From: a virus
Length of the DNA: 64,000 nucleotides
IMG/VR virus record: IMGVR_UViG_3300009182_000047
Location: 1-64,000 of that record
Direction: 5' to 3' (one strand)
Shown: positions 1-64,000 of the stretch, in pieces
Layout of the letters: the number at the start of each line of letters is the position of its first letter
How positions within the stretch are numbered: position 1 is the stretch's first letter
Notes under the pieces: generated by a model
Database searches by the model: none
What the model was told of the DNA's origin: nothing
Seen by the model: the letters and a program-made list of their open reading frames with translations, nothing else
Translations under genes and position numbers: made by a program

Positions 1-1
1 C

Positions 2-628
2 AAAATGTTCTATACAAATTTACTAAATGATTATCCTACAGAGAATCCTTGGTATAGCGAACATTTAGAAGAAATTCTAAACGGTGAAGAGCCAAAGATT
101 GTACGCACAGGTTGGCCTATGGAATATATGTCTAACACATTAACTCCATACAAGGGAATGCCTAAACGTGATCTTATCTTGTTCCCGCATCGTATTGCAC
201 CCGAAAAGCAGGTCGAAATTTTCCGTGATTTAGCCACACAGCTGCCGCAATACGAATTTGTTGTTTGTCAGGATCAACAATTGGATAAACATGAATATCA
301 CAAGTTGTTAGGTCGTGCTAAGATTGTTTTCAGTGCCAATTTACAGGAAACACTTGGTATCAGTTGTTATGAAGGTGCATTGGTAGATGCCATTCCTATG
401 GTACCAGATCGATTATCATACAGTGAAATGTATTACGACGGATTTAAATATCCTAGCGAATGGACTGACAGTTATGCAGCGTATGAGGCATTTCGTCCAG
501 CACTGTGTCATAAAATTATACAGTATATGACCAATCATGAACAATTTGTATATCAGGTTCGTAAGCAGGCAACTAATTTAACAGAAAAGTTTTTTAGTGC
601 AGATAAGTTATTGGAGAATATTAAATGA
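2..628 (+). CDS. Glycosyltransferase, GT-B fold C-terminal part (5' end outside window)
   Basis: The reading frame is already open at the first bases, so the ATG at 5 is probably internal and the gene likely begins upstream. The visible 207 residues look like the C-terminal nucleotide-sugar-binding half of a GT4-type GT-B glycosyltransferase. They hold a Rossmann-like start (LILFPHRIAPEKQ) and a donor-site region (FSANLQETLGISCYEGALV) that fits the family's E-x7-E pattern. Such phage enzymes modify DNA bases or surface glycans; which applies cannot be read here. The stop overlaps the next gene's ATG (ATGA-type junction at 625), so the two are probably translationally coupled. Family is fairly clear; substrate is unknown. 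Confidence 0.7.
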   Translation, partial: KMFYTNLLNDYPTENPWYSEHLEEILNGEEPKIVRTGWPMEYMSNTLTPYKGMPKRDLILFPHRIAPEKQVEIFRDLATQLPQYEFVVCQDQQLDKHEYHKLLGRAKIVFSANLQETLGISCYEGALVDAIPMVPDRLSYSEMYYDGFKYPSEWTDSYAAYEAFRPALCHKIIQYMTNHEQFVYQVRKQATNLTEKFFSADKLLENIK

Positions 629-1083
629 AATGGTTTTTAAATTTTCTAGAACGTGTTGGTCGTAAACGTATTGTAATGGATAGACAAGAAAATGAACCTT
701 ACCTCGAACGCTACTATATTTTTCTTAAGGATCGAAAGCATTTCCCCTTTAATGTGTTCATTCACAAGTTTCTTAAGTCAGACCCCGATGATGTGCATGA
801 TCATCCATGGCCTTACGCTACGGTAATCTTAAAAGGTGGATACTACGAATGGAATCCAATCTTTGATGATGCAGGAAAGAAGATTGCAGAAACATGTACA
901 TGGCGCGGACCAGGTCACTTCCGTATTTGTAGCGCCACTAGCTATCATCGTATTGAGCTCGATCCCACAATAACAGCCTGGACCATGTTTATGCCGGGTC
1001 CTCAGAAACGTGAATGGGGATTCCTTGTCAATAACAAATGGGTACATAACGACACCTACTTAACAGAAAAAGCAAAAAAATGA
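625..1083 (+). CDS. Cupin-like small metal-binding protein
   Basis: A 152-residue protein with the look of a single-domain cupin. It has a HDHPW metal-ligand segment near residue 58, a following beta-rich stretch with a Gly turn (ILKGGYYEWNP), and a second His-bearing strand (SATSYHRIEL) near residue 110. Similar small cupins occur in T4-like phages beside sugar and nucleotide genes, usually without a known reaction. It is coupled to the upstream glycosyltransferase by overlap, and its stop at 1083 overlaps the MazG-like start at 1080, so the three form one operon. A sugar-modifying role is inference from context only. Confidence 0.6.
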   Translation: MKWFLNFLERVGRKRIVMDRQENEPYLERYYIFLKDRKHFPFNVFIHKFLKSDPDDVHDHPWPYATVILKGGYYEWNPIFDDAGKKIAETCTWRGPGHFRICSATSYHRIELDPTITAWTMFMPGPQKREWGFLVNNKWVHNDTYLTEKAKK

Positions 1084-1355
1084 ATAGTAAAGAAAAAGAA
1101 ATCCTTGATATTACACAAGAAGAATGTGCAGAGGTAATTGTTGCTATTAGTAAAATTAGTCGCTTTGGCCTGGATAATGTTAAGCCTAGCAAACCTAAAA
1201 CCAATAGAGAACATCTAGCAGAAGAATTAGGAGATCTACAGGCAATGATTGACCTATGTATTAAATTTAACCTAGTAGATAGCGAGCAAGTTAGTATTGC
1301 CGCAGATAACAAGATTGCTAAACTAAAGCAATGGTCAAGTATCTTTACTGATTAA
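1080..1355 (+). CDS. MazG-like nucleotide pyrophosphohydrolase
   Basis: A 91-residue all-alpha protein with the paired acidic motifs of the MazG / all-alpha NTP-PPase superfamily: EECAE near residue 14 and EELGD near residue 47, which bind Mg2+ and a nucleoside triphosphate. Family members hydrolyse NTPs or dNTPs to monophosphates. Phage versions have been linked to dNTP pool control or (p)ppGpp metabolism, with the true substrate unsettled. It is the last gene of the opening operon and converges on the leftward radical SAM gene, with an 11-base overlap of the coding ends. Confidence 0.8.
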   Translation: MNSKEKEILDITQEECAEVIVAISKISRFGLDNVKPSKPKTNREHLAEELGDLQAMIDLCIKFNLVDSEQVSIAADNKIAKLKQWSSIFTD

Positions 1356-2199
1356 ATTTAGTAATCAGTTGATCCGATAAGTCCATACAAGCCATCATTT
1401 TACATGGGGCAGGAACTTTAGGTAAATCAAGAGAACCGTCCCATATATTACCTAATTGAAGATTATTACAACTACTACCGCTTACCCAACCTCGATGAGA
1501 AATGACTAATTTCTCAATTCCTACGTTGCACAGCATTCCTGTATAAGATGGATTTGTTTGAATCTTTTCTTCAAATCGTTCTGCAAAAGTAGTTTCTTGA
1601 TGATGTTGATTTTCTTGTACAAGTTCTTCTCCGCGCATAATTCTTAGTTGCTGATCAGTATAATTATACATGCCCATAGATTGTTCAGCTTCGCGGTATA
1701 GTACATTCTTTGAAACAACAATTTCAAATTCTGTTTCTATGTCTAAGGCACGTTTTAAATCTTCACTAAAATAATCAGGTCGCATAGGTACCATAACATT
1801 AACATGTTTATTAGATTTACCAAATGCTTGTAATATGAAACGTATGAGATTAGGATTTTGCCAATAGTGATATGTTAAATTTAATGAATCAATATGTGGC
1901 TCAATTGCCCACCAGTCTAACCAAAGTTTGCCACCGTTGGTTGTTAGATTAATATTGCCGCCACGTTCTTTACATAACTTTAACATCATGGGAAAGTCAA
2001 ACATATCTAAAGGTTCGCCACCGTCGAATGTCCAATCAATTTTTCTACCTAGAGAATCGTAATGGTCTATAAGTTGGGTAGTGACTTGAACATAATCTAA
2101 TATACCTTTAGGTAGTTCTCCTCCCCAAAACTTAGTTGGGCAATAACTACAACCTGCTGTACAATAATCATGCAACATCCAATTAATCTGTGTTCTCAT
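1345..2199 (-). CDS. Radical SAM enzyme with C-terminal cysteine cluster
   Basis: The chosen ATG (2199) gives 284 residues. A TTG start 24 bases upstream is open, but AAGG sits at ribosome-binding distance only from the ATG. The N-terminus has the radical SAM [4Fe-4S] motif CTAGCSYC (Cys13, Cys17, Cys20), followed by DGGEPL, the SAM-binding GGEP element. The C-terminal 65 residues hold several more cysteines (MLCNVG, GSSCNN, PCKMMAC), suggesting a SPASM-like auxiliary cluster. Such enzymes modify peptides or small molecules by radical chemistry; the substrate cannot be inferred. It is the only leftward gene in this block and diverges from the QueE-like gene. A weak TATGAT box lies upstream on this strand at about 2250. 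Confidence 0.8.
   Translation of the reverse strand: MRTQINWMLHDYCTAGCSYCPTKFWGGELPKGILDYVQVTTQLIDHYDSLGRKIDWTFDGGEPLDMFDFPMMLKLCKERGGNINLTTNGGKLWLDWWAIEPHIDSLNLTYHYWQNPNLIRFILQAFGKSNKHVNVMVPMRPDYFSEDLKRALDIETEFEIVVSKNVLYREAEQSMGMYNYTDQQLRIMRGEELVQENQHHQETTFAERFEEKIQTNPSYTGMLCNVGIEKLVISHRGWVSGSSCNNLQLGNIWDGSLDLPKVPAPCKMMACMDLSDQLITKFNQ
1347..1369. terminator. Hairpin between convergent genes, possible bidirectional terminator
   Basis: A perfect 8-bp stem (ACTGATTA / TAATCAGT) with a 7-base loop covers the overlapping 3' ends of the MazG-like and radical SAM genes. Neither side has a good T-run, so termination is a guess from position. Confidence 0.35.
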
Positions 2200-2216
2200 A
2201 TTTTTTACCTTTTTGC

Positions 2217-2244
2217 TTGACAAATCTAAATAAAAGTGTACAAT
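2217..2244 (+). promoter_or_regulatory. Sigma70-type promoter for the QueE-like operon
   Basis: TTGACA at 2217-2222 and TACAAT at 2239-2244, 16 bases apart, 31 bases upstream of the QueE start. The match to the host housekeeping consensus suggests early expression. Confidence 0.7.
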
Positions 2245-2274
2245 TACTTATCATACCAATAAAGGTCATTATTA

Positions 2275-3138
2275 ATGAGCAAAATTAAAGTATCCGAATT
2301 ATTTTACTCCATTCAAGGAGAAGGACGTTTTATGGGCGTCCCTAGTGTGTTTCTAAGAACATACGGCTGCAACTTTACCTGTCGGGGGTTTGGTATGCCG
2401 CGAGGTGAACTAAGCACAGAAGCAGACAAAGTTGCAGTGATGCATGCCATGCATCCATTTAAAGACTATAAAGAACTACCACTAGTAGGCACAGGTTGCG
2501 ACAGTTATGCAAGCTGGCATCCAGACTTTAAAGAATTAAGTCCGATGGTAGAAGTCGACGGACTTGCAAAGAACATTGTAGGCATATTGCCATTTGGTGA
2601 ATGGCGTGATGAACATTTGGTTATTACAGGTGGAGAGCCCTTGTTAGGTTGGCAACGTGCATATCCAGAATTGCTAGATCAACCTTGTATGCAGAACTTA
2701 AAAGAAATTACTTTTGAGACCAACGGTACAATGCGACTGACCAAAGACTTTAGACAATATCTACTTAATTGGACATTGGGCAGTAAGTCCAGAGGTAAGG
2801 ATGCACTTACATTCTCTATCAGTGCTAAACTGCCGTCTAGTGGTGAGCCGTGGGAGGATGCCATTAAGCCAGAAGTGGTATTAGCATATGAGGATGTTGG
2901 ACACGCATACCTTAAATTTGTTGTAGCAACAGAACAAGACATTGAAGATGCATTAAAGGCAATGCAACAATATCGCGATGCTGGATTTAAAGGCAATGTA
3001 TATCTAATGCCAGTTGGCGGTGTTGAAAGTGTATACAGCCTAAATAATAAAACAGTTGCATTGGCTGCAATGAAACACGGTCTCCGTTATAGTGATCGCT
3101 TGCAGGTGCCGTTGTTTAAGAATGAGTGGGGTACTTAA
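2275..3138 (+). CDS. queE: QueE-like radical SAM, 7-carboxy-7-deazaguanine synthase family
   Basis: A 287-residue protein starting with the QueE signature: SELFYSIQGEGRFMGVPSVF then GCNFTC. QueE makes 7-carboxy-7-deazaguanine, a precursor of preQ0, queuosine and phage 7-deazaguanine DNA bases. GGEPLLGW near residue 125 is the SAM-binding element and ETNGT follows. The cluster cysteines are unusual: Cys32 and Cys36 are spaced C-x3-C, but the next candidate, in GTGCDSYASW, is Cys75. That gives C-x3-C-x38-C instead of a compact motif. The ATG has AAAGG 9 bases upstream. No QueC, QueD, FolE or DpdA is in the window; they may lie elsewhere or be supplied by the host. Family is confident, exact product less so. 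Confidence 0.85.
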   Translation: MSKIKVSELFYSIQGEGRFMGVPSVFLRTYGCNFTCRGFGMPRGELSTEADKVAVMHAMHPFKDYKELPLVGTGCDSYASWHPDFKELSPMVEVDGLAKNIVGILPFGEWRDEHLVITGGEPLLGWQRAYPELLDQPCMQNLKEITFETNGTMRLTKDFRQYLLNWTLGSKSRGKDALTFSISAKLPSSGEPWEDAIKPEVVLAYEDVGHAYLKFVVATEQDIEDALKAMQQYRDAGFKGNVYLMPVGGVESVYSLNNKTVALAAMKHGLRYSDRLQVPLFKNEWGT

Positions 3139-3139
3139 T

Positions 3140-3565
3140 ATGAATAAATTTTTAAAGAAACTATTCGGAATAGATAAAATTGAAGCAGAGGCCGTAGAAG
3201 CTGTTCGAACAAAAATTGAAGCAGAAGCGGCTGCTGAATCTGCCAGAGAAGCTGCTCGAGTAGTAAGTCTGTCTCCAAAAGAGATTGCTACAGAAAAGAA
3301 AGAGCCTTGGGTAGCTGTATTAGATACTCATGTCAATAAAGACAACATTAAAAACGGATTCTTTGAACTTGACTGGAACGAGTACTTTGTGTTACAATTA
3401 AGGGAAGCTGGATACAAAGGTGATTCAGAAGAAGCTGTTGTAGATGCTTGGTTTGGAGAACTTTGCAGAAATGTTGGCAACGAAGCAGGTGTTAATATGA
3501 ATCAGCGTGGTGCTGGATATATTAATGTAAATAATTTAGGCGATGGAAGAACTGAGGTTTCTTAA
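3140..3565 (+). CDS. Conserved phage protein of unknown function
   Basis: The start is set at the ATG at 3140, just past the QueE stop, giving 141 residues; an upstream in-frame ATG at 3092 lies inside queE and would add a Cys/Arg-rich tail. The N-terminal 50 residues are Ala/Glu/Lys-rich and probably helical. The C-terminal part (EPWVAVLDTHVNKDNIKNG, then a segment with DWNEYFVLQLREAGY) looks like a compact conserved domain of the kind found as hypotheticals in aquatic T4-like phages. The stop overlaps the exonuclease start. No function is recognised. Confidence 0.75.
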   Translation: MNKFLKKLFGIDKIEAEAVEAVRTKIEAEAAAESAREAARVVSLSPKEIATEKKEPWVAVLDTHVNKDNIKNGFFELDWNEYFVLQLREAGYKGDSEEAVVDAWFGELCRNVGNEAGVNMNQRGAGYINVNNLGDGRTEVS

Positions 3566-4557
3566 TGAGCAAAACGTATATTCTCGTAGATACTGCAAAT
3601 ACATTTTTTAGAGCTAGGCACGTTATTCGTGGTACTTTAGATGACAAAGTAGGAATGAGTATTTCAACTGTACTCAGCAGTGTGAGAAAAGCATGGCGTG
3701 AATTTAATGGTAGCCATGTGGTGTTCTTCTTAGAGGGACGTAGCTGGCGTAAGGACTTTTATGCTCCATATAAACGACAACGCACAGAAGCTCGTGCGGC
3801 ACAAAGCCCACGTGAAGCAGAAGAAGATCGTGTATTTTGGGAAACGTTTGATCAGTTTAAAGATTTTATCAATACTAAAACAAACTGCACAGTCCTGCAA
3901 CACCCCAACTTGGAAGCTGATGATTTAATTGCAGGTTGGATACAGAGTCATACAGAAGACACGCACGTGATCATTAGTACAGATGGCGACTTTGCACAAT
4001 TGATTGCACCTAACGTGAAACAATATAATGGTGTAATGCAGATTACAACTACACATGAAGGGTACTTCGATGAAAAAGGTAAGCGTGTCGTTGATAAGAA
4101 AACTATGTTGCCAAAGCCCGAACCGGACCCAACTTGGCTACTCTTTGAGAAGTGTATGCGTGGCGATACCTCTGACAACATCTTTTCTGCCTATCCGGGA
4201 GTGCGTGAAAAAGGCACAAAAAATAAGATTGGTCTCCGTGAAGCCTTCGCTGACAGAAACTCAAAAGGATATTCTTGGAACAATATGATGTTGCAGAAGT
4301 GGACCGACCATGAAGGCGTCGAACATAGAGTAATTGACGACTATACTCGAAATGTTAAACTGTGCGATCTTACTGCACAGCCAGATGATGTAAAAGTACA
4401 AATGGCAGAGACTATCGCTGCCGCAATTACCGCAGAAAAGAACATTCCGCAAGTGGGTGTCCGTTTGCTAAAGTACTGTGCCGAATATGATCTGCCAAAA
4501 ATTAGCGAACAGATTACAACTTATGCAGAACCACTCAATGCAAGATATACAGCATAA
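3565..4557 (+). CDS. rnh: 5'-3' exonuclease / RNase H (FEN-PIN superfamily)
   Basis: A 330-residue nuclease similar in size and layout to T4 RNase H, which removes RNA primers and flap DNA on the lagging strand. Acidic metal ligands are visible in order: ILVDTAN (Asp9), NLEADDLIAGW, ISTDGDFAQLI and MRGDTSDN, the FEN/PIN active-site series with two-metal chemistry. The helix-hairpin-helix region after GDTSDN (YPGVREKGTKNK) also fits. It starts at an ATG overlapping the upstream stop and belongs to the QueE-led operon. The family is clear; the T4 rnh name is by analogy. Confidence 0.85.
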   Translation: MSKTYILVDTANTFFRARHVIRGTLDDKVGMSISTVLSSVRKAWREFNGSHVVFFLEGRSWRKDFYAPYKRQRTEARAAQSPREAEEDRVFWETFDQFKDFINTKTNCTVLQHPNLEADDLIAGWIQSHTEDTHVIISTDGDFAQLIAPNVKQYNGVMQITTTHEGYFDEKGKRVVDKKTMLPKPEPDPTWLLFEKCMRGDTSDNIFSAYPGVREKGTKNKIGLREAFADRNSKGYSWNNMMLQKWTDHEGVEHRVIDDYTRNVKLCDLTAQPDDVKVQMAETIAAAITAEKNIPQVGVRLLKYCAEYDLPKISEQITTYAEPLNARYTA

Positions 4558-4567
4558 AGGAGATACT

Positions 4568-5053
4568 ATGAACTTTATATCCAAAACAGTAATACCCAAC
4601 AAAGAATGGATCATCGAGGGGCAAGGTGAAAAGATCGGCTCCGTTGCAAAACTCAAAAAAGGCTATGAATTTTTTAGGCATGGTCAAAGACTAGGCGTTA
4701 AAGATTTGAAAGAACTTACCAAACAGTTCGGCGATAATCTTTTTACAGAAAAGAAGATTCCTAAATTTGAGATTGAACCGCTTACACATAGAATTTACGA
4801 CTTTCCTTGTAGCTCAAAGCCGTTTGAAGCAGTGTATAATGTTAAGAAAAAACTGCCGCTATTTGCCAAAAGTGCAAAAAGTAAAAGTCAATACTGTGCT
4901 GGTTACTATGTAATTAAATTCCGTAAAGGATGGGTTAAGAGTTTTTGCCCAAAGTTAATTACATTAGAACGCTATCCGTTTAGCGGTCCTTATAAAACAG
5001 AAGCAGAAATGAAAACTGTTTTAAATACCGTAAATAAAAATGAAACAACTTAA
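4568..5053 (+). CDS. Hypothetical protein, basic
   Basis: 161 residues from the ATG at 4568, which has a strong AAGGAG ribosome-binding site. An in-frame upstream ATG at 4478 lies inside the exonuclease gene and is unlikely. The protein is rich in Lys and aromatic residues, with no membrane segment and no catalytic motif I recognise. Two cysteines (CAGYY and SFCPK) do not form a metal pattern. Its end overlaps the next ORF by 14 bases. Confidence 0.65.
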   Translation: MNFISKTVIPNKEWIIEGQGEKIGSVAKLKKGYEFFRHGQRLGVKDLKELTKQFGDNLFTEKKIPKFEIEPLTHRIYDFPCSSKPFEAVYNVKKKLPLFAKSAKSKSQYCAGYYVIKFRKGWVKSFCPKLITLERYPFSGPYKTEAEMKTVLNTVNKNETT

Positions 5054-5264
5054 CACACTGCCTATAGAAGATTTCTTAGATAAGGCCAGGATTGCTAGAA
5101 AAAGTAATCAAAAATCGCTAACACTGACTCCAAAAGAATTTACAGATCTAGCCGATAGCATTAGTACGGTTATGACTAGGTTGTCCGGAAATCTTGATCA
5201 AACATTGAGTGATAATCAGTTGCCCGATGTTATTACTGTCAAAATGGACGGTGGCAAATTCTAA
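5040..5264 (+). CDS. Small hypothetical protein
   Basis: 74 residues, start overlapping the end of the upstream gene. The sequence looks mainly helical (LTPKEFTDLADSISTVMTRL) and soluble. No domain is recognised. It is kept because it sits tightly in the operon in the expected frame and strand. Confidence 0.6.
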   Translation: MKQLNTLPIEDFLDKARIARKSNQKSLTLTPKEFTDLADSISTVMTRLSGNLDQTLSDNQLPDVITVKMDGGKF

Positions 5265-5276
5265 ATAACCTGCTAA

Positions 5277-5308
5277 ATATATACGCACTTTTCGGAGAAC
5301 GTATATAT
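5277..5308 (+). promoter_or_regulatory. Hairpin occluding a start codon, with late-promoter-like box
   Basis: A 9-bp perfect stem, ATATATACG (5277-5285) with CGTATATAT (5300-5308), encloses a 14-base loop holding the ribosome-binding site CGGAG. The stem's 3' arm includes the AT of the start codon at 5307. TAAATA at 5274-5279 resembles the 3' part of the T4 late box; a transcript starting there would begin near 5285 and lose the left arm. This resembles known T4 cases in which early transcripts are translationally blocked and late ones are not. Confidence 0.45.
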
Positions 5309-5606
5309 GAGCAGACCAAAACCCAAAGTTTTATTGGAAATAACAAACAAGAAGTCTTACAAAACTGATCAAGTTTTGGAATCTGATGCCATTTGGGCAG
5401 TGTTTTATCAAGATAAACCGATTAATTTAAAAACCACCAGTGTAGTTGCACAGCAGTTGGGTCCAAAGTATAAAAAAGTTAGTTTCTCAAATAGCGGCCA
5501 TGCGTTTAATCTATCAGAAAAACTAAACAAACTTTTCAGTACTACAGACTTTTCAGTGTATAAACTAACCACTGGCGACAAAGTCGCAGATGAATCCCAA
5601 GTATGA
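5307..5606 (+). CDS. Small hypothetical protein
   Basis: 99 residues, ATG preceded by CGGAG. Basic N-terminus (MSRPKPKVLLE) then mixed alpha/beta sequence; no recognised domain. The start codon lies in a hairpin stem. The end overlaps the next gene by 17 bases in another frame. Confidence 0.65.
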   Translation: MSRPKPKVLLEITNKKSYKTDQVLESDAIWAVFYQDKPINLKTTSVVAQQLGPKYKKVSFSNSGHAFNLSEKLNKLFSTTDFSVYKLTTGDKVADESQV

Positions 5607-5979
5607 AATAACCAAAGCTGTTCTAGAAAGTCTAGGATTACCTGCTGACGAGAAACGGGTCAAAAAAACAATTCCAACTTGGTGGCAAAATCCAAGAAGC
5701 AAAGACACCGGCGGACTCCGCTTAACAGATCAAGGCTTTGAGTGCCTTAAAAAAGCCGATATCAAAAGCTACGAAGTCAAATTTGACGAGCCTATTGTCT
5801 ATACAAATCAATTGGCCATTTGGATAGACCAGAACATAGACTGTCCGTTTTATATTACTAAAAAAGCCATACACGTATTCAGTGAAAAAATGGCTGTCCA
5901 ATTAGTGTTGTTTTCTGGCAACATTGCCAAATTTCATAGAGCACGAAAAAGATTTGCAGAAAAAGACAAAAACTCTTGA
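5590..5979 (+). CDS. Conserved hypothetical phage protein
   Basis: 129 residues. A distinctive central segment (TIPTWWQNPRSKDTGGLRLT) followed by GFECLKKADI looks like a conserved fold, and similar sequences occur in aquatic T4-like phages as far as I recall. The end is basic (KFHRARKRFAEKDK), possibly nucleic-acid binding, which is inference. It is the last gene before a consensus promoter. Confidence 0.7.
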   Translation: MNPKYEITKAVLESLGLPADEKRVKKTIPTWWQNPRSKDTGGLRLTDQGFECLKKADIKSYEVKFDEPIVYTNQLAIWIDQNIDCPFYITKKAIHVFSEKMAVQLVLFSGNIAKFHRARKRFAEKDKNS

Positions 5980-6004
5980 CAATATAGGAAAAGTTTGCTA
6001 TAAT
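5976..6004 (+). promoter_or_regulatory. Consensus sigma70 promoter for the MoxR gene
   Basis: TTGACA at 5976-5981 and TATAAT at 5999-6004 with a 17-base spacer: a full match to the bacterial housekeeping consensus, 50 bases before the MoxR start. It is the strongest promoter seen in the window. Confidence 0.85.
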
Positions 6005-6054
6005 TAACATACTGTAAAACATACAGCTCCACAGTTTTTTAAAGAAAGCACTTT

Positions 6055-7137
6055 ATGTCAAAAGAGATGTCAGCAAATCGTACAGTTAGCCCAAACGAAG
6101 CTAAAGCCGCAATCCGCAAATGTATGAAAAAACAACGCCCTGTTTTTATGTGGGGCCCTCCCGGTATTGGTAAATCCGATATTGTTAAACAGCTCGGTGC
6201 TGAACAAGATCGTAATGTGATTGATGTTCGATTGAGTCTTTGGGAACCTACTGATATCAAAGGTATTCCATTTTACAATGCCAATCTGGGTACAATGAGC
6301 TGGGCTCCTCCGCTCGAGTTTCCTCAAGATCCAGAAGATACTTCCATCCTGTTCTTAGATGAATTGAACAGTGCGGCTCCTGCAACACAGGCAGCGGCTT
6401 ATCAGTTGATCCTAAACCGTCGTGTTGGTACATATGTTTTGCCAAAAGGTGTAACAATTGTTGCCGCTGGTAACCGTGAAGCAGACAAAGGCGTTACTTA
6501 TCGTATGCCTGCTCCGTTGGCTAACCGTTTCCTGCACGTTGAACTCCGTAGCGATTTTGAAGACTGGCATACTTGGGCTGTAAGCAATCGCATCCATGAA
6601 CAGGTTGTTGGTTATTTGGGTTTTGCCAAGCAAGACTTGTATGACTTTGATCCAAAGAGCACCAGCAAGGCATTTGCTACACCACGTAGCTGGAGTTTTG
6701 TTAGTGAATTGGTGGAAGAAGATGACGTCTCCGATAGCACTTTGACTGATTTGATTGCAGGTGCAGTCGGTGAAGGTTTGGCAGTTAAGTTTATGGCACA
6801 CCGCAAGGTAGCAAAACAAATGCCTAAGCCAGAAGACATTTTGTCTGGCAAAGTTAAGAAGACTGAGATTAAAGAAATCTCCGCTATGTATTCTTTGACA
6901 ATTAGCCTGTGCTACGAGCTCCAAGAAGCTGATCGCAAGAAGGCTAAGGATTGGGATATTATGGCAGACAACTTCTTTGGCTACATGATGGATAATTTCC
7001 CAACCGAATTGGTTGTCATGGGTGCTAAGGTTGCGTTAACTAACTATCAATTGCCGTTTGATGCTAGCAAGTTGAAGAACTTTGACAAGTTCCACGACAA
7101 ATACGGTAAGTACATTATCCAAGCAATGGAAGGTTAA
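6055..7137 (+). CDS. MoxR-family AAA+ ATPase
   Basis: A 360-residue AAA+ protein with Walker A GPPGIGKS (residues 34-41), Walker B ILFLDELN (98-105, catalytic Asp102 and Glu103), a sensor-1 region (TIVAAGNREADKG) and an arginine-bearing segment (PAPLANRF). This is the MoxR layout. MoxR ATPases act as chaperone-like remodellers, usually with a VWA-domain partner that recruits clients or metal. The next gene encodes such a partner, each with its own promoter. The C-terminal third is helical and less conserved. The phage target is unknown. Confidence 0.85.
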   Translation: MSKEMSANRTVSPNEAKAAIRKCMKKQRPVFMWGPPGIGKSDIVKQLGAEQDRNVIDVRLSLWEPTDIKGIPFYNANLGTMSWAPPLEFPQDPEDTSILFLDELNSAAPATQAAAYQLILNRRVGTYVLPKGVTIVAAGNREADKGVTYRMPAPLANRFLHVELRSDFEDWHTWAVSNRIHEQVVGYLGFAKQDLYDFDPKSTSKAFATPRSWSFVSELVEEDDVSDSTLTDLIAGAVGEGLAVKFMAHRKVAKQMPKPEDILSGKVKKTEIKEISAMYSLTISLCYELQEADRKKAKDWDIMADNFFGYMMDNFPTELVVMGAKVALTNYQLPFDASKLKNFDKFHDKYGKYIIQAMEG

Positions 7138-7141
7138 AATT

Positions 7142-7163
7142 GGACCCTACGGGGTCCTTTTTT
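7142..7163 (+). terminator. Intrinsic terminator after the MoxR gene
   Basis: GGACCC (7142-7147), 4-base loop, GGGTCC (7152-7157), then six Ts. A compact rho-independent terminator separating MoxR from the VWA gene. Confidence 0.85.
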
Positions 7164-7165
7164 AC

Positions 7166-7194
7166 TTGCTCTTTGAACTAAATGAGTGTATAAT
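7166..7194 (+). promoter_or_regulatory. Sigma70-type promoter for the metallopeptidase-VWA gene
   Basis: TTGCTC (7166-7171) and a perfect TATAAT (7189-7194) with 17 bases between, 24 bases before the ATG. The -35 box is only half consensus. Confidence 0.6.
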
Positions 7195-7218
7195 TAATTA
7201 TTGTAATAAGGAGTTTAT

Positions 7219-8478
7219 ATGTCTAGTGTAATGAAAGCAGAAAAAACAAAAAAGCAAGATTGGGTCGGTAAGGAATTTACTGCCGCTGAGAAAGCTAAAA
7301 TTCTTGACAAGCTGATTACAGCCCGTGTGGGTCTGTTGCTTCGTCATCCATTCTTTGGCAACTTGGCAACCCGTATGAAGCTGATTGATGCATCTGACTG
7401 GTGCCATACACTGGCAACAGATGGTCGCAATTTTTACTTCAATTATGGTTTTGTAAATAAGCTCACTCCTAAAGAAGCAGAGTTTGGTTTTGCACACGAA
7501 GTCTTACATAATGTGTTTGATCACATGGGACGCCGTGATGGACGAGATCCTCAGTTGTCAAACATTGCCGCTGACTATGCTACTAACCAAATCCTTAAAG
7601 ATGAACGAATTGGTACGGTGCCAAGTTTTATTAAAATCTTTCAGGATGACAAATATCGTGGCAAGAGCTATGAAGAAATTTATAATGACCTTTACGAGAA
7701 AGCCGAAAAGATCGATCTCAGTGATCTAGGTGAATTGTTGGACGAACATTTAGACGGTGAAGGCGATGGAGATAGTGACGGAGAAGACGGTGATGAAAAA
7801 GAAGGCAAAGGTCGTCCTAAACTGACTGCTGAAGAAAAGAAGCAGATCCGTGATGAGATCAAAGAAGCTATGGTGGCGGCCGCTCAGGCAGCAGGTGCAG
7901 GCAAAGTGCCAGCAGGCGTCCAACGTATGATCAAAGACTTCACTGAGCCTAAAATGGATTGGCGTCAGCTGTTGCGTATGAATATACAAAGTATTCTTAA
8001 GAGCAACTTCAGCTTCAGCCGCCCTAACCGCAAGTCACAGCACTGCGGCGCTATCTTGCCAGGCATGATGAACGAAGAAACTATTGATGTATCTGTGGCA
8101 ATTGACATGTCAGGTTCTATTAGCGATGCAATGGCTAAAGACTTTATCAGTGAAGTTAAAGGCATCATGGACGAGTACCAGGACTTTAAATTGGACTTGT
8201 TCTGCTTTGATACAGAAGTATATAACTATGCTCAATTTACAGCTGATAATGCTGACGAGATTATGAGCTATGAATGTAAGGGCGGTGGCGGTACTGACTT
8301 TGATGCTTGCTATGAATTTATGAAGGCAGAAGGTATTGAGCCAAAACGTTTCATTATGTTTACAGACGGTTATCCTTGCGGTAGTTGGGGCGACGAAGAT
8401 TACTGCGAAAGCCTGTTTGTAATTCACGGTAACGAATCTATCGTTTCTCCGTTCGGTCAGACAGCCTATTATAAATAA
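7219..8478 (+). CDS. Metallopeptidase-like plus VWA domain protein, partner of MoxR
   Basis: 419 residues. The N-terminal domain has a zinc-peptidase HEVLH motif (residues 93-97) within an alpha-helical region. An acidic linker (about 166-195, Asp/Glu/Gly-rich) leads to a C-terminal VWA-like domain with the MIDAS motif DMSGS (296-300) and GGGGTDF near 355. This is the two-domain plan of the DUF2201 family (putative metallopeptidase plus VWA-like), which often sits beside MoxR ATPases in bacteria. AAGGAG lies upstream of the ATG. In this phage the pair could process or remodel a host or phage protein; no substrate can be read. Both active-site motifs look intact. Confidence 0.8.
   Translation: MSSVMKAEKTKKQDWVGKEFTAAEKAKILDKLITARVGLLLRHPFFGNLATRMKLIDASDWCHTLATDGRNFYFNYGFVNKLTPKEAEFGFAHEVLHNVFDHMGRRDGRDPQLSNIAADYATNQILKDERIGTVPSFIKIFQDDKYRGKSYEEIYNDLYEKAEKIDLSDLGELLDEHLDGEGDGDSDGEDGDEKEGKGRPKLTAEEKKQIRDEIKEAMVAAAQAAGAGKVPAGVQRMIKDFTEPKMDWRQLLRMNIQSILKSNFSFSRPNRKSQHCGAILPGMMNEETIDVSVAIDMSGSISDAMAKDFISEVKGIMDEYQDFKLDLFCFDTEVYNYAQFTADNADEIMSYECKGGGGTDFDACYEFMKAEGIEPKRFIMFTDGYPCGSWGDEDYCESLFVIHGNESIVSPFGQTAYYK
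8470..8477 (+). promoter_or_regulatory. Late promoter box, perfect TATAAATA
   Basis: TATAAATA at 8470-8477 matches the T4 late -10 element exactly. It overlaps the VWA stop codon and lies 13 bases before the next ATG, so a transcript from it would have a very short leader for that gene. Confidence 0.45.
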
Positions 8479-8490
8479 AGTAGGTACATT

Positions 8491-8781
8491 ATGTCGCTAA
8501 ATAGAGGGACAGTTAATGCGTTAGGTGTGCTAGGATTTAGGAAGGTTCCTTTTATCCCAGCACACTTTTCCAAACTCTCTATTGATCATAGGATAGATAT
8601 CAAGGCTATAGAACACTGGATCGAATATAACTTAAACAGTAGATATTCAATTAAGATGAACTATAAACTTGATTATGCTAGGAAAGTCATAGAAGTCACA
8701 GAAATTGGCTTAGAGGATCCTAAAGAACTAACTATGTTATCACTAGGGTGCCAATACTTACATAAGAAAAAGGAATTTTAA
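8491..8781 (+). CDS. Small conserved hypothetical protein
   Basis: 96 residues starting MSLNRGTVNALGVLGFRKV. Contains an aromatic, helix-prone middle (IEHWIEYNLNSRYSIKMNY) and a short basic tail. No domain is recognised. It directly follows the late box at 8470 and ends 1 base before the next gene, so a shared transcript is likely. Confidence 0.65.
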   Translation: MSLNRGTVNALGVLGFRKVPFIPAHFSKLSIDHRIDIKAIEHWIEYNLNSRYSIKMNYKLDYARKVIEVTEIGLEDPKELTMLSLGCQYLHKKKEF

Positions 8782-8782
8782 A

Positions 8783-9022
8783 ATGGAAAATCAAGAACAA
8801 GCACAAATGGAAGCTCCAGCAGTCGGCGGAGAGACTCCAGCACCTGCACCGGAACTAACAATCACCGATTTGGCAAATCTTCGCTCAATCGTAGATGTTG
8901 CAGTTCGTCGTGGTGCGTTTGGTGCATCAGAAGTTTCAGCGGTTGGTGCCGCTTTTGATAGATTAAACACATTCTTGAATGTTGTTAATCCACCTAAAGC
9001 AGATACACCTCCAGCACAATAA
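8783..9022 (+). CDS. Small conserved T4-like phage protein
   Basis: 79 residues with an AAGGA ribosome-binding site. Both ends are Pro/Ala-rich and probably disordered; the centre (LTITDLANLRSIVDVAVRRG) is a compact helical motif that I recall as widely shared among aquatic T4-like phages. Function is unknown. Confidence 0.7.
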   Translation: MENQEQAQMEAPAVGGETPAPAPELTITDLANLRSIVDVAVRRGAFGASEVSAVGAAFDRLNTFLNVVNPPKADTPPAQ

Positions 9023-9034
9023 AAGGAGAATCGC

Positions 9035-9658
9035 ATGGCTAAAGATACAAAACATGTGGGAAAAATGAAGAACAACTCTGCAAGGGTTGCGGTAGCATAT
9101 AGGACTATACCTGGCGATGCAAGTAGCGCATTGGTTATTGGAACTAACGGATTGGGAGATGCTTATCACGATTCGCTAATGCAATTAATTGATAGTGAGA
9201 CTGGGCAACAAGCAAATGAATTGGCCGATGTACTGGCTACTCGTAGATTTCCAGACGGGACTGTGATGCTTCAGTGGTTGCACAGTAATGGACATTTGAA
9301 AAAAGTTCCTACAACTCTTGTATTAATGACGCCAAATGCTCAAACTGCAATTCCATTGAATGAAGTTAATCAAATGATTGCAGAACAAAAGGGTGTTAGT
9401 ATTGATGAACTAGCAGTATCTGAAGAAGGGGCTGAACCGGTTAAGAAACCGACTGCTCGAAAAACAGAAGAAATTATCATTGATGACACACCTACACCAG
9501 TTGCAGTTGCTCCGATTGTTAATGAAGCACCGGTAACTGCATCAGATCTCCGATCAATGGCTGATAAACTTTCTAAGCAGGCAGCAGAAATGCGCCGTAA
9601 GGCAGATGAAATGGCTCCGCCTGTTAAGAAAGCCAAGGCAACAAAAGCTGAGGCTTAA
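9035..9658 (+). CDS. Conserved T4-like phage protein of unknown function
   Basis: 207 residues with AAGGAG before the ATG. The N-terminal 125 residues look folded (KHVGKMKNNSARVAVAYRT, then a segment with LPNEVNQ-like IPLNEVNQMIAEQ). The remainder is Lys/Ala/Glu-rich with a coiled-coil-prone end (LRSMADKLSKQAAEMRRKAD). The basic tail could bind nucleic acid; that is inference. The folded part resembles a family common in cyanophage-type T4-like genomes but without assigned role. Confidence 0.7.
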   Translation: MAKDTKHVGKMKNNSARVAVAYRTIPGDASSALVIGTNGLGDAYHDSLMQLIDSETGQQANELADVLATRRFPDGTVMLQWLHSNGHLKKVPTTLVLMTPNAQTAIPLNEVNQMIAEQKGVSIDELAVSEEGAEPVKKPTARKTEEIIIDDTPTPVAVAPIVNEAPVTASDLRSMADKLSKQAAEMRRKADEMAPPVKKAKATKAEA

Positions 9659-9677
9659 TGGTTGACAACTCAATCAC

Positions 9678-9698
9678 ATCAGGGCGTAATGCCCTGAT
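9678..9698 (+). other. Hairpin upstream of thyA
   Basis: ATCAGGGC and GCCCTGAT pair around a 5-base loop (8 bp). No T-run follows, so it is not a normal terminator. A TTGACA at 9662-9667 with a weak CGTAAT 17 bases on would overlap it, so the palindrome could be an operator or an RNA element in the leader. Confidence 0.4.
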
Positions 9699-9722
9699 CT
9701 CACCTTAGAAAGAATACAACAG

Positions 9723-10601
9723 ATGACTCATCCAGAATTTGCTTATCTTAACGCTTTAAAAGATATTTTAGAAACAGGCGAACATCGGCCAGACCGCACC
9801 GGCGTGGGAACTATCAGTAAATTTGGTATGCAAATGCGATTTGATTTACAGCAAGGGTTTCCAGCAGTTACTACCAAGAAGCTAGCATGGAATGCAATGC
9901 TTTCAGAACTAATTTGGTTCATTAGTGGTAGCGGTGATGAACGTAGGCTCAAAGAAATCTTATTTGACAATGCCAATAGCGAAAAGAAAACTATTTGGTC
10001 CGATAATGCAGAAGCTGCATATTGGAAACCAAAGGCTAAATTTAAAGGTGACTTAGGTCGTGTATATGGCGTACAATGGCGTACATGGCGTGCGCCGGTG
10101 TTTGGTGCAAATCGAATGGGCGTTAAGCACATTGATCAATTACAAAATTTAATTAACGGATTAAAAGATGATCCGTACGGTCGCAGACATATTATTTCAG
10201 CATGGAATCCTGGTGAACTTGATATGATGTCTTTGCCGCCTTGTCATATGATGGCTCAGTTTTATGTTAGCAATGGCAAACTGAGTTGCCAGATGTATCA
10301 ACGTAGTGCTGATATGTTTCTTGGAGTGCCTTTTAACATCGCTAGTTATGCACTATTCACGCATATGGTAGCAAGGACTGTTGGATTAGATGTAGGTGAA
10401 CTGATTATTACATTAGGTGACGCACACATTTATGAAAATCATGTGGAGCAGGTTAAGGAACAGCTTACAAGAGAACCATTGCCTCTACCAAAATTAATGT
10501 TTGATTCTGATGTAACTGATCTAACTAAAATGACAATGGATCATATTTGGCTAGATGGATATACTAGCCACGATGCTATCAAAGCACCTATGGCAGTTTA
10601 A
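9723..10601 (+). CDS. thyA: Thymidylate synthase (ThyA type)
   Basis: 292 residues, full length for ThyA, which methylates dUMP to dTMP with methylenetetrahydrofolate. The start (HRPDRTGVGT) carries the phosphate-binding Arg. The catalytic cysteine is Cys174 in LPPCHMM, YGRRHI supplies further phosphate-binding arginines, and the nucleotide site is RSADMFLGVPFNIA. Asn205 in that site marks dUMP specificity; the related dCMP hydroxymethylases have Asp there. T4 thymidylate synthase (td) carries a group I intron; this copy is uninterrupted. It is the last rightward gene before the leftward tail block, overlapping its convergent neighbour by 4 bases. Confidence 0.95.
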   Translation: MTHPEFAYLNALKDILETGEHRPDRTGVGTISKFGMQMRFDLQQGFPAVTTKKLAWNAMLSELIWFISGSGDERRLKEILFDNANSEKKTIWSDNAEAAYWKPKAKFKGDLGRVYGVQWRTWRAPVFGANRMGVKHIDQLQNLINGLKDDPYGRRHIISAWNPGELDMMSLPPCHMMAQFYVSNGKLSCQMYQRSADMFLGVPFNIASYALFTHMVARTVGLDVGELIITLGDAHIYENHVEQVKEQLTREPLPLPKLMFDSDVTDLTKMTMDHIWLDGYTSHDAIKAPMAV

Positions 10602-11878
10602 ACTTTAACTTCTATAACACCAAAGCCTTGGAGATGATTTTCCAAGGCTTTTCCAATGATTGCATGAGGTGAATCCGAAGAGGTAATAGATGCACAGGCA
10701 TAACCTGGATAATCACTAGTCATTAAAAGATCACCCTTACTAATAAACCCATAAACTTTGCACGGAACACGGCCTTTTAAGGCAATATAGGGGTGAGTTT
10801 CGTCGTTTCCGGCGTCGGAATTCATCATATAGGCAGGGTTTTTAGACACTATGCCAGCTACCGCAGTATCGCCTGCAGATGTAGAAATAGTTACTTCTTT
10901 ATCGCCGCCGATTACTAAAACGGTTCCGGGTTCATATACATCATCTGCTTCATAACGCTCTGCCAAATCTGCATACAGTGCCGATGATGCTATGGTATTT
11001 AAAATTCCGCTACTGGGATTGAAATTAATTTTAGGACTTATGTAGACATCATTAGTTAATGTATTGATAAATGGCACATAAAATGTAGCATTAGTTCCAG
11101 TAATTGACGCAGAAATTCCATTGGTAGCTGTGGCAGTATCTGCATGAATAGCCCTTAAAGATTCTGCCGCTGTTCCCCAAAAGTATTTGTCTTTGGCTAA
11201 ACCAGTGACTTCCTTCCTGGATGACCCTGTTATCGGATCTGCTCCTTCTAATGTTATACCTGCTTTAATTTCCGTAAATACATCTGTCCTAGCGGGATAC
11301 GTCGGTGCATCACCTGACACTTCTGTATAATTTGCCAATGCATATCCTTCAGCTGATGCAATGGCAACAATTTCGTTATCAGGTCCTATAATTGCTTTAA
11401 TATTATATACAGGAAGTGCTGATGCTGCATCGTACTCAAAATCTCCTCTCCATTGGGCTTTTATGTCCGAACCAGAAGGAGGACCAATTAAAATATAATC
11501 AGTTCCATTCCATATTTTTAATTGCTGTGAAAGGGTGTCGTACCAGATATCTCCAGTAACTGATTCAGCAGGAGCCATATCACTGATACTCGAAACTGCC
11601 AACCTTCTAAATTTTGCAAGAGTAGTGCCGCTTGCTTCAGCATAGCACACATTTAACGCATTATTTGTTGGGTTATACCAGATCTGTCCTAGTATAGGAT
11701 TTAACGGTGCAGTAGTGTTTGAAAAATTTTCTAATAATTTTAAGAAATTCTCGTTTTGAACTTGACCATACCCGCTATAGTTTTTACCTACAAATGTTAA
11801 ATCAGTAGTTTGGTCAATTGCAGCATCCTGGACTGCTGTAATAACAGTTCCGTTTGTTTTAGATAGAATATATGACAT
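10598..11878 (-). CDS. Tail fibre protein, paralogue 1 of 3
   Basis: 426 residues. The N-terminal 130 residues share a module with the next two genes: a start like YILSKTNGTVI, then DLTFVGKNYSGYGQ, NFLKLLENF, and WY(D/N)T motifs (GQIWYNPTNNALNV and GDIWYDTLSQQLKIWNG). The middle is Ser/Thr/Ala-rich fibre-like sequence. The C-terminus (ADLAERYEADDVYEPGTVLV, then ALKGRVPCKVYG) is a compact beta domain seen at tips of marine phage fibres and may help trimer folding or receptor binding. Role by context and sequence style; the receptor is unknown. Confidence 0.75.
   Translation of the reverse strand: MSYILSKTNGTVITAVQDAAIDQTTDLTFVGKNYSGYGQVQNENFLKLLENFSNTTAPLNPILGQIWYNPTNNALNVCYAEASGTTLAKFRRLAVSSISDMAPAESVTGDIWYDTLSQQLKIWNGTDYILIGPPSGSDIKAQWRGDFEYDAASALPVYNIKAIIGPDNEIVAIASAEGYALANYTEVSGDAPTYPARTDVFTEIKAGITLEGADPITGSSRKEVTGLAKDKYFWGTAAESLRAIHADTATATNGISASITGTNATFYVPFINTLTNDVYISPKINFNPSSGILNTIASSALYADLAERYEADDVYEPGTVLVIGGDKEVTISTSAGDTAVAGIVSKNPAYMMNSDAGNDETHPYIALKGRVPCKVYGFISKGDLLMTSDYPGYACASITSSDSPHAIIGKALENHLQGFGVIEVKV
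10623..10653 (+). terminator. Terminator for thyA inside the convergent fibre gene
   Basis: AAGCCTTGG (10623-10631) and CCAAGGCTT (10642-10650) form a 9-bp stem with a 10-base loop, followed by TTCC; the T-run is CTTTTCC. It lies in the 3' coding end of the opposing gene, a place that could stop thyA transcripts from running antisense. Confidence 0.55.
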
Positions 11879-11890
11879 TATTAAAAATCC

Positions 11891-12955
11891 TTAAAGCACA
11901 ATGTTGGTATTAGTAGATGCTGCCCACAACCAACAAACAGAAGGCCCTACAATAGCAGTAATTGTAGATGTCCAAGAATAAGAGTAGTTATTGAACGGTT
12001 CCCACCAATTAGGTCCGTACAGATTATTCAATACAAATTTTCTAACAGATATTTCATCGTTGTATGCGCAAACTACTGATACTTGAGAACCTAAAAAATA
12101 GGTTGCAGTTGAAAACATCTTTGAAAGACTGTTGGCAATAGAAATATTAGCATCATTGTATGCCTTAAGATTAGAATTTCCTAATCCAAAAGTACTTGTT
12201 GTCATAGTTGCAGTATATATACCGAACTGAGTTATAGGATAATATGCTGTTAAATCCTTACGTGTTCCTTCAATTTGTTCAGAATTAACTTTTAATTTTC
12301 CGCCTAGATACACATCTCTTATAACATTCAAATCTGTTAACAGTGTAACCCCATTAGCAATATATGTAGATTGCCCTTGACGTGATGTTCCTGCAAGGTA
12401 GATTGTAGAAGACGACGCCTCCATTAAAAAAGAAGCAGTAGTAATAATACCAACATAGCTTCCATATGAGTTTATTAATGCAACTTTTTGTGCAACTTTT
12501 GTATAATCATCTCTAATAGGAGATGAAGGAGGAAGAATTCCAATTTTACCCAACAGAGAAGAAGTTGCTGGTCCTACTAAATTATAACTTGCACCATTCC
12601 ACACTCTTAACTGACTATTAACTGTATCATACCAAAAATCACCTGTACTGGTAGTAACAGGTTGTGTTCCACTTACATGAGATCCATATGTAGGTTGAAA
12701 AGATGTACCATCATAAACTTTTAATCGTTTTGCAGTTTTATCAAACCACATTTGACCAATTTGCGGACTTCTAGGTTGTTCAGTATTGGGAGATGCAAAA
12801 CTAGTTAAAAGTCTAATTAAGTTGGTATTGTAGTATTCACCGTAGTTATTTACATTTTTACCTATTAGATCTAAGCTAGTAGAGAAACTATCAACTTCGC
12901 CAATTGCAATAGTTGATAAAACTGTTCCGTCATTGTTGTATATAGTGTAGGCCAT
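11891..12955 (-). CDS. Tail fibre protein, paralogue 2 of 3
   Basis: 354 residues. The N-terminal 130 residues align by eye with the flanking paralogues (DLIGKNVNNYGEYYNTNLIRL, SPQIGQMWFDKTAKRLKVYDG, TSTGDFWYDTVNSQLRVWNG). The middle is low-complexity beta-prone sequence. The C-terminus is aromatic (GPNWWEPFNNYSYSWTSTIT) and differs from both neighbours, as expected for a variable tip. It is 12 bases from paralogue 1 and 1 base from paralogue 3, so they are co-transcribed. Confidence 0.7.
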   Translation of the reverse strand: MAYTIYNNDGTVLSTIAIGEVDSFSTSLDLIGKNVNNYGEYYNTNLIRLLTSFASPNTEQPRSPQIGQMWFDKTAKRLKVYDGTSFQPTYGSHVSGTQPVTTSTGDFWYDTVNSQLRVWNGASYNLVGPATSSLLGKIGILPPSSPIRDDYTKVAQKVALINSYGSYVGIITTASFLMEASSSTIYLAGTSRQGQSTYIANGVTLLTDLNVIRDVYLGGKLKVNSEQIEGTRKDLTAYYPITQFGIYTATMTTSTFGLGNSNLKAYNDANISIANSLSKMFSTATYFLGSQVSVVCAYNDEISVRKFVLNNLYGPNWWEPFNNYSYSWTSTITAIVGPSVCWLWAASTNTNIVL

Positions 12956-12956
12956 T

Positions 12957-14720
12957 TTATGTTTTTATGAGATAGAAGATTGGAAATCCATTTGTTCCAG
13001 ACACGGTAGCAGTTGTTAAATTAGGAATTCTAAAAAATCCGGCAGTAGCTGTACCATAATTATTGTGAACAAGATTAAACAGACTTGTATAATTTGACGA
13101 AGTGTGCTGTGAGCCATCACATAACAAATATCCTATCTGGGTAGATGTTACTGAAGGAATTATCATGCCTGTTTGTATTAAATTAGGATATACATCAGAT
13201 AAAAAATTAGGCTTTGAAATACTATTCAAAGATGTATTAGTATCAATTGAATCTAACACCATTAATGTCTGAGTGGGCGTAGTAGTCGATGTGCTAACTA
13301 AATCAGATATAAGACTTCTATGAGCAGTTGCCGTAAAGACAACGTTATTTGTTCCGTTAAACAATCCCTGGCCCGAATCTAAACATGCGGTTACTACGCC
13401 AGTTATACTAAGTTTTCTAGCAGTTTCTAATGTAGTAGCGGTAGTAACGCTTCCATAAATCTTAACATATGTGCTCGAGCTACCAATATTAGCCACGTAG
13501 ATATTTTCAAAAGGCTTAGATGATGTTCCTATGCTCCTAGTTAAATTTGCAGGAATAATATCGCCAACTGTCACTGCCGACCCTGTAGAAATTTCAGATA
13601 CTCCATGGATATTTAAATCACCGGCTATTGAGGTGTTTCCAGAAATTGCTGCCGATCCTGTAAGGGTAAGACCAACAGTTGCATTAGTCGGAGCTACAAT
13701 TCTTAAATTATCTTTAACAATCGCAGAGCCATAACTAACAAATGTTCTAACTGTAGATTCACTGACAAATGAAGTTAATGTATTAATGTATACTGTTCCA
13801 TTAGATCCGTCAAATTTTATGTAGGAGCTATTATACACTCCTATTTTTAATGAAGAACTAGCAGATGCGTAATTAAAAACAGCACCGGAAGAAGTGGTAT
13901 AAATTTGAATCTCTTTACCATTTGTTCGTTTAACAAATAGTCCTGTGTTAGATTCTATTACAAGCGAGCCGTAGTGTGTTTGTCTGCTAGAAGTTGGAAT
14001 TCTATTTTTTAAAATTTCACTGGCTAAAATAACTACACCTTTTGATATTTCCAGTGCGCTAGCCCTATCGGCTAGGCCGCCATATTTTGCGGAAACTTTT
14101 GTAGTAAGATTAATGCCTGGATTTAAATTAGAGAACCCGCTAATAACTGTCCTTGGTGTAAAACTATTATAAGCAATGATTTCAACAACATGCCCGTTTA
14201 CCCAATTTAATATTACGGGGTAAGTTTCTCCAGTATTGCTTATTAAATTTACACTTTCACTACCTGTTTTACTATCACCGGTAGATACATTTGGACCTAC
14301 TAATGTCCATTCATTTCCGTATCTAATTTTAAGTTGGGTATTACCTGTATCAACCCACATATCCCCATCTAAAAGAGTTTGGCTGTATTGTATGCTAGGA
14401 TCGTTCGACTGCTGATATATACCGGTTGCACTGGGCCAACGGGCACTTGTTGATGCACCGTTATTAATTCTTAGTATTTTTCTGCTAGGATCACTAGTAT
14501 CATACCATAATTGTCCCTCTATAGGACTTGTAGGAGGATTTGGACTGGCAAAGTTTTCTAATAATTTTACAAAGTTTTGTGCAATAGCTTGACCGTAGGC
14601 CACATATCCAGGTCCTACCAAATCTAAACTAGTATCATATGTATTTCTAACAGGACCAGTAACAGAAATTGTATTAGTTTTGCTAGGATCAGAAAAATTT
14701 AATGTATATGATAACGCCAT
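12957..14720 (-). CDS. Tail fibre protein with tail collar domain, paralogue 3 of 3
   Basis: 587 residues. It shares the N-terminal module (DLVGPGYVAYGQAIAQNFVKL, SPIEGQLWYDTSDPSRKI, DGDMWVDTGNTQLKIRYGN). A long repetitive beta region follows. The C-terminal 85 residues match the phage tail collar / MdpB-type domain: GYLLCDGSQHTSSNY, then LFNLVHNNYGT and FFRIPNLTT. Collar domains typically end short tail fibres or collars. Together with the two paralogues this suggests duplication of one anchor module carrying different tips. Confidence 0.8.
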   Translation of the reverse strand: MALSYTLNFSDPSKTNTISVTGPVRNTYDTSLDLVGPGYVAYGQAIAQNFVKLLENFASPNPPTSPIEGQLWYDTSDPSRKILRINNGASTSARWPSATGIYQQSNDPSIQYSQTLLDGDMWVDTGNTQLKIRYGNEWTLVGPNVSTGDSKTGSESVNLISNTGETYPVILNWVNGHVVEIIAYNSFTPRTVISGFSNLNPGINLTTKVSAKYGGLADRASALEISKGVVILASEILKNRIPTSSRQTHYGSLVIESNTGLFVKRTNGKEIQIYTTSSGAVFNYASASSSLKIGVYNSSYIKFDGSNGTVYINTLTSFVSESTVRTFVSYGSAIVKDNLRIVAPTNATVGLTLTGSAAISGNTSIAGDLNIHGVSEISTGSAVTVGDIIPANLTRSIGTSSKPFENIYVANIGSSSTYVKIYGSVTTATTLETARKLSITGVVTACLDSGQGLFNGTNNVVFTATAHRSLISDLVSTSTTTPTQTLMVLDSIDTNTSLNSISKPNFLSDVYPNLIQTGMIIPSVTSTQIGYLLCDGSQHTSSNYTSLFNLVHNNYGTATAGFFRIPNLTTATVSGTNGFPIFYLIKT

Positions 14721-14722
14721 GA

Positions 14723-15373
14723 TTAGTTCCCAGAATTAGTTAAACTCTGAATTCGAATTGTGTAATCAATTTGAATCAATCTGTTCAAACTTTTTTGTAC
14801 AGGGTGAAAAATTACATGAGTTAATAGCATTCCGGTATTTGGGCCCTCGGTGCTAAAAGATTTTAAACCCAACTCATCAAATACATAAGCCCCGTCTGAA
14901 TTAGTAGAATTATCAAACGCTGCTTGATCGCTCGGTTCTCCAAAATCTAATAAGCAACTTACCAGAACATCCGTATATGCAACGCCGGCCACATGCCTAG
15001 TTTCCATAAAATTTCTTGCAGGGTCTAGAGAATATGATTGTCGAGCATCAACGGTCTTGTAATAAGTTTGGTTATATAATGCTGCAATGTTACCAACGGT
15101 GTTGGGAGTTAGATATGTAATGATGCCAGTAGGATCTATACGTGTTCCGCCGTTGCCGAATACCATTTCGGCAATTGGTCCTTCTCCTCTATTTGCAACA
15201 CTTTGTGCAAGGGCAATACTAAAATTTTCATAATGTATAGCATTTCTTTTGTCAATGAATACTTCTTTAGTTTCAGGATCGTAGATTTTAATATGGCCCT
15301 GAATACTAACACCACTTTTTTCATTTGGTTTAGATTGGGGTGCCGGATTAGAATCTTTTGGTAAATTACTCAT
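14723..15373 (-). CDS. Virion structural protein, conserved in aquatic T4-like phages
   Basis: 216 residues from the ATG at 15373. An upstream in-frame ATG (15388) exists, but GGAAG sits 8 bases before 15373 and the late box at 15394-15400 would start transcription close to 15388. The first 25 residues are Pro/Lys-rich. Then come IQGHIKIYDPETKEVFIDKR, AIHYENFSIALAQS, a central beta-rich part, and SLNRLIQIDYTIRIQSLTN. I recall close relatives as virion proteins in cyanophages. Role is likely fibre- or baseplate-associated from its neighbours. Confidence 0.75.
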   Translation of the reverse strand: MSNLPKDSNPAPQSKPNEKSGVSIQGHIKIYDPETKEVFIDKRNAIHYENFSIALAQSVANRGEGPIAEMVFGNGGTRIDPTGIITYLTPNTVGNIAALYNQTYYKTVDARQSYSLDPARNFMETRHVAGVAYTDVLVSCLLDFGEPSDQAAFDNSTNSDGAYVFDELGLKSFSTEGPNTGMLLTHVIFHPVQKSLNRLIQIDYTIRIQSLTNSGN

Positions 15374-15393
15374 ATTTTTATCTTCCATAATGA

Positions 15394-15400
15394 TATTTAT
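15394..15400 (-). promoter_or_regulatory. Late promoter box (GATAAATA) for the fibre operon
   Basis: On the minus strand GGATAAATATC sits about 21 bases upstream of the chosen start at 15373. It matches seven of eight T4 late positions and lies in the only real gap (about 50 bases) within the fibre genes. Confidence 0.55.
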
Positions 15401-15420
15401 CCATATAATTTATTAGCATG

Positions 15421-17082
15421 TTATCTTCCATAACGGTAAATCTTAGGTCTAGGCCAAGTCTGTCCTTGGGTAGGTCGATTGCCTAAATTTATTTTAGGTC
15501 CAATTTGTCCAAAAATTTGGCGTTCTTTATAAAAATAGAGATATCTATTTTCCGATCCTTGAAGATCGGTATAATCAGTTGCGCCGCCAGTTCCTGCTGT
15601 AATTTGATTTTTTGTAGAGTGGGATTGTATATATGTAGATATTTGACTTTGTTTCATTGTAGGCCAGGTTTCAGCAACGCAGGCAACCACACCTGCGACC
15701 TGAGGACTAGCCATGGATGTTCCAGATTTTTTAGAAATATAATACGCAGTATTTCTAACATCATTTGAGAATGCGTTAATGGTTGAATTTACAGAACTCA
15801 TTATATAACTACCGGGAGCATAAAGATCTACCCTAGGGCCGCAGTTACTAAACGATGCCTTAGCTTCATTAACAGTTGATCCGACACATCCTACGCAAAT
15901 TGCACCAAGTACTGCTGTAATTGATCCACGCAAATAATAATATATAAAGGACCCAACGGCAAAATAATTATTGTAATCATCAGTAACAGTTGCGCTGTAA
16001 TTGCTTACCTTGCTAAACTGATTTCCGGCGGCGCCTACAACTATTACTCCGGCGGCCATAAGATCAATTAAATCTTGTTCTATTGAAGTATTCCTTACTG
16101 AAGGATACGCATAACCACCAGTATTGTATATTCCGTAGTTACTTAATTGCAAACTTGTAAATGGACCATTTATAATTGTTCCATTTATTCTAACAGAAGT
16201 AATTGAAGTAATTGCAACTTTTCCAGTTAATCCGTAACTGTGATTTGTAACGGTTGGATTTTTAATACCAGTTATTGGGTTGGGCAATTTATTTTGATGC
16301 CACACTTTGACGTAGTCGATGAAATAAATTGTAGATGCACTAGGACTGCTTGCATACGGACTTATATTATATATATTAGCATCATGGGCCCAACCTTGTG
16401 TATTGCCTGCTGTAATTCCAGCAACGTGTGTTCCGTGATCGTTATCGGTTGTTCTGTCTGAATATCCATCTCCATTAGTATCGGGATAAGTTGGATCAAC
16501 ATAGGGAGTATAGATATATGTACCCGCAGATCCTCCAGTAACTGTAGGATTTAAATTGAACCAATTATACTGAACTACTCTAGATCCTCCTGTACCATCA
16601 TTATTGACTGCAAACTCGGGGTGATTAGGATTCATATGCCCGTCTACTATGACAACATCTACATTTTTACCGCTAGCAGTTACATTAATTTCTCCAGTGA
16701 CTGATGACACAGCACCGTTAGATCCCCAACTAGGTCGAGTTGCTCCCTCGACTGATCTTAATAATCCCCAATTTTTGTAATTATCTGCAACTGAATTGGA
16801 TTTATTCCAGTATATACTTACTTCTGTCCAGCTTGGACTTAAAATTAATCCCTGTTCTTTAATTGATAGATCGACTTCTAGAACCCTAGGATCATGTCTA
16901 ATCTGATTGGCTTCTTCTTCAGTTAACAAATAATGTGTATTTCTGCTAACTGGTCGTCTATTGAAAACTTCGACTGCTCTATCAGGAATATATAAATTTC
17001 CACCAGGAGTTTCCATATCCTCATAGAATGAGTCTAAGTCCTCATGCTTGTGTAAAGTTACAACATATTCGCAAGTTTCCAT
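15421..17082 (-). CDS. Subtilisin-like (S8) serine protease in the fibre operon
   Basis: 553 residues with the full S8 catalytic set: Asp147 in VVIVDGHMNPNHPEF, His216 in DNDHGTHVAGITAG, oxyanion Asn354 in VVGAAGNQF and Ser456 in SGTSMASPQVAG. About 135 residues precede the catalytic domain and may be a pro-region or virion anchor; no signal peptide is seen. The C-terminal 35 residues are Gly/Pro/Arg-rich. It lies between fibre genes, so a virion-borne protease that matures fibres or digests host surface protein is plausible, but that is inference. Active-site residues are intact; the Asp is followed by Gly-His rather than the common Ser/Thr-Gly. Confidence 0.85.
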   Translation of the reverse strand: METCEYVVTLHKHEDLDSFYEDMETPGGNLYIPDRAVEVFNRRPVSRNTHYLLTEEEANQIRHDPRVLEVDLSIKEQGLILSPSWTEVSIYWNKSNSVADNYKNWGLLRSVEGATRPSWGSNGAVSSVTGEINVTASGKNVDVVIVDGHMNPNHPEFAVNNDGTGGSRVVQYNWFNLNPTVTGGSAGTYIYTPYVDPTYPDTNGDGYSDRTTDNDHGTHVAGITAGNTQGWAHDANIYNISPYASSPSASTIYFIDYVKVWHQNKLPNPITGIKNPTVTNHSYGLTGKVAITSITSVRINGTIINGPFTSLQLSNYGIYNTGGYAYPSVRNTSIEQDLIDLMAAGVIVVGAAGNQFSKVSNYSATVTDDYNNYFAVGSFIYYYLRGSITAVLGAICVGCVGSTVNEAKASFSNCGPRVDLYAPGSYIMSSVNSTINAFSNDVRNTAYYISKKSGTSMASPQVAGVVACVAETWPTMKQSQISTYIQSHSTKNQITAGTGGATDYTDLQGSENRYLYFYKERQIFGQIGPKINLGNRPTQGQTWPRPKIYRYGR

Positions 17083-17083
17083 A

Positions 17084-17935
17084 TTAGGCTTCCAATTGTA
17101 ATAAGTTTAATGTTACAGTTATAACTCTTGAAGAGATGTCTTTATTGGTAACTGCCAAATATATAGTAGATGTAGTGACAGTATCATTATTAAATCCGAC
17201 AACTCCCGGAGTAATTAATTGTGTTAATGCAGTAGCGGTAGTAATAACTTCTGCAATAACGCCAGCGCCCGGTAACGGATCATTACCTTCTGATCTAGCA
17301 GCATCGGCAGTTCTACTAGCAGCATCGGTGTATATTCTAACCCATGCAGGATAGTTAGTAACAACTTTTGACAATAGATAAGACTTGTATCCAGATGCTT
17401 GACAATTTCCAGTTTGATTTGTAGCTAAACTTGATCCAGTGATTGCTGCAACCGACGACCTCGATGATAATCCTATACCCGTTCCAACAGTAAACGGTCT
17501 CCACATATTAGTACTTGTGCTCCATACCAGGGCCTGACCATTAGTCGGGCGTACTGTTGTTGTATCGACATCGATAAATGAATCAATGCTGGTTGCAGTA
17601 TAAGGAGCAGGACTTCCAATTAAAGACAAATAGTTGCCCGTTGTCGAAACGGCGGCCAGTGTGATCCAGGTAGTAGTATAATTTGCATTTGTAAGTTTTG
17701 ATAAAACTTGTCCAGCAATACCGCCTGTTGGCACCCCAATACCGTCAATTCCATTAACTCCATTAGTACCGGTATTTCCCTTGGGTCCTTTAAATCCATC
17801 ATTGGTTAAATCAGTTTTAAGCTGAGTTTTAAAAGTTTGATAAGTAAGTCGTTTCGTAAGTTTATTGTCAACTACAACAAACGTTGTTAGATCTGTTGCG
17901 ACAGCAATAGTTGGTAATAGCGTAATATTTGGCAT
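17084..17935 (-). CDS. Tail fibre protein with short collagen-like stretch
   Basis: 283 residues. A beta-type N-terminal domain is followed near residue 49 by a Gly-X-Y run (GPKGNTGTNGVNGIDGIG), a trimeric collagen-like stem, then PTGGIAGQVLSK, a motif common in fibre stems. The C-terminal 130 residues are Ser/Thr/Ala-rich and end in beta strands (ITVTLNLLQLEA). Fits a small trimeric fibre. It follows the giant tail gene by 1 base. Confidence 0.75.
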   Translation of the reverse strand: MPNITLLPTIAVATDLTTFVVVDNKLTKRLTYQTFKTQLKTDLTNDGFKGPKGNTGTNGVNGIDGIGVPTGGIAGQVLSKLTNANYTTTWITLAAVSTTGNYLSLIGSPAPYTATSIDSFIDVDTTTVRPTNGQALVWSTSTNMWRPFTVGTGIGLSSRSSVAAITGSSLATNQTGNCQASGYKSYLLSKVVTNYPAWVRIYTDAASRTADAARSEGNDPLPGAGVIAEVITTATALTQLITPGVVGFNNDTVTTSTIYLAVTNKDISSRVITVTLNLLQLEA

Positions 17936-17936
17936 T

Positions 17937-20900
17937 TTAATATCCTTGTAAAGGTTCTCCGTTTTCGTCTGTTAGCGCATTGCTTTCTTCAGTTAGCATG
18001 TTATCTCCACCATAGAAATATATATTAGGTAAGTCAGCTGTTCTAAAACGTAAGAATGTAGCCTGTGTTCCTGTACTTGATAACAATGAAGTCGAAGCAG
18101 TATCTTCCCAGAACTCGCCTTGTCTTTGTACTATTGTAATCCTTGTACCTGCTTTTATTTCTTCAGCAATATTTAATGTAATTTTTGTCGGTTCAATAAA
18201 AGTTAATGGCCATGCTATAGTAATTGCATCTGCAAAGCCAACACCCCAACCATTAAATAGATCATTATGTCCTGAATAAACAACTATATATCGGTGTCCG
18301 CTAGCATCCTGCATAATCCATCCCGGTTGTATCTTCATTGTTTCTGTAGTTTCATGAAACACCCAACCTGATCCATACTGTATATGGCCACCATTTACCA
18401 TTTCAGTAACTAGTACAGTCTTTGGCATATTAATACTAAATTCTGGAGGATATACTATTGTACTTTCTGGAGAATTATAATAAGATATAGATTTATCATG
18501 TACTTCTAAAGAAGTCTTTCTCAGTCTGCGTCCTCCATAATAAACTTCAACTTGATCAACTGCATTAGCTAAGTTGGATAGTATAATTCCTGCTCCAACG
18601 CTAGTGGTTGTATTAACTGAAAAAGTAGCGGTGTTGCCTATTGTACTAATAATATATGTAGTAGCAGTCGACGTAGGAATGTGTTGTACTAAATTACGAT
18701 ACACTGTAGGAATAGATTGCCTAACACTTTGATCGATAACCTTTGTACCAATATCCGAGAACAATGCAGGACCTGTGCCCAATGTGCTTCTTCTCAACTG
18801 ACTTAACACATTTCCATCTTTTTCCAAATATTCGATACGCTCGCCATCGATATAAACAACACCTGGTAAGTTTAATCCAGGATTAGGTTCTAGTAAGTGG
18901 TCTCCATCTTCAACAAATACTCTATCACTATCATATGTCAATGGCTCTGTTAGAGCTGTGCTAAAATATTTTGATATGCGGTGAAAATCTTGTCTATTGA
19001 ACATATCATTGAACAGTCTAAATCCTAAAATTTTATCATCAAAGGTCGGAGGATTTACTGTAACTATCACTATGTCGTCGGTTAATCCCACGTCAATAAA
19101 TTCTGACAATTCAATAGTCTTATAATCATCGAGTAACATGTAATCATAACCACCAATTAATGGTTTGTTGTTAACAGTTACCCATGTATAGCTTTCATTG
19201 ATTGCTGGAAGTGTTAATGTAAATTTTCTAGAGTAATTTCCTTTGAATCGTTCTGTTCTAATCAGCATATTATCGTGATTGGTAAAAGTGGTTACCTTAA
19301 TAGTAGCATCAGAGATAGGCGATGAAAAATACAATGTATCGCCTGCAACCGTGTATTCGTAATCCACCATTGGAGTGATTGCAATAGCATCGCCAGTTCT
19401 GATTGTTGGTACTAAGATTGTTATAGTTTCATTAATTACATTAACTGCGAAATCATATCCCGGACGCAATTCTTTTCCATTTAGGTATACTTTGACATTG
19501 TCTAAACTATATGTGCTCGGACGAGAGTTTTTAGGATCAATTGCAAATGTTGTAATTCCAGATCGAATTTTATAGTAAGTCGCCCACGGAGGAAGCATTC
19601 TGTATCTTCCTGTTGAAGTTATTTTCTCAACAATTATTTCTTCACTTAGTGGTTCAATAATAGTTGGAGGCATCGCTAGTATCATACTAGTGATCGAAGA
19701 AGAAGAAGAAGAAACTGTATTAAATTGTTCATATACTCTGTTAAAAACAGGATATACCGCATCAAAGAACCATGCTTCGAATGTATAAGATCCTGAATTT
19801 AATCCATAAATTTTTACAGAAGCTCGATTGTTAACTAGGCTAACTGGTTCCAAAGTATATCCATAATTATATCCTGGAAGGAGTAGAGGAACCGGATGTC
19901 CGTTTGCAAGAACATAAACACTCTTGACATCGTCTATCATCAATAAACTAGATACCATTGCAGTGCCTGTACCTTCAATTGTAGAAATGTCAACTGCTAT
20001 AAAACTACTATCCATTTTAACATCAGATCCCACAGTGATGAAAGTATATCCAATTTTTGTTATAGCCAGTTGTGCAGGAACAATAATTTCATTTCCAAAA
20101 ATAGCATACTGAGTAGATGAACTAAATGCACCTTCGTTGTCCACTCTGGTATAAGTTATTCCATTTGCATACACTAAAAATCCAGCAGGAGTTGCTGGAA
20201 CATAAGTTAGTTTGGCTCTAGTAGGAACATTAGTAATTGCAGTAAACACACCAGATTGTACCAACGGAGAAGAAGGAGTTCCCACAGTATAGACATTAAT
20301 TCCTAGAGAGTCTCTTACATAGCCTGGAACACATTCTTCTGGTGCGTGACTATCTATTTCATTTAAGAAATTATTACCATCAATTCTAATATCTTCTGCT
20401 TTGTATCCATTAAAATTATCTTGTATATAGGAACCACTAATTAAAGAATCTAAATTACTATATTCAGTATTATAACTATAAAATTCTATTTCAGTAAAAT
20501 CATATAATTTAACATCTACAGTCCCAGATAAAATTGCACCGGTTGCATTTTGTACAGATACAATTGATCTATTATAACCGTCAACTGAATTTGTTACACT
20601 ATACCACACTGTATCAGTACTTGTTGACAATACTTCAGTAGAGTTTAGATACACAGAAGCACGGGCGGTCTGCTCAACAGTAGCAAGGATATTTACAACC
20701 AAATGTGTACTGCTATCAAAAGTAGTAACTGTGTGATCAATTAATTTATTTTTGCTATTAACATAGCTCACATTTTCACTTAATAGATCAAAATATGGAA
20801 AACGGCCACTGAGTGGCATGAGCGGGAGAACAGTTGCCGTGCTGCTTAAAGTAAATTGAGATTTAAATTGAATTTGATTAGTTGTAGCTGCTTCAACATA

Positions 20901-23900
20901 TGCAAATTGATTATATCCAGGGTCCAAACTACCAGCAATGCTACCATACGACTTAAGGGGGCCGCTCAGGTACATATTAGGAGGAATACTATATCCCATT
21001 CCCGGGTTGGTAACTTGTATAATTGTGGCAGTATTTCCATCAAATAGCGGAACAGCAGTAGCTTGAATGCCGCCAGGAAAATCTGGAGGGGCAATTATTA
21101 CTGAAACTGAAGGAATATCTGTGTAGGTATTAACTACAGGTCTGCTTCCTCTAACAAAGTATATAGTTTCAATTCCATATCCGGCAAGACTGTTTACGCC
21201 GTAAATTTTAACTCGATCTCCTTTTGAAATTGCAGTACGGAAAGGATCTTTAGTTTCTATAGTTATAGTAGAACCTTTGGCGGTACCAGTAGACCAAGCA
21301 TAAAAAATTTGTGTATCGACTCGATCTAATGTACTTATATACACGATACCATCTTTGCGTTCTGGAAGTGGACGGTTCACACCTGTAACTACAGTTCCAG
21401 GTTTAAAAATTTGATTATATGTTGAGGTACCAGCAAATCCAATTGATTGTCCTGGAAAAATTCCGTCAATAGATGCTACAGAAAAAGCCTGGGTGGGGAA
21501 ATATAAATCTTGGAGTAATTGTGTTTTAGTATAAGAACTAAGAGTATCTCCCCAGGGCGCAGAGTCAAACCCTGTGCCAGTGCTATCCCAGTTAGGTGTT
21601 TGTTCAAACTTTAATCCTTGGATTTGTGTTCCGGAATATTCAATGCCGTCCATTAGCAACGGTAATTCTTTACCTGGCATCAAATCTGTGGGATTATACA
21701 TTTTGTTAATTCTATCTACAGCATTATATAGGTCAATATTTTTGTTATAGGTAATTTTAAAAACTTGTTCAAAATTAGGAATCTGATTTAAAAATACAAA
21801 TTTGGCATAATGTCTAATATTATCGGGCAAGTTATTAGGCGTAATAGTATTAAAGTATTTGTATCGGTGATCGATCATTCTTTCACCTTCCCAGGAATTT
21901 CTAGGGAATGCTGCGGGAATATTGATACCATCTTTTTCAACTTTTATCTGATAATATTCAATTGTATAATCAGCACTATATACCAATTTTCCATCTACTA
22001 AAGGTGTAATTGTTTTTTTATCCGGGCTAGCAAGCCAAGTTAATGTAAATTTGTTGGTTGTTCCGTCGCATAAAAATTCATCAGTCACTGTTAGATCGAT
22101 TAAGTCACCCGATGAAGAAGTTCTATCAAACTTAATACCAATAAGATTTTTTCTTGTATTAATGTTATCCATTATTACAGATACCCTTGCTACATCAATG
22201 ACAGAACCACCGCCTACAATAGTTGCAAGAGGAGTAGCAGTGTACCCGCTTCCTGGGTTGGTTACAATTACTTTATAAACTTTTCCATTTCTAATGTACG
22301 CTTCAGCTTCGGCACCTGATCCAGAATCTCCAGGAGCCGTGGTAATTACGACCGTGGGTCTTTCACTATATCCCGATCCGGTGTATCCTACTTCAATTGA
22401 ACCAACAAATAATTTATAATTATCGTTCCAATTTTTCCATGGATAATTCATTAATATAGGATCGCCAACATTGACAGTTGTTAAAGAATTAGTCAAAGTA
22501 TTAACATATGCAGGTAAATCAAAATCTGTAATGTTAAGGTTAAAGCCTTCAGATGTTTGACCGTCAACATGACTATATATTGAAGTATAACTACGTATCT
22601 TGGTATGATAAGGTTTTACTTCTTTTATATATTCTTCAAAGTAAGATTCATTGTTTAATTTATAAACAGACGGCTGATCCAGTGATCCTATATTATTTGA
22701 CACATTAATAAAAGAAGTTTTAAATGCCCAGTCTAATAATTTTTGTTCCGTTAGTGCAAATTTAACCGCAGCAAAAAAGAATAAGTTCCAATTAACTTTT
22801 AAATCATTAATAAAAATATTATTTTTTAATGCTAAAAGAATATAGTACAGTTCTTGATCAGGAATTTGATTATACGGAGTTTCTTCAATTGATGCTGCAT
22901 CATATAGATATTTTCCCTTTGTATAATCCCACAACGTGTCAAGCAGTTGAATTGTTCCTAGTTCTCTATATATTATGTCGTATAATGGAATATAATTTCC
23001 TAATCCATTAACTTTCTTTAATATAGCATACCGACCATCGCCTATATTTTTAACTTTGACATACTCGCCGTCGGTAATTGACGTTAACGAACCCAATTCA
23101 GATAGATTAGAAATAGTATAGGTCAAACTTTTATACGAATCAAATTCAGAACTTACCCAATCAACTGCTGTCCAAAATTTTGTAGTGTCGTATTTTTGTG
23201 TTTGAGTTTTTATCCAAGTACGAAACACATAATCAAAAGTGTGTTTAGACCACTTACCGTTAATATCAGAATTAGTTTGAACAATAACAGTATGAGGCCG
23301 TACTGTTGTTTGAACATTAATATCAGTATATCCACTACCTGGATTAATGATTGTTACAGAAATAACTCGACCTTGCGTATCAATAGTTGTTGTTATCTCA
23401 GCAGGCGTTAAAGATGAAGAAATAATATTAATTTTAGGAGCAATACTATAACCAAAACCAGGATTTGTTATGATTACATTTTTTACTTTTCCATTTTCTG
23501 CATAACATTCTAATTCTGCTTGAACATATCTAACTGTATAGATTTCGTTTAATGCATCTAAGTCTTCGACTATTTGATCATATTCGTATGAATATAGTGC
23601 AGGAAGTTCTTCTTTTTTATTAAGATTTTCAAAAGAATAATTTCCCACTATTCTATTTTTTACAAATACTGAATTTATAAAAGAAATTAAATTTCGTAAT
23701 GCAGCAAGTCTGTCTTTAAAGAATGTTTGCTGAGGACGGATTCCGATTCCGTATCTATTTCTATATGTAAGATTTGTACTAGGAACAACATTACCCAAAG
23801 AATCATGTCCTAATAAACTGTCAAATAATTTTTTCTCAAGTAATGTATTAGGAACATTCGTGTGATCTCCTTCGTTTAATAATAACCATTCAGTATGTTT

Positions 23901-26900
23901 GGGAATTATTGAATTTGCATCAGTCGAAATACTGGCATTGATTCTATTCCCAACTAACATAGATTGCACATTGGCAAATGCAACAGCATTAGGCGATATT
24001 ATTTCTATAAACTTTAATCCATTAGCTGTTGGATCTGCAATATAGCTAGCAACTTGATAACTGCTTAATCTTCTATTATTGTTAGGTAATGTTAATTTAT
24101 TCTTTACCCAGAAATAATAAACATTCTCAAAGGAACCAGTGACATTGTTAAACACTTGTTTAACAGAAATAATACTATTATCGGGATACTTAGGTTGACC
24201 GCTGATACCTTTTGTTAGTCCGTTATTTGTGTCAGCTACTGCGGCCCACTCACTAGGTAACATATCAGATTTTACCCATTCATAGACATCAATAGTAGCT
24301 CCTGGGAACATACGTCCCCAATTATTTTTTCTAAATATTTCGTTGCCTTGCTCGTACCACATATATTTGGCAGTACTTAAATCCCACCACAGGTCTCCAA
24401 TATGTTCATCTAACCAGTTTGTCTCATTATTAACAATAGTGCTGGCTAAACCGATAGAGTAGGTAGCAGGATCAAATGCTGCTTTATATTTTAATTCTTG
24501 TTCAGCAATGCCGGCAATCTTGCCTTTTACAGGATCAACAACATCGAGGTAATTGACAATTTCTTCTTTTAAAGTATCAATTAGTGCAACACGGTTAATT
24601 GATGAAACATCGACTGTATCTTCTTGTTCTCTTAATATTTTCCAACTACCGCTAGTAATATCAATCTTATTGAAGATATATAATTTAGATTCGTCAGATA
24701 TCAAAGGCGATGCCGAGTATTGTTGACTAGTCGGAGCTCCAATAATAACTTCATGATTAGTTGCTACAACAGAATTTCCATATCTGCTGCCTTTTAAAAT
24801 AACGGTATCATTTAATTCATCTGCCTGGATAAAATAATTTCCTATTTTATTATAAACATAAACTGTTCCTGCATCTTCAACAGATTCAAAAAACTTGGTA
24901 GAATCGCCGTCAAATGTTGTTTGTCCAACATTGATAGATGCATCATAAACTTGTTTTTTACTTCTATTTTTACCCAATGCACTAATTGCAATAGTAAGTT
25001 CGTCTTTACTGATAGAAATAGAATGACCAAATTTTAAATCATTGGTAGGTAAGGGGTTGCTAATAATTTGATTTAAGACATACATTCCGTTAGTCAATGT
25101 GTAAATTACAACTTTTCCGTACGGGTCATTAGTAGACTTTGTTTCAGGGGCTGATATTAGTAAATATTTTTTTGACTCTGAAAAAGCAATATCGTATCCA
25201 AATTTAGAATTAACACCGAACGGTGAGTTAATTGTTTGCGTATGTGTTAAATTAATATCAAATAATTGAACAACGCCTGTTGATGTAAAATACCCAGGCG
25301 CACTAATTGCAATAGTTGTGCCGTTGAGTGTTCCTGCAACTTTATATCCCCATTGGTTTCCAGCAGACAATGAAATAGATGAAGTTGATACAACCAGAGG
25401 TACTGTATTGGTTAAAGTAAATCCCTTGACAGTTGCAGTAGTCACATTAGTAATTGTATTTGTTATAGCAGTGATTTTATAAGCATACACTGATCCAGGG
25501 CCATTAAAGGATGCGGTACCAGGGGCACTAACTAGCATTGTAGTGGAGCCGGTGGATACTTGATTAATATATATAGAATGGCCAAATCTAGAATTAGCAG
25601 CAGTATCGGCAGTCGTACCGTAAGGATTTACCAATACTAAATCAACATTAATTACACCAAATTCTTCGTCTCTACTGTTTATCTTAACTAAACCTTCCTT
25701 GACAAAAGATTTAATTTCTCCAGATCCCGTACTTAAAATTACGGTACCAGTTCCGATTGTTGTAGACCTAACAAAAGTAGCGTCCGGCGCACCGGCAATA
25801 TATAATTTTTTATTAATGTCGTACTGTAATGAATATCCAAATTGTGTAGAGCTAGTACTACTACAATATTGTTTACTGCTGCTATTTAAAATGTAATCGT
25901 ATTGTCGAGACCACACATTATTAATTTTATTGTAGACTTTAATTCGGCCCCAATTAAATGCATTCTCAAGTCTCCATCCCGGAGCTGATACCAACATAAC
26001 ATCACTGTTATCATTGGCATATATAGAAGAACCAAATTGTTGTCCTAGGGAGGCGGTAGACGCTGCATTAACGGTAGGTGAATAATTTTTAATTTTTTCA
26101 TAAACTTGCCATTTACCATCAATACCAGTATCAATCCAGACTTTGTCTCCCGAGTTTAATTTCAACAAATCTGTAATAGTGCTCAGTTCATCGAGATTGT
26201 TGTACCTGGCGCTGCTAAATGTGAATAAAGAACCATAGTTTAATAGTTCTGCATTTTCAATAGTAGTTAGAGTAGAAGATACTGTAAATTGATTTAATTC
26301 AGATATTGAAGTAACAACATATACTCCATTAACTTGTTGATTAAATCTGACTATAGAAACAATATCTCCTGCTGTTAGATTATGATAACTGTCTGTAACA
26401 AATGTAATTTCGCTACCAGGGGCGCTAACATAAACACCTGTTATCTCTGCTAATTGTTTTACGTATCTATAAACTGTCCAATCACCATTTTCTAAAAAGC
26501 CTAACCATATGGTATCGCCTTCTTTTAAGATATGGTTATTTGCAATATCTAATAAACTATTTTTATTATAAGCCGTTGATGTAATGTCATCTAATCGAAC
26601 ATATCCTGCGGTTGTTAATTTTAAATTATTATCTTCCCATGTTCCTTTATAGGAATCAAATGTATTTGAAGGAACATAATTATTAGGTGTTAGTAGCAAA
26701 GAAGCCGATGTTACATAGTTAACCAAAGGAGCAGTAACAGTCGGAATGCTGTCAGTAAATTTAACGATATAGGGATTTTCTAGAGCAGTGCCCTCTGTTA
26801 AAGGAAATTCAATTTCATTAAATGAGTTGTAGCTCCCATACTGACCTACTCTAAATGCCCATTCTTCTTTAAAGGTAATATTCCCTTTATTTGTATTTTG

Positions 26901-29900
26901 AGCAGCCTTTGATAACTTATCAAGTGCGTTTTTTGTTCCTTTATCTTTAATAAATCCTTGATAGAATTTATACTGACTTATAGAATTAGTAAAAATATTA
27001 TCCAGGTATGTCCTAGGAGTATATCCTGTAAGATGTTGTGCCAACCGCTGCTGACCAAAATCAAAGTTATCAATATCTAAACTGTAAAAGTCTTCAAATT
27101 GATTAATTTTATAATCAAAGTTAGGCAGCAATTGGGGGATTGGCTTGCTCGCCAATTGATCCCACTCTGTAAAATTAAATGTAGGGCTTGCAGATACTTT
27201 GGCCAACGCTTCGTAATATCTGCCATTATATCGAACAACTGTGCCGGGTAAGTAAGTTCCAGAAGCGGACCAATCTATGATTTTAACATTATCAAAAACA
27301 AATCCCGGACTAAACAAATCACCATTCCAATTTTTAGTCCTAAATCCTGATAATTTAATTCTTTGCTGTTTATATCCAGTCTCTACATCATATATAATGT
27401 CGTTAAACATTGTATAATTTTTAAAGACCATGGCATGCTCTTTTTGTACAGAATTAATAGTAGCAAAGAAAAGACCTTCATTGGGATCAGTAGTTTTAAT
27501 TATGCAAACTGTATCTTCCCTAGACATAGTAAAGCTATTAATAGGATATGGTTTTCCATCTGCTTTTAAAAGACTGTATTCGTACTTGCTGGAATTAATA
27601 TCATCTGCTACTGAATTAGGGAAACTATATTTGATATAATTTGCAAAAGGACTTAATGTAATTAAATTGTTTTCGGCCCAATTTTGAGTTGTCCAATACA
27701 AAAATTCTTTACCTGTAAATTTCCAATTTAACATTTCGTTTAAATCGGTACTGAACTCATCAAATATAAATCCTTCAGCTTCAAGGTACGCACCGTATCC
27801 AACAATTATATTATATACTTCTTGTACTGTGGATAATTCAGTGCCGTAAGGGATTTGTGTTATAGTTTTCTCAAAAGAAGATGCTAGTTTTGCTTCGGCG
27901 CCTCCTACAATAGGTAATCCGGGCAAAGGAACATACAATGTAGGATCAAATGTGGATTCAGCAACATGTCCTACTTTAACTCTGTAAAACTTATTGCCGT
28001 ATCTAATAAGTTGACCTTGCTTATAATATCTAGTAGTGGGTCCAGATGCACTTGTTAAATCAACAGAACTTAATCCAGAATTTCCATTGTTAACAACATT
28101 TGACCAATCTGAAAATTCTTCTGATACGCCGCCCACTTTTACTGCACCTGTTGCGGCATTTGAGATAGGGTTAAAAATTTTAAAATATGGATTAGCTACA
28201 TCATATCCTTTAATTACAAAATTACCGTTAGATCTTTGAACAATGATACCAGAAATTCTAGCAGTTTTAATAGGATTGCTTACATTTAATATTAAAGAAT
28301 AATCTTCAGGAGGCAAAACTACACCAGGACTAGTTGATGCAGGATCAATAGAATCAATTGTAATTTGTAATTTTTCCTTGCTAGCAAACCCGCCTAGCTT
28401 GTGGAAAAGATTAGATTCTAAGTAAGTAAGATCTTGTTTTAATACATTGATATAGTTTTGATCTTTCTGATTACCTTTCTCAATAACATAAGATCCATAA
28501 CCTGCAATCATAGAATCTGCATCGCCTTCAATGACCAGCTTTCTAGGATCTAAATAAAGACCAGTGGTAGTGTAAGTTACCTGGCCCAATGGGTTAATGG
28601 TTGTTCTACTGGTGTCATATAACGTAGAACAAAAATTTGTAGGGTCTAATAAGGCGGCAGTAGATATCAATGCAAACGGCCAAGCACTACTATTTCTCCA
28701 TGCATTTTCAGCCGGACCCATATCACCAAATTTCCAACTGGCAAGTTTGTCTTGATAGTTACTTGCCGATACTAAAAACAACTCTGGGCTCTTTAAATTC
28801 CCCAATGCATCTACAGGAATAATATTACTTAACCCTTGACGAACATAATTTGTATCAAAAGTGCCAGTACTTGCGTTATAACCAAGTTCAATATCTGACC
28901 ACATGACCGTATTGGCAGAGGTATATGGAGCCGGTCCATATATATTCTCCCACCAAATTGGTTTGGTTGTTAAACCTAACATTTCCCACGGTCTAATATC
29001 AGGACGCTGGGTATCATAAAAATATCTAAATAAATTCTTAGAGGTACCAGTCACTTCGCTATTAAACCATTTGTCGATACTACCTTTAAAATTCCAGGTC
29101 TTTGAATTACCAGAATCAAATGTAGAATTGGTCTTTACATCAACGTTGTTTATACCTGCCCATCTAGAAAAATCACTAATAAGGATGCTGTTTAAATCTT
29201 CAACAGAATATTTTGTATTTCTAAATGCGCCAGGTTGTATTGCAATAATATCAAATAATTTACTGTTGTATTGAACTTTAATATTATTAAAAATTCGTTG
29301 TTCAAATTCAAGAATAATAGCATCTCTATAATCGCCGTAGGCTTTTATGATACTACCGTCATGCCCTTTAATACATAATGTAGGAACAACATAAGAGGTA
29401 TCTGTATAAATTTCAGGTACTGTTGCAGGATATAGTCCCAATTTACTAGGGGTAGGAGGTACATAACTTCCCAGTGTATTTGGATAACAATTAATAGATA
29501 TAACGTCATTAACTAATAAATCTGTTAAGAAAATAACCGATCCATTAATATAACTAAATGTATAATCTACTCCATATGATTGCTGGACATTGTTCAAATA
29601 AACATTAACTGCTTTAAAACTTAATCTAGTCAGATCAAATTCAAATCCTATAGGATATTCAACATTGTTAATATCTCGAACAGTAAATGTTCTAACTGTT
29701 TTGTTTTGACCATAACCTAACATATCAGAACGCTGATACATTGATTTAATATCTTTGGCTCGATTTAAATTAGTTAAAATAGAATCCACTGCATCAATGG
29801 GAGATGCTTGGTTGTCAATTGCAATTAATGATCTTAAAAAATTCATTTTAAACTGACTATAATGATCGCCAGCTTGTCTAATTGCATCAACTAAATTATG

Positions 29901-31910
29901 TTCTTTCTTGCCAAGAAATATTTGTGCAAACGAAATAGGATTTGCATTAACTATTAATCGAGTCCCGTTCTTAGTATAGTTAACTAAATCTCTTAAATTT
30001 GAACCAGTATATGCAGGAATCTTACTTACCATTGATGACAAATGATCACCTAGTTCACTAAGTGTCATACTAGAAAATGTGCCATTCAATGGGTTATTAG
30101 TTAAACCAATAGGCGTTTCATAATAACCATTTAGATTAGGTTGTTGTGTTGTAAAAACTTTTATTACTATGACATCATTAATATATAATGTATCAGTAGT
30201 AATTGTAATTTCAGCCGAAGTTGCACTAATAATAGATGACAGTTTTTTACCGTTTTTATAAACTTCCACGGTCAGATCAGTAGTAACAATGGGTTTATCT
30301 AAACAAGTTAAAGTCAGTGTATTTGTTTGTTCAGCAATTGTCTGAATCTCAATAATAGGAATCTGATAGTCAGATGCCTCTACCCATACATTAATTAATT
30401 CATTATCTAATTTTAAATAGGTAACTGCTGCGGATATAGTAGTGCTTGCATTATTAGAAATAACAGAGATAGTGTCTGTCATAAAATAATTTTTAAATAG
30501 ATAACTTCCTAATCCAATGCTATTTTGGTATTTTAAAGAAAATTTCAAAACTTTATCATATACAGTACCCAATTCATAACCAAATAATTTAGTACCCGTA
30601 AAGTTATTAATTTCTAAAGATTTAGTAAAACTTGTTCCGTCAGCCGTGAATAAATCAAATAACGGAGGCTGATTTACTTTGTCGTGTTGTTGTGCGTATA
30701 TCCATTTAATATTAGTAGCATCAAAGTACCAGCTTGTCCCATAAAATTCGTTTCCAGAATTGATACTAATTGAATTATGATCAGAAGGAATCGCATCTGC
30801 TGCAGGAATAAGACGTAATAATGGGATTTCTCCTGCGGAGTTTATATCTATCTCAAAAATTCTACCCCTTACAGCATCATTTAGATCGGCATTAAAAATT
30901 ACCCTATTTCCTTTTTGCAACAATGTACCGTCAACATAGAATCCAGGACTGCCGTCAACTTCAACAAATGCATCTCTAACAGAATTATCAATAACATCTA
31001 TATTTTGATTACCAACTTTTCCAAAATTATATAATTGTAAATTTGGTCTAAATTCAACAATAGGACGTTTTGCTCGAGCCCCCAATGGATATAATGCAGG
31101 AACATTATTAATATTAGCAGTAGCTTCGATAATATCTCTATGGAACCATCGATTGTATCGAGACCATGGATTTAGATCTTTACTAGCTCGATTAATAGTA
31201 ATATAATCGGGTTCAACGGGCAATCGCTTGTCTCCACCTGCATCAAATGGATAATTATCAAAATTAATACTATCAAATGTTTCGTCAAAACCTGTTGCTA
31301 TTCTTGCCGACGAAGTTAATAATGAAAAATCAATTAGTTTAATAGATTGTCCGACTCCCTCTACAATATATTCTACATTTGATATAGAAATTTTCATACC
31401 GTTGCTTAAAGGATAACCGTTGCTCATAATATAAGACGGAGATCCAATAATATCATTTATATTGTCAGACTTTAAAAAAATAACGGTAGGGCCGACAGGA
31501 AGCCAATAATAGCTAGTATAGTTGACTAGTTTATCCCAGTCAATTAACGGATCATAAGAATAAAATTTAGATTTTAATAAGGTGTCGAGATTATTTGTTT
31601 TGCTACCTTGTATTCCCAATTCATTAATTAAATCATTATATGCAACAGCATCAGTAATATTTCCTAATTGATCTTTAAAAACTATTGCTGGCTCTAAACT
31701 ATAATTTTTTCTCAAAGGGGATGAATCTTCGAGATAAGAATCCACCGCTGGACGATAATTGGGGGTAATTTTTGAACCAATATATCCATCAACCCGCTCA
31801 ACTTGAGGCGTTTGAATAAGTTGATCGATAGTGCTAGATAAAAACTTAGAGTTTTTATCTGTCCTTATATACTCTGGTAATAAATTAACTGATTTCTTAA
31901 TATCCGCCAT
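17937..31910 (-). CDS. Giant tail/baseplate-attached protein, 4657 residues
   Basis: One uninterrupted reading frame of 14 kb. The start (ADIKKSVNLLPEYIRTDKNS) is compact and conserved-looking and probably anchors to the baseplate, since the gene follows gp6 with an almost overlapping start (stop and ATG 1 base apart). Two CBM5/12-like segments appear near residues 1290-1330 and 1545-1580 (YKQGQLIRYGNKFYRV, YLPGTVVRYNGRYYEA). Residues about 1955-2395 hold seven FG-GAP-like repeats. Five G-x-G-Y modules (for example TNPGSGYTATP) lie between about 2810 and 3640. The last 600 residues are beta-rich with an anchor-like GVVYIDGERIEYLEKDG. No enzyme motif is seen. Giant adhesin-like tail proteins occur in related aquatic phages. 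Confidence 0.85.
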   Translation of the reverse strand: MADIKKSVNLLPEYIRTDKNSKFLSSTIDQLIQTPQVERVDGYIGSKITPNYRPAVDSYLEDSSPLRKNYSLEPAIVFKDQLGNITDAVAYNDLINELGIQGSKTNNLDTLLKSKFYSYDPLIDWDKLVNYTSYYWLPVGPTVIFLKSDNINDIIGSPSYIMSNGYPLSNGMKISISNVEYIVEGVGQSIKLIDFSLLTSSARIATGFDETFDSINFDNYPFDAGGDKRLPVEPDYITINRASKDLNPWSRYNRWFHRDIIEATANINNVPALYPLGARAKRPIVEFRPNLQLYNFGKVGNQNIDVIDNSVRDAFVEVDGSPGFYVDGTLLQKGNRVIFNADLNDAVRGRIFEIDINSAGEIPLLRLIPAADAIPSDHNSISINSGNEFYGTSWYFDATNIKWIYAQQHDKVNQPPLFDLFTADGTSFTKSLEINNFTGTKLFGYELGTVYDKVLKFSLKYQNSIGLGSYLFKNYFMTDTISVISNNASTTISAAVTYLKLDNELINVWVEASDYQIPIIEIQTIAEQTNTLTLTCLDKPIVTTDLTVEVYKNGKKLSSIISATSAEITITTDTLYINDVIVIKVFTTQQPNLNGYYETPIGLTNNPLNGTFSSMTLSELGDHLSSMVSKIPAYTGSNLRDLVNYTKNGTRLIVNANPISFAQIFLGKKEHNLVDAIRQAGDHYSQFKMNFLRSLIAIDNQASPIDAVDSILTNLNRAKDIKSMYQRSDMLGYGQNKTVRTFTVRDINNVEYPIGFEFDLTRLSFKAVNVYLNNVQQSYGVDYTFSYINGSVIFLTDLLVNDVISINCYPNTLGSYVPPTPSKLGLYPATVPEIYTDTSYVVPTLCIKGHDGSIIKAYGDYRDAIILEFEQRIFNNIKVQYNSKLFDIIAIQPGAFRNTKYSVEDLNSILISDFSRWAGINNVDVKTNSTFDSGNSKTWNFKGSIDKWFNSEVTGTSKNLFRYFYDTQRPDIRPWEMLGLTTKPIWWENIYGPAPYTSANTVMWSDIELGYNASTGTFDTNYVRQGLSNIIPVDALGNLKSPELFLVSASNYQDKLASWKFGDMGPAENAWRNSSAWPFALISTAALLDPTNFCSTLYDTSRTTINPLGQVTYTTTGLYLDPRKLVIEGDADSMIAGYGSYVIEKGNQKDQNYINVLKQDLTYLESNLFHKLGGFASKEKLQITIDSIDPASTSPGVVLPPEDYSLILNVSNPIKTARISGIIVQRSNGNFVIKGYDVANPYFKIFNPISNAATGAVKVGGVSEEFSDWSNVVNNGNSGLSSVDLTSASGPTTRYYKQGQLIRYGNKFYRVKVGHVAESTFDPTLYVPLPGLPIVGGAEAKLASSFEKTITQIPYGTELSTVQEVYNIIVGYGAYLEAEGFIFDEFSTDLNEMLNWKFTGKEFLYWTTQNWAENNLITLSPFANYIKYSFPNSVADDINSSKYEYSLLKADGKPYPINSFTMSREDTVCIIKTTDPNEGLFFATINSVQKEHAMVFKNYTMFNDIIYDVETGYKQQRIKLSGFRTKNWNGDLFSPGFVFDNVKIIDWSASGTYLPGTVVRYNGRYYEALAKVSASPTFNFTEWDQLASKPIPQLLPNFDYKINQFEDFYSLDIDNFDFGQQRLAQHLTGYTPRTYLDNIFTNSISQYKFYQGFIKDKGTKNALDKLSKAAQNTNKGNITFKEEWAFRVGQYGSYNSFNEIEFPLTEGTALENPYIVKFTDSIPTVTAPLVNYVTSASLLLTPNNYVPSNTFDSYKGTWEDNNLKLTTAGYVRLDDITSTAYNKNSLLDIANNHILKEGDTIWLGFLENGDWTVYRYVKQLAEITGVYVSAPGSEITFVTDSYHNLTAGDIVSIVRFNQQVNGVYVVTSISELNQFTVSSTLTTIENAELLNYGSLFTFSSARYNNLDELSTITDLLKLNSGDKVWIDTGIDGKWQVYEKIKNYSPTVNAASTASLGQQFGSSIYANDNSDVMLVSAPGWRLENAFNWGRIKVYNKINNVWSRQYDYILNSSSKQYCSSTSSTQFGYSLQYDINKKLYIAGAPDATFVRSTTIGTGTVILSTGSGEIKSFVKEGLVKINSRDEEFGVINVDLVLVNPYGTTADTAANSRFGHSIYINQVSTGSTTMLVSAPGTASFNGPGSVYAYKITAITNTITNVTTATVKGFTLTNTVPLVVSTSSISLSAGNQWGYKVAGTLNGTTIAISAPGYFTSTGVVQLFDINLTHTQTINSPFGVNSKFGYDIAFSESKKYLLISAPETKSTNDPYGKVVIYTLTNGMYVLNQIISNPLPTNDLKFGHSISISKDELTIAISALGKNRSKKQVYDASINVGQTTFDGDSTKFFESVEDAGTVYVYNKIGNYFIQADELNDTVILKGSRYGNSVVATNHEVIIGAPTSQQYSASPLISDESKLYIFNKIDITSGSWKILREQEDTVDVSSINRVALIDTLKEEIVNYLDVVDPVKGKIAGIAEQELKYKAAFDPATYSIGLASTIVNNETNWLDEHIGDLWWDLSTAKYMWYEQGNEIFRKNNWGRMFPGATIDVYEWVKSDMLPSEWAAVADTNNGLTKGISGQPKYPDNSIISVKQVFNNVTGSFENVYYFWVKNKLTLPNNNRRLSSYQVASYIADPTANGLKFIEIISPNAVAFANVQSMLVGNRINASISTDANSIIPKHTEWLLLNEGDHTNVPNTLLEKKLFDSLLGHDSLGNVVPSTNLTYRNRYGIGIRPQQTFFKDRLAALRNLISFINSVFVKNRIVGNYSFENLNKKEELPALYSYEYDQIVEDLDALNEIYTVRYVQAELECYAENGKVKNVIITNPGFGYSIAPKINIISSSLTPAEITTTIDTQGRVISVTIINPGSGYTDINVQTTVRPHTVIVQTNSDINGKWSKHTFDYVFRTWIKTQTQKYDTTKFWTAVDWVSSEFDSYKSLTYTISNLSELGSLTSITDGEYVKVKNIGDGRYAILKKVNGLGNYIPLYDIIYRELGTIQLLDTLWDYTKGKYLYDAASIEETPYNQIPDQELYYILLALKNNIFINDLKVNWNLFFFAAVKFALTEQKLLDWAFKTSFINVSNNIGSLDQPSVYKLNNESYFEEYIKEVKPYHTKIRSYTSIYSHVDGQTSEGFNLNITDFDLPAYVNTLTNSLTTVNVGDPILMNYPWKNWNDNYKLFVGSIEVGYTGSGYSERPTVVITTAPGDSGSGAEAEAYIRNGKVYKVIVTNPGSGYTATPLATIVGGGSVIDVARVSVIMDNINTRKNLIGIKFDRTSSSGDLIDLTVTDEFLCDGTTNKFTLTWLASPDKKTITPLVDGKLVYSADYTIEYYQIKVEKDGINIPAAFPRNSWEGERMIDHRYKYFNTITPNNLPDNIRHYAKFVFLNQIPNFEQVFKITYNKNIDLYNAVDRINKMYNPTDLMPGKELPLLMDGIEYSGTQIQGLKFEQTPNWDSTGTGFDSAPWGDTLSSYTKTQLLQDLYFPTQAFSVASIDGIFPGQSIGFAGTSTYNQIFKPGTVVTGVNRPLPERKDGIVYISTLDRVDTQIFYAWSTGTAKGSTITIETKDPFRTAISKGDRVKIYGVNSLAGYGIETIYFVRGSRPVVNTYTDIPSVSVIIAPPDFPGGIQATAVPLFDGNTATIIQVTNPGMGYSIPPNMYLSGPLKSYGSIAGSLDPGYNQFAYVEAATTNQIQFKSQFTLSSTATVLPLMPLSGRFPYFDLLSENVSYVNSKNKLIDHTVTTFDSSTHLVVNILATVEQTARASVYLNSTEVLSTSTDTVWYSVTNSVDGYNRSIVSVQNATGAILSGTVDVKLYDFTEIEFYSYNTEYSNLDSLISGSYIQDNFNGYKAEDIRIDGNNFLNEIDSHAPEECVPGYVRDSLGINVYTVGTPSSPLVQSGVFTAITNVPTRAKLTYVPATPAGFLVYANGITYTRVDNEGAFSSSTQYAIFGNEIIVPAQLAITKIGYTFITVGSDVKMDSSFIAVDISTIEGTGTAMVSSLLMIDDVKSVYVLANGHPVPLLLPGYNYGYTLEPVSLVNNRASVKIYGLNSGSYTFEAWFFDAVYPVFNRVYEQFNTVSSSSSSITSMILAMPPTIIEPLSEEIIVEKITSTGRYRMLPPWATYYKIRSGITTFAIDPKNSRPSTYSLDNVKVYLNGKELRPGYDFAVNVINETITILVPTIRTGDAIAITPMVDYEYTVAGDTLYFSSPISDATIKVTTFTNHDNMLIRTERFKGNYSRKFTLTLPAINESYTWVTVNNKPLIGGYDYMLLDDYKTIELSEFIDVGLTDDIVIVTVNPPTFDDKILGFRLFNDMFNRQDFHRISKYFSTALTEPLTYDSDRVFVEDGDHLLEPNPGLNLPGVVYIDGERIEYLEKDGNVLSQLRRSTLGTGPALFSDIGTKVIDQSVRQSIPTVYRNLVQHIPTSTATTYIISTIGNTATFSVNTTTSVGAGIILSNLANAVDQVEVYYGGRRLRKTSLEVHDKSISYYNSPESTIVYPPEFSINMPKTVLVTEMVNGGHIQYGSGWVFHETTETMKIQPGWIMQDASGHRYIVVYSGHNDLFNGWGVGFADAITIAWPLTFIEPTKITLNIAEEIKAGTRITIVQRQGEFWEDTASTSLLSSTGTQATFLRFRTADLPNIYFYGGDNMLTEESNALTDENGEPLQGY

Positions 31911-31911
31911 G

Positions 31912-34900
31912 TTAGGTTCCGCTAGTAGTTACGATTGTTGATGTTGCTTTTAATTGAGATGCTGTGATAGCATCAATGATTTCTATATCTGCAATTTCGG
32001 CACCACTAATAAAAATTTCGTTAGATTGAGCAGCTACTTCATATAGACTGCCAAAACTACCAATGCTTTTAGGAGTGATAACAAAATTAGTTATGTCCGG
32101 AGATAATTGATTCATTACATAAGTTGATAATTCGCTAAAGTAGAAAGATTGGCCAAATTCCCAATTTTCTAATGCAAAGAATTCATTAATAGCTGATAAA
32201 ATTCTAGTCTTTAAGTCATTGCTAGTAGTAGGCCTATCAGAATTTCTTACAGCCTTGAATTTTGCCTGCAGACTCGATGATGCTTGTCTGCCAAATAATA
32301 CTTTGTATTTTACTGAATGAAAAATAATCTCATCACTAATGGCTTTAATTGGTTCTAAGTAATTAGAATAATTTTGTTCTAAACTATAGCTTGTAGGCGC
32401 AAGAGGTTCTGTAGGAAGATTTCCTGCTAACCAACTTCTAATCTCAGTGTCATATCCTGTAGTCAAAACATATATATCTATAATGTTTGACTTACTGGGA
32501 TCAATTCGCCTTTCATAACCGCTATTATGAACATATTGAAATTTTAAATTAGAGCGGCCAGGTCTTGCAAAATACTGATCAGTATATATCAATGTTGCAG
32601 TAGTCTTGGACCAGTACTTAACTATATTAAGTGACGGATTGTAAAAATAAAATAAATCACCATCATTTACATCTGCAGTATTATATGTAGAGAAAAAATT
32701 GTTTTCAGTATCAAGAGGTACAATACCAGTCGTTAAATCGTAACGTAGTCCATCGCTTCTACGTTTAAAATATACAAAGTTTTTTTTAAATCCTGTAGCA
32801 GGATCAATAAAATTAGGATTAACAATGGTATTAAAAGAATCAGGATCTTCTATTTGTCCTGTATTATTATAATCGTAAAAACTAACTTTAATTTTCTTAG
32901 GGTTAACATACCCATCAGCTTCGATTACAGGGTTGTCTATTTGCCACGAATAGTCAGATACTAGTTTACTTGAATAGTTATTTCCTGCTAACCAGTTATT
33001 TGATACTTTTCTAAAAACAATTTTTGTGTTTGTATTAATATAATAATCACCATTGCTACCAATGATAGAAGTTGGATTTGTTGTATCTGAAAACCAAGAT
33101 TTAGTCGATTCAGGTTCGGTGTTAATAGATAATACACTGATTTTATCTTTAATAACTTTGTTAGTAACAAAATCATAATTTACAGATGTGTTGTCAACAT
33201 AAAAAGCTGTTTCAGCATTACTTTCAAATATAAAATTTAAATTCCTGTATCTTACTTTGTAATTTTTTCCTGTCCATACAAATGCAATAATCCAACTGGC
33301 GTCTGTGCCAGCATCGTCTACATTGCCCTGATTGATTAAATTAAAGGAACTAATTAAATCTAAGTTAGAATTTAAAATTATTTCCCACGATCTTGATTGC
33401 GCAGATATTGTTAAACCAAAATTTCTTTGACTCATACAAAGATTTGCAATTTCATTTTCTATAGAATAATTTAATACATGGGCATATGTGGGAATGACTT
33501 CTACAGGAATTGCTCCCTGGGGAACACGACTTGCAAAAATAACAGGACCAGTTCCGTCATCGAGTGCTCCTGCACCGCTATTACTACCATCACCTATAAC
33601 TTGATACACCATAGACCAAATATAGTCTCGACCACCTGTTGGAATAATACCAGACGACGGAATTGTTATAAGCGCATTGTCTGCATCAAAATATTTTCCG
33701 GTAGTGGGATTAAATTTAACCAATGCTCCAGGGGTTAAGTATCTTAAATTTTGTTCTGAATAGGCTCCCACTGCCAATGCACCGTATGCATTAGTAAAAT
33801 AACCTCTACTCTGTCCAGGAGTTTTATTAACTTCATTCCAAGTTAACAATAAAGAAGAAAGTTCAGGATTTGTAAAATTTGCTATATAAAAAGATTTTAT
33901 GCTGTTAGATAAGACTACCGGAGCAAGTTGATTTTTAATAACTGCTAATACTTGATTTCTACTAGTAAATTCAAATTCAAAATATTCTTCTGATGATTCT
34001 TGATATAAGATACCGTCTGTTGCAAAAATATTAGTGCTACTATATCCGCCTGTTACATCAGAAAGATCAAAATATTTGCTCAGGCCGCTGCTAACTCTAT
34101 TAACACTTTTAATTTTTAAAATGTCTGTGCCAGCTTTTAATGGAGCAATATTATAATCTTCCCCCGTAATCATTCTATTTTGTAGATAGTAAGATTGAGG
34201 AGCATTAGTTTGAATACTGGCGTTTGTTTCAGGTCCTGAACTATTACCAACAGTATATTGCAAGCTAAGTGTCATACTCAATGTATGAGGTTGATTTGCT
34301 GCATTTACATACGGTACTTGGATAAGAATACCGCTCATCTGTTCTGGCTTAATTACATATGTCTTTCCGTTACTCTGGCGATAAAATAATCGAAAATTAC
34401 CTTTAGGTAGGTCGCCAAATACACCGTCGGCAAAGTTTAAATCTATTTGATCATTTTCTCTAGGAGTGACTGCATAGATGGTTCTTAGATCATTACTAAG
34501 ACTGTTATAAATGACATTGTTAGTTCCGGATATTGTAGGAATATTGGTCCATAATGTAGAAAAGTTTCCATTCTTATCTAGTTGCCATAACCATACATCA
34601 GTATCATTGATGTCCGGGGTATTGATTCCTACAATTTCATTTGGTACAGGATGATCTAAACTAAACTGGGCCATACTAATAGAGCCCTGTTTGAACATTG
34701 TAAAGAATCCTGTATCTGCACTGCCAGATCCCTGATTATCATTTTTGTAAATTATGCTAAATTTACCTGCAGGCTTAGGTGCAGATTCATAAACGTATGT
34801 TTTGCCTGCAAAGGTACACGAAGGTACTTCAAAACTCATGTTGATACCGTTAACAGCTTTATTATAACTGAATAACGGTACATCAATCGTCGAGCTGTTA

Positions 34901-35457
34901 AGGTCATATTGTTCAGTTAATATGCCATCAATAGTAGTCCTGTCAGAAGGGACACCGAAATTAGAACTCATAGCAGAGTTCATAATGTTAATAAATTGCT
35001 GATACCAGTTTGAGTTAGTAGGATCGTTCCACCCTATTGTGGTATTAGCTAAGTTAGTACCGTTAGAATCAATCACACTATCAGTGGTAGAAACAGCAGT
35101 TACTTTTAAGAACCCATGTGCAGGGGTATTCCTTTTAGGGTGATAACTGATCAATTGTGCTAGACGTAGAATACTATCGCGGCGCTGGGCAGTTTCTAAG
35201 AAGTTTTCTCGGGCGTTTAGATCAATACGGAAACTTAGGTTCTGTCCCAAATATGCAATTAGATCAATAAGGGCAACATATTCGCTGCTGTCAATAAAGT
35301 CGTTGAAATCTTCAGGATAATTTTCCTGAAGATATTGAATCATTGTTCTTCTTAATGTCTCAAAATCATAGCTTTTGAAGTCAGCATTGCGGAAAGATTG
35401 ATAAATCTTTTTCCAATCTTCGCCGACTAGTAATTGGGTGTTAGTTGAAGGAATCAT
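31912..35457 (-). CDS. 6: Baseplate wedge protein gp6
   Basis: 1181 residues. The N-terminal 130 residues match T4 gp6 (DWKKIYQSFRNADFKSYDFE, then DFNDFIDSSEYVALIDLIAY and ENFLETAQRRDSI). gp6 dimers link baseplate wedges into the ring around the hub. T4 gp6 is about 660 residues; the extra length is in the middle, where several fibre-like beta stretches lie, so an inserted surface domain is likely. The C-terminal part (DLKTRILSAINEFFALENWE) again fits the gp6 / gpJ core. It sits beside gp25 as in T4. A late box precedes it at 35475. Confidence 0.88.
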   Translation of the reverse strand: MIPSTNTQLLVGEDWKKIYQSFRNADFKSYDFETLRRTMIQYLQENYPEDFNDFIDSSEYVALIDLIAYLGQNLSFRIDLNARENFLETAQRRDSILRLAQLISYHPKRNTPAHGFLKVTAVSTTDSVIDSNGTNLANTTIGWNDPTNSNWYQQFINIMNSAMSSNFGVPSDRTTIDGILTEQYDLNSSTIDVPLFSYNKAVNGINMSFEVPSCTFAGKTYVYESAPKPAGKFSIIYKNDNQGSGSADTGFFTMFKQGSISMAQFSLDHPVPNEIVGINTPDINDTDVWLWQLDKNGNFSTLWTNIPTISGTNNVIYNSLSNDLRTIYAVTPRENDQIDLNFADGVFGDLPKGNFRLFYRQSNGKTYVIKPEQMSGILIQVPYVNAANQPHTLSMTLSLQYTVGNSSGPETNASIQTNAPQSYYLQNRMITGEDYNIAPLKAGTDILKIKSVNRVSSGLSKYFDLSDVTGGYSSTNIFATDGILYQESSEEYFEFEFTSRNQVLAVIKNQLAPVVLSNSIKSFYIANFTNPELSSLLLTWNEVNKTPGQSRGYFTNAYGALAVGAYSEQNLRYLTPGALVKFNPTTGKYFDADNALITIPSSGIIPTGGRDYIWSMVYQVIGDGSNSGAGALDDGTGPVIFASRVPQGAIPVEVIPTYAHVLNYSIENEIANLCMSQRNFGLTISAQSRSWEIILNSNLDLISSFNLINQGNVDDAGTDASWIIAFVWTGKNYKVRYRNLNFIFESNAETAFYVDNTSVNYDFVTNKVIKDKISVLSINTEPESTKSWFSDTTNPTSIIGSNGDYYINTNTKIVFRKVSNNWLAGNNYSSKLVSDYSWQIDNPVIEADGYVNPKKIKVSFYDYNNTGQIEDPDSFNTIVNPNFIDPATGFKKNFVYFKRRSDGLRYDLTTGIVPLDTENNFFSTYNTADVNDGDLFYFYNPSLNIVKYWSKTTATLIYTDQYFARPGRSNLKFQYVHNSGYERRIDPSKSNIIDIYVLTTGYDTEIRSWLAGNLPTEPLAPTSYSLEQNYSNYLEPIKAISDEIIFHSVKYKVLFGRQASSSLQAKFKAVRNSDRPTTSNDLKTRILSAINEFFALENWEFGQSFYFSELSTYVMNQLSPDITNFVITPKSIGSFGSLYEVAAQSNEIFISGAEIADIEIIDAITASQLKATSTIVTTSGT

Positions 35458-35474
35458 AATTCTGCTCTATACCA

Positions 35475-35481
35475 TATTTAT
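35475..35481 (-). promoter_or_regulatory. Late promoter box upstream of gp6
   Basis: Minus-strand AATAAATATGG, 18-24 bases before the gp6 start, in the 45-base gap between the gp25 and gp6 genes. Matches the ATAAATA core. Confidence 0.5.
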
Positions 35482-35502
35482 TAAAAAAATTAACCGCATA
35501 TA

Positions 35503-35940
35503 TTATTGTAGTACTAGGCCAATTTTCTGGTCAAAGGCCATTCGTAATGTTGAGGATTGGTCTGTATTTTTCATCGACAATGCAACTTCAATAAGGTATC
35601 CTTGTGGATATTCTGTAATTTGAATTTGTGTGGGATATACTCTAGGATCTAGATTACATATATCTTCAACATCCTTAGTTAATGCCATCTTAATCTGAGG
35701 AGTAAGAGGTTCCATTAATACATCCCAAACAATACTACCAAAGCTAGGGTTCATTACACGCTGACCTTTACGTGTATTAAAATGGTTAAGGATGTTTTGT
35801 TTAATTAAGTCAAAGTCATATAACTTAGAGGATCTATTGTCAGGATCGACGGTACTGAACCCTTTGTAATAATGAGTTAATACGTCAGTATGCTGGCTGC
35901 TGTAGTTCTGAACATTAATTTCTAAATTCTTGTATGGCAT
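35503..35940 (-). CDS. 25: Baseplate wedge protein gp25
   Basis: 145 residues, close to T4 gp25 (132). The family core is plain: LYDFDLIKQNILNHFNTRKG, then QRVMNPSFGSIVWDVLMEPL, the GPW/gp25 signature with the conserved RxMxPxFG-type loop. gp25 forms the wedge core with gp6 and gp53 and contacts the sheath. An ATAAATA box lies directly before the ATG. Confidence 0.92.
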   Translation of the reverse strand: MPYKNLEINVQNYSSQHTDVLTHYYKGFSTVDPDNRSSKLYDFDLIKQNILNHFNTRKGQRVMNPSFGSIVWDVLMEPLTPQIKMALTKDVEDICNLDPRVYPTQIQITEYPQGYLIEVALSMKNTDQSSTLRMAFDQKIGLVLQ

Positions 35941-35944
35941 GGTA

Positions 35945-35951
35945 TATTTAT
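35945..35951 (-). promoter_or_regulatory. ATAAATA box at the gp25 start
   Basis: Minus-strand AATAAATATACC ends 3 bases before the gp25 ATG. If used as a late promoter, transcription would begin at or next to the start codon, giving a leaderless message for gp25. It could instead be chance in AT-rich DNA. Confidence 0.3.
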
Positions 35952-38272
35952 TTTCCTGCAGAACCAGTTTTTACAGGGTTGCCGCTGCCATCAGAGACAA
36001 TGCCACCTGAGCCTGAACTTACAACATTTCCTTTTAATTGTCCCAAGAAACATTCATAATAGCCTTGCTTCTTAGCATGAATATCTGGAGTACAGAATCC
36101 TACTGCTTTATAACCTTCTTCAAAATAATCAGGTCCAGGATTTGTATTCAATGTTTTTAATCTAGGATGTGTTAAGAAATAGATAACAACAATCTGTCCA
36201 GCTAGAGCCGGATCATTGACTAGTTCTGGGTTATCAACCAATGCCGTTGGGCTACTTACTAGACCTTTTTCATATAACAACTTGCTAAACTTAGTGTAGT
36301 TAGCGCGGCCGGTTAGACCAATATATCCGCGACCGATATACTTTAAGCCGTCGCCTGGCTGTGTATTGCCAAGTCCTTTACCCTTAGCTGTATTGTATCC
36401 ATATAGGAATTCAGGTAAGCTATTGCCAGGGTTACCTGCATATTTCTGAGCTAATTCTTTGTCACCTTTAAACACACTAGGGAATACTTGTAGCAATCTA
36501 TCTGCTTGGTAGTTAAAGTTTTCTACAACCAACTTCCATAAACTTTCTCCTCCGGCAACACCCAACATTGTAGCAATTTGATAAGGATTAGTTATTCCTA
36601 ATTTTGCACAAGCATCTTTGATTGCTTTAATACCTGCTTGACATTGAGGTAAGTTAATCTCTTTTGACCTAGTCGGATCGCAAGTACCTGGTTGTATTTC
36701 AGGTTGGTTAGCAGGTTCTTGAGTTCCGCTTGCCGGATTTGGAGGAACACCCTGAGCACTTCTATCAGCTAATGTTACATCAGTTGCAGCAGAACTAAAT
36801 TTTGTAGGATTAACGTTTTCATGTTGTGGCCAAGGTTCGTGTGTTGGAACACGTTGCATAATTGTTTTAATAGTTCCGGTATTGTAAAACTTGCCATCGC
36901 TCCATCCATACGGAACTTGTTTATCAGGTAAACTATTGATTGTTAAATGTGCAGGGGTAGAGGCTGCAGAAGCAGTTGCAGGAGCTGCTGCACTAGGACC
37001 GTTTAGATGAATATTTGAACCCGATACTAATATATTACCGTTAGCTCCTAGATTCATTACGCCGCCAGTGCCTATGTTAATATTGCTGTTACTTGCCAAA
37101 TTAATAGTAGCGGCCGCGGATAGTTTTATATCACTAGCCACATCAAGATCAAAGCTGCCACCTGTAGTCAATTTAATTGAATCTCCTACAGTTTCGTCTT
37201 TCGTTCCTCTAATTGCAACCTTTTGGTCAGCATCTACAATAAGATATTGATAACCTCCAACGTTAGTTTCCATATTCTTGCCAGCACGCATATGAATATT
37301 CCTACCAGCTTCAATATTAACATCACGATCTGCTCTAAAGTTAAAATCTGCCTCAGTATGAATGCTAACGCTATCGGCTGCATAGATATCAATCTTGCCG
37401 GCACTAGTCATTTCAATCCACGACGTACCTTTGCTATTACCTATATAGATTAAGTCATGACTATTATGTAAAAGAATTTGATGACCTGTTCTAGTTCTTA
37501 ATCTAACCAACTCATTCTGTCCGTTTACATCGCCGTCATCCATTACAAAACTACTGCCGCCCAGTCTACTAACTGGTGCTCTAGAATTTTCTTCATAACC
37601 TAACTTACCACGTTTTGCACCTGGACTGTCGTCAAGAGGGCCAGGTGTGCTAATACCAAATACTCCGCTAGGTACTTCTCGACGAGCACTACTAGACGTA
37701 ACACCTCGAACAGTATCTAACAATAATCCCTGTTGTACTAATCTATCAGCAAAAGGATGTACAGGTTTAGCAAATCTCTCAACATTAGGGTTATCTAACT
37801 TTTTAGATCCTTTGTGAAACTCTGCAACTGGCAAATAATCTGTACCATATTTTCTTCGTTGTTCTTCTGTGACAGCAACTTGTTTGCTAGCAGCAATACC
37901 GGGTACCATATGATTCTGAAATACATCATGTACACATCCCATGAAGAATCCCTGATTAGGATCTCCATCAATAAAGATAACCATTACTGTTGTACCAATG
38001 TCTGGGGGAATAGCCCAAAAACCATAACTCTTTTGTACATCGTTAAAGTCGCTACTATTAGTGCCTTCGTGTCTAATAGAAGTATTTCCAGCAAAGGGAC
38101 TTAGATATCGAACAACATAAGTTTCACCCTGCGATTGTGTAGAACTCGGCATCCCTTTTATCAATGCAACTTCTATACTGCCCATGTAGGTAGGGTCAAG
38201 GTGGTTTGTTACTTCCGCTAGAAACGGTCCAGGTGAAGGTAACTTAGCCGTTTGTCTTTTTTCAAAACCCAT
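35948..38272 (-). CDS. 5: Baseplate central spike gp5 with GH19-like lytic domain
   Basis: 774 residues. The N-terminal 130 residues are a gp5-type OB domain (GPFLAEVTNHLDPTYMGSIE, then YGFWAIPPDIGTTVMVIFID). The middle (about 270-430) is a repetitive beta region (short strands such as VSIHTEADFNFRADRDVNI) forming the trimeric needle. The C-terminal 200 residues look like a GH19 chitinase/lysozyme-like muralytic domain (MLGVAGGESLWK near 577, then YIGRGYIGLTGRANYTKF). T4 gp5 carries its lysozyme between OB and needle; here it is moved to the C-terminus and belongs to another family. It would cut peptidoglycan when the tail contracts. Catalytic Glu is likely in AGGES. Confidence 0.88.
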   Translation of the reverse strand: MGFEKRQTAKLPSPGPFLAEVTNHLDPTYMGSIEVALIKGMPSSTQSQGETYVVRYLSPFAGNTSIRHEGTNSSDFNDVQKSYGFWAIPPDIGTTVMVIFIDGDPNQGFFMGCVHDVFQNHMVPGIAASKQVAVTEEQRRKYGTDYLPVAEFHKGSKKLDNPNVERFAKPVHPFADRLVQQGLLLDTVRGVTSSSARREVPSGVFGISTPGPLDDSPGAKRGKLGYEENSRAPVSRLGGSSFVMDDGDVNGQNELVRLRTRTGHQILLHNSHDLIYIGNSKGTSWIEMTSAGKIDIYAADSVSIHTEADFNFRADRDVNIEAGRNIHMRAGKNMETNVGGYQYLIVDADQKVAIRGTKDETVGDSIKLTTGGSFDLDVASDIKLSAAATINLASNSNINIGTGGVMNLGANGNILVSGSNIHLNGPSAAAPATASAASTPAHLTINSLPDKQVPYGWSDGKFYNTGTIKTIMQRVPTHEPWPQHENVNPTKFSSAATDVTLADRSAQGVPPNPASGTQEPANQPEIQPGTCDPTRSKEINLPQCQAGIKAIKDACAKLGITNPYQIATMLGVAGGESLWKLVVENFNYQADRLLQVFPSVFKGDKELAQKYAGNPGNSLPEFLYGYNTAKGKGLGNTQPGDGLKYIGRGYIGLTGRANYTKFSKLLYEKGLVSSPTALVDNPELVNDPALAGQIVVIYFLTHPRLKTLNTNPGPDYFEEGYKAVGFCTPDIHAKKQGYYECFLGQLKGNVVSSGSGGIVSDGSGNPVKTGSAGK

Positions 38273-38275
38273 ATT

Positions 38276-41200
38276 TTATCCTAAATTAAATTTTCCATTA
38301 ACTAATTTGTCTAAGGGACTATTACCCAAAGAATTACTGCCAAATTTAGCAGTTACAGATCCTATTACGTTTTGATCTATCACCGGTAGTTTACCAGTTA
38401 ATTGTGCTATTTGAGCGTTAGCAGTTCCTAATTTATCTTTTATAGAATTTACATCAATCGAATTAAACTGCCCTGGTATGTTTGAGAAAGGATTTATCTG
38501 CGATGTTGGAATATTATTCAATGCCGCAGTTAATGATTCTGTAGGAATTAAATTAGAAGACAATTCTTTAACGCTACTAACTCCATACAAGTTAGCAAGG
38601 CCTGTGACACCTCTCTTGGCCGCTACTTCTTTAACATAGGCATTATCGACTATAGGAGCAGGTGCTGTTGTATAAGGTGTTGTTGGAGGTAAGTTTTTAA
38701 TTTTGCTAGGTGGCAAGTAATCAACAACTACTCCTGCTGCTGCCGCTTGATTTAAATTAACACCTTCTGGTAGATTAGATCCAAAGCTGCCAATTTGATC
38801 AAGAGATTTACTTTGGAAGACATTACCTAAGCCTGATAGCTTAGACGGGTCGAGCCCTACTTGAGCAGCAATGGCTTTAGGATCAGCAGGAGTACCTGCA
38901 AAAGAAGATATTTTACTACCAATATCTTTAATTAAGTTTCCTGCTCCGGCACCTATACCGTTAACAATGCCAACGGCTGATGTTCCTAGTTCTTTTCCTG
39001 CACCTATAACACTGCTAACTGTATCTGATGCAAGTTTTGAGGGATCAATATTGGCACCAAATTTAATTCCTAATGCTGTGGGATCACTAACTGCTTTATC
39101 TAATTTAAGAGTAGCTCCTTCTCCTATACCAGAACCTTTATTTGACTTATTAAGTGCTGTCGCAATCGAGCCACCTAATATAGTAGCTGCTATCGCACCA
39201 ACTGCACTCTTTGCAGGAATAGTTTTAGATAATACCCCTGTTGCCGCAGCAATAAGAGCAACTGATCCAAGACCAGTTTGATTAATATTGCCTAATCCGG
39301 AAGAACTTAATCTAATGTTAGAGGCAATATCAGAGGGCAATGCTTGGCCTATTACAGAAGAACCTGATAGTAATTCGCCAGTCTTAGAAACTCGGCCGGG
39401 ATTTTGCATTAGTAATGCACCGACTGTGCCGCCTAGGCCGCCGCTTGCTGCCGTAAAATTACTCAACTGCCCAGGTAGGCCAGGGCTAGGCAATCCTCGA
39501 TCAAGCTGTTCCATTGCAGTGCTTGAATCTAAACGTTGGCTAGGATTAAATGCTCGAGTAGTATCAGGTACTACTCTGTTCAAATTGTTTGGTAAAGTTA
39601 TTATTACATCTGCAGGATCGCTTGGCTGAATATTTAAATCTAATATCTGTCCAGGTTTTCTTATAATTTCTAAACGTTGTTTAAAGACTCCGTCTTTAAA
39701 CATGTTAGTAGCTTTGATAATTTGATACACTCCGCTGAAGGGGATTAATTTAGGATCAAATTGCATTATTCCTGTTTCAGGATCTATATCAACTGGGTTT
39801 CTAAAATTAATTCTAATTAATACTTCACCCTGTAAGTGGTCAACTTCACCTTCTTTGGTGTTGCCTCGGCCATCGGGTGTTGTATTAAAATTTCCGGTGC
39901 CGCCTGTTGCTATATAAAACGGATCTCCAAGAATTTCCATTTCACCAGTAATCATGCTGGCTTTAGAATTAGTAATTGCCTCGTGCATTTTTTTAGCAAG
40001 AGTTCCGTAAGGATCATTTAACGGTTGACCTGCTTGGCCGCCCTGTGACTGAACCGGAGTTGGTTCTACTTTACTGGGAGGTGTGGGAACTTGTTGCTGT
40101 TTTTGAGTATCAGTGGGCGTTCCACTTGATTGTTTAGTTACAACATTATCACTTGGGCCGGCACCAGTTTTAGATGACGGAGTATCTTTATTACCAAACG
40201 ATGCAGGAACTGCTTCAAAGAATAATGTATTAAAATTTAATTTAAAATTTATTATATCAACATTTTTGCCAGTGTATATATAGTTGTATTCTCTATTACA
40301 AAGTTTAGTTAATTTCTTATCGTCAATTTGTTCTTGACCATAAGTCGGAATCCTGGTGTAATGTAGCTTATACTCGGTGACTACATAGGTAAAATTCTGA
40401 AATGGTTTTTTACTTGTTTCATCAATTGCATCTAGATTAGTTACCTCAATCCTAATCATAAAGTACTTAACCATTCCAAACTCGTCGATGTTTTTCTTTA
40501 CATCTTTTAAAATATTTCTAACATATTCACTATCTCTGATCACAGAAGTAATAGCTTCATGAATATTCATACCTTCTGCAAATTGTACTACTGTTTTACC
40601 GGGGGTGTATTTTATTGCTTCGGGTTCTTTGGCTTGTTTTTCAGCACTAGGTTGAGTACTACCTTCTTTTTTATACGCAGTTGCTTTCTCAGTAGTTCCT
40701 GGGTCAGCCATTTTGTATAAGGCGTTGTCTTTTAAAATTTCTAATAATTTTGATTCGCCAATTTTATTTTCAGGAGTATCTTTCCATCCTTCTTTTTCAT
40801 CTCGGCTAGGAAACTTAATAGCATATATATTGTGTTTATTACCTAAAGAAACTTCTTTGCCGTCTTTATCTGACTTAGAAACTTGTTCGTTGACATTTTT
40901 AATCATGTCGTTAAGGATTTCTTTAACTGTAGTTCCCGACATCTTAATGGGTTTCTTAACGACATTAGGTTCTCCGAAAGCACGCTCATTAAACGGAACC
41001 GCACTACACTTATATCTAGTTCCCTTTTCAGTAATATCAACTTCGAGATTAGTCAAACCAATAGGAAAATATCGTTCTGTCTTTTCAATTTTTTCTGGAT
41101 CACCAAACTCTGATAAGTCATCATCCGGGTATCCCCAGAATTCCATTTTTAAAACAAAGCTGGCTTGTAGATAAGAAGGATATCCAGCCGCAACTGAAGC

Positions 41201-41818
41201 AAAATGCAATGCTTCTATAAATCCATTAACACTGTAAGGTTCGATGACATCAAATTTAATCTGAGTAGGCAGCGTAGCACCACCATTTTCGCTAAAAGCC
41301 ATCAATGTTTCTATTTCAACGTTTTCAATAAACATATCAAAGCGGCCGGGGCTTTCAGAATTAAATCCGTTTAATAATTCACTACCGTAATTTTTTAACG
41401 GAACACTCTTTTGTTCATCAGTTAAATCAATACGGCGAGGGTCTCTAGCAGCATAATCAGACCTTGATTTTTGTGTTATTTCATCTGGAGTTGCTAAAGT
41501 AGCAGCATCACTACGCATAATTGCATCACCTTTGCCTCCAGATTTTAAAATAACCAAATCTAATTCACTTGTTCTATAGGCTTTAGGATCTTTTAAATAA
41601 TTCTTTTTTAATCCAGCAAGAGTAAAACTATAAGTTACTGACCTATAAGAATTTAACGCATTGGATTGACCGGAGGCAGCAACTTTAATCTTGCCATCCA
41701 TATCAGCAGCAGAATCACCGTTGGGATTCTTTTTAGGATCGTCTGTTTTTCTTTCTAACTCGTCGGAGTACCAGTTGTCATCATACCCGCCTTGATCGCC
41801 CATTGCTGTAACAGCCAT
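38276..41818 (-). CDS. Large baseplate/hub protein, gp27-position candidate
   Basis: 1180 residues next to gp5 and gp53. The first 550 residues look like a folded core (FIEALHFASVAAGYP, LKMEFWGYPDDDLSEFGDP, GLTNLEVDITEKGTRYKCSA, then a segment ending TYVVTEYKLHYTRI). Residues 560-640 are Pro/Gln/Ser-rich. The following GEMEILGDPFYIATGG and ILIRINFRNPVD-type strands look like a second beta domain. The last 450 are Ala/Gly/Ser-rich with hydrophobic stretches (VGAIAATILGGSIATALN). The place and gp5 neighbourhood suggest the gp27-like hub that holds the spike, but I see no decisive motif. Confidence 0.6.
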   Translation of the reverse strand: MAVTAMGDQGGYDDNWYSDELERKTDDPKKNPNGDSAADMDGKIKVAASGQSNALNSYRSVTYSFTLAGLKKNYLKDPKAYRTSELDLVILKSGGKGDAIMRSDAATLATPDEITQKSRSDYAARDPRRIDLTDEQKSVPLKNYGSELLNGFNSESPGRFDMFIENVEIETLMAFSENGGATLPTQIKFDVIEPYSVNGFIEALHFASVAAGYPSYLQASFVLKMEFWGYPDDDLSEFGDPEKIEKTERYFPIGLTNLEVDITEKGTRYKCSAVPFNERAFGEPNVVKKPIKMSGTTVKEILNDMIKNVNEQVSKSDKDGKEVSLGNKHNIYAIKFPSRDEKEGWKDTPENKIGESKLLEILKDNALYKMADPGTTEKATAYKKEGSTQPSAEKQAKEPEAIKYTPGKTVVQFAEGMNIHEAITSVIRDSEYVRNILKDVKKNIDEFGMVKYFMIRIEVTNLDAIDETSKKPFQNFTYVVTEYKLHYTRIPTYGQEQIDDKKLTKLCNREYNYIYTGKNVDIINFKLNFNTLFFEAVPASFGNKDTPSSKTGAGPSDNVVTKQSSGTPTDTQKQQQVPTPPSKVEPTPVQSQGGQAGQPLNDPYGTLAKKMHEAITNSKASMITGEMEILGDPFYIATGGTGNFNTTPDGRGNTKEGEVDHLQGEVLIRINFRNPVDIDPETGIMQFDPKLIPFSGVYQIIKATNMFKDGVFKQRLEIIRKPGQILDLNIQPSDPADVIITLPNNLNRVVPDTTRAFNPSQRLDSSTAMEQLDRGLPSPGLPGQLSNFTAASGGLGGTVGALLMQNPGRVSKTGELLSGSSVIGQALPSDIASNIRLSSSGLGNINQTGLGSVALIAAATGVLSKTIPAKSAVGAIAATILGGSIATALNKSNKGSGIGEGATLKLDKAVSDPTALGIKFGANIDPSKLASDTVSSVIGAGKELGTSAVGIVNGIGAGAGNLIKDIGSKISSFAGTPADPKAIAAQVGLDPSKLSGLGNVFQSKSLDQIGSFGSNLPEGVNLNQAAAAGVVVDYLPPSKIKNLPPTTPYTTAPAPIVDNAYVKEVAAKRGVTGLANLYGVSSVKELSSNLIPTESLTAALNNIPTSQINPFSNIPGQFNSIDVNSIKDKLGTANAQIAQLTGKLPVIDQNVIGSVTAKFGSNSLGNSPLDKLVNGKFNLG

Positions 41819-41819
41819 A

Positions 41820-42122
41820 TTACACTACTCCTAGCACTCGTTGCAATGTTGTTTCTTTAGGTAGGTAAATTTTAACACCTGCTACCAGATCAAATACAGG
41901 ATCTTTAATTACAGATCTGTTTCTAACTGCAAACACCCACCATAACTTATGGTCTTTATATAAATCATAAGCTAACAAATCAGGACGATGTTCGTAAGTA
42001 GCAGTCACTTGAAATAAAATGTCGTCACGTTCTTTAGGAATATCTCTAAAATTAATAACATCAAGATAGTTGTTTACAATCGAAGTGTTATAATACGGAC
42101 TTGTTTTTGTATATATTGTCAT
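41820..42122 (-). CDS. 53: Baseplate wedge protein gp53
   Basis: 100 residues with the gp53 signature: ATYEHRPDLLAYDLYKDHKL, WWVFAVRNRS, IKDPVFDLVAGVKIYLP. The end resembles a LysM-like strand pattern. gp53 clamps the wedge core formed by gp6, gp7 and gp25. T4 gp53 is longer (196), so this is a reduced form like those in cyanophages. Its start overlaps the stop of the upstream gene by 1 base. Confidence 0.88.
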   Translation of the reverse strand: MTIYTKTSPYYNTSIVNNYLDVINFRDIPKERDDILFQVTATYEHRPDLLAYDLYKDHKLWWVFAVRNRSVIKDPVFDLVAGVKIYLPKETTLQRVLGVV

Positions 42123-43012
42123 TATAGATATCCTCGATTTCTAAACGAGCCTTCATTATATTCTGATACTGAAAATTGTTGCATTTCGTTTCTGCTGTAC
42201 ATAGGTATGCAGGTTAAATTAAACGTAGACATTGCAGGAACAGCAGTAGTTTCATATAATGGAGTTTGATCAGATCCTCCAAGGGCTGCTCCTGGATTAA
42301 TTGTAAAATAATCAACAGTATTAGGTAATTCAACTCTAAAACTAGATATAGCAACTGGTATATTATGAAACATCATATCCCCGTGAGCATATAATCTACA
42401 AACAGGAGGAGGGGCACCTGCGTCGGGGTCGGTACCAAATCGCATCCTTGTAAGAGATTTTAATAAATGCATTGTACAGATATACATATCTGCATCGTCT
42501 GCATTTTCTACAGAGAATTGACCAGCAATTGATATTGATCCAATACTACTTTTTTGATAAAAGTTAATTGCAAAGTTAGAATGCAGAGGTTGTTGTCCAG
42601 AATAATCTGCTTTGGCTTCATAACTAATAGTAGGAGTATAAGGAAATATAATTCCTCCAGCATTAAAAATTGCGTTATTTGGACCAGCTAGCATCGGAGT
42701 AATATATTTTGGAGGAACTAGGATTCTTGCTCGTAAATCTTTACTTTTATCGCCGGGGCCCATGCCTTTAAAATTAACTCGGGCGCGAGGTGGAACTTTT
42801 AATTTAGCACCAGCTGGTACACCAGGTACTGTTCTCTCGCCCAATGGATTATCAATTCGTCGAGGATCTGTTGCTGCAAATGCAGCAGAACTTTGGCCGG
42901 CTCCGGCATTACTAACAATATTTCCAGGGTTAGCATATTTGGCAGCAGTAGCTATTTCAGATGCAGGAATATTAGCTATAACATTTCCTTGTTCATCATA
43001 TTGGATGGGCAT
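42122..43012 (-). CDS. Baseplate/tail-tube junction structural protein candidate
   Basis: 296 residues, first gene of the leftward block, with GAGGA before the ATG. After a disordered Ala-rich start (to about residue 85) comes a beta-rich domain: GGIIFPYTPTISYEAKADYS, SIGSISIAGQFSVENADDAD and ICTMHLLKSLTRMRFG. Relatives, as I recall them, are virion proteins in aquatic T4-like phages, and the fold pattern is tail-tube-like, so a gp48/gp54-type role (starting the tube on the baseplate) is possible. Not proven by motif. A GTTAAATATAC element lies about 25 bases upstream and may be a weak late box. Confidence 0.6.
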   Translation of the reverse strand: MPIQYDEQGNVIANIPASEIATAAKYANPGNIVSNAGAGQSSAAFAATDPRRIDNPLGERTVPGVPAGAKLKVPPRARVNFKGMGPGDKSKDLRARILVPPKYITPMLAGPNNAIFNAGGIIFPYTPTISYEAKADYSGQQPLHSNFAINFYQKSSIGSISIAGQFSVENADDADMYICTMHLLKSLTRMRFGTDPDAGAPPPVCRLYAHGDMMFHNIPVAISSFRVELPNTVDYFTINPGAALGGSDQTPLYETTAVPAMSTFNLTCIPMYSRNEMQQFSVSEYNEGSFRNRGYL

Positions 43013-43067
43013 TCTATAATTCCTCGTATAGTATATTTAACCAATAAATAAAACGCTCTTATAATGG

Positions 43068-43097
43068 TTGACATTGCCATTCCTACAATGCTATAAT
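43068..43097 (+). promoter_or_regulatory. Sigma70-type promoter for the gp55 operon
   Basis: TTGACA at 43068-43073 and TATAAT at 43092-43097, spacer 18, 24 bases upstream of the ATG at 43122. Drives the late sigma factor and recombination genes in early infection. A forward ATAAATA at 43044-43050 lies just upstream and could add late transcription. Confidence 0.75.
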
Positions 43098-43121
43098 GTC
43101 TTAACAAGGATAATAATAACA

Positions 43122-44033
43122 ATGACCGTAAGTTTAATTCCCACAGGAAGAAAAGTAAAATACCTAAACAATAGAGATTTATTAGCAGAAATTCATAGGA
43201 GCAAGTGTTCTTTTTCAAGTTTTCTAAAACCAGAATACAGCCAACATGACATAATTCTAACCAATTTGGATAAAATTAACATTAGAACTATTGCAGATGC
43301 CAAAAGAGCACAGGCCAAAAGGATAGGCATTGCAGCATTTGCAGCCGCAAGGGCAACAGGTGATAAAAAAGTTAGATTAATTGAGTGTACACCTGATTAC
43401 ACTACAGTTGCTAAAACAGATATTGTCATTCGAATTATGACATTCGATCATATTCCGCTAGCACCGGGTCGTAAAAAGACTGTCAAAAGTACAGCAGACG
43501 GGCACGATAAAGTAAACTTTCCTCCATTCCAGCATTGGAAATTTGATGATGCTGGAGAATTAACGTGCGTAGGTAAGAGTCATTGGAAAGGTCCTTTAGA
43601 CACGGGACATTTTTCTAAAGATCACGGTCGACTCACTGAAAATTTAGGTAAGATGTATATCAAACTAAGCGAACGATATGCACAACGTAGCAACTGGCGT
43701 GGTTATACCTATGTGGAGGAAATGCGGGGGCAAGCAATTTTACAGTTATCACAAATTGGTCTACAGTTTGATGAATCTAAATCTGAAAATCCTTTTGCCT
43801 ATTACACAGCCGCAGTGACCAATAGCTTTACTCGTGTACTGAATATTGAAAAGAAAAATCAAAATATTCGTGATGACATGCTTGAAACACACGGACTAAC
43901 TCCAAGTCTTACAAGACAAAACCAACAAGAGTATGCAGAGGAGAATGCTCGCCAAGCTGAATTGTATAAAAACTTCCGTATGCCTAAGAGTGAGGAAGAT
44001 GCAATTGATGATTCTGAAGAAACTAATCTTTGA
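43122..44033 (+). CDS. 55: Late-transcription sigma factor gp55 with large insertion
   Basis: 303 residues from the ATG at 43122, which has AAGGA 9 bases upstream. A longer frame from a TTG at 43068 is false, since that TTG is the promoter's -35 box. Residues 14-24 (YLNNRDLLAEI) and 168-250 (LTENLGKMYIKLSERYAQRS, then NWRGYTYVEEMRGQAI and NPFAYYTAAVTNSFTRVLNI) match T4 gp55, which directs RNA polymerase to late promoters. T4 gp55 has 185 residues. Here about 140 residues (about 28-166) of unknown type are inserted between the two conserved parts. The acidic C-terminus (EEDAIDDSEE) may contact the sliding clamp or core. Placed before gp47 and gp46 as in T4. Confidence 0.85.
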   Translation: MTVSLIPTGRKVKYLNNRDLLAEIHRSKCSFSSFLKPEYSQHDIILTNLDKINIRTIADAKRAQAKRIGIAAFAAARATGDKKVRLIECTPDYTTVAKTDIVIRIMTFDHIPLAPGRKKTVKSTADGHDKVNFPPFQHWKFDDAGELTCVGKSHWKGPLDTGHFSKDHGRLTENLGKMYIKLSERYAQRSNWRGYTYVEEMRGQAILQLSQIGLQFDESKSENPFAYYTAAVTNSFTRVLNIEKKNQNIRDDMLETHGLTPSLTRQNQQEYAEENARQAELYKNFRMPKSEEDAIDDSEETNL

Positions 44034-44077
44034 CTTTGCTCAATCTAGAATGTAAACTGTTAGTAGGAGAATAACTT

Positions 44078-45091
44078 ATGAACCTTTTTAAGAAGGTAGC
44101 AGTCTTTACAGATCTGCACGTCGGCCTTAAATCAAATTCAACGACCCATTTAAGAGACTGTGAAGAATTTGTAGATTGGTTTATCGAACAAGCAAAAGAA
44201 AATAACTGCGAGACTTGCATTTTTATGGGTGATTGGAGTCACAATAGGAATAGTCTCAATCTTGTCACTCTCAATACATCACTGACTTTATTAGAAAAGT
44301 TAGGTCAAGGGTTTGAAAAGTTCTATTGGTTTCCAGGTAATCACGATTTGTTCTATAAAGACAAGCGTGATATCCATAGCAGTGCGTTCGGACGTCATGT
44401 CCCCGGTGTGACTGTTGTCGAGGGTGTAACAACTATTGACGGAGTCACGCTTGTTCCGTGGCTAGTAGGAGATGAGTGGAAATCGATGAAGACACTTGAC
44501 AGCAAATATGTGTTTGGGCATTTTGAATTGCCCTTATTCTACATGAACGCCATGGTACAAATGCCCGACCACGGTGAGCTTAAAGCTGCTGACTTTGGAA
44601 AACCAGAGTACGTATTCAGCGGACACTTTCATAAACGACAAAGCAAAGGCAACGTACATTACATTGGTAATGCATTTCCACATAACTTTGCCGATACATG
44701 GGATGATGATCGCGGCATGATGACACTCGAGTGGGGTGGTAAGCCAGAATATATCAATTGGGATAATGCTCCTAAGTACAGAACTATTAAACTTAGCGAA
44801 TTAATTGATAAAAAAGATGAAATTATGAAGTCAAAGATGCACTTTAAAGTGAATCTAGACATTGATATTAGCTATGAAGAAGCAAACTTTATTAAAGAAA
44901 CGTTTGTTGCTGACTATGACATCCGTGAAATTAGTCTCATTCAGGATAAAACTAACCTGGACGGAACTATTGATGATAACCCAGATGCTACATTTGAAAG
45001 TGTTGATCAGATTGTATCCGAACAATTGATCAACATTGAATCTGAACAGTTTGATAAAAACGTGCTACTTACCATCTATAATAATCTATGA
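44078..45091 (+). CDS. 47: Recombination endonuclease subunit gp47 (SbcD/Mre11-like)
   Basis: 337 residues (T4 gp47 has 339) with the calcineurin-like phosphoesterase motifs: VFTDLHVGLK (residues 7-16), FMGDWSHNRNS near 49-59, FPGNHDLFYKD near 87-97 and FSGHFHKRQSKG near 187. These bind two Mn2+ and give the exonuclease activity that, with gp46, resects ends for recombination-dependent replication. AGGAG precedes the ATG. Its stop overlaps the gp46 start by ATGA, implying coupled, equal synthesis. Confidence 0.95.
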   Translation: MNLFKKVAVFTDLHVGLKSNSTTHLRDCEEFVDWFIEQAKENNCETCIFMGDWSHNRNSLNLVTLNTSLTLLEKLGQGFEKFYWFPGNHDLFYKDKRDIHSSAFGRHVPGVTVVEGVTTIDGVTLVPWLVGDEWKSMKTLDSKYVFGHFELPLFYMNAMVQMPDHGELKAADFGKPEYVFSGHFHKRQSKGNVHYIGNAFPHNFADTWDDDRGMMTLEWGGKPEYINWDNAPKYRTIKLSELIDKKDEIMKSKMHFKVNLDIDISYEEANFIKETFVADYDIREISLIQDKTNLDGTIDDNPDATFESVDQIVSEQLINIESEQFDKNVLLTIYNNL

Positions 45092-46872
45092 GCTTTAACA
45101 TCAAGACAATCACAGTTAAGAACTTTCTTAGCGTGGGAAATCAGACACAGGCTGTTGATTTTGACAAGCAACATCTAACATTGGTACTGGGATCTAACTT
45201 AGATCTAGGCGGTGACGACACAGGATCGCGCAATGGTACCGGCAAAACTACAATGATCAATGCATTGAGTTATGCATTGTACGGGCAAGCCCTTACTAAT
45301 ATTAAAAAAGAAAATTTAATTAACAAGACCAATGGCAAATCCATGTTGGTCACAGTTGAGTTTGAGAAGAATGGCGTCATTTATCGTATCGAGCGGGGTC
45401 GCAAACCTAATGTTCTTAAATTATATGTCAACGATCAGGAGTTAAAATCTAAAGATTCAGAGGATGATAGCCAAGGCGATAGCCGTGAAACACAGAAAGC
45501 AATCGAGCAGATGCTGGAAATGAGTCACACTATGTTCAAGCACTTGGTTGCACTGAACACTTACACTGAGCCGTTCCTATCTATGAAGGCTGCGGAGCAG
45601 CGTGAAGTTATTGAACAACTATTGGGTATTACTTTACTAAGTGAAAAAGCAGAAGCACTTAAAACATTAATCAAAGAAAGCAAAGATTCTATACAGATTG
45701 AGACAGTTAGAATTGATGCTGTTAAAGGTGCAAATGAAAATGTGCAAAAAAGTATCGATAGTTTGCACTTAAAAAGTTCAGCATGGGAAAATAAGCACGA
45801 CAGCGAACTAGAAAATCTAGGTCGTGCCATTGTTAATCTTGAAGCTGTTGATATTGAAGCAGAGTTATCAGCACATATTGCATTGCAACAGTGGACAGAG
45901 AACAATAATAAGCTACGCGACCTAACTAGACAACGTGCAACATTGGAATCTGCTGTAGGGCAAGCTGAAAAGACTCTTAAGAAATATAAAACAGAGTTAG
46001 AAAGCCTTGGAAATAAAAAGTGTCATGCTTGCGAGCAAGAACTTCACGACCACAAGCACGAAGAAATGACTGCTACTGCTACGCAGCATTACGACGAAGC
46101 CTATGAATACTGGCAGAAGATGCGGGCACAACTTAAACAGATAACAGAAGAAATTGCTGCTGTTGGTGAGTTGCCACACAAACCTTCTACTTACTATGAT
46201 ACAGAAGCAGAAGCGTTGGGTCATAAAAATAATCTTGCCAGTTTAGAAAGATCATTAGACGCAAAGGTTGTAGAAGCCAATCCTTATAATGAGCAGATCG
46301 AAGAATTGAAAAAGACTGCGATCCAAGAAATCAACTGGGGCACTGTTAATTCACTAACTAAGCTAAAAGATCATCAGGAATTCTTGCACAAACTGCTGAC
46401 AAACAAAGATAGTTTTATCCGTAAAAAGATTATCGATCAAAACTTGAGCTACTTGAACAAGAGATTGAGCTACTATATTGATAAACTGGGTTTGCCGCAT
46501 CGTGTTATTTTTCAAAATGATCTAAGTGTTGAGATTACGCAGTTAGGACAAGATTTAGATTTTGATAATTTAAGTCGTGGTGAGAGAAACAGATTAATTT
46601 TATCTATGAGTTTTGCTTTCCGAGATGTTTGGGAAGGATTATATCAAAGCATGAACTTATTGTTCATCGATGAGCTTGTAGATGCTGGCATGGATACAGC
46701 GGGGGTGGAATCTGCACTGGCTGTATTGAAAAAAATGGCCAGAGAGAGAAATAAGAATATATACTTAATATCGCATAAAGACGAATTAGTGGGCAGAGTT
46801 AATAATGTACTTAGAGTTATTAAAGAAAACGGTTTTACCAGTTACTCAAACGATGTAGACTATGTCGAATGA
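45088..46872 (+). CDS. 46: Recombination endonuclease subunit gp46 (SbcC/Rad50-like ATPase)
   Basis: 594 residues (T4 gp46 has 560). Walker A GTGKTT lies at residues 50-55. Two coiled-coil arms (about 190-300 and 330-450) flank the zinc hook KKCHACEQE, with Cys312 and Cys315. The ABC signature (NLSRGERNRLI) is near 491 and Walker B (LLFIDELVDAGMD) near 526. ATP-driven opening of the arms controls gp47. Overlaps gp47 before it and the next small gene after it. Confidence 0.95.
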   Translation: MSFNIKTITVKNFLSVGNQTQAVDFDKQHLTLVLGSNLDLGGDDTGSRNGTGKTTMINALSYALYGQALTNIKKENLINKTNGKSMLVTVEFEKNGVIYRIERGRKPNVLKLYVNDQELKSKDSEDDSQGDSRETQKAIEQMLEMSHTMFKHLVALNTYTEPFLSMKAAEQREVIEQLLGITLLSEKAEALKTLIKESKDSIQIETVRIDAVKGANENVQKSIDSLHLKSSAWENKHDSELENLGRAIVNLEAVDIEAELSAHIALQQWTENNNKLRDLTRQRATLESAVGQAEKTLKKYKTELESLGNKKCHACEQELHDHKHEEMTATATQHYDEAYEYWQKMRAQLKQITEEIAAVGELPHKPSTYYDTEAEALGHKNNLASLERSLDAKVVEANPYNEQIEELKKTAIQEINWGTVNSLTKLKDHQEFLHKLLTNKDSFIRKKIIDQNLSYLNKRLSYYIDKLGLPHRVIFQNDLSVEITQLGQDLDFDNLSRGERNRLILSMSFAFRDVWEGLYQSMNLLFIDELVDAGMDTAGVESALAVLKKMARERNKNIYLISHKDELVGRVNNVLRVIKENGFTSYSNDVDYVE

Positions 46873-47167
46873 AGAGATAAACAAGTATAAGGAACTGTAT
46901 AGTCAACTGATTAGTGAATTAGTTGGCTTGCATAATACCCATGCTTCGTTTGTTAGGAATGTTGGTAGAGATACCGGCAATGCTTGTAGGAGACATCTGA
47001 GAGCAATATCAAATATTGCCACTGAATTAAAAAGACAGGGGCAAAAAGTTGGAAAAGAAAGCACAGCTAATAGAAGAGCTGAGAAGAAAGCTGCAATAGC
47101 AGAACAAGCAAGGCTTAACGCTATACCAAAAAAACGAGGCCGTAAGCCAAAAGGAACTATAAAATGA
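46862..47167 (+). CDS. Small basic protein with AT-hook-like tail
   Basis: 101 residues, starting inside the last codons of gp46. Mostly helical with many Lys/Arg. GLHNTHASFVRNVGRDTGNA and RRHLRAISNIATELK look like a conserved helical pair in related phages. The C-terminus KKRGRKPKG resembles an AT-hook minor-groove motif (RGRKP rather than RGRP). DNA binding is likely; role unknown. The stop overlaps the next gene. Confidence 0.65.
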   Translation: MSNEEINKYKELYSQLISELVGLHNTHASFVRNVGRDTGNACRRHLRAISNIATELKRQGQKVGKESTANRRAEKKAAIAEQARLNAIPKKRGRKPKGTIK

Positions 47168-47361
47168 ATGATACTAATACACAATTACAAGCAACCTTTG
47201 CAGAATTCTTAGCTGAAGATGCAAAATTTACAGGTGGTAACTCTGCCGCTGGCACACGCTCACGCAAGGCTCTAGCAGAGTTAAGCAAGTTAGTTAAAGC
47301 CCGCCGTAACGAAATCACTGCCGAGAAGAATGCTCGCAAGGAAGCCAAGGCAACAAAATAA
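47164..47361 (+). CDS. Histone H1-like (Hc1-type) small DNA-binding protein
   Basis: 65 residues. GGNSAAGTRSRKALAELSKL and the following KARRNEITAEKN resemble the bacterial Hc1 histone-like motif (GNKAAGTRxRKALxEL), a helical DNA-compacting family from chlamydiae and others, also seen in phages. Highly charged Lys/Ala/Glu C-terminus. Likely binds phage or host DNA. Coupled to the preceding basic gene by ATGA. Confidence 0.65.
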   Translation: MNDTNTQLQATFAEFLAEDAKFTGGNSAAGTRSRKALAELSKLVKARRNEITAEKNARKEAKATK

Positions 47362-47364
47362 TCA

Positions 47365-47793
47365 ATGACTTGGACCTACAAAGGCTCTATAGTTAACGAA
47401 CTTCCTGAAGATTGTATCGGTTATGTTTACTGCATAACCAATATAACCTCAGGACGCCAATACATTGGCAAAAAATTAGCAAAATTCTCTAAAACGACCT
47501 ACAAGACGATCACGTTGAAGAACGGCACAAAAAAGAAAAAGAAGATTCGAAGCAAAATCGACAGCGACTGGCAGGAATATTACGGGTCCAGTCCTAATTT
47601 AACAGCAGATATCAACACCCTAGGCAAAGACAACTTCTCTCGCGAAATACTATACTATTGTAAATCCAAAGCAGAAACATCTTACATTGAGGCCCGCGAA
47701 CAATTCGACCGCAAAGTATTAGAATCCGACGATTACTATAACGGACATATCCAAGTCCGTGTCCATGGCTCTCACATAAAATCTAAAATTTAA
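47365..47793 (+). CDS. GIY-YIG nuclease family protein
   Basis: 142 residues. The opening domain has the GIY-YIG pair as GYVYCITNITSGRQYIGKK near residues 19-37, then a Lys-rich loop (KKKKKIRSKI) and a catalytic-region YYGSSPNL. The final part (EILYYCKSKAETSYIEAREQ) carries the helix with a Glu. Such stand-alone proteins in T4-like phages are taken as endonucleases; homing activity is possible, but no intron is seen nearby. It precedes a long non-coding stretch. Confidence 0.75.
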   Translation: MTWTYKGSIVNELPEDCIGYVYCITNITSGRQYIGKKLAKFSKTTYKTITLKNGTKKKKKIRSKIDSDWQEYYGSSPNLTADINTLGKDNFSREILYYCKSKAETSYIEAREQFDRKVLESDDYYNGHIQVRVHGSHIKSKI

Positions 47794-48128
47794 TCTAACA
47801 CCAAAGGTTGGCGGGCCAGTTTGTAATACCGCTGTGGAAAAACTGGGGAATAACCAGACACGTAACATGATGATGCACTCCCGTGGGTATATCCCACCAG
47901 CCTGAAAAATTGGTCGCGAGTCTAAGAGCACGAACCCTACGCTCAACGCATTGTCATAGTATGAATGTTAGCATACGAAAAACCGTGCTATAAACACTTA
48001 GACACTAGGAACGAGGTCTAAGACGCATTATGCGAGTCGATGTAGGTTGGGAAAGATCAGAGCCCATTAGCATTACGGTAAAAACACCTATTTCCAATGT
48101 CTCGGCCTGTGATAACTCACATGAAGAC

Positions 48129-48157
48129 AAAAAGCGGAACCGCTCAAAACGGTTCCG
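48129..48157 (-). terminator. Leftward terminator-like hairpin
   Basis: CGGAACCG (48135-48142) and CGGTTCCG (48150-48157) form an 8-bp stem. On the minus strand it is followed by CTTTTTG, a T-run, so it may stop leftward transcripts of the gp26-like pair after they cross the opposing gene. Confidence 0.45.
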
Positions 48158-48259
48158 TCTGACCAAAATAATCTACATGAATTTAAAAAGCTTCGCTGAA
48201 ACAATTGCTTCAAGTAAGAGCGTAAGCGATTACGAAGAAGCAAATGAGCGTCAGCTCAT

Positions 48260-48267
48260 TATAAATA
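48260..48267 (+). promoter_or_regulatory. Late promoter box, perfect TATAAATA
   Basis: TATAAATA 30 bases before the ATG at 48297, immediately after a perfect 7-bp hairpin (AATGAGC GTCA GCTCATT, 48243-48260). Good position for the gene that follows and the main reason to choose that start. Confidence 0.7.
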
Positions 48268-48296
48268 AAAGAAACAACTTCTTAGGAAATCCCTTT

Positions 48297-48914
48297 ATGC
48301 GTATCACTGAATTAATAATTGAAAACAATCAAATAGATGAAATATCTCTTAAAGGTATCGGTCAAGGTCTAAGCAAGGCTGCTGATGCAGTTGGAGGTGC
48401 TGTTGGTGGCGTGCAAGGACAATGGGCTGGAATGCAAAATGTATATAATCAAAAAAGAGATAGAGTGGCGGCTGTAGCTCAAAGAAATGCAGAACAAGCA
48501 GGTGGTTATAAAAAGCCCGCCGCACCAGTTGTAGCACCTACTCCAATAGCCGCTGTTCCTCCTACTGCACCAGCAGCTAATGCGGTGCCTAACAGTGGAA
48601 CAATGTCAATTAATGGCAACAAATTAGATCCTAAGAATCCAGCTGATGCTAAAATAATTGCTCAGATACAGGCACAAGATGCACATAATGCTACCCAACA
48701 GGCTGCTCCACAACCAAGTGCAACTGCGGCACCGAGTGCCCCTCCTCGTCGTCTTGTAGGTCCAAAGGGAGTAGCCGCTGTTGAAAAAGCATACAAATCT
48801 TTACCAGATCCGCAACGTAGTCAAGCAAGACAAAGCATTGCAGCGATTGACGCAGGAGTTAAAGAAAGTTTGACTGTTGGTTATAAAAGTAATTTTCTAG
48901 GTCTAGTAATTTAA
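48297..48914 (+). CDS. Hypothetical protein, Ala/Pro-rich, late gene
   Basis: 205 residues from the ATG at 48297, which has TAGGA at good distance and a late box 30 bases upstream. An in-frame ATG at 48177 lies before the late promoter and lacks a ribosome-binding site. The start MRITELIIENNQIDEISLKG, then GLSKAADAVGGAVGGVQGQW, looks like a conserved N-terminal tag followed by a glycine-rich helix. Residues 70-165 are Ala/Pro/Gln-rich and probably disordered; the end holds a short helical unit (VAAVEKAYKSLPDPQRSQAR). Function unknown; a virion or internal head protein is possible. Confidence 0.6.
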   Translation: MRITELIIENNQIDEISLKGIGQGLSKAADAVGGAVGGVQGQWAGMQNVYNQKRDRVAAVAQRNAEQAGGYKKPAAPVVAPTPIAAVPPTAPAANAVPNSGTMSINGNKLDPKNPADAKIIAQIQAQDAHNATQQAAPQPSATAAPSAPPRRLVGPKGVAAVEKAYKSLPDPQRSQARQSIAAIDAGVKESLTVGYKSNFLGLVI

Positions 48915-49129
48915 AAGAACGGCATCTGCGTTTCTTTGGTCATTTCTAAATTACCTTCAATAATCTTAGTAAGCAGTTCTCTATCTTCAGGCGATAATAA
49001 AAATGCCTCTGAGAAACTTAGACCACCTCTCATATACCAAGCGAATCTAAAAAGTTCTTCTTTTAAGGCTTTTGTATCAGTCTCGTATTCTTTTATGAGC
49101 TTATTGATACCATTAGTATCAAGATACAA
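48911..49129 (-). CDS. Small protein downstream of the gp26-like gene
   Basis: 72 residues beginning at a TTG; no ATG is available near the N-terminus. AAGG lies only 3 bases upstream, a tight spacing. The sequence is helical (LIKEYETDTKALKEELFRFA) with a conserved-looking YMRGGLSFSEAFLLSPEDR. It follows the gp26-like gene by 5 bases. It may be a hub assembly factor in the T4 gp51 position, which is inference from place only. Confidence 0.6.
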   Translation of the reverse strand: MYLDTNGINKLIKEYETDTKALKEELFRFAWYMRGGLSFSEAFLLSPEDRELLTKIIEGNLEMTKETQMPFF

Positions 49130-49134
49130 AAGCC

Positions 49135-50007
49135 TTATACGAAAAAAGTTGCAGGATCAAATACTAATGGAACGTCAATTGTTTCACCAGTGATGCCATT
49201 TGCCCTCATTTCGTCAGTAACTTGAACAGTAATTGGTTTTAAAGAATTTATTTCTCGCAATTGTTCAATGTGATTTTGAACAATATTAAAAATATCTTTG
49301 TCGGCATTGTCAATAAATTCTTTAATGTGCCTTGGATCTTCAGTGCCGCCGTTAGTTGAATCTATTTTGTAAATGCTTTTCTCAACTATACCAATGGTAA
49401 CATCTGATAGCTTGCTAAAACTTTCTTTAAATGCAGCAATTTTGTCAGCTTCACTCATTGCAGCATCGTTGGCAATTTGCAAAATCTTTTGAGTTTCAAA
49501 TGTTTTTACAGCACTTTCACTGATCTGCTTGTAGTTCAAAGGACGAACATACACAGTTAGATCTTGACTTACCTGTACAGCACTTTCCCAGGTAATGTTT
49601 TGCATTAACGAATCCATTATGGTACGTAGATCCGTTGTGTATTCCATTTCAATATCTTCTCCAAACGTAATAGGAGTTGTCATCTTTTCACCATAGGTTG
49701 CCAATCGAATTGCAATTAACAACACATCTAAATCGATACTGGGCACCATCCATGCATTTTTAATATTTGGAATACAATGTTGGATAACATCTACAACGGC
49801 CTGCCCGCTCATTACAGCATCTGGAACTTTAAGCATTAGTTCGTCTTTGGCAGTCATGGAAAACACGGGTAGTTCTCCATTTTCAGACATTTCTAAACTG
49901 CCTGCTGGCCAAAATTGTCCATTGCTGGGCAAACGAATGTAGATTTTTGGTTGCCTCATGAAAGAAGCAAGCGGGTTTGGTTGTATGTTGGTTAGGTTAG
50001 CTACCAT
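49135..50007 (-). CDS. 26: Baseplate hub subunit, gp26-like
   Basis: 290 residues with GGAG before the ATG. FMRQPKIYIRLPSNGQFWPA, FSMTAKDELMLKVPDA and DVIQHCIPNIKNAWMVPSID match the family called gp26-like hub protein in cyanophage-type T4 phages. The remainder is helical (QNHIEQLREINSLKP). It is a T4-baseplate hub or hub-assembly component. T4 gp26 is 208 residues, so the family link is by conserved N-terminal motif rather than length. Confidence 0.75.
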   Translation of the reverse strand: MVANLTNIQPNPLASFMRQPKIYIRLPSNGQFWPAGSLEMSENGELPVFSMTAKDELMLKVPDAVMSGQAVVDVIQHCIPNIKNAWMVPSIDLDVLLIAIRLATYGEKMTTPITFGEDIEMEYTTDLRTIMDSLMQNITWESAVQVSQDLTVYVRPLNYKQISESAVKTFETQKILQIANDAAMSEADKIAAFKESFSKLSDVTIGIVEKSIYKIDSTNGGTEDPRHIKEFIDNADKDIFNIVQNHIEQLREINSLKPITVQVTDEMRANGITGETIDVPLVFDPATFFV

Positions 50008-50020
50008 AATTTTATCTCCG

Positions 50021-50027
50021 ATAAATA
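50021..50027 (+). promoter_or_regulatory. Late promoter box for the tape measure/head block
   Basis: GATAAATA (50020-50027) on the plus strand, 53 bases before the tape measure ATG. Lies inside a divergent region with a mirror box on the other strand. Confidence 0.6.
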
Positions 50028-50047
50028 AACAATGCGATTAGACCATA

Positions 50048-50054
50048 TATTTAT
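50048..50054 (-). promoter_or_regulatory. Divergent late promoter box for the gp26-like gene
   Basis: Minus-strand GATAAATATATG, about 40 bases before the gp26-like ATG at 50007. It faces away from the plus-strand box at 50021, and each promoter lies within the other's leader. Confidence 0.6.
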
Positions 50055-50079
50055 CTACGCAGATAACCACTAAAAAACA

Positions 50080-52251
50080 ATGGCAGAAGTCACCGGATCA
50101 ATAGGCAGCGAAGAAGTAGTACTGAATAATGCGGCTACTGAAGCTACGCTACGGCTGATACTTCAAGCATCTCTTGCAACTACCAAAGCACAAAAAGAAG
50201 CTATTAAAGAGCTGGCAACTAAATCAGGACTAGATCCTAAGATAGTTGAGCAGATGAATACCAATGCTAAACAGTCTTCGGGAATGTTTAGCAACTTATC
50301 CACAGTAGGTTGGCAAACTGCTGATAAGATTCGAACATTGGACAGAAGCATTTCTCCGTTGGTTGATAATTTAACCAAAGGTACTGCTACTCTAGGAAAT
50401 GTGTTTGGTGCGTTTGAAGCAATGCCCGGAATACTGGGTGTATTTGCCACAGCACTAAAACGTGTTTCTGATTTTCAAGACGAAAATATGAAGATGTACC
50501 AGCAGGTAAGTACATCTGGTGTTAATTTTGGTGGTAGTTTGACGCAATTGCGTCAAGCTGCTCTCAGCACTTATATGACATTAGATCAGTTTTCTAGCAT
50601 GATGAAAAACAACGGTGAAGTGTTTGCCAAGATGGGCGGCACCGTTAATCAAGGTGCTAAATCGTTTGTTAAGGCCAGCAACACTTTGTTAAGCAGTGAC
50701 GCAGGTAATAATTTAAGAGCATTGGGCTACACTACTGAAGAAGTTAATCAAGGAATGTTAAATTACATTTCATTGACAGGTGGTCGTAATAGACAAGAGA
50801 TGCAGGACACTGCTGCTCTTACCAAAGGTACTACACTGTATCTAGAAGAATTAGATCAGCTGGCTCAAATTACAGGCAAGAGCAGAGAAGAGCAGCAAAA
50901 GAAATTAAAAGAAGAAATGGAAGAAGCAGAATTCCAACTGTTCCTTGCAAGCAAATCAAAAGAAGAACGTGAATTAATTGAACAGAACGTTAAGCGAGCT
51001 ACATCATTATATGGAAAAGGCGGTGCAGATATTGCCAAAGCCAGTGCAATGGGTGTTGCAGTACAGGGAGAAGCAGGTAAAAAATTAACTGCACTTAGCG
51101 GACAAACAGCCGATTCTATAAAAAGAGATCTAGATCTAAGACGTACCTACGGTGCAAAGAGTCAAGAAGTTCAAGATAACGAAATTAAAGGCAGACAATC
51201 TAATGCTAGAGATCTAGGCAGACTCGCTGGAGCAGTGGGCTCGTACAGTGGTGTGCTAAAAGGCAACGAAGATGCAGTTAAACTGGCTGCAAAAGATAGA
51301 ATTGCAGGCGAGCAAGCAATTAAAGAACAATATTCTGAAGCTGCTAAAGAAACAGCAGAAAGAAAAGAATCTGAAGCAAAAGATGCGGCAAAATCTCAAC
51401 AAGCTATTCAAGAGTTTGGCCAAGCAATAATGAAATTAATTGCACCAATTGTACAAGTATTAACTCCGGTAGTTAATGCACTAGCCACAATTATTACCAA
51501 AGTTGTAAAAGGGTTTGACATTATTACATTTGGCTTTGGGGGATTTGTTATTGCATTGGGTGCTGCTGTGCTTGCTATTAACAATTTTACTGCTGCTAAA
51601 ACAGCAGAAGCTGCAAAAGATGCTGCTAGTGGCGGATTAGGTGACTTACTTGATAAAACAGGTAAGGGCGATAAACCTCCTAAGGGCGGTGGAGGTGCAG
51701 GAGGAACCGTAAAAAGATTTCTTAAAAGCCCTAGTGTGATTGGTACTGTACTCAGTGGATTAATGCTAGCTAGTGATCTTAGCGATATTAAAAAGCAAGA
51801 AAAAGAAGGAACAATATCTAAAGAAGAAGCAAATAAAGCCAAAGGTGGAGCCTGGGGCGAAGCAGCTGGCAGCGCGGTGGGTACGGCCTTAGGTGCATCT
51901 ATTGGATCATTGTTTTTCGGCATTGGTGCAGCACCTGGCGCTATTATTGGCAGTATTCTTGGCTCTATGGTCGTAGGATCTCTTGGTAAAACTGCTGGAG
52001 AACGATTAGGAAGTGACTCAAAGAAAGCTGCTGATGGTGCTATAGTTTCCAAAGCAACCAATATAACCGCAGGTGAAGCAGGACCAGAAATTATATCTCC
52101 TATCAAGTACTTTAATAATTTACAATCAGAGCTAGAGACGTTAAATAAGCAAACAATGGAAATGATTAGGTACATGAAAGAAACGGCAGAATACACTAGA
52201 CGTACTCACGATGCTACTAAATCTTTAGGTGGTGATCTTTTCAAATTTTAA
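50080..52251 (+). CDS. Tail tape measure protein (gp29-type)
   Basis: 723 residues. Long helical N-terminal 450 residues (LQASLATTKAQKEAIKEL, RALGYTTEEVNQGML, EEQQKKLKEEMEEAEFQ) are followed by hydrophobic segments (about 475-510: FGFGGFVIALGAAVLAINNF) and a glycine zipper-like stretch (about 600-645: GSAVGTALGASIGSLFFGIG). The end holds AGEAGPEIISPI, a phrase typical of tape measure C-termini, then a coiled coil (LETLNKQTMEMIRYMK). Sets tail length and may form a channel in the host membrane. Its place beside the gp26-like gene supports this. Confidence 0.75.
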   Translation: MAEVTGSIGSEEVVLNNAATEATLRLILQASLATTKAQKEAIKELATKSGLDPKIVEQMNTNAKQSSGMFSNLSTVGWQTADKIRTLDRSISPLVDNLTKGTATLGNVFGAFEAMPGILGVFATALKRVSDFQDENMKMYQQVSTSGVNFGGSLTQLRQAALSTYMTLDQFSSMMKNNGEVFAKMGGTVNQGAKSFVKASNTLLSSDAGNNLRALGYTTEEVNQGMLNYISLTGGRNRQEMQDTAALTKGTTLYLEELDQLAQITGKSREEQQKKLKEEMEEAEFQLFLASKSKEERELIEQNVKRATSLYGKGGADIAKASAMGVAVQGEAGKKLTALSGQTADSIKRDLDLRRTYGAKSQEVQDNEIKGRQSNARDLGRLAGAVGSYSGVLKGNEDAVKLAAKDRIAGEQAIKEQYSEAAKETAERKESEAKDAAKSQQAIQEFGQAIMKLIAPIVQVLTPVVNALATIITKVVKGFDIITFGFGGFVIALGAAVLAINNFTAAKTAEAAKDAASGGLGDLLDKTGKGDKPPKGGGGAGGTVKRFLKSPSVIGTVLSGLMLASDLSDIKKQEKEGTISKEEANKAKGGAWGEAAGSAVGTALGASIGSLFFGIGAAPGAIIGSILGSMVVGSLGKTAGERLGSDSKKAADGAIVSKATNITAGEAGPEIISPIKYFNNLQSELETLNKQTMEMIRYMKETAEYTRRTHDATKSLGGDLFKF

Positions 52252-52271
52252 AATGATAGAGGCAACGTAAT

Positions 52272-54005
52272 ATGGCGGGTTGGAGAAAATATTTTACTTT
52301 AGTTGATACATCTGGTGCAATGAGCCCTATAAACGGGTCTGTCAATGCAGATAGTCGCGCCAACCCTACACACAGAAACTACTCTAGCTATTTGCCAGAT
52401 GTATATTCTGGACACCCAAATCGTTTAGAGCGTTATGGTCAATACGATACAATGGATGCTGACAGTGAAGTTAATGCTGCCTTGGACATTTTAGCTGAAT
52501 TTTGCAGCCAAATGAATGAAGAAACTGGAACACCTTTCCGTGTATTCTACAAAGATCAAGCTACTCCAACTGAAGTAACTGTCATTAAAAAGTACATGCA
52601 ACAGTGGACTAAACTTAATAAATTTGACAAACGAATTTTTAAAATAGTCCGAAATACTTTCAAATACGGTGATGTATTTTTTGTTCGCGATCCTGAAACA
52701 CAGGCTTGGATGTTTGTCGATTCACAAAAAGTTGATCGTATTATTGTTAATGAAAGTGAAGGCAAGAAACCTGAACAATATGTTATCCGTGATTTTAATC
52801 CTAATTTAGAAACACTGGCTACAACTGCCATTAGTCCTAGCAATGTAACAGGTGGCGGCAGTCAATACGCCAGTAGCTATGCCGCAGGGCAAGGTGGCGC
52901 TGGCGGCTCACGAGGAATGACAGGTGCGTTCCCTACAAATCTTAACGGTAATCGATTTAGTCGAAATGAAAATCAATATAATATTGATGCAAGACATGTG
53001 CTACACATCAGTTTAAGCGAAGGTTTAGACAACAATTACCCATTTGGAACTAGTCTTTTAGAAAGCATTTTTAAAGTTTACAAGCAAAAAGAATTGCTAG
53101 AAGATGCTATTATCATCTATCGTATACAACGTGCTCCAGAGCGTAGAGTTTTCTACATTGACGTTGGTAATATGCCAAGCCACTTGGCAATGGGCTTTGT
53201 AGAACGTGTCAAAAACGAAGTAAATCAACGCAGAATTCCCAGTGCTACAGGTGGTGGCCAGACAATGATTGATGCTGGTTATAACCCATTAAGTATCAAC
53301 GAAGATTACTTTTTCCCACAAACCGCTGAAGGCCGCGGAAGTAAAGTTGAAGTACTACCTGGTGGTACTAATCTAGGTGAGATTGATGATCTTAAGTATT
53401 TTACTAATAAACTGTTTCGTGCTTTGCGCATACCTAGCAGTTATCTACCTACTGGCAGCGACGATGGCGGAAGTAGTTTTAATGATGGTCGAGTTGGGAC
53501 AGCCTACATCCAAGAATTGCGATTTAACAAATATTGCGAGCGTCTCCAAAGTCTAATGAATGACGTGTTTGATACAGAATTTAAACTGTATTTGCACAAC
53601 AAAGGTATTAATATTGACAGTAATATTTTTGATGTTAAGTTTAGTCCACCGCAAAACTTTGCCAGCTACCGTCAAACTGAAATGGATACAGCCCGTGTAT
53701 CAACATATACCAGTTTAGCCGAAGTTCCTTACCTAAGTAAGCGTTTTTCTTTAAAGAGATTCTTAGGTCTAAGCCAAGAAGAAATTACAGAAAACGAAAA
53801 AATGTGGCAAGAAGAGAATGTTGATGCAGATACAACACTGCCAGCTAATGCTGAATTACGTGGTGTAGGCATTACTGCAAACGCCATGGGAGCTGATATG
53901 AGCGCATTGAATGGCGCAACTACCCAACCTTTACCTGGTGAAGAAGGCGGCGGCGAAGCTGCACCAGCAGGCGGTGCAGGTGCTACAACTGCTCCTCCAG
54001 CATAA
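52272..54005 (+). CDS. 20: Portal vertex protein gp20
   Basis: 577 residues (T4 gp20 has 524). The portal core is clear: NRLERYGQYDTMDADSEVNA, ALDILAEFCSQMNEETG, FKYGDVFFVRDPETQAWMFV, then VLHISLSEGLDNNYPFGTSL and RRIPSATGGGQTMIDAG. The C-terminal 60 residues are Gly/Ala/Pro-rich. Dodecamer at the head vertex through which DNA is packed and ejected. GAGG lies upstream. ATAAATA overlaps its stop codon (54002-54008). Confidence 0.95.
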   Translation: MAGWRKYFTLVDTSGAMSPINGSVNADSRANPTHRNYSSYLPDVYSGHPNRLERYGQYDTMDADSEVNAALDILAEFCSQMNEETGTPFRVFYKDQATPTEVTVIKKYMQQWTKLNKFDKRIFKIVRNTFKYGDVFFVRDPETQAWMFVDSQKVDRIIVNESEGKKPEQYVIRDFNPNLETLATTAISPSNVTGGGSQYASSYAAGQGGAGGSRGMTGAFPTNLNGNRFSRNENQYNIDARHVLHISLSEGLDNNYPFGTSLLESIFKVYKQKELLEDAIIIYRIQRAPERRVFYIDVGNMPSHLAMGFVERVKNEVNQRRIPSATGGGQTMIDAGYNPLSINEDYFFPQTAEGRGSKVEVLPGGTNLGEIDDLKYFTNKLFRALRIPSSYLPTGSDDGGSSFNDGRVGTAYIQELRFNKYCERLQSLMNDVFDTEFKLYLHNKGINIDSNIFDVKFSPPQNFASYRQTEMDTARVSTYTSLAEVPYLSKRFSLKRFLGLSQEEITENEKMWQEENVDADTTLPANAELRGVGITANAMGADMSALNGATTQPLPGEEGGGEAAPAGGAGATTAPPA

Positions 54006-54013
54006 ATATTGTT

Positions 54014-54259
54014 ATGTTTTTAAGAGAATTTATTTATTTTGACAAAGATCAGGCAGATATGTCCGATGACAATCGTTACGATTCTGATAATGATACGAGT
54101 GTATTGAAGTCTAAAGATCTTCGTAAAACTAGATTAACCTTAAAAATGTTAAACGATTTACGCAAAGCAGGCGATGCTCATGCAGCAGAGCAAAAAGAAG
54201 AACTAGTATTGGTTAGAAAGATGTACGCAGCTCCTCCTCCGGAAGCTGCACCTGCATAA
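54014..54259 (+). CDS. Small head-region protein (gp67/gp68 position)
   Basis: 81 residues directly after gp20. No ribosome-binding site is visible at the ATG 54014; the next ATG (54059) would give 66 residues. DLRKTRLTLKMLNDLRKAGD is a conserved helical motif in related phages, followed by a short Pro/Ala tail. T4 places prohead core proteins gp67 and gp68 here, but the sequence is not close enough to name. Confidence 0.65.
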   Translation: MFLREFIYFDKDQADMSDDNRYDSDNDTSVLKSKDLRKTRLTLKMLNDLRKAGDAHAAEQKEELVLVRKMYAAPPPEAAPA

Positions 54260-54336
54260 ACTGATAGTTTAAATATTTTTAGTGAAAACTTAAATATTTT
54301 AACAAGAAATTGCAAAAATTCTTCACGCTTTTATCT

Positions 54337-54362
54337 GAAATAGGCCGTTTTTGGCCTATTTC
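54337..54362. terminator. Strong hairpin before the prohead core gene
   Basis: A perfect 10-bp stem, GAAATAGGCC / GGCCTATTTC, with loop GTTTTT; no T-run follows on the plus strand. Just upstream are two copies of TTAAATATTTT (about 54269 and 54289), and a TTAAATA lies at about 54385. The gap (54260-54434) holds no gene. Confidence 0.5.
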
Positions 54363-54434
54363 CCATACCTTTATACAATCCCACTTAAATAACAACACAG
54401 CCTTGCCGCGAAACTAACATAGGAGATAACCGCA

Positions 54435-55412
54435 ATGTCTACAAAGTTTGAACAACTATTAGACTTAATTGTCAATGAAGAAATGGATAAAGCCAATGAG
54501 CTATTCCATGAAATCGTTGTTGAAAAGTCAAGAGATATATATGAGAATTTAATTGCTGAAGAAGCAGAAGAAGACGAAGAAATGGATGAGTCTGCTGAAG
54601 AAGACGACGAAGAAATGGATGAGTCTGCTGAAGAAGACGACGAAGAAATGGATGAAAACATTGATCTAGAAGACAGCTACAGCATGGAAGCCGACGACGA
54701 AGAAGATGAAATGGGCGGCGACGCTACTGACGACTTCGGTGCTGACATCGGTGATGATGACATGGACGGAGAAGAAGGTCCAGAAGCTGGTGAAGACAAA
54801 GCTATTTTTGACATCAAGAATGCTATTGCTGAACTAGAAGCAGCATTTGCTGAACTAGAGCAAGCCCAAGGTTCTGAAATGCCACATGATGAATTTGGCG
54901 ATGAAGAAATGGATGGCGAAGATGAAGATGAAGGTATGATGATGGGTATGCACGAAGGTCGTCGTATGACACGTGAGTACACAGAAAAAGTTGGAAACGA
55001 CTGGGATAAGAACAGCATGAAAACACAAGGACAGTACGTAGGTGCAGGTTCCGGTGATAAAGAAGGTGCCCCAGTTGAAGGTAAGAGCCCAATCAGCAGC
55101 GGTTCTGGTAAGCCAACAAGCGGTGCAAATGCCAAGAATTTAGTTCAAGGTGGTACAGAAGGTTCTAGTAACACTGGTACAAGCCCAGCTAAAGGCAGCA
55201 AAGGTATTAATCCAGTTTCTGGCGAAAAGTTTGCTAAAGGTATCCACAACGTGGACGGTATGAAGTCTGGCGTTAAGACACTAGCAGGTGTTAAAGGTGG
55301 ACACGGGGCAGAGAAGAAGGGCGCAGGTCCTGGACCAGTTGGATCCGGTACAGGTGACAAGGCTGGACAAACTAGCGTTGGCAAAATCCCTACTTTCCTT
55401 AAGAAACTATAA
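54435..55412 (+). CDS. Acidic prohead core / scaffold-like protein
   Basis: 325 residues with AGGAG before the ATG. The N-terminus (FEQLLDLIVNEEMDKANELF) resembles the helical start of T4-like prohead core proteins. Residues 40-135 are extremely acidic (Asp/Glu) and include a tandem repeat DDEEMDESAEE. A coiled-coil-prone helix (AIAELEAAFAELEQAQ) follows. The second half is Gly/Ser/Lys-rich and disordered, ending KIPTFLKKL. Position between gp20 and the gp21 protease suggests a core protein destined for cleavage. Confidence 0.7.
   Translation: MSTKFEQLLDLIVNEEMDKANELFHEIVVEKSRDIYENLIAEEAEEDEEMDESAEEDDEEMDESAEEDDEEMDENIDLEDSYSMEADDEEDEMGGDATDDFGADIGDDDMDGEEGPEAGEDKAIFDIKNAIAELEAAFAELEQAQGSEMPHDEFGDEEMDGEDEDEGMMMGMHEGRRMTREYTEKVGNDWDKNSMKTQGQYVGAGSGDKEGAPVEGKSPISSGSGKPTSGANAKNLVQGGTEGSSNTGTSPAKGSKGINPVSGEKFAKGIHNVDGMKSGVKTLAGVKGGHGAEKKGAGPGPVGSGTGDKAGQTSVGKIPTFLKKL
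54564..54656 (+). repeat. 33-bp tandem coding repeat
   Basis: Unit of 33 bases (11 codons, AEEDDEEMDES-type) with one full copy (54594-54626), a slightly short first copy (54564-54593) and a partial third (54627-54656). Copies are nearly identical in DNA, suggesting recent expansion. Confidence 0.8.
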
Positions 55413-55425
55413 TTAGAGAATCTGG

Positions 55426-56055
55426 ATGAAACCCACTTATCTAAGAGAACACCTAAGTTTCGATCAGTCCGGCATCGTAATGGAGTCGGACGATAAAGAT
55501 GGCAAAAATCTTCACTTGAAGGGCATTGCCATTCAAGGTGGTATTCGCAATGCGAATCAACGAGTCTATCCTGTAGATGAAATTGAACGTGCTGTGAAGA
55601 CACTAAATGATCAGATTCAAAATGGTTATTCTGTATTAGGTGAAGTTGATCACCCAGATGATTTAAAAGTAAATTTGGACCGTGTATCCCATATGATCAC
55701 TCAAATGTGGATGGAAGGTCCTAACGGTTATGGCAAGTTTAAAATCTTGCCTACACCAATGGGTAACTTGATTCGCACTATGCTCGAAGCTGGTGTAAAA
55801 CTTGGAGTCAGTAGTAGAGGCAGCGGCAACGTTGACGATATGTCTGGCAAAGTTTCTGACTTCGAAATTATCACTGTCGATATAGTTGCACAACCTAGCG
55901 CACCTGGCGCTTATCCTACACCTGTTTATGAGCATTTGATGAACAATCGTGGCGGGTATAGAGCACTACAGGTAGCAAAAGAAGTAAAAGAAGATCCAAA
56001 GGCCCAGAAATATTTGCAAGAGTCTCTCATGCAAATTATTAAAGGTCTAAAATAA
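55426..56055 (+). CDS. 21: Prohead protease gp21
   Basis: 209 residues (T4 gp21 has 212). The catalytic His76 is in LGEVDHPDD and the Ser (129/130) in LGVSSRGSG, the gp21 / herpes-protease-like arrangement. FEIITVDIVAQPSAPGAYPT matches the family's C-terminal core. It cleaves head scaffold and capsid at (L/I)-x-E sites. Flanked by core protein and gp22 as in T4. Confidence 0.93.
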   Translation: MKPTYLREHLSFDQSGIVMESDDKDGKNLHLKGIAIQGGIRNANQRVYPVDEIERAVKTLNDQIQNGYSVLGEVDHPDDLKVNLDRVSHMITQMWMEGPNGYGKFKILPTPMGNLIRTMLEAGVKLGVSSRGSGNVDDMSGKVSDFEIITVDIVAQPSAPGAYPTPVYEHLMNNRGGYRALQVAKEVKEDPKAQKYLQESLMQIIKGLK

Positions 56056-56072
56056 AGCCCGAGGAGAAAAAA

Positions 56073-57161
56073 ATGTTGGACGCATTCAAACAATTAGTAG
56101 AGTCTGGAGTAATGTCAGAAGAAGTTAAAACTTCTATTGAAGCTGCCTTCACTCAAAAGATTCAAGAGAATCGCGACCATGTTACCGCTGAACTTCGTGA
56201 AGAATTCGCACAAAAATACAATCATGATAAAACTGTGATGGTAGAAGCGATCGACAAGATGTTAAGCGAGCGATTGGCCGCAGAAATGGCCGAATTGTAT
56301 AATGACAAGAAGTCTCTAGCAGAAGCAAAAGTAGCGTACCAACAACGTATTGCTGAAGATGCTAAAAAACTAGAAGGTTTTGTTATTAATCAATTAGGCA
56401 GAGAGTTAGTCGAGTTCCAAGGAGACCGTAAGAAAGTTTCTGAGAACTTTGGTAAGTTAGAGCAGTTTGTTGTACATGCTCTAGCAAAAGAAATTGGTGA
56501 ATTCGCTGTAGACAAGCGTGATCTAGCTGAAACGAAAGTTAAGTTGGTACGTGAAGCAAAGAGCAAGTTTGATCAAATCCGTCAAGCCTTTATTACACAA
56601 AGCGCAAGAGTAGTTGAAAGTACAGTCACTAAAAAGTTAACATCTGAAATTAAGCAATTGAAAGAAGATATTGACAGTGCCCGTAACAATGACTTTGGTC
56701 GTAGATTGTATGAAGCGTTTGCACAAGAGTATTCTGGTTCCTTCCTAAATGAAAAGTCCGAGACAAGTAAATTGTTAAAGATCATCGCTAAGAAAGATCA
56801 AGAACTAGCAGAAGCAAAACAAGTGGTATCGGAAAAAGCAAATCTAGTAGAATCTGCGCAACGTGAAATTCGCGTTACAAAAGATCTAATAGAGCGTAAA
56901 ACCGTTATGGCAGAATTGCTATCACCACTAGCTGGTGAAAAGAGAGTGGTTATGCAAGACCTTTTAGAGTCAGTTCAGACTGTAAAATTGCACGCCGCAT
57001 TTGAGAAATACCTACCCGCAGTAATGGAAGGCGCCCAAAAGCAAGCACCTAAAAAGATGTTAGCCGAAGGCACTGAAGTAACTGGTAATCGTGAAAGCAA
57101 GCCAGCGGTAGGCTTAGATAATATTGTTGATATCCGCAAGTTAGCGGGTTTAACAAAATAA
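56073..57161 (+). CDS. 22: Prohead scaffold protein gp22
   Basis: 362 residues, long helical and charged with continuous coiled-coil character (LREEFAQKYNHDKTVMVEAI, EIKQLKEDIDSARNNDFGRR). RRLYEAFAQEYSGSFLNEKS and the following segment with KTVMAELLSPLAGEKR match the gp22 C-terminal region. It forms the internal core for capsid assembly and is then cleaved by gp21. T4 gp22 has 269 residues, so this one is longer. Strong GAGGAG upstream. Confidence 0.88.
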   Translation: MLDAFKQLVESGVMSEEVKTSIEAAFTQKIQENRDHVTAELREEFAQKYNHDKTVMVEAIDKMLSERLAAEMAELYNDKKSLAEAKVAYQQRIAEDAKKLEGFVINQLGRELVEFQGDRKKVSENFGKLEQFVVHALAKEIGEFAVDKRDLAETKVKLVREAKSKFDQIRQAFITQSARVVESTVTKKLTSEIKQLKEDIDSARNNDFGRRLYEAFAQEYSGSFLNEKSETSKLLKIIAKKDQELAEAKQVVSEKANLVESAQREIRVTKDLIERKTVMAELLSPLAGEKRVVMQDLLESVQTVKLHAAFEKYLPAVMEGAQKQAPKKMLAEGTEVTGNRESKPAVGLDNIVDIRKLAGLTK

Positions 57162-57179
57162 TAATTCAAGGAGACGTAA

Positions 57180-58361
57180 ATGTCACAACTATTAAATGAA
57201 AGATGGTCAGAGACCAAAGAAGCTCTGCTTGAAGGCCTATCCGGTACCCGTAAGTCTTCTATGGCAGTTTGCCTAGAAAATACACGCCGTCATTTGGCTG
57301 AAAGCGCAACCGCTGGTGCTACAAGTGCCGGCAACATCGCAACACTTAACCGTGTTATTCTTCCAGTAATTCGTCGTGTTATGCCGACAGTTATTGCTAA
57401 CGAAATCATCGGCGTTCAGCCAATGACAGGACCTGTTGCACAGATCCACACACTACGTGTTCGTTATGCTGATGGTGTTAACTCTGGTGATGTAGTAACA
57501 GCCGGTGAAGAAGCACTAAGCCCATTCAAGATCGCTGCTGCTTACTCCGGTAACAACAGTGCCACTGCTGGTGGTGCTACAACTGCTAACCTAGAAGGTT
57601 CTCCAGGTAAGCGTATGAGCATCCAGATCTTGAAGACACCGGTTGAAGCAAAAAGCCGCAAGCTATCTGCTCGTTGGACCTTTGAAGCTGCTCAAGATGC
57701 ACAAGCCCAACAAGGCATTGACATCGAAGCAGAAATCATGGCTGCACTAGCACAAGAAATCACAGCTGAAATTGATCAAGAGATCCTAGCTTCTTTACGT
57801 AGCTTGGCTTCTGTTGAAGAAACATACGACCAGTCGTTAGTTTCTGGTACAGCTACATTCGTTGGTGACGAACATGCTGCTCTAGCGATCCAGATCAACC
57901 GCGTAAGCAATTTGATTGCTCAGCGTACACGTCGTGGTTCTGCTAACTGGGCTGTTGTTTCTAACCAAGCATTGACAATTCTACAATCTGCTACTACAAG
58001 CGCATTTGCTCGTACAACAGAAGGTACATTTGAAGCTCCTACAAACACTAAGTTTGTTGGTACATTAAATGGCGCAATGAGAATTTATGTTGACGCATAT
58101 AAGTCTGATACAGACGATAATAACCAGATCCTAGTTGGATATAAAGGTTCTAGCGAAGCAGATGCTGCTGCGTTCTACTGCCCTTATATTCCGTTGATGA
58201 GTTCTGGTGTTGTTCTAGATCCAGCAACATTTGAGCCAGTAGTTGGCTTCCTAACACGTTACGGTTATGTAGAGTTGAGCAACACTGCTTCTTCTCTAGG
58301 TAATGCTGCTGACTACTTAGGAAAAGTTGCTATCACTAGCGCAAACGTAAGCTTCAAGTAA
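57180..58361 (+). CDS. 23: Major capsid protein gp23
   Basis: 393 residues (T4 gp23 has 521), as short as those of aquatic T4-like phages. The HK97-fold core reads from IATLNRVILPVIRRVMPTVI and GVQPMTGPVAQIHTLRVRY to FYCPYIPLMSSGVVLDPATF and GFLTRYGYVELSN. A gp21 cleavage site (L-A-E) lies at residues 39-41, so about 41 residues would be removed. AAGGAG precedes the ATG. Codons are more biased and more GC-rich than neighbours, as expected for the most abundant virion protein. Confidence 0.96.
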   Translation: MSQLLNERWSETKEALLEGLSGTRKSSMAVCLENTRRHLAESATAGATSAGNIATLNRVILPVIRRVMPTVIANEIIGVQPMTGPVAQIHTLRVRYADGVNSGDVVTAGEEALSPFKIAAAYSGNNSATAGGATTANLEGSPGKRMSIQILKTPVEAKSRKLSARWTFEAAQDAQAQQGIDIEAEIMAALAQEITAEIDQEILASLRSLASVEETYDQSLVSGTATFVGDEHAALAIQINRVSNLIAQRTRRGSANWAVVSNQALTILQSATTSAFARTTEGTFEAPTNTKFVGTLNGAMRIYVDAYKSDTDDNNQILVGYKGSSEADAAAFYCPYIPLMSSGVVLDPATFEPVVGFLTRYGYVELSNTASSLGNAADYLGKVAITSANVSFK

Positions 58362-58390
58362 TCCGTTACTTGTTTTTACACAAACAATCA

Positions 58391-58411
58391 ACCCGCTTCG
58401 GCGGGTTTTTT
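58391..58411 (+). terminator. Intrinsic terminator after gp23
   Basis: ACCCGC TTCG GCGGGT with a stable UUCG tetraloop, followed by a T-run. A textbook rho-independent terminator that would set high capsid messenger levels apart. Confidence 0.92.
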
Positions 58412-58423
58412 GTTGACTATCCA

Positions 58424-58430
58424 ATAAATA
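58424..58430 (+). promoter_or_regulatory. Late promoter box after the gp23 terminator
   Basis: CAATAAATAGC lies between the terminator and the next gene, 80 bases before its ATG. Likely restarts late transcription for the downstream structural genes. Confidence 0.65.
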
Positions 58431-58510
58431 GCTTTGTTCGCCCTTTAAGGGTTTTATGCGGTACCATCCGCGTAGATCATAGAACGATCTTAACACAAGG
58501 AGAAAATAAA

Positions 58511-59422
58511 ATGGGACGTCCAATTAAAGACAAATTTTTCGGTAGTTCAACTACCCCTTATCAAAACGCCAACGTTGGCGGCCGTACTGGTGTCGGCGGC
58601 GAAAGCGTAACATCAGTAATTGCTGTTGCTAGTTCAGGAACATTGTATTCCGCAGGTGCAACACTAGTAGTAAGCGCACCAAACATTGCAGGTGGTATCA
58701 GAGCCACTGCCACACCTACAATTAGTCTTCCTGGTATCGGCGGTATTACTGCTGTTACATTAGGTACAGCTGGAACTGGTTATACTGCAACTGCTACCAT
58801 AACAGTTACTACTGCTAGTTCTGTTACTAAAACAACAACTGGTACAATTTCAACAAATATCATTTATCCTGCAGATACAACTGGAGTTCAAGTAGGTATG
58901 AAAGTTGTTGGTACAGGTATTAACGCAGGTGCAACATACGTTACTGCTGTCTACTCAACAGGTACTGTTGTATCGGCTGCAAACGCAGGAGCAGTTAGTG
59001 GCGCAGTGGTCTTCCTTGACGCAGGTTCTGGATTTGCCGCAGTCACAGCGTTAACAACTACTACATTTAACGCTATACAAATCATCTCTTATGTTCCAAA
59101 TGGTTCAAGTGGTATCAGTGGTGGCGACATCATGAAGCAAGAAGGAAGCCGCCGTTACCTAGTTCAAAATGCACAAGGTCAAGGAATCTGCAAATTGTCT
59201 ACTGGTACATTAGTTGCTGGTGGCATGCACATTATTGCTACAGATTCTGCAGGTGACACATATTGGGTTACTAAGTTAACAAGTCGCAAAGCAAACTTGT
59301 ATCCAAGATCAAATACAGGTACATCTATCTATAGTACTATCAAAGTAGCACCATGGACAATTGGCAGTGCATCTGGTACTACTACTGGAACTGCTATTGT
59401 TTCTCTAAGCCACACAGTTTAA
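58511..59422 (+). CDS. Virion structural protein with GxGY beta modules
   Basis: 303 residues from ATG 58511 (AAGGAG upstream). Starts MGRPIKDKFFGSS, then a Ser/Thr/Gly/Ala-rich beta region with GGIRATATP and AGTGYTATATITV, the same style of module as in the giant tail gene. The C-terminal 90 residues (MKQEGSRRYLVQNAQGQGIC) look like a separate folded domain. Likely a head decoration, collar or fibre protein; unknown which. Placed between gp23 and the next structural genes. Confidence 0.65.
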   Translation: MGRPIKDKFFGSSTTPYQNANVGGRTGVGGESVTSVIAVASSGTLYSAGATLVVSAPNIAGGIRATATPTISLPGIGGITAVTLGTAGTGYTATATITVTTASSVTKTTTGTISTNIIYPADTTGVQVGMKVVGTGINAGATYVTAVYSTGTVVSAANAGAVSGAVVFLDAGSGFAAVTALTTTTFNAIQIISYVPNGSSGISGGDIMKQEGSRRYLVQNAQGQGICKLSTGTLVAGGMHIIATDSAGDTYWVTKLTSRKANLYPRSNTGTSIYSTIKVAPWTIGSASGTTTGTAIVSLSHTV

Positions 59423-59439
59423 TATTTTGTAAAAATATT

Positions 59440-59466
59440 ATGGGGGGCTTGTCCCCCCATTCTCTT
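59440..59466 (+). terminator. Hairpin after the structural gene, possible terminator
   Basis: ATGGGGGG (59440-59447), loop CTTGT, CCCCCCAT (59453-59460), then TCTCTT. GC-rich 8-bp stem with only a mixed pyrimidine tail. Confidence 0.6.
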
Positions 59467-59484
59467 ATCTAGGTAAATAATGGT

Positions 59485-60009
59485 ATGACCACTAATTGGA
59501 CCTTACCAACAAATGTAATTCAGTACGCAGAAGAAGGCGGAGAAGATGCTCATGTTTCTTGGTTAGAAACAGATAACTTCCATGGTCTAAAAGATATCGA
59601 CGGTAAGTCGGTGCGGACAACTAGAGATTTATTTCACATTGCTAGAGATCCTAGACATGATATATTACAAAAAACATATTATTTAAAATTAACAGGATTT
59701 AATTTTGTAAATTTACCAGAAACATTATCTGGTATTGGAATGCAATTAACTATTAATAGGTATGGTAGAATCACTGATGAAACTATACAATTATGTTCTT
59801 ATGGTAATATAGTAGGTGAAAATCAAGCGTCTTTAAATTTAGACACTAAAAAAATATACGGAAATGCTAATTCTATTTGGGGTAGCAATTTAAATATGGC
59901 ACAAATTCAAGATTCGTCATTTGGAGTTATAGTAAGGTTCCAAAGCCACCCAAGTTGGCCTCATAGAAGTAGTCCTTTGATTGATGCGGTTGAGCTTAGG
60001 ATATATTAA
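59485..60009 (+). CDS. Virion structural protein candidate
   Basis: 174 residues. No good ribosome-binding site; GGTAAATAATGG precedes the ATG and contains TAAATA. Beta-rich sequence with IARDPRHDILQKTYYLKLTG and FNFVNLPETLSGIGMQLTIN, and a C-terminus SHPSWPHRSSPLIDAVELRIY. Resembles small structural proteins of aquatic T4-like phages, probably forming fibre or neck parts. Function not recognised. Confidence 0.6.
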   Translation: MTTNWTLPTNVIQYAEEGGEDAHVSWLETDNFHGLKDIDGKSVRTTRDLFHIARDPRHDILQKTYYLKLTGFNFVNLPETLSGIGMQLTINRYGRITDETIQLCSYGNIVGENQASLNLDTKKIYGNANSIWGSNLNMAQIQDSSFGVIVRFQSHPSWPHRSSPLIDAVELRIY

Positions 60010-60014
60010 AAAAA

Positions 60015-60021
60015 ATAAATA
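60015..60021 (+). promoter_or_regulatory. ATAAATA box before the large fibre-like gene
   Basis: AATAAATACAG lies 15 bases before the ATG 60037. If active, transcription would start within or beside the GAGGA ribosome-binding site (60026-60030). It may be chance. Confidence 0.3.
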
Positions 60022-60036
60022 CAGTGAGGATCAAAA

Positions 60037-63000
60037 ATGGCAACTACTTACTTTTCTAATACACCGCCTGGTGCAGCATCATCAACAACGAATATTACTG
60101 TTGAAAACATTCCTAACGATTATTTTTTAAACGCTAAAGCAAAAATAAATCTCAAGTCCGGTGCTGATACTAGTATCACAGCCGGCGGAAAAGCAGAAAT
60201 TGACGCAAACAGTGATGTAAAAATAATTTCTGAAGGCGGTATTGTTGCAATTGAATCGAGTGCCGACAAAATAACTATAAAAGCAGCAACTGATGTTACA
60301 GTTACTGCTAGAGGCAAGGCTATTGTAGATGCTCCCGAAACTGATATTTTACATGATTCTGTATTAGGATCCGATGTTGGGACTGATACAACTGAATTTA
60401 AATCAAAAATTAAAAGTAATATTCTGCCTAAAGGAACTAATTATAACATAGGCGATGCTAGTAATATTTGGAAAAAATCTTTTTTTGATGAGGGAGAATA
60501 TTTTAGCGAAAATAACGTAGGCAATCAATACTTAGAATACGGCGTTAATGGCCGACCTTATAACCCAGCTGACATATATGATACTGCTGAACACAGAAAA
60601 ACTGGTGCAGTATACGTACACGGTGGTGTAGGTATTGAGAAAGATTTAAACGTTGGTGGTAGAATTTATGGTCGTATTGAAATTGCCAACACATCTTTCC
60701 AAATTGTTGTTACCGCAACAAATGCGGACATTGTATTTCATCCGTTATTTGCAAGAAGTACCGGCGAACAATTTTTATTTGTAGATATCCAAGGTATTGA
60801 CCAAGGAGGCTCAGCAGGACTGACATACAATCCCTATACTGGTAAGTTGGGAACAGAATTATTAAAAGTTGTATCCACTTCTGCTGCAAATTCAACCGAT
60901 GGTGCTGTAAGAGTTGAGGGTGGTATTAGTGTTGGTAAGAACATTGTTACTAAAGAAATTACACCCCCTGATGATGCAGATGTTGCAACAGAAATTTACT
61001 CGGTTGGTGTTAATTCTAGCCAATGGGCAGACGCATACGTACATAATTTATATACTAGGGTAATTGGTTCTACTACTGGTACAATTGAAATGCGTCCAGA
61101 TGCTGGCGTTGTTGACATGTTTAGCGATATTAGAGTAAGAGGACAGAATCCAATCGGTACTGCTCCTGTTGTTACAAACATCTTATATGTCACTATGGAC
61201 GGCGCCGATACTAATGATGGTCGCGCAATGGATCCAAGCCGGGCTTGTCGTACAATTGGGGCAGCATTGAAGAGTCCTTATTATCAGTCTGGCACACAAA
61301 TACGTGTTGCACCGGGACATTACTTAGAAGACAATCCTCTACAATTGAAACCATATACAAGTATTATGGGTTCGGACTTAAGGACATGTAGTATTGAACC
61401 AATTAATAAAACACAAGATTTATTCCATGTTAATAGCGGATGCTATCTTGCATTCATGCAATTCTTGAACGGACGTAGTGGATTGTTAGAAGGCCCATAT
61501 GATCCTCAATATAATCGAGGAGCATATTGCACATCATTTCCTCCTCTAGAAGGTGATGCACGTATTGATCTGTTCCATTCGCCATACATTCAAAACTGTA
61601 CTAATCAAAATGGTCCATGGTTAACAGATGGTACTATGTTTGTTCCAAATCAAACTGTGCAAATTCCTAGAGTTGTTGGCACAGGTACATGGATCGCTAA
61701 CACAACTACTTTGGTTATTCATGCAACTACTGGCACAATTGCTCAAGGCGATTATATTAATGCTGGACAACAAAATCCAGGATTTTTTGAAGCCCGCACA
61801 TTGATGCTAGCCAATAAACCTTTCTTGCAAGAACAAGTTGTTGCTTATGTTGATGTTACATTTAACACGAGCTCTTTTAGTTATAATGTAACAAAATGTC
61901 GTCGAGATATTGGGTTAATTTTAGACAGCATTTCTACCGACATGCTATACAACGATACTAGTGATAGCACATTTGCTGGCTTACAATATTGGAATCAAAC
62001 TAGTTCTGCTATTGCAGGAGAACAAACTACTACTACAAATGCAATTAATTATCTAAAAGGGTTAGCTGCAACTGTTGCATTAAACGCAGGTAGTTCATCT
62101 GCACAAACAAGAGTAAACACGCTGTTTACAGTTATTACTGATATTATAACCAATGGTACTGTTGGAGTAAGTGATTCGATTATTGCAAACGGATTACCTA
62201 GTACTGATCCTCAGTACACTAATGCATATACTGCTTTATTGGCAAATAAAGAAACATTTAAGACACAAGTTCTATCATGGATTGGGTCTAACTATCCAAC
62301 ATTTGTTTATAATACATCTACATGTGCAAGAGACGTTGGATACATTATCGATAGCGTAGCATTTGATGTTCTGCACTCCGGCAATAGACAGAGTATTAAA
62401 TCTGGAGTTTATTATTACAATTACAGTACAACTAGTACAACAATTGCAAATCAAATTCCACAGACTACATTAGCATATAATTTTATTAAATCAATTATTA
62501 CTAATATTGTAACTGGTATTCCGTTACCTACAGTATACCAAACAGCTACTACTCAAGTTATTATTGGCCAGCCTATAGCCAGTAGTTACGAAGCAATTTC
62601 TTTACAAAATAAAATTGATATTATAACTGATATTATTAGGCATGGTCCTAGTGTTGCAGTTAATCAAACACCCGAGTATGTTACTCTTTCGATCAATGAA
62701 GAAAAAGTAAACGCATTTAATATGTTGTTAACTAATAAAGATTTTATTAAAGCAGAAGTAATAGCTTACTTAAATAAAAACGCAAACACATTTAATTATA
62801 GTAAAGAACTTTGCTATAGAGACACTGGAATATTAATTGAAAACGTTGCATATGATGCTGCTTTTGGTGGTAATGAAAAATCCATCCAAAGTGGTTTAGC
62901 ATATTACGACGGAGTTATTAGTAGGATATCTGGACAAGAAACCCAAACTTCTGCTGCCATTGACTATCTAAGTAAAATGGTCCAGTCCATCATTGTTAAT

Positions 63001-64000
63001 AACACATGGACTAATATTTTAACGGTGCCGGCAGTTATTGCACCTTATGGCACACATAACCAAGTTAGAAACACTGTGATGACACGGGGTGCTGTTGCCT
63101 CAAGCGCAATAGATCAGTGTTTCAACACAATTACCGTTATCATTAATAACGGTCCAACAGCAGCACCTGCTATGTATAAGTCAGGCTGCCCCGATGCGGC
63201 ATTTGTCAGTGCTGAAATTTTAATGCAGGCAAATCGTAGATTTATTCAAGAAGATACAATCAACTGGATCAACAACACTGTTAAGGCATTCCCTTACAGC
63301 AGAATAAAGTGCAAGAGAGATATTAATATTATTGTTGATTCTATAGCTTACGACTTATTGTATCCTACTGCTAAGAGAAGTCAAAGTACTTTCTCAGCAT
63401 TACAATATTGGTCTCAAGGAAATTACACAGGCATTATTGAAGCTCAACTTGGCCCAACAATTGATGCAATTAAATATCTAAAAGAATTATCAGTTAAAGT
63501 TGTACAAAATATTAAACCTACTGACGACCTAGTTAATAGATATCAGTTTGTTGTTTCTCAAAATACGTCATTAGAATCTGCTAGCTCAGTAGAGGCCGCA
63601 TTAATTGCTGCAAATTTTGATATTATACTTTCCATTGTTAAAGGAAATAGCAAAGGATGGACTGACAAAATAGTTCCTAACGGACCAGAAACTAATTTAT
63701 TAGGTATTAAAAATGCTTTTAATTTATTAGAAGCTAACAAAGCATATATGGCAGCTGAAGTAATTGCATATATCACAGCAGTTCATCCTAATTTTACCGC
63801 ATATAGTACATCTACCTGTGCTCGTGATGTTGGGTTAATTACTGATTCGATTGCATTTGATTTAAAACATGGCGGTAATAGACAAGCAATTCAAGCAGGC
63901 CTAAGTTATTATTCAGTGTCTGGCTCTACAAATACTATACACGGTCAGGAAACACAAACAATTGTTGCCTTTAATAGGATTAAAGATATTGTTGATGGAA
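60037..64000 (+). CDS. Very large fibre/tailspike-like structural protein (3' end outside window)
   Basis: Frame open from the ATG at 60037 (GAGGA upstream) to the window end: at least 1321 residues and no stop. The first 300 residues are repetitive beta (short strands with SGADTSITAGGKAEI), then VYVHGGVGIEKDLNVGGRIY and VNSSQWADAYVHNLYTRVIG. Residues about 385-520 look like a pectate-lyase-type beta-helix (PSRACRTIGAALKSPYYQSG, RVAPGHYLEDNPLQLKPYTS). After about residue 620 come five modules starting C-x-R-D and a helical DSI-(A/S)-x-D pattern. Likely a long side fibre or spike. No enzyme motif can be confirmed. Confidence 0.75.
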   Translation, partial: MATTYFSNTPPGAASSTTNITVENIPNDYFLNAKAKINLKSGADTSITAGGKAEIDANSDVKIISEGGIVAIESSADKITIKAATDVTVTARGKAIVDAPETDILHDSVLGSDVGTDTTEFKSKIKSNILPKGTNYNIGDASNIWKKSFFDEGEYFSENNVGNQYLEYGVNGRPYNPADIYDTAEHRKTGAVYVHGGVGIEKDLNVGGRIYGRIEIANTSFQIVVTATNADIVFHPLFARSTGEQFLFVDIQGIDQGGSAGLTYNPYTGKLGTELLKVVSTSAANSTDGAVRVEGGISVGKNIVTKEITPPDDADVATEIYSVGVNSSQWADAYVHNLYTRVIGSTTGTIEMRPDAGVVDMFSDIRVRGQNPIGTAPVVTNILYVTMDGADTNDGRAMDPSRACRTIGAALKSPYYQSGTQIRVAPGHYLEDNPLQLKPYTSIMGSDLRTCSIEPINKTQDLFHVNSGCYLAFMQFLNGRSGLLEGPYDPQYNRGAYCTSFPPLEGDARIDLFHSPYIQNCTNQNGPWLTDGTMFVPNQTVQIPRVVGTGTWIANTTTLVIHATTGTIAQGDYINAGQQNPGFFEARTLMLANKPFLQEQVVAYVDVTFNTSSFSYNVTKCRRDIGLILDSISTDMLYNDTSDSTFAGLQYWNQTSSAIAGEQTTTTNAINYLKGLAATVALNAGSSSAQTRVNTLFTVITDIITNGTVGVSDSIIANGLPSTDPQYTNAYTALLANKETFKTQVLSWIGSNYPTFVYNTSTCARDVGYIIDSVAFDVLHSGNRQSIKSGVYYYNYSTTSTTIANQIPQTTLAYNFIKSIITNIVTGIPLPTVYQTATTQVIIGQPIASSYEAISLQNKIDIITDIIRHGPSVAVNQTPEYVTLSINEEKVNAFNMLLTNKDFIKAEVIAYLNKNANTFNYSKELCYRDTGILIENVAYDAAFGGNEKSIQSGLAYYDGVISRISGQETQTSAAIDYLSKMVQSIIVNNTWTNILTVPAVIAPYGTHNQVRNTVMTRGAVASSAIDQCFNTITVIINNGPTAAPAMYKSGCPDAAFVSAEILMQANRRFIQEDTINWINNTVKAFPYSRIKCKRDINIIVDSIAYDLLYPTAKRSQSTFSALQYWSQGNYTGIIEAQLGPTIDAIKYLKELSVKVVQNIKPTDDLVNRYQFVVSQNTSLESASSVEAALIAANFDIILSIVKGNSKGWTDKIVPNGPETNLLGIKNAFNLLEANKAYMAAEVIAYITAVHPNFTAYSTSTCARDVGLITDSIAFDLKHGGNRQAIQAGLSYYSVSGSTNTIHGQETQTIVAFNRIKDIVDG
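61897..64000 (+). repeat. Five repeats of a C-x-R-D helical module within the large fibre gene
   Basis: Conserved starts at 61897, 62323, 62812, 63310 and 63817, spaced 426, 489, 498 and 507 bases, all multiples of three. Shared text includes CARDVGYIIDSVAFD, CYRDTGILIENVAYD, CKRDINIIVDSIAYD and CARDVGLITDSIAFD, followed in several copies by a GN-type loop, YY or YW, and later TAIDYL-like helices. Confidence 0.8.

Follow-up and report, generated by a model that had tools for sequence, protein, structure and literature searches.

The plus-strand segment 5976-8478 of the window (the whole 64-kb stretch of viral DNA analysed here) comprises a promoter with its moxR gene, followed by a terminator and then by another promoter, which precedes a gene whose product joins a DUF2201_N domain to a VWA domain (Table 1), which confirms the pair as it had been read from the sequence in a preliminary description. 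The pair is a member of the gp24/gp25 family of phage N4 (PHROG 1297/1314). Pairs of this type were already known; what is new here is the uncoupled regulation, conserved among relatives, and the settings in which bacterial relatives occur.

Table 1. Features of the moxR-DUF2201 locus, in window coordinates.
Feature	Position	Strand	Details
moxR sigma-70 promoter, TTGACA-17-TATAAT, extended -10	5976..6004	+	12/12 consensus
Predicted hairpin near presumed moxR transcript 5' end	6012..6026	+	weak in window copy, -3.4 kcal/mol
MoxR-type AAA+ ATPase, N4 gp24 family, phrog_1297	6055..7137	+	360 aa; Pfam, PHROG, AlphaFold2
Walker A GPPGIGKS	6154..6177	+	residues 34-41; no variation at G37 or K40 among 42 aligned proteins
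Walker B FLDE (to D102 E103)	6346..6363	+	D102 and E103 in at least 90% of 42 aligned proteins
Intrinsic terminator between genes	7142..7157	+	hairpin and T run
Second promoter, weak -35 TTGCTC (7166-7171), perfect -10 TATAAT (7189-7194)	7166..7194	+	sequence match
DUF2201 protein, N-terminal putative metallopeptidase and C-terminal VWA; N4 gp25 family, phrog_1314	7219..8478	+	419 aa
HEVLH motif (H93 E94 H97)	7495..7509	+	residues 93-97; further invariant H102, R105, D119, N123
MIDAS DMSGS	8104..8118	+	residues 296-300; completed by T359 (8293-8295) and D383 (8365-8367)

In line with the earlier reading of the first gene as a MoxR ATPase with intact Walker motifs, its product matched the Pfam models AAA_3, AAA_5 and AAA, all above cut-off, aligned with phrog_1297 over nearly its full length (E 4e-104, residues 6-355) and retained the Walker A and B residues. 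Across the alignment (n=42), K40, N140, R158 and R211 were invariant; by their position we take these to be the Walker A lysine, the sensor 1 Asn, the Arg finger and the sensor 2 Arg, respectively, a set that fits a MoxR protein of the pre-sensor 2 insert clade. AlphaFold2 gave a confident model with an AAA+ fold (pLDDT 92.9), the top structural neighbours of which, tied at Z ~15, were dynein AAA, NorQ and CbbQ, and RavA was absent among the 50 fold matches listed. The model also predicts strands at residues 71-75 and 80-84 which, by position alone, fall where a helix 2 beta-hairpin insert would be expected.

The second protein, previously described as joining a HEVLH metallopeptidase to a MIDAS VWA domain, carries the motifs of both. 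It matched PF13203 (DUF2201_N; E 1e-40, 140.4 bits against a gathering cut-off of 23.2) and PF09967 (E 2e-15, 57.4 bits against 26.4), and aligned with phrog_1314 over nearly its full length (E 2e-109, residues 20-418). Although overall identity among relatives is only 22-53%, the zinc-type and MIDAS residues are nearly invariant: H93, H97, H102 and D119 are kept in all 136 distinct viral sequences, and the HExxH glutamate (E94) in 135 of them and in 15 of 16 phage-record sequences, the sole exception being an E-to-Q change in phage Atu_ph07 (HQxxH). For bacterial sequences the HExxH count carries no independent weight, as HE..H was part of the pattern used in the scan. The invariant H102 and D119 are candidates for a third zinc ligand. 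At the MIDAS, D296, S298, S300 and T359 are present in 136/136 distinct viral sequences and D383 in 135, with one gap, and in the AlphaFold2 model (pLDDT 87.5) residues 287-419 form a VWA fold (Z 13-14, rmsd ~2.4), with VWA matches filling the listed fold matches. PHROG and RefSeq label phrog_1314 an HNH endonuclease, and several phage relatives are filed under this wrong name; we rejected it, as no HNH domain is among the Pfam matches. The source of the label may be homing endonucleases; one of these, EST35_0339, stands between the two pair genes in PA5oct.

The full-consensus promoter and the terminator ascribed earlier to the first gene were both recovered and are conserved in relatives. 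At least 11 of the 12 promoter positions match in 57 of 61 distinct regions upstream of moxR (the window's own included), compared with 10 of 610 pieces of 110 nt drawn at random from these loci, and this conservation rules out a chance promoter. The 64-kb window has only four sites of at least 11/12, two of these 12/12; three of the four precede genes, none of them identifiable as head or tail genes. With a looser threshold, the first 16 kb yielded 45 sites against 50.5 in shuffles, that is, no excess. Between the two genes, a terminator and a TATAAT occur in all 54 distinct intergenic sequences (1.6% and 13.5%, respectively, in mononucleotide shuffles), and the 54 terminators use 36 different stem sequences. 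The claim that the second gene has its own promoter holds for the -10 element, which is perfect and conserved, but less well for the -35 element, which matches the consensus at 3/6 positions only. Over the first 32 nt past the presumed moxR start, predicted folding is more stable than in dinucleotide shuffles (mean z -1.8, n=52), and a stem of five or more pairs follows that start in 44/52 sequences against 26 expected. Judged from their sequence, the host-type promoters would fit early expression of the pair, and in AR9 an annotated early promoter precedes the ATPase gene. The T4-type TATAAATA occurs twice in the window and is uninformative on late genes.

We then assessed adjacency with a clean MoxR profile (A5), leaving out the phage 4MG row, which is not MoxR; nine contigs of the second IMG/VR scan that repeat contigs of the first, one identical stretch and the window itself were also left out. 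In 144 of the 149 loci from the two main scans (78/80 in the first, 66/69 in the second), the gene immediately upstream, on the same strand, is a MoxR gene; the other five have no upstream DNA, and this supports a conserved system. The same holds for all of another 9 viral loci (copies of N4 and Atu_ph07 account for two) and for 14 of 16 chosen phage records. Adjacency is not universal, since the two genes are on opposite strands in ECP32 and no MoxR was found within the ~3 kb upstream flank of 4MG. Queries with N4 gp25, Atu_ph07, S-TIM61 and PA5oct sequences returned 2, 1, 4 and 2 IMG/VR loci, respectively; a 17-row alignment was too diverse to serve as a scan query. By tblastn against 50,697 phage records, relatives of the ATPase were found in 799 and of the partner in 733, and the window's relatives sit on contigs of up to 328 kb. 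No further gene family recurred in at least three of 16 diverse phage loci, bar one topoisomerase-type family in three, and the pair therefore seems self-sufficient. Some loci, bacterial as well as phage, encode a protein of ~260-315 aa next to the pair or between its two genes; it was considered as a shared component and dismissed, as the seven scanned belong to no common family. Both gp24 and gp25 count among the core genes shared by 25 N4-like phages, alongside structural, replication and transcription genes (PMC4193335).

Relatives on cellular contigs show the same arrangement, with MoxR directly upstream in 71 of 80 bacterial or archaeal loci, but the bacterial pair mostly consists of overlapping genes, unlike the separated genes of the window. 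Among the 80 fetched loci, a retron-type reverse transcriptase lies upstream of the pair in eight and a helicase-family protein in 20, of SNF2 type in the one scanned. The two operon layouts are retron-type RT, methylase, unknown, MoxR, DUF2201 and SNF2-type helicase, MoxR, DUF2201. One such RT (848 aa) has RT motifs; a search for full-length relatives of the retron-type RT in 398 genomes of one phylum matched 11, only the source genome over the full length. We found no report in the literature of RT-MoxR-DUF2201 or SNF2-MoxR-DUF2201 operons. In two other loci (L216, L241), the neighbours, judged by eye, are not phage genes. Counted on well supported branches as labelled, the tree requires at least four changes between phage and bacterial carriers, two of these joins resting on short MAG contigs that are possibly phage. 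Copies linked to an RT or to SNF2 group in clades of their own, outside that of the window phage.

Compared with known systems, the window pair belongs by profile to the same two families as N4 gp24/gp25 and shares their gene order and strand, whereas each of its genes has a promoter of its own, a terminator stands between them, and gp25 is 26% identical. NorQ/NorD and CbbQ/CbbO share a MoxR AAA+ protein and a MIDAS VWA partner, and NorQ and CbbQ are the fold matches noted above, but their identity to the window ATPase is ~15% and NorD is not known to have an HExxH domain. RavA/ViaA likewise couples a MoxR AAA+ protein to a VWA partner; the window partner carries PF13203 instead, RavA is not among the fold matches listed, and ViaA is not known to have a metallopeptidase domain. 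A MoxR-vWA chaperone/metallopeptidase pair, proposed to act in virion assembly, has been described in group 2.2 jumbo phages (Iyer et al. 2021, PMC7824862). The passages of that paper on the jumbo phage pair give the same architecture as in the window, with the metallopeptidase fused before the VWA, and contain nothing on regulation or bacterial relatives; they also describe a viral MoxR-VWA pair without a peptidase domain in Acidianus two-tailed virus, whose ORF892 matched only weakly in structure (E 4e-6, TM 0.26). The vWA-MoxR ternary conflict systems share the MoxR and vWA components but, as set out in the relevant part of PMC7159879, need a third component of the VMAP, FtsH or beta-propeller type, whereas no conserved third component is present in the 16 phage loci. 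The window MoxR scored 18.6 bits against the bpMoxR model, below its cut-off of 27, and with PADLOC the ATPase had only a weak match to DolB (E 0.003) and the partner none at E 0.01.

Given the conserved pairing, residues, promoters and terminator and the predicted folds, we give a little better than an even chance to the pair being a self-contained, ATP-driven remodelling machine with an intracellular client, expressed from separate host-type promoters. The MoxR protein would form an AAA+ ring, which the partner may contact with the stretch that precedes and surrounds its VWA domain; in excerpts of a NorQ-NorD cryo-EM study, a VWA finger enters the AAA+ pore and the MIDAS is suggested as the client site (PMC13036017). 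A client would be gripped when one of its acidic residues completes the partner's MIDAS metal site, and the N-terminal HExxH domain, presumably zinc-binding, would then hold or cut it, although the HQxxH of Atu_ph07 means that cleavage cannot be required everywhere. In the window's phage clade, separate sigma-70 transcription could supply ATPase and partner in different amounts and ahead of the late genes. The client would most likely be an intracellular protein complex, such as the machinery that replicates or transcribes phage or host DNA, and not the virion alone. As a client in the window phage, a giant virion RNA polymerase was discarded, the 4657-aa protein matching a virion structural PHROG. 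Our literature search found no biochemical, genetic or functional study of the MoxR-DUF2201 family; the main text of the CRISPRi-ART paper does not mention phage N4, gp24, MoxR, AAA+ or VWA, and a text search of a jumbo-phage review (PMC13282480) gave nothing.

A chaperone-peptidase that remodels or trims tail or head proteins during virion assembly or maturation is a possible alternative, though we think it unlikely. Iyer et al. 2021 proposed such a role, drawing a parallel with the Acidianus two-tailed virus pair (PMC7824862), and published virion data point both ways. In PA5oct the MoxR protein is annotated with a mass-spectrometry note, and particles of Staphylococcus phage DC4 yielded one peptide of a MoxR-like ATPase (PMC10638138), both of which fit a virion role, but the PA5oct RNase H bears the same note. 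According to PMC4193335, RPP1 has another structural module close to its gp24/gp25 homologues, and the core status of the pair is shared with structural genes; yet the 13 RPP1 virion proteins named in the passage include neither product of the pair, and the four of these from the mid phase have no N4 homologue in its table. Three genes upstream of the pair in RaK2 are annotated as virion structural. Against a dedicated assembly factor, phages of several families have the pair, operons with it lie on bacterial contigs and one archaeal contig, the window phage encodes its own S77 prohead protease, and the moxR promoter is of host type, with no site that strong preceding an identified structural gene.

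It is improbable, in our judgement, that the pair is instead a chaperone inserting a metal or cofactor into a phage or host metalloenzyme, like the CobS-CobT chelatase or NorQ-NorD, with the HExxH domain binding metal without cutting. NorQ and CbbQ are among those sharing the top rank of solved MoxR folds, Atu_ph07 has lost the catalytic glutamate but retains the ligands, and nucleotide-metabolism genes lie near the pair (thymidylate synthase in the window and RaK2, dCTP deaminase in N4, ThyX in S-TIM61); however, the near-invariance of E94 is more than a mere binding site needs, and no metalloenzyme neighbour is common to at least three of the 16 loci. The preliminary description had raised a part in biological conflicts, and we regard as quite improbable a conflict function in which the pair disables a host defence or a host protein early in infection, or is the phage's own copy of a defence module. 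This suggestion gains indirectly from the relatives behind retron-type RTs or helicase-family proteins and from the carrier changes in the tree, but other bacterial copies lack an RT or helicase neighbour, some sitting among genes that look housekeeping-like by eye; the linked copies fall outside the window phage's clade, the pair itself has no convincing match to a defence model, and the pair is core in N4-like phages (PMC4193335), which would not be expected of most anti-defence genes. The same core status looks more like that of a basic function than of an accessory takeover gene, which weakens the hint of host takeover drawn earlier from presumed strong early expression.

A broader extension of the remodelling machine, to which we attach very little probability, would make MoxR-DUF2201 a general plug-in remodelling peptidase common to phages, stand-alone bacterial operons and the two defence-like operons, which phages, having freed it from translational coupling, use to dismantle host nucleic-acid-bound complexes early, possibly those defence complexes. 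The invariant active sites make it directly testable, in N4 and AR9-type phages, whether the pair cuts and what it cuts, and the bacterial operons joining it to a retron-type RT or SNF2-type helicase merit testing of their own. The pair is widespread in phages and bacteria, core in N4-like phages (PMC4193335), and partly mislabelled.

The source virus record is 78,189 bases long, of which the window covers 1-64000, and within it the MoxR ATPase and metallopeptidase-VWA protein that the preliminary description had paired prove, from Pfam and PHROG matches and a residue census, to be a real, conserved and, by sequence, intact pair. Judged from these data, the window pair is a representative of an already known, uncharacterised family. 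Its features are listed in the table, together with the bacterial operons discussed below.

Features of the gene pair in the window, and bacterial loci (L-numbers, collected in our scans) in which the pair belongs to a larger operon
Feature	Position or loci	Strand	Details
moxR promoter	5976-6004	+	TTGACA-17-TATAAT; 12/12 consensus match, extended -10
moxR gene	6055-7137	+	360-aa MoxR-type AAA+ protein; PF07726, PF07728; phrog_1297, E 4e-104
Terminator between moxR and partner genes	7142-7157	+	window sequence
Second promoter, ahead of partner gene	between genes	+	TATAAT perfect; -35 poor (TTGCTC)
Partner gene	7219-8478	+	419 aa; PF13203 putative metallopeptidase, E 1e-40; PF09967 VWA-like, E 2e-15; phrog_1314, E 2e-109
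Cassette of helicase-family protein, MoxR, DUF2201-VWA	L212, L222, L227, L228, L231, L237, L239, L241-L243, L247, L249-L252, L254, L257, L261, L262, L265
RT-linked operon	L202, L225, L229, L232, L236, L238, L253, L258

Conserved adjacency, the check suggested at the outset, was examined in IMG/VR relatives. A first scan with the partner protein as query kept 80 loci (78-100% identity), and a second, using a small alignment, gave 80 loci down to 52%, from which 9 repeat contigs, one contig already listed and one identical contig were left out. With a clean MoxR profile, a same-strand MoxR gene was found immediately before the partner gene in 78/80 and 66/69 loci, respectively; the two and three loci lacking it each have fewer than 500 nt of upstream sequence. 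Among 50,697 phage records, 799 gave a tblastn match for the ATPase and 733 for the partner. We then compared 16 diverse phage records, including N4 (gp24/gp25), RaK2, PA5oct, Atu_ph07, SCTP-2, LUZ7, phiR1-37, AR9, phage G, phiFa, S-TIM61, 2-L372D, Pag-Yong1, ECP32 and 4MG. Fourteen of them have MoxR upstream and in the same orientation, with a gap of at most 500 nt in nine and intervening genes in the other five (among them, in PA5oct, a putative homing endonuclease); in ECP32 it is on the opposite strand, and none was seen in the stretch examined around the 4MG VWA gene. Apart from the pair itself, no gene family was common to at least three of the 16 loci except one topoisomerase-type family (three). 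The ECP32 MoxR gene is 3.6 kb from the VWA gene (L088:1648-3101), and two adjoining reading frames there are both labelled MoxR ATPase. This survey also exposed a wrong database label: the partner is named 'HNH endonuclease' in PHROGs and RefSeq (phrog_1314; NC_008720 gp25, NC_019526 gp481, NC_031039 gp029 and others), a name unsupported by its Pfam domains. Some GenBank records instead call the family an anti-sigma factor.

The full-consensus moxR promoter, the gene's own terminator and the separate TATAAT promoter behind it, all claimed previously, were recovered in the window, and this promoter-terminator-promoter layout is, as a new finding, conserved in the phage clade. In 57 of 61 distinct upstream regions (the window's included) the best moxR promoter matches the consensus at 11 or 12 positions of 12, a score reached by 10/610 random 110-nt control pieces from the same loci. 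Terminator and TATAAT are both present in 54/54 distinct intergenic regions, with 36 different terminator stems, against 1.6% and 13.5%, respectively, in mononucleotide shuffles, and both elements therefore look selected. Assuming a transcript start 6 nt past the -10, the initial 32 nt of the moxR message tend toward a hairpin: z averages -1.8 in 52 distinct sequences and is below -2 in 23 of them, and a stem of at least 5 pairs occurs in 44/52 versus 26 expected. The stem of this hairpin (6010-6035 in the window) varies in sequence among relatives and 8/52 fold at -1 kcal/mol or weaker; that it protects the moxR messenger would be a guess. In the phiR1-37 record a terminator annotated between g304 (the ATPase gene) and g305 parallels that of the window, and g304 is among the most expressed genes according to the accessible text of PMC4848604.

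A GTDB genome scan for the partner yielded 80 loci, in which MoxR is upstream in 71, downstream in one, on the opposite strand in one and out of view in seven, five of these having less than 1.2 kb upstream. Although individual gaps are approximate, as open frames run from the first possible start, an overlap or gap of at most 20 nt was found in 53/71 GTDB pairs (median -1) versus 2/79 close viral pairs including the window (median 85). Coupling of the two genes thus predominates in bacteria, whereas in the window's phage clade they are uncoupled, a contrast that is likewise new. Some of the 80 GTDB loci may be phage-derived: L187 has the gene order of the window's clade, the L186 partner shares 57% identity with that of the window, and the partner tree puts L188 within the phage clade and L193 next to phage G. 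L187 appears to be phage DNA that was binned into a bacterial MAG, and L186 probably is as well. A protein family of ~310 aa is encoded immediately ahead of the VWA gene in L189, L190, L191, L192, L194, L200, L206 and L210, in L190 between MoxR and VWA genes; the one member scanned had no Pfam or PHROG match. A ThiF-like gene was recognised by eye nearby in L190.

Two further bacterial arrangements carrying the pair are new. In 20 GTDB loci, mostly Bacillota, a homologous protein of 857-1200 aa, an SNF2/helicase protein in the one example scanned, is encoded upstream of MoxR. Eight others share an 848-1037-aa protein (499 aa in L232, at a contig end) with a C-terminal retron-type reverse transcriptase, whose best PADLOC match is RT_XIII (E 2e-71 to 5e-74, three scanned). 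All eight contain YADD or FADD, NAxxH and VTG, which we take to mark retron RTs. Between RT and MoxR, seven of the eight (all but L202) carry either an N6/N4 methylase (Pfam in two scanned, a motif recognised by eye or by script in another three) and a protein of ~300-310 aa, or one 346-aa protein (L225, L229). In a quick tree with SH-aLRT support and without bootstrap, seven RT-linked partners form one clade (SH-aLRT 100) and six helicase-linked partners another; with labels as given, the well supported branches require that carriers switched between phages and bacteria at least four times, although L188 and L193 may be phage. No description of an RT-methylase-MoxR-DUF2201 operon was found in the accessible portions of literature on retrons with MoxR, and the RT-led operon ending in the pair may be an undescribed retron-like system.

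The new census of conserved residues in both proteins agrees with the intact Walker motifs and the HEVLH and MIDAS sites described earlier. In 42 MoxR proteins K40, N140, R158 and R211 are invariant, and D102 and E103 are kept in at least 90%. Seventeen diverse partners (22-53% identity to the window protein) retain H93, H97, H102, R105, D119, N123, D296, S298, G299, S300, G358, T359, T382 and D383, and H93, H97, H102, D119, N123, D296, S298, S300 and T359 are invariant across 136 distinct viral partner sequences, D383 being D in 135 with one gap. E94 is likewise E in 135/136; the sole exception, HQILH in Agrobacterium phage Atu_ph07 (L085:3941-5230), occurs in both the GenBank record and the IMG/VR copy. 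Atu_ph07 is thus a natural variant without the catalytic glutamate that retains ligands and MIDAS. Because only the bacterial search pattern contained HE..H (the first IMG/VR scan used neither motif, the second MIDAS), the HExxH count is unbiased by the search in viruses but biased in bacteria.

AlphaFold2 models (pLDDT 92.9 for MoxR, 87.5 for the partner) place MoxR at a tie, Z ~15, with dynein AAA modules, NorQ and CbbQ; the top sequence-profile match is Midasin (E 1e-31), from a profile containing one wrong row. Partner residues 287-419 match VWA/I domains (Z 13-14, rmsd ~2.4), and for the N-terminal domain the sequence profile picks up minimal metallopeptidases (MJ1213, E 0.002) and, at lower strength, M48 peptidases. 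By analogy with AAA+ families and with the NorQ-NorD structures excerpted from PMC13036017, the basis for a finger-in-pore model, the ring would turn or stretch the VWA partner via a finger in its pore while the partner's MIDAS would hold a client. Segment 243-285 is a candidate finger: W248 and P281 are kept in at least 90% of 46 proteins, and it aligns to VWA_CoxE (E 0.0015, below that model's cut-off). The client would be bound or cleaved by the putative HExxH domain; near-invariance of E94 argues for cutting, and HQILH in Atu_ph07 suggests that cutting is not always needed.

We favour an intracellular client. The available text of Iyer et al. 2021 (PMC7824862), which reports the MoxR-vWA-metallopeptidase pair from jumbo phages of group 2.2, proposes instead virion assembly with peptidolytic processing. 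A mass-spectrometry note on the ATPase in the PA5oct record counts against an intracellular client, as does one peptide of a MoxR-like ATPase that may belong to the window's family, encoded next to a metallopeptidase gene, in Staphylococcus phage DC4 (PMC10638138, in part), for which the authors call for confirmation. As to timing, the consulted parts of Chan et al. 2014 (PMC4193335) count gp24 and gp25 in the 14-gene core that 25 N4-like phages share and describe them as middle gene transcripts in N4; the AR9 record annotates an early promoter ahead of the ATPase gene, and the late class there comprises 41/43 virion proteins (PMC5312081, in part). In the same portions of PMC4193335, four of 13 named RPP1 virion proteins, all four without an N4 homologue, are products of a second structural module close to the gp24/gp25 homologues, and in a table excerpted from PMC7650795 two of three methods mark gp24 as shared (a star stands for the third) and one of three marks gp25. 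Four promoter sites of at least 11/12 occur in the whole 64-kb window, three preceding genes: one at 2275 (radical-SAM-like by eye), moxR, and the gene ahead of an SbcCD-like pair. Among these three no head or tail gene was recognised.

A T4-type late promoter-like sequence, TATAAATA, at 8470-8477 overlaps the end of the VWA gene and precedes a 96-aa gene at 8491. A subtilase (PF00082, E 3e-27) is encoded at 15421-17082 on the minus strand, amid large structural-type genes.
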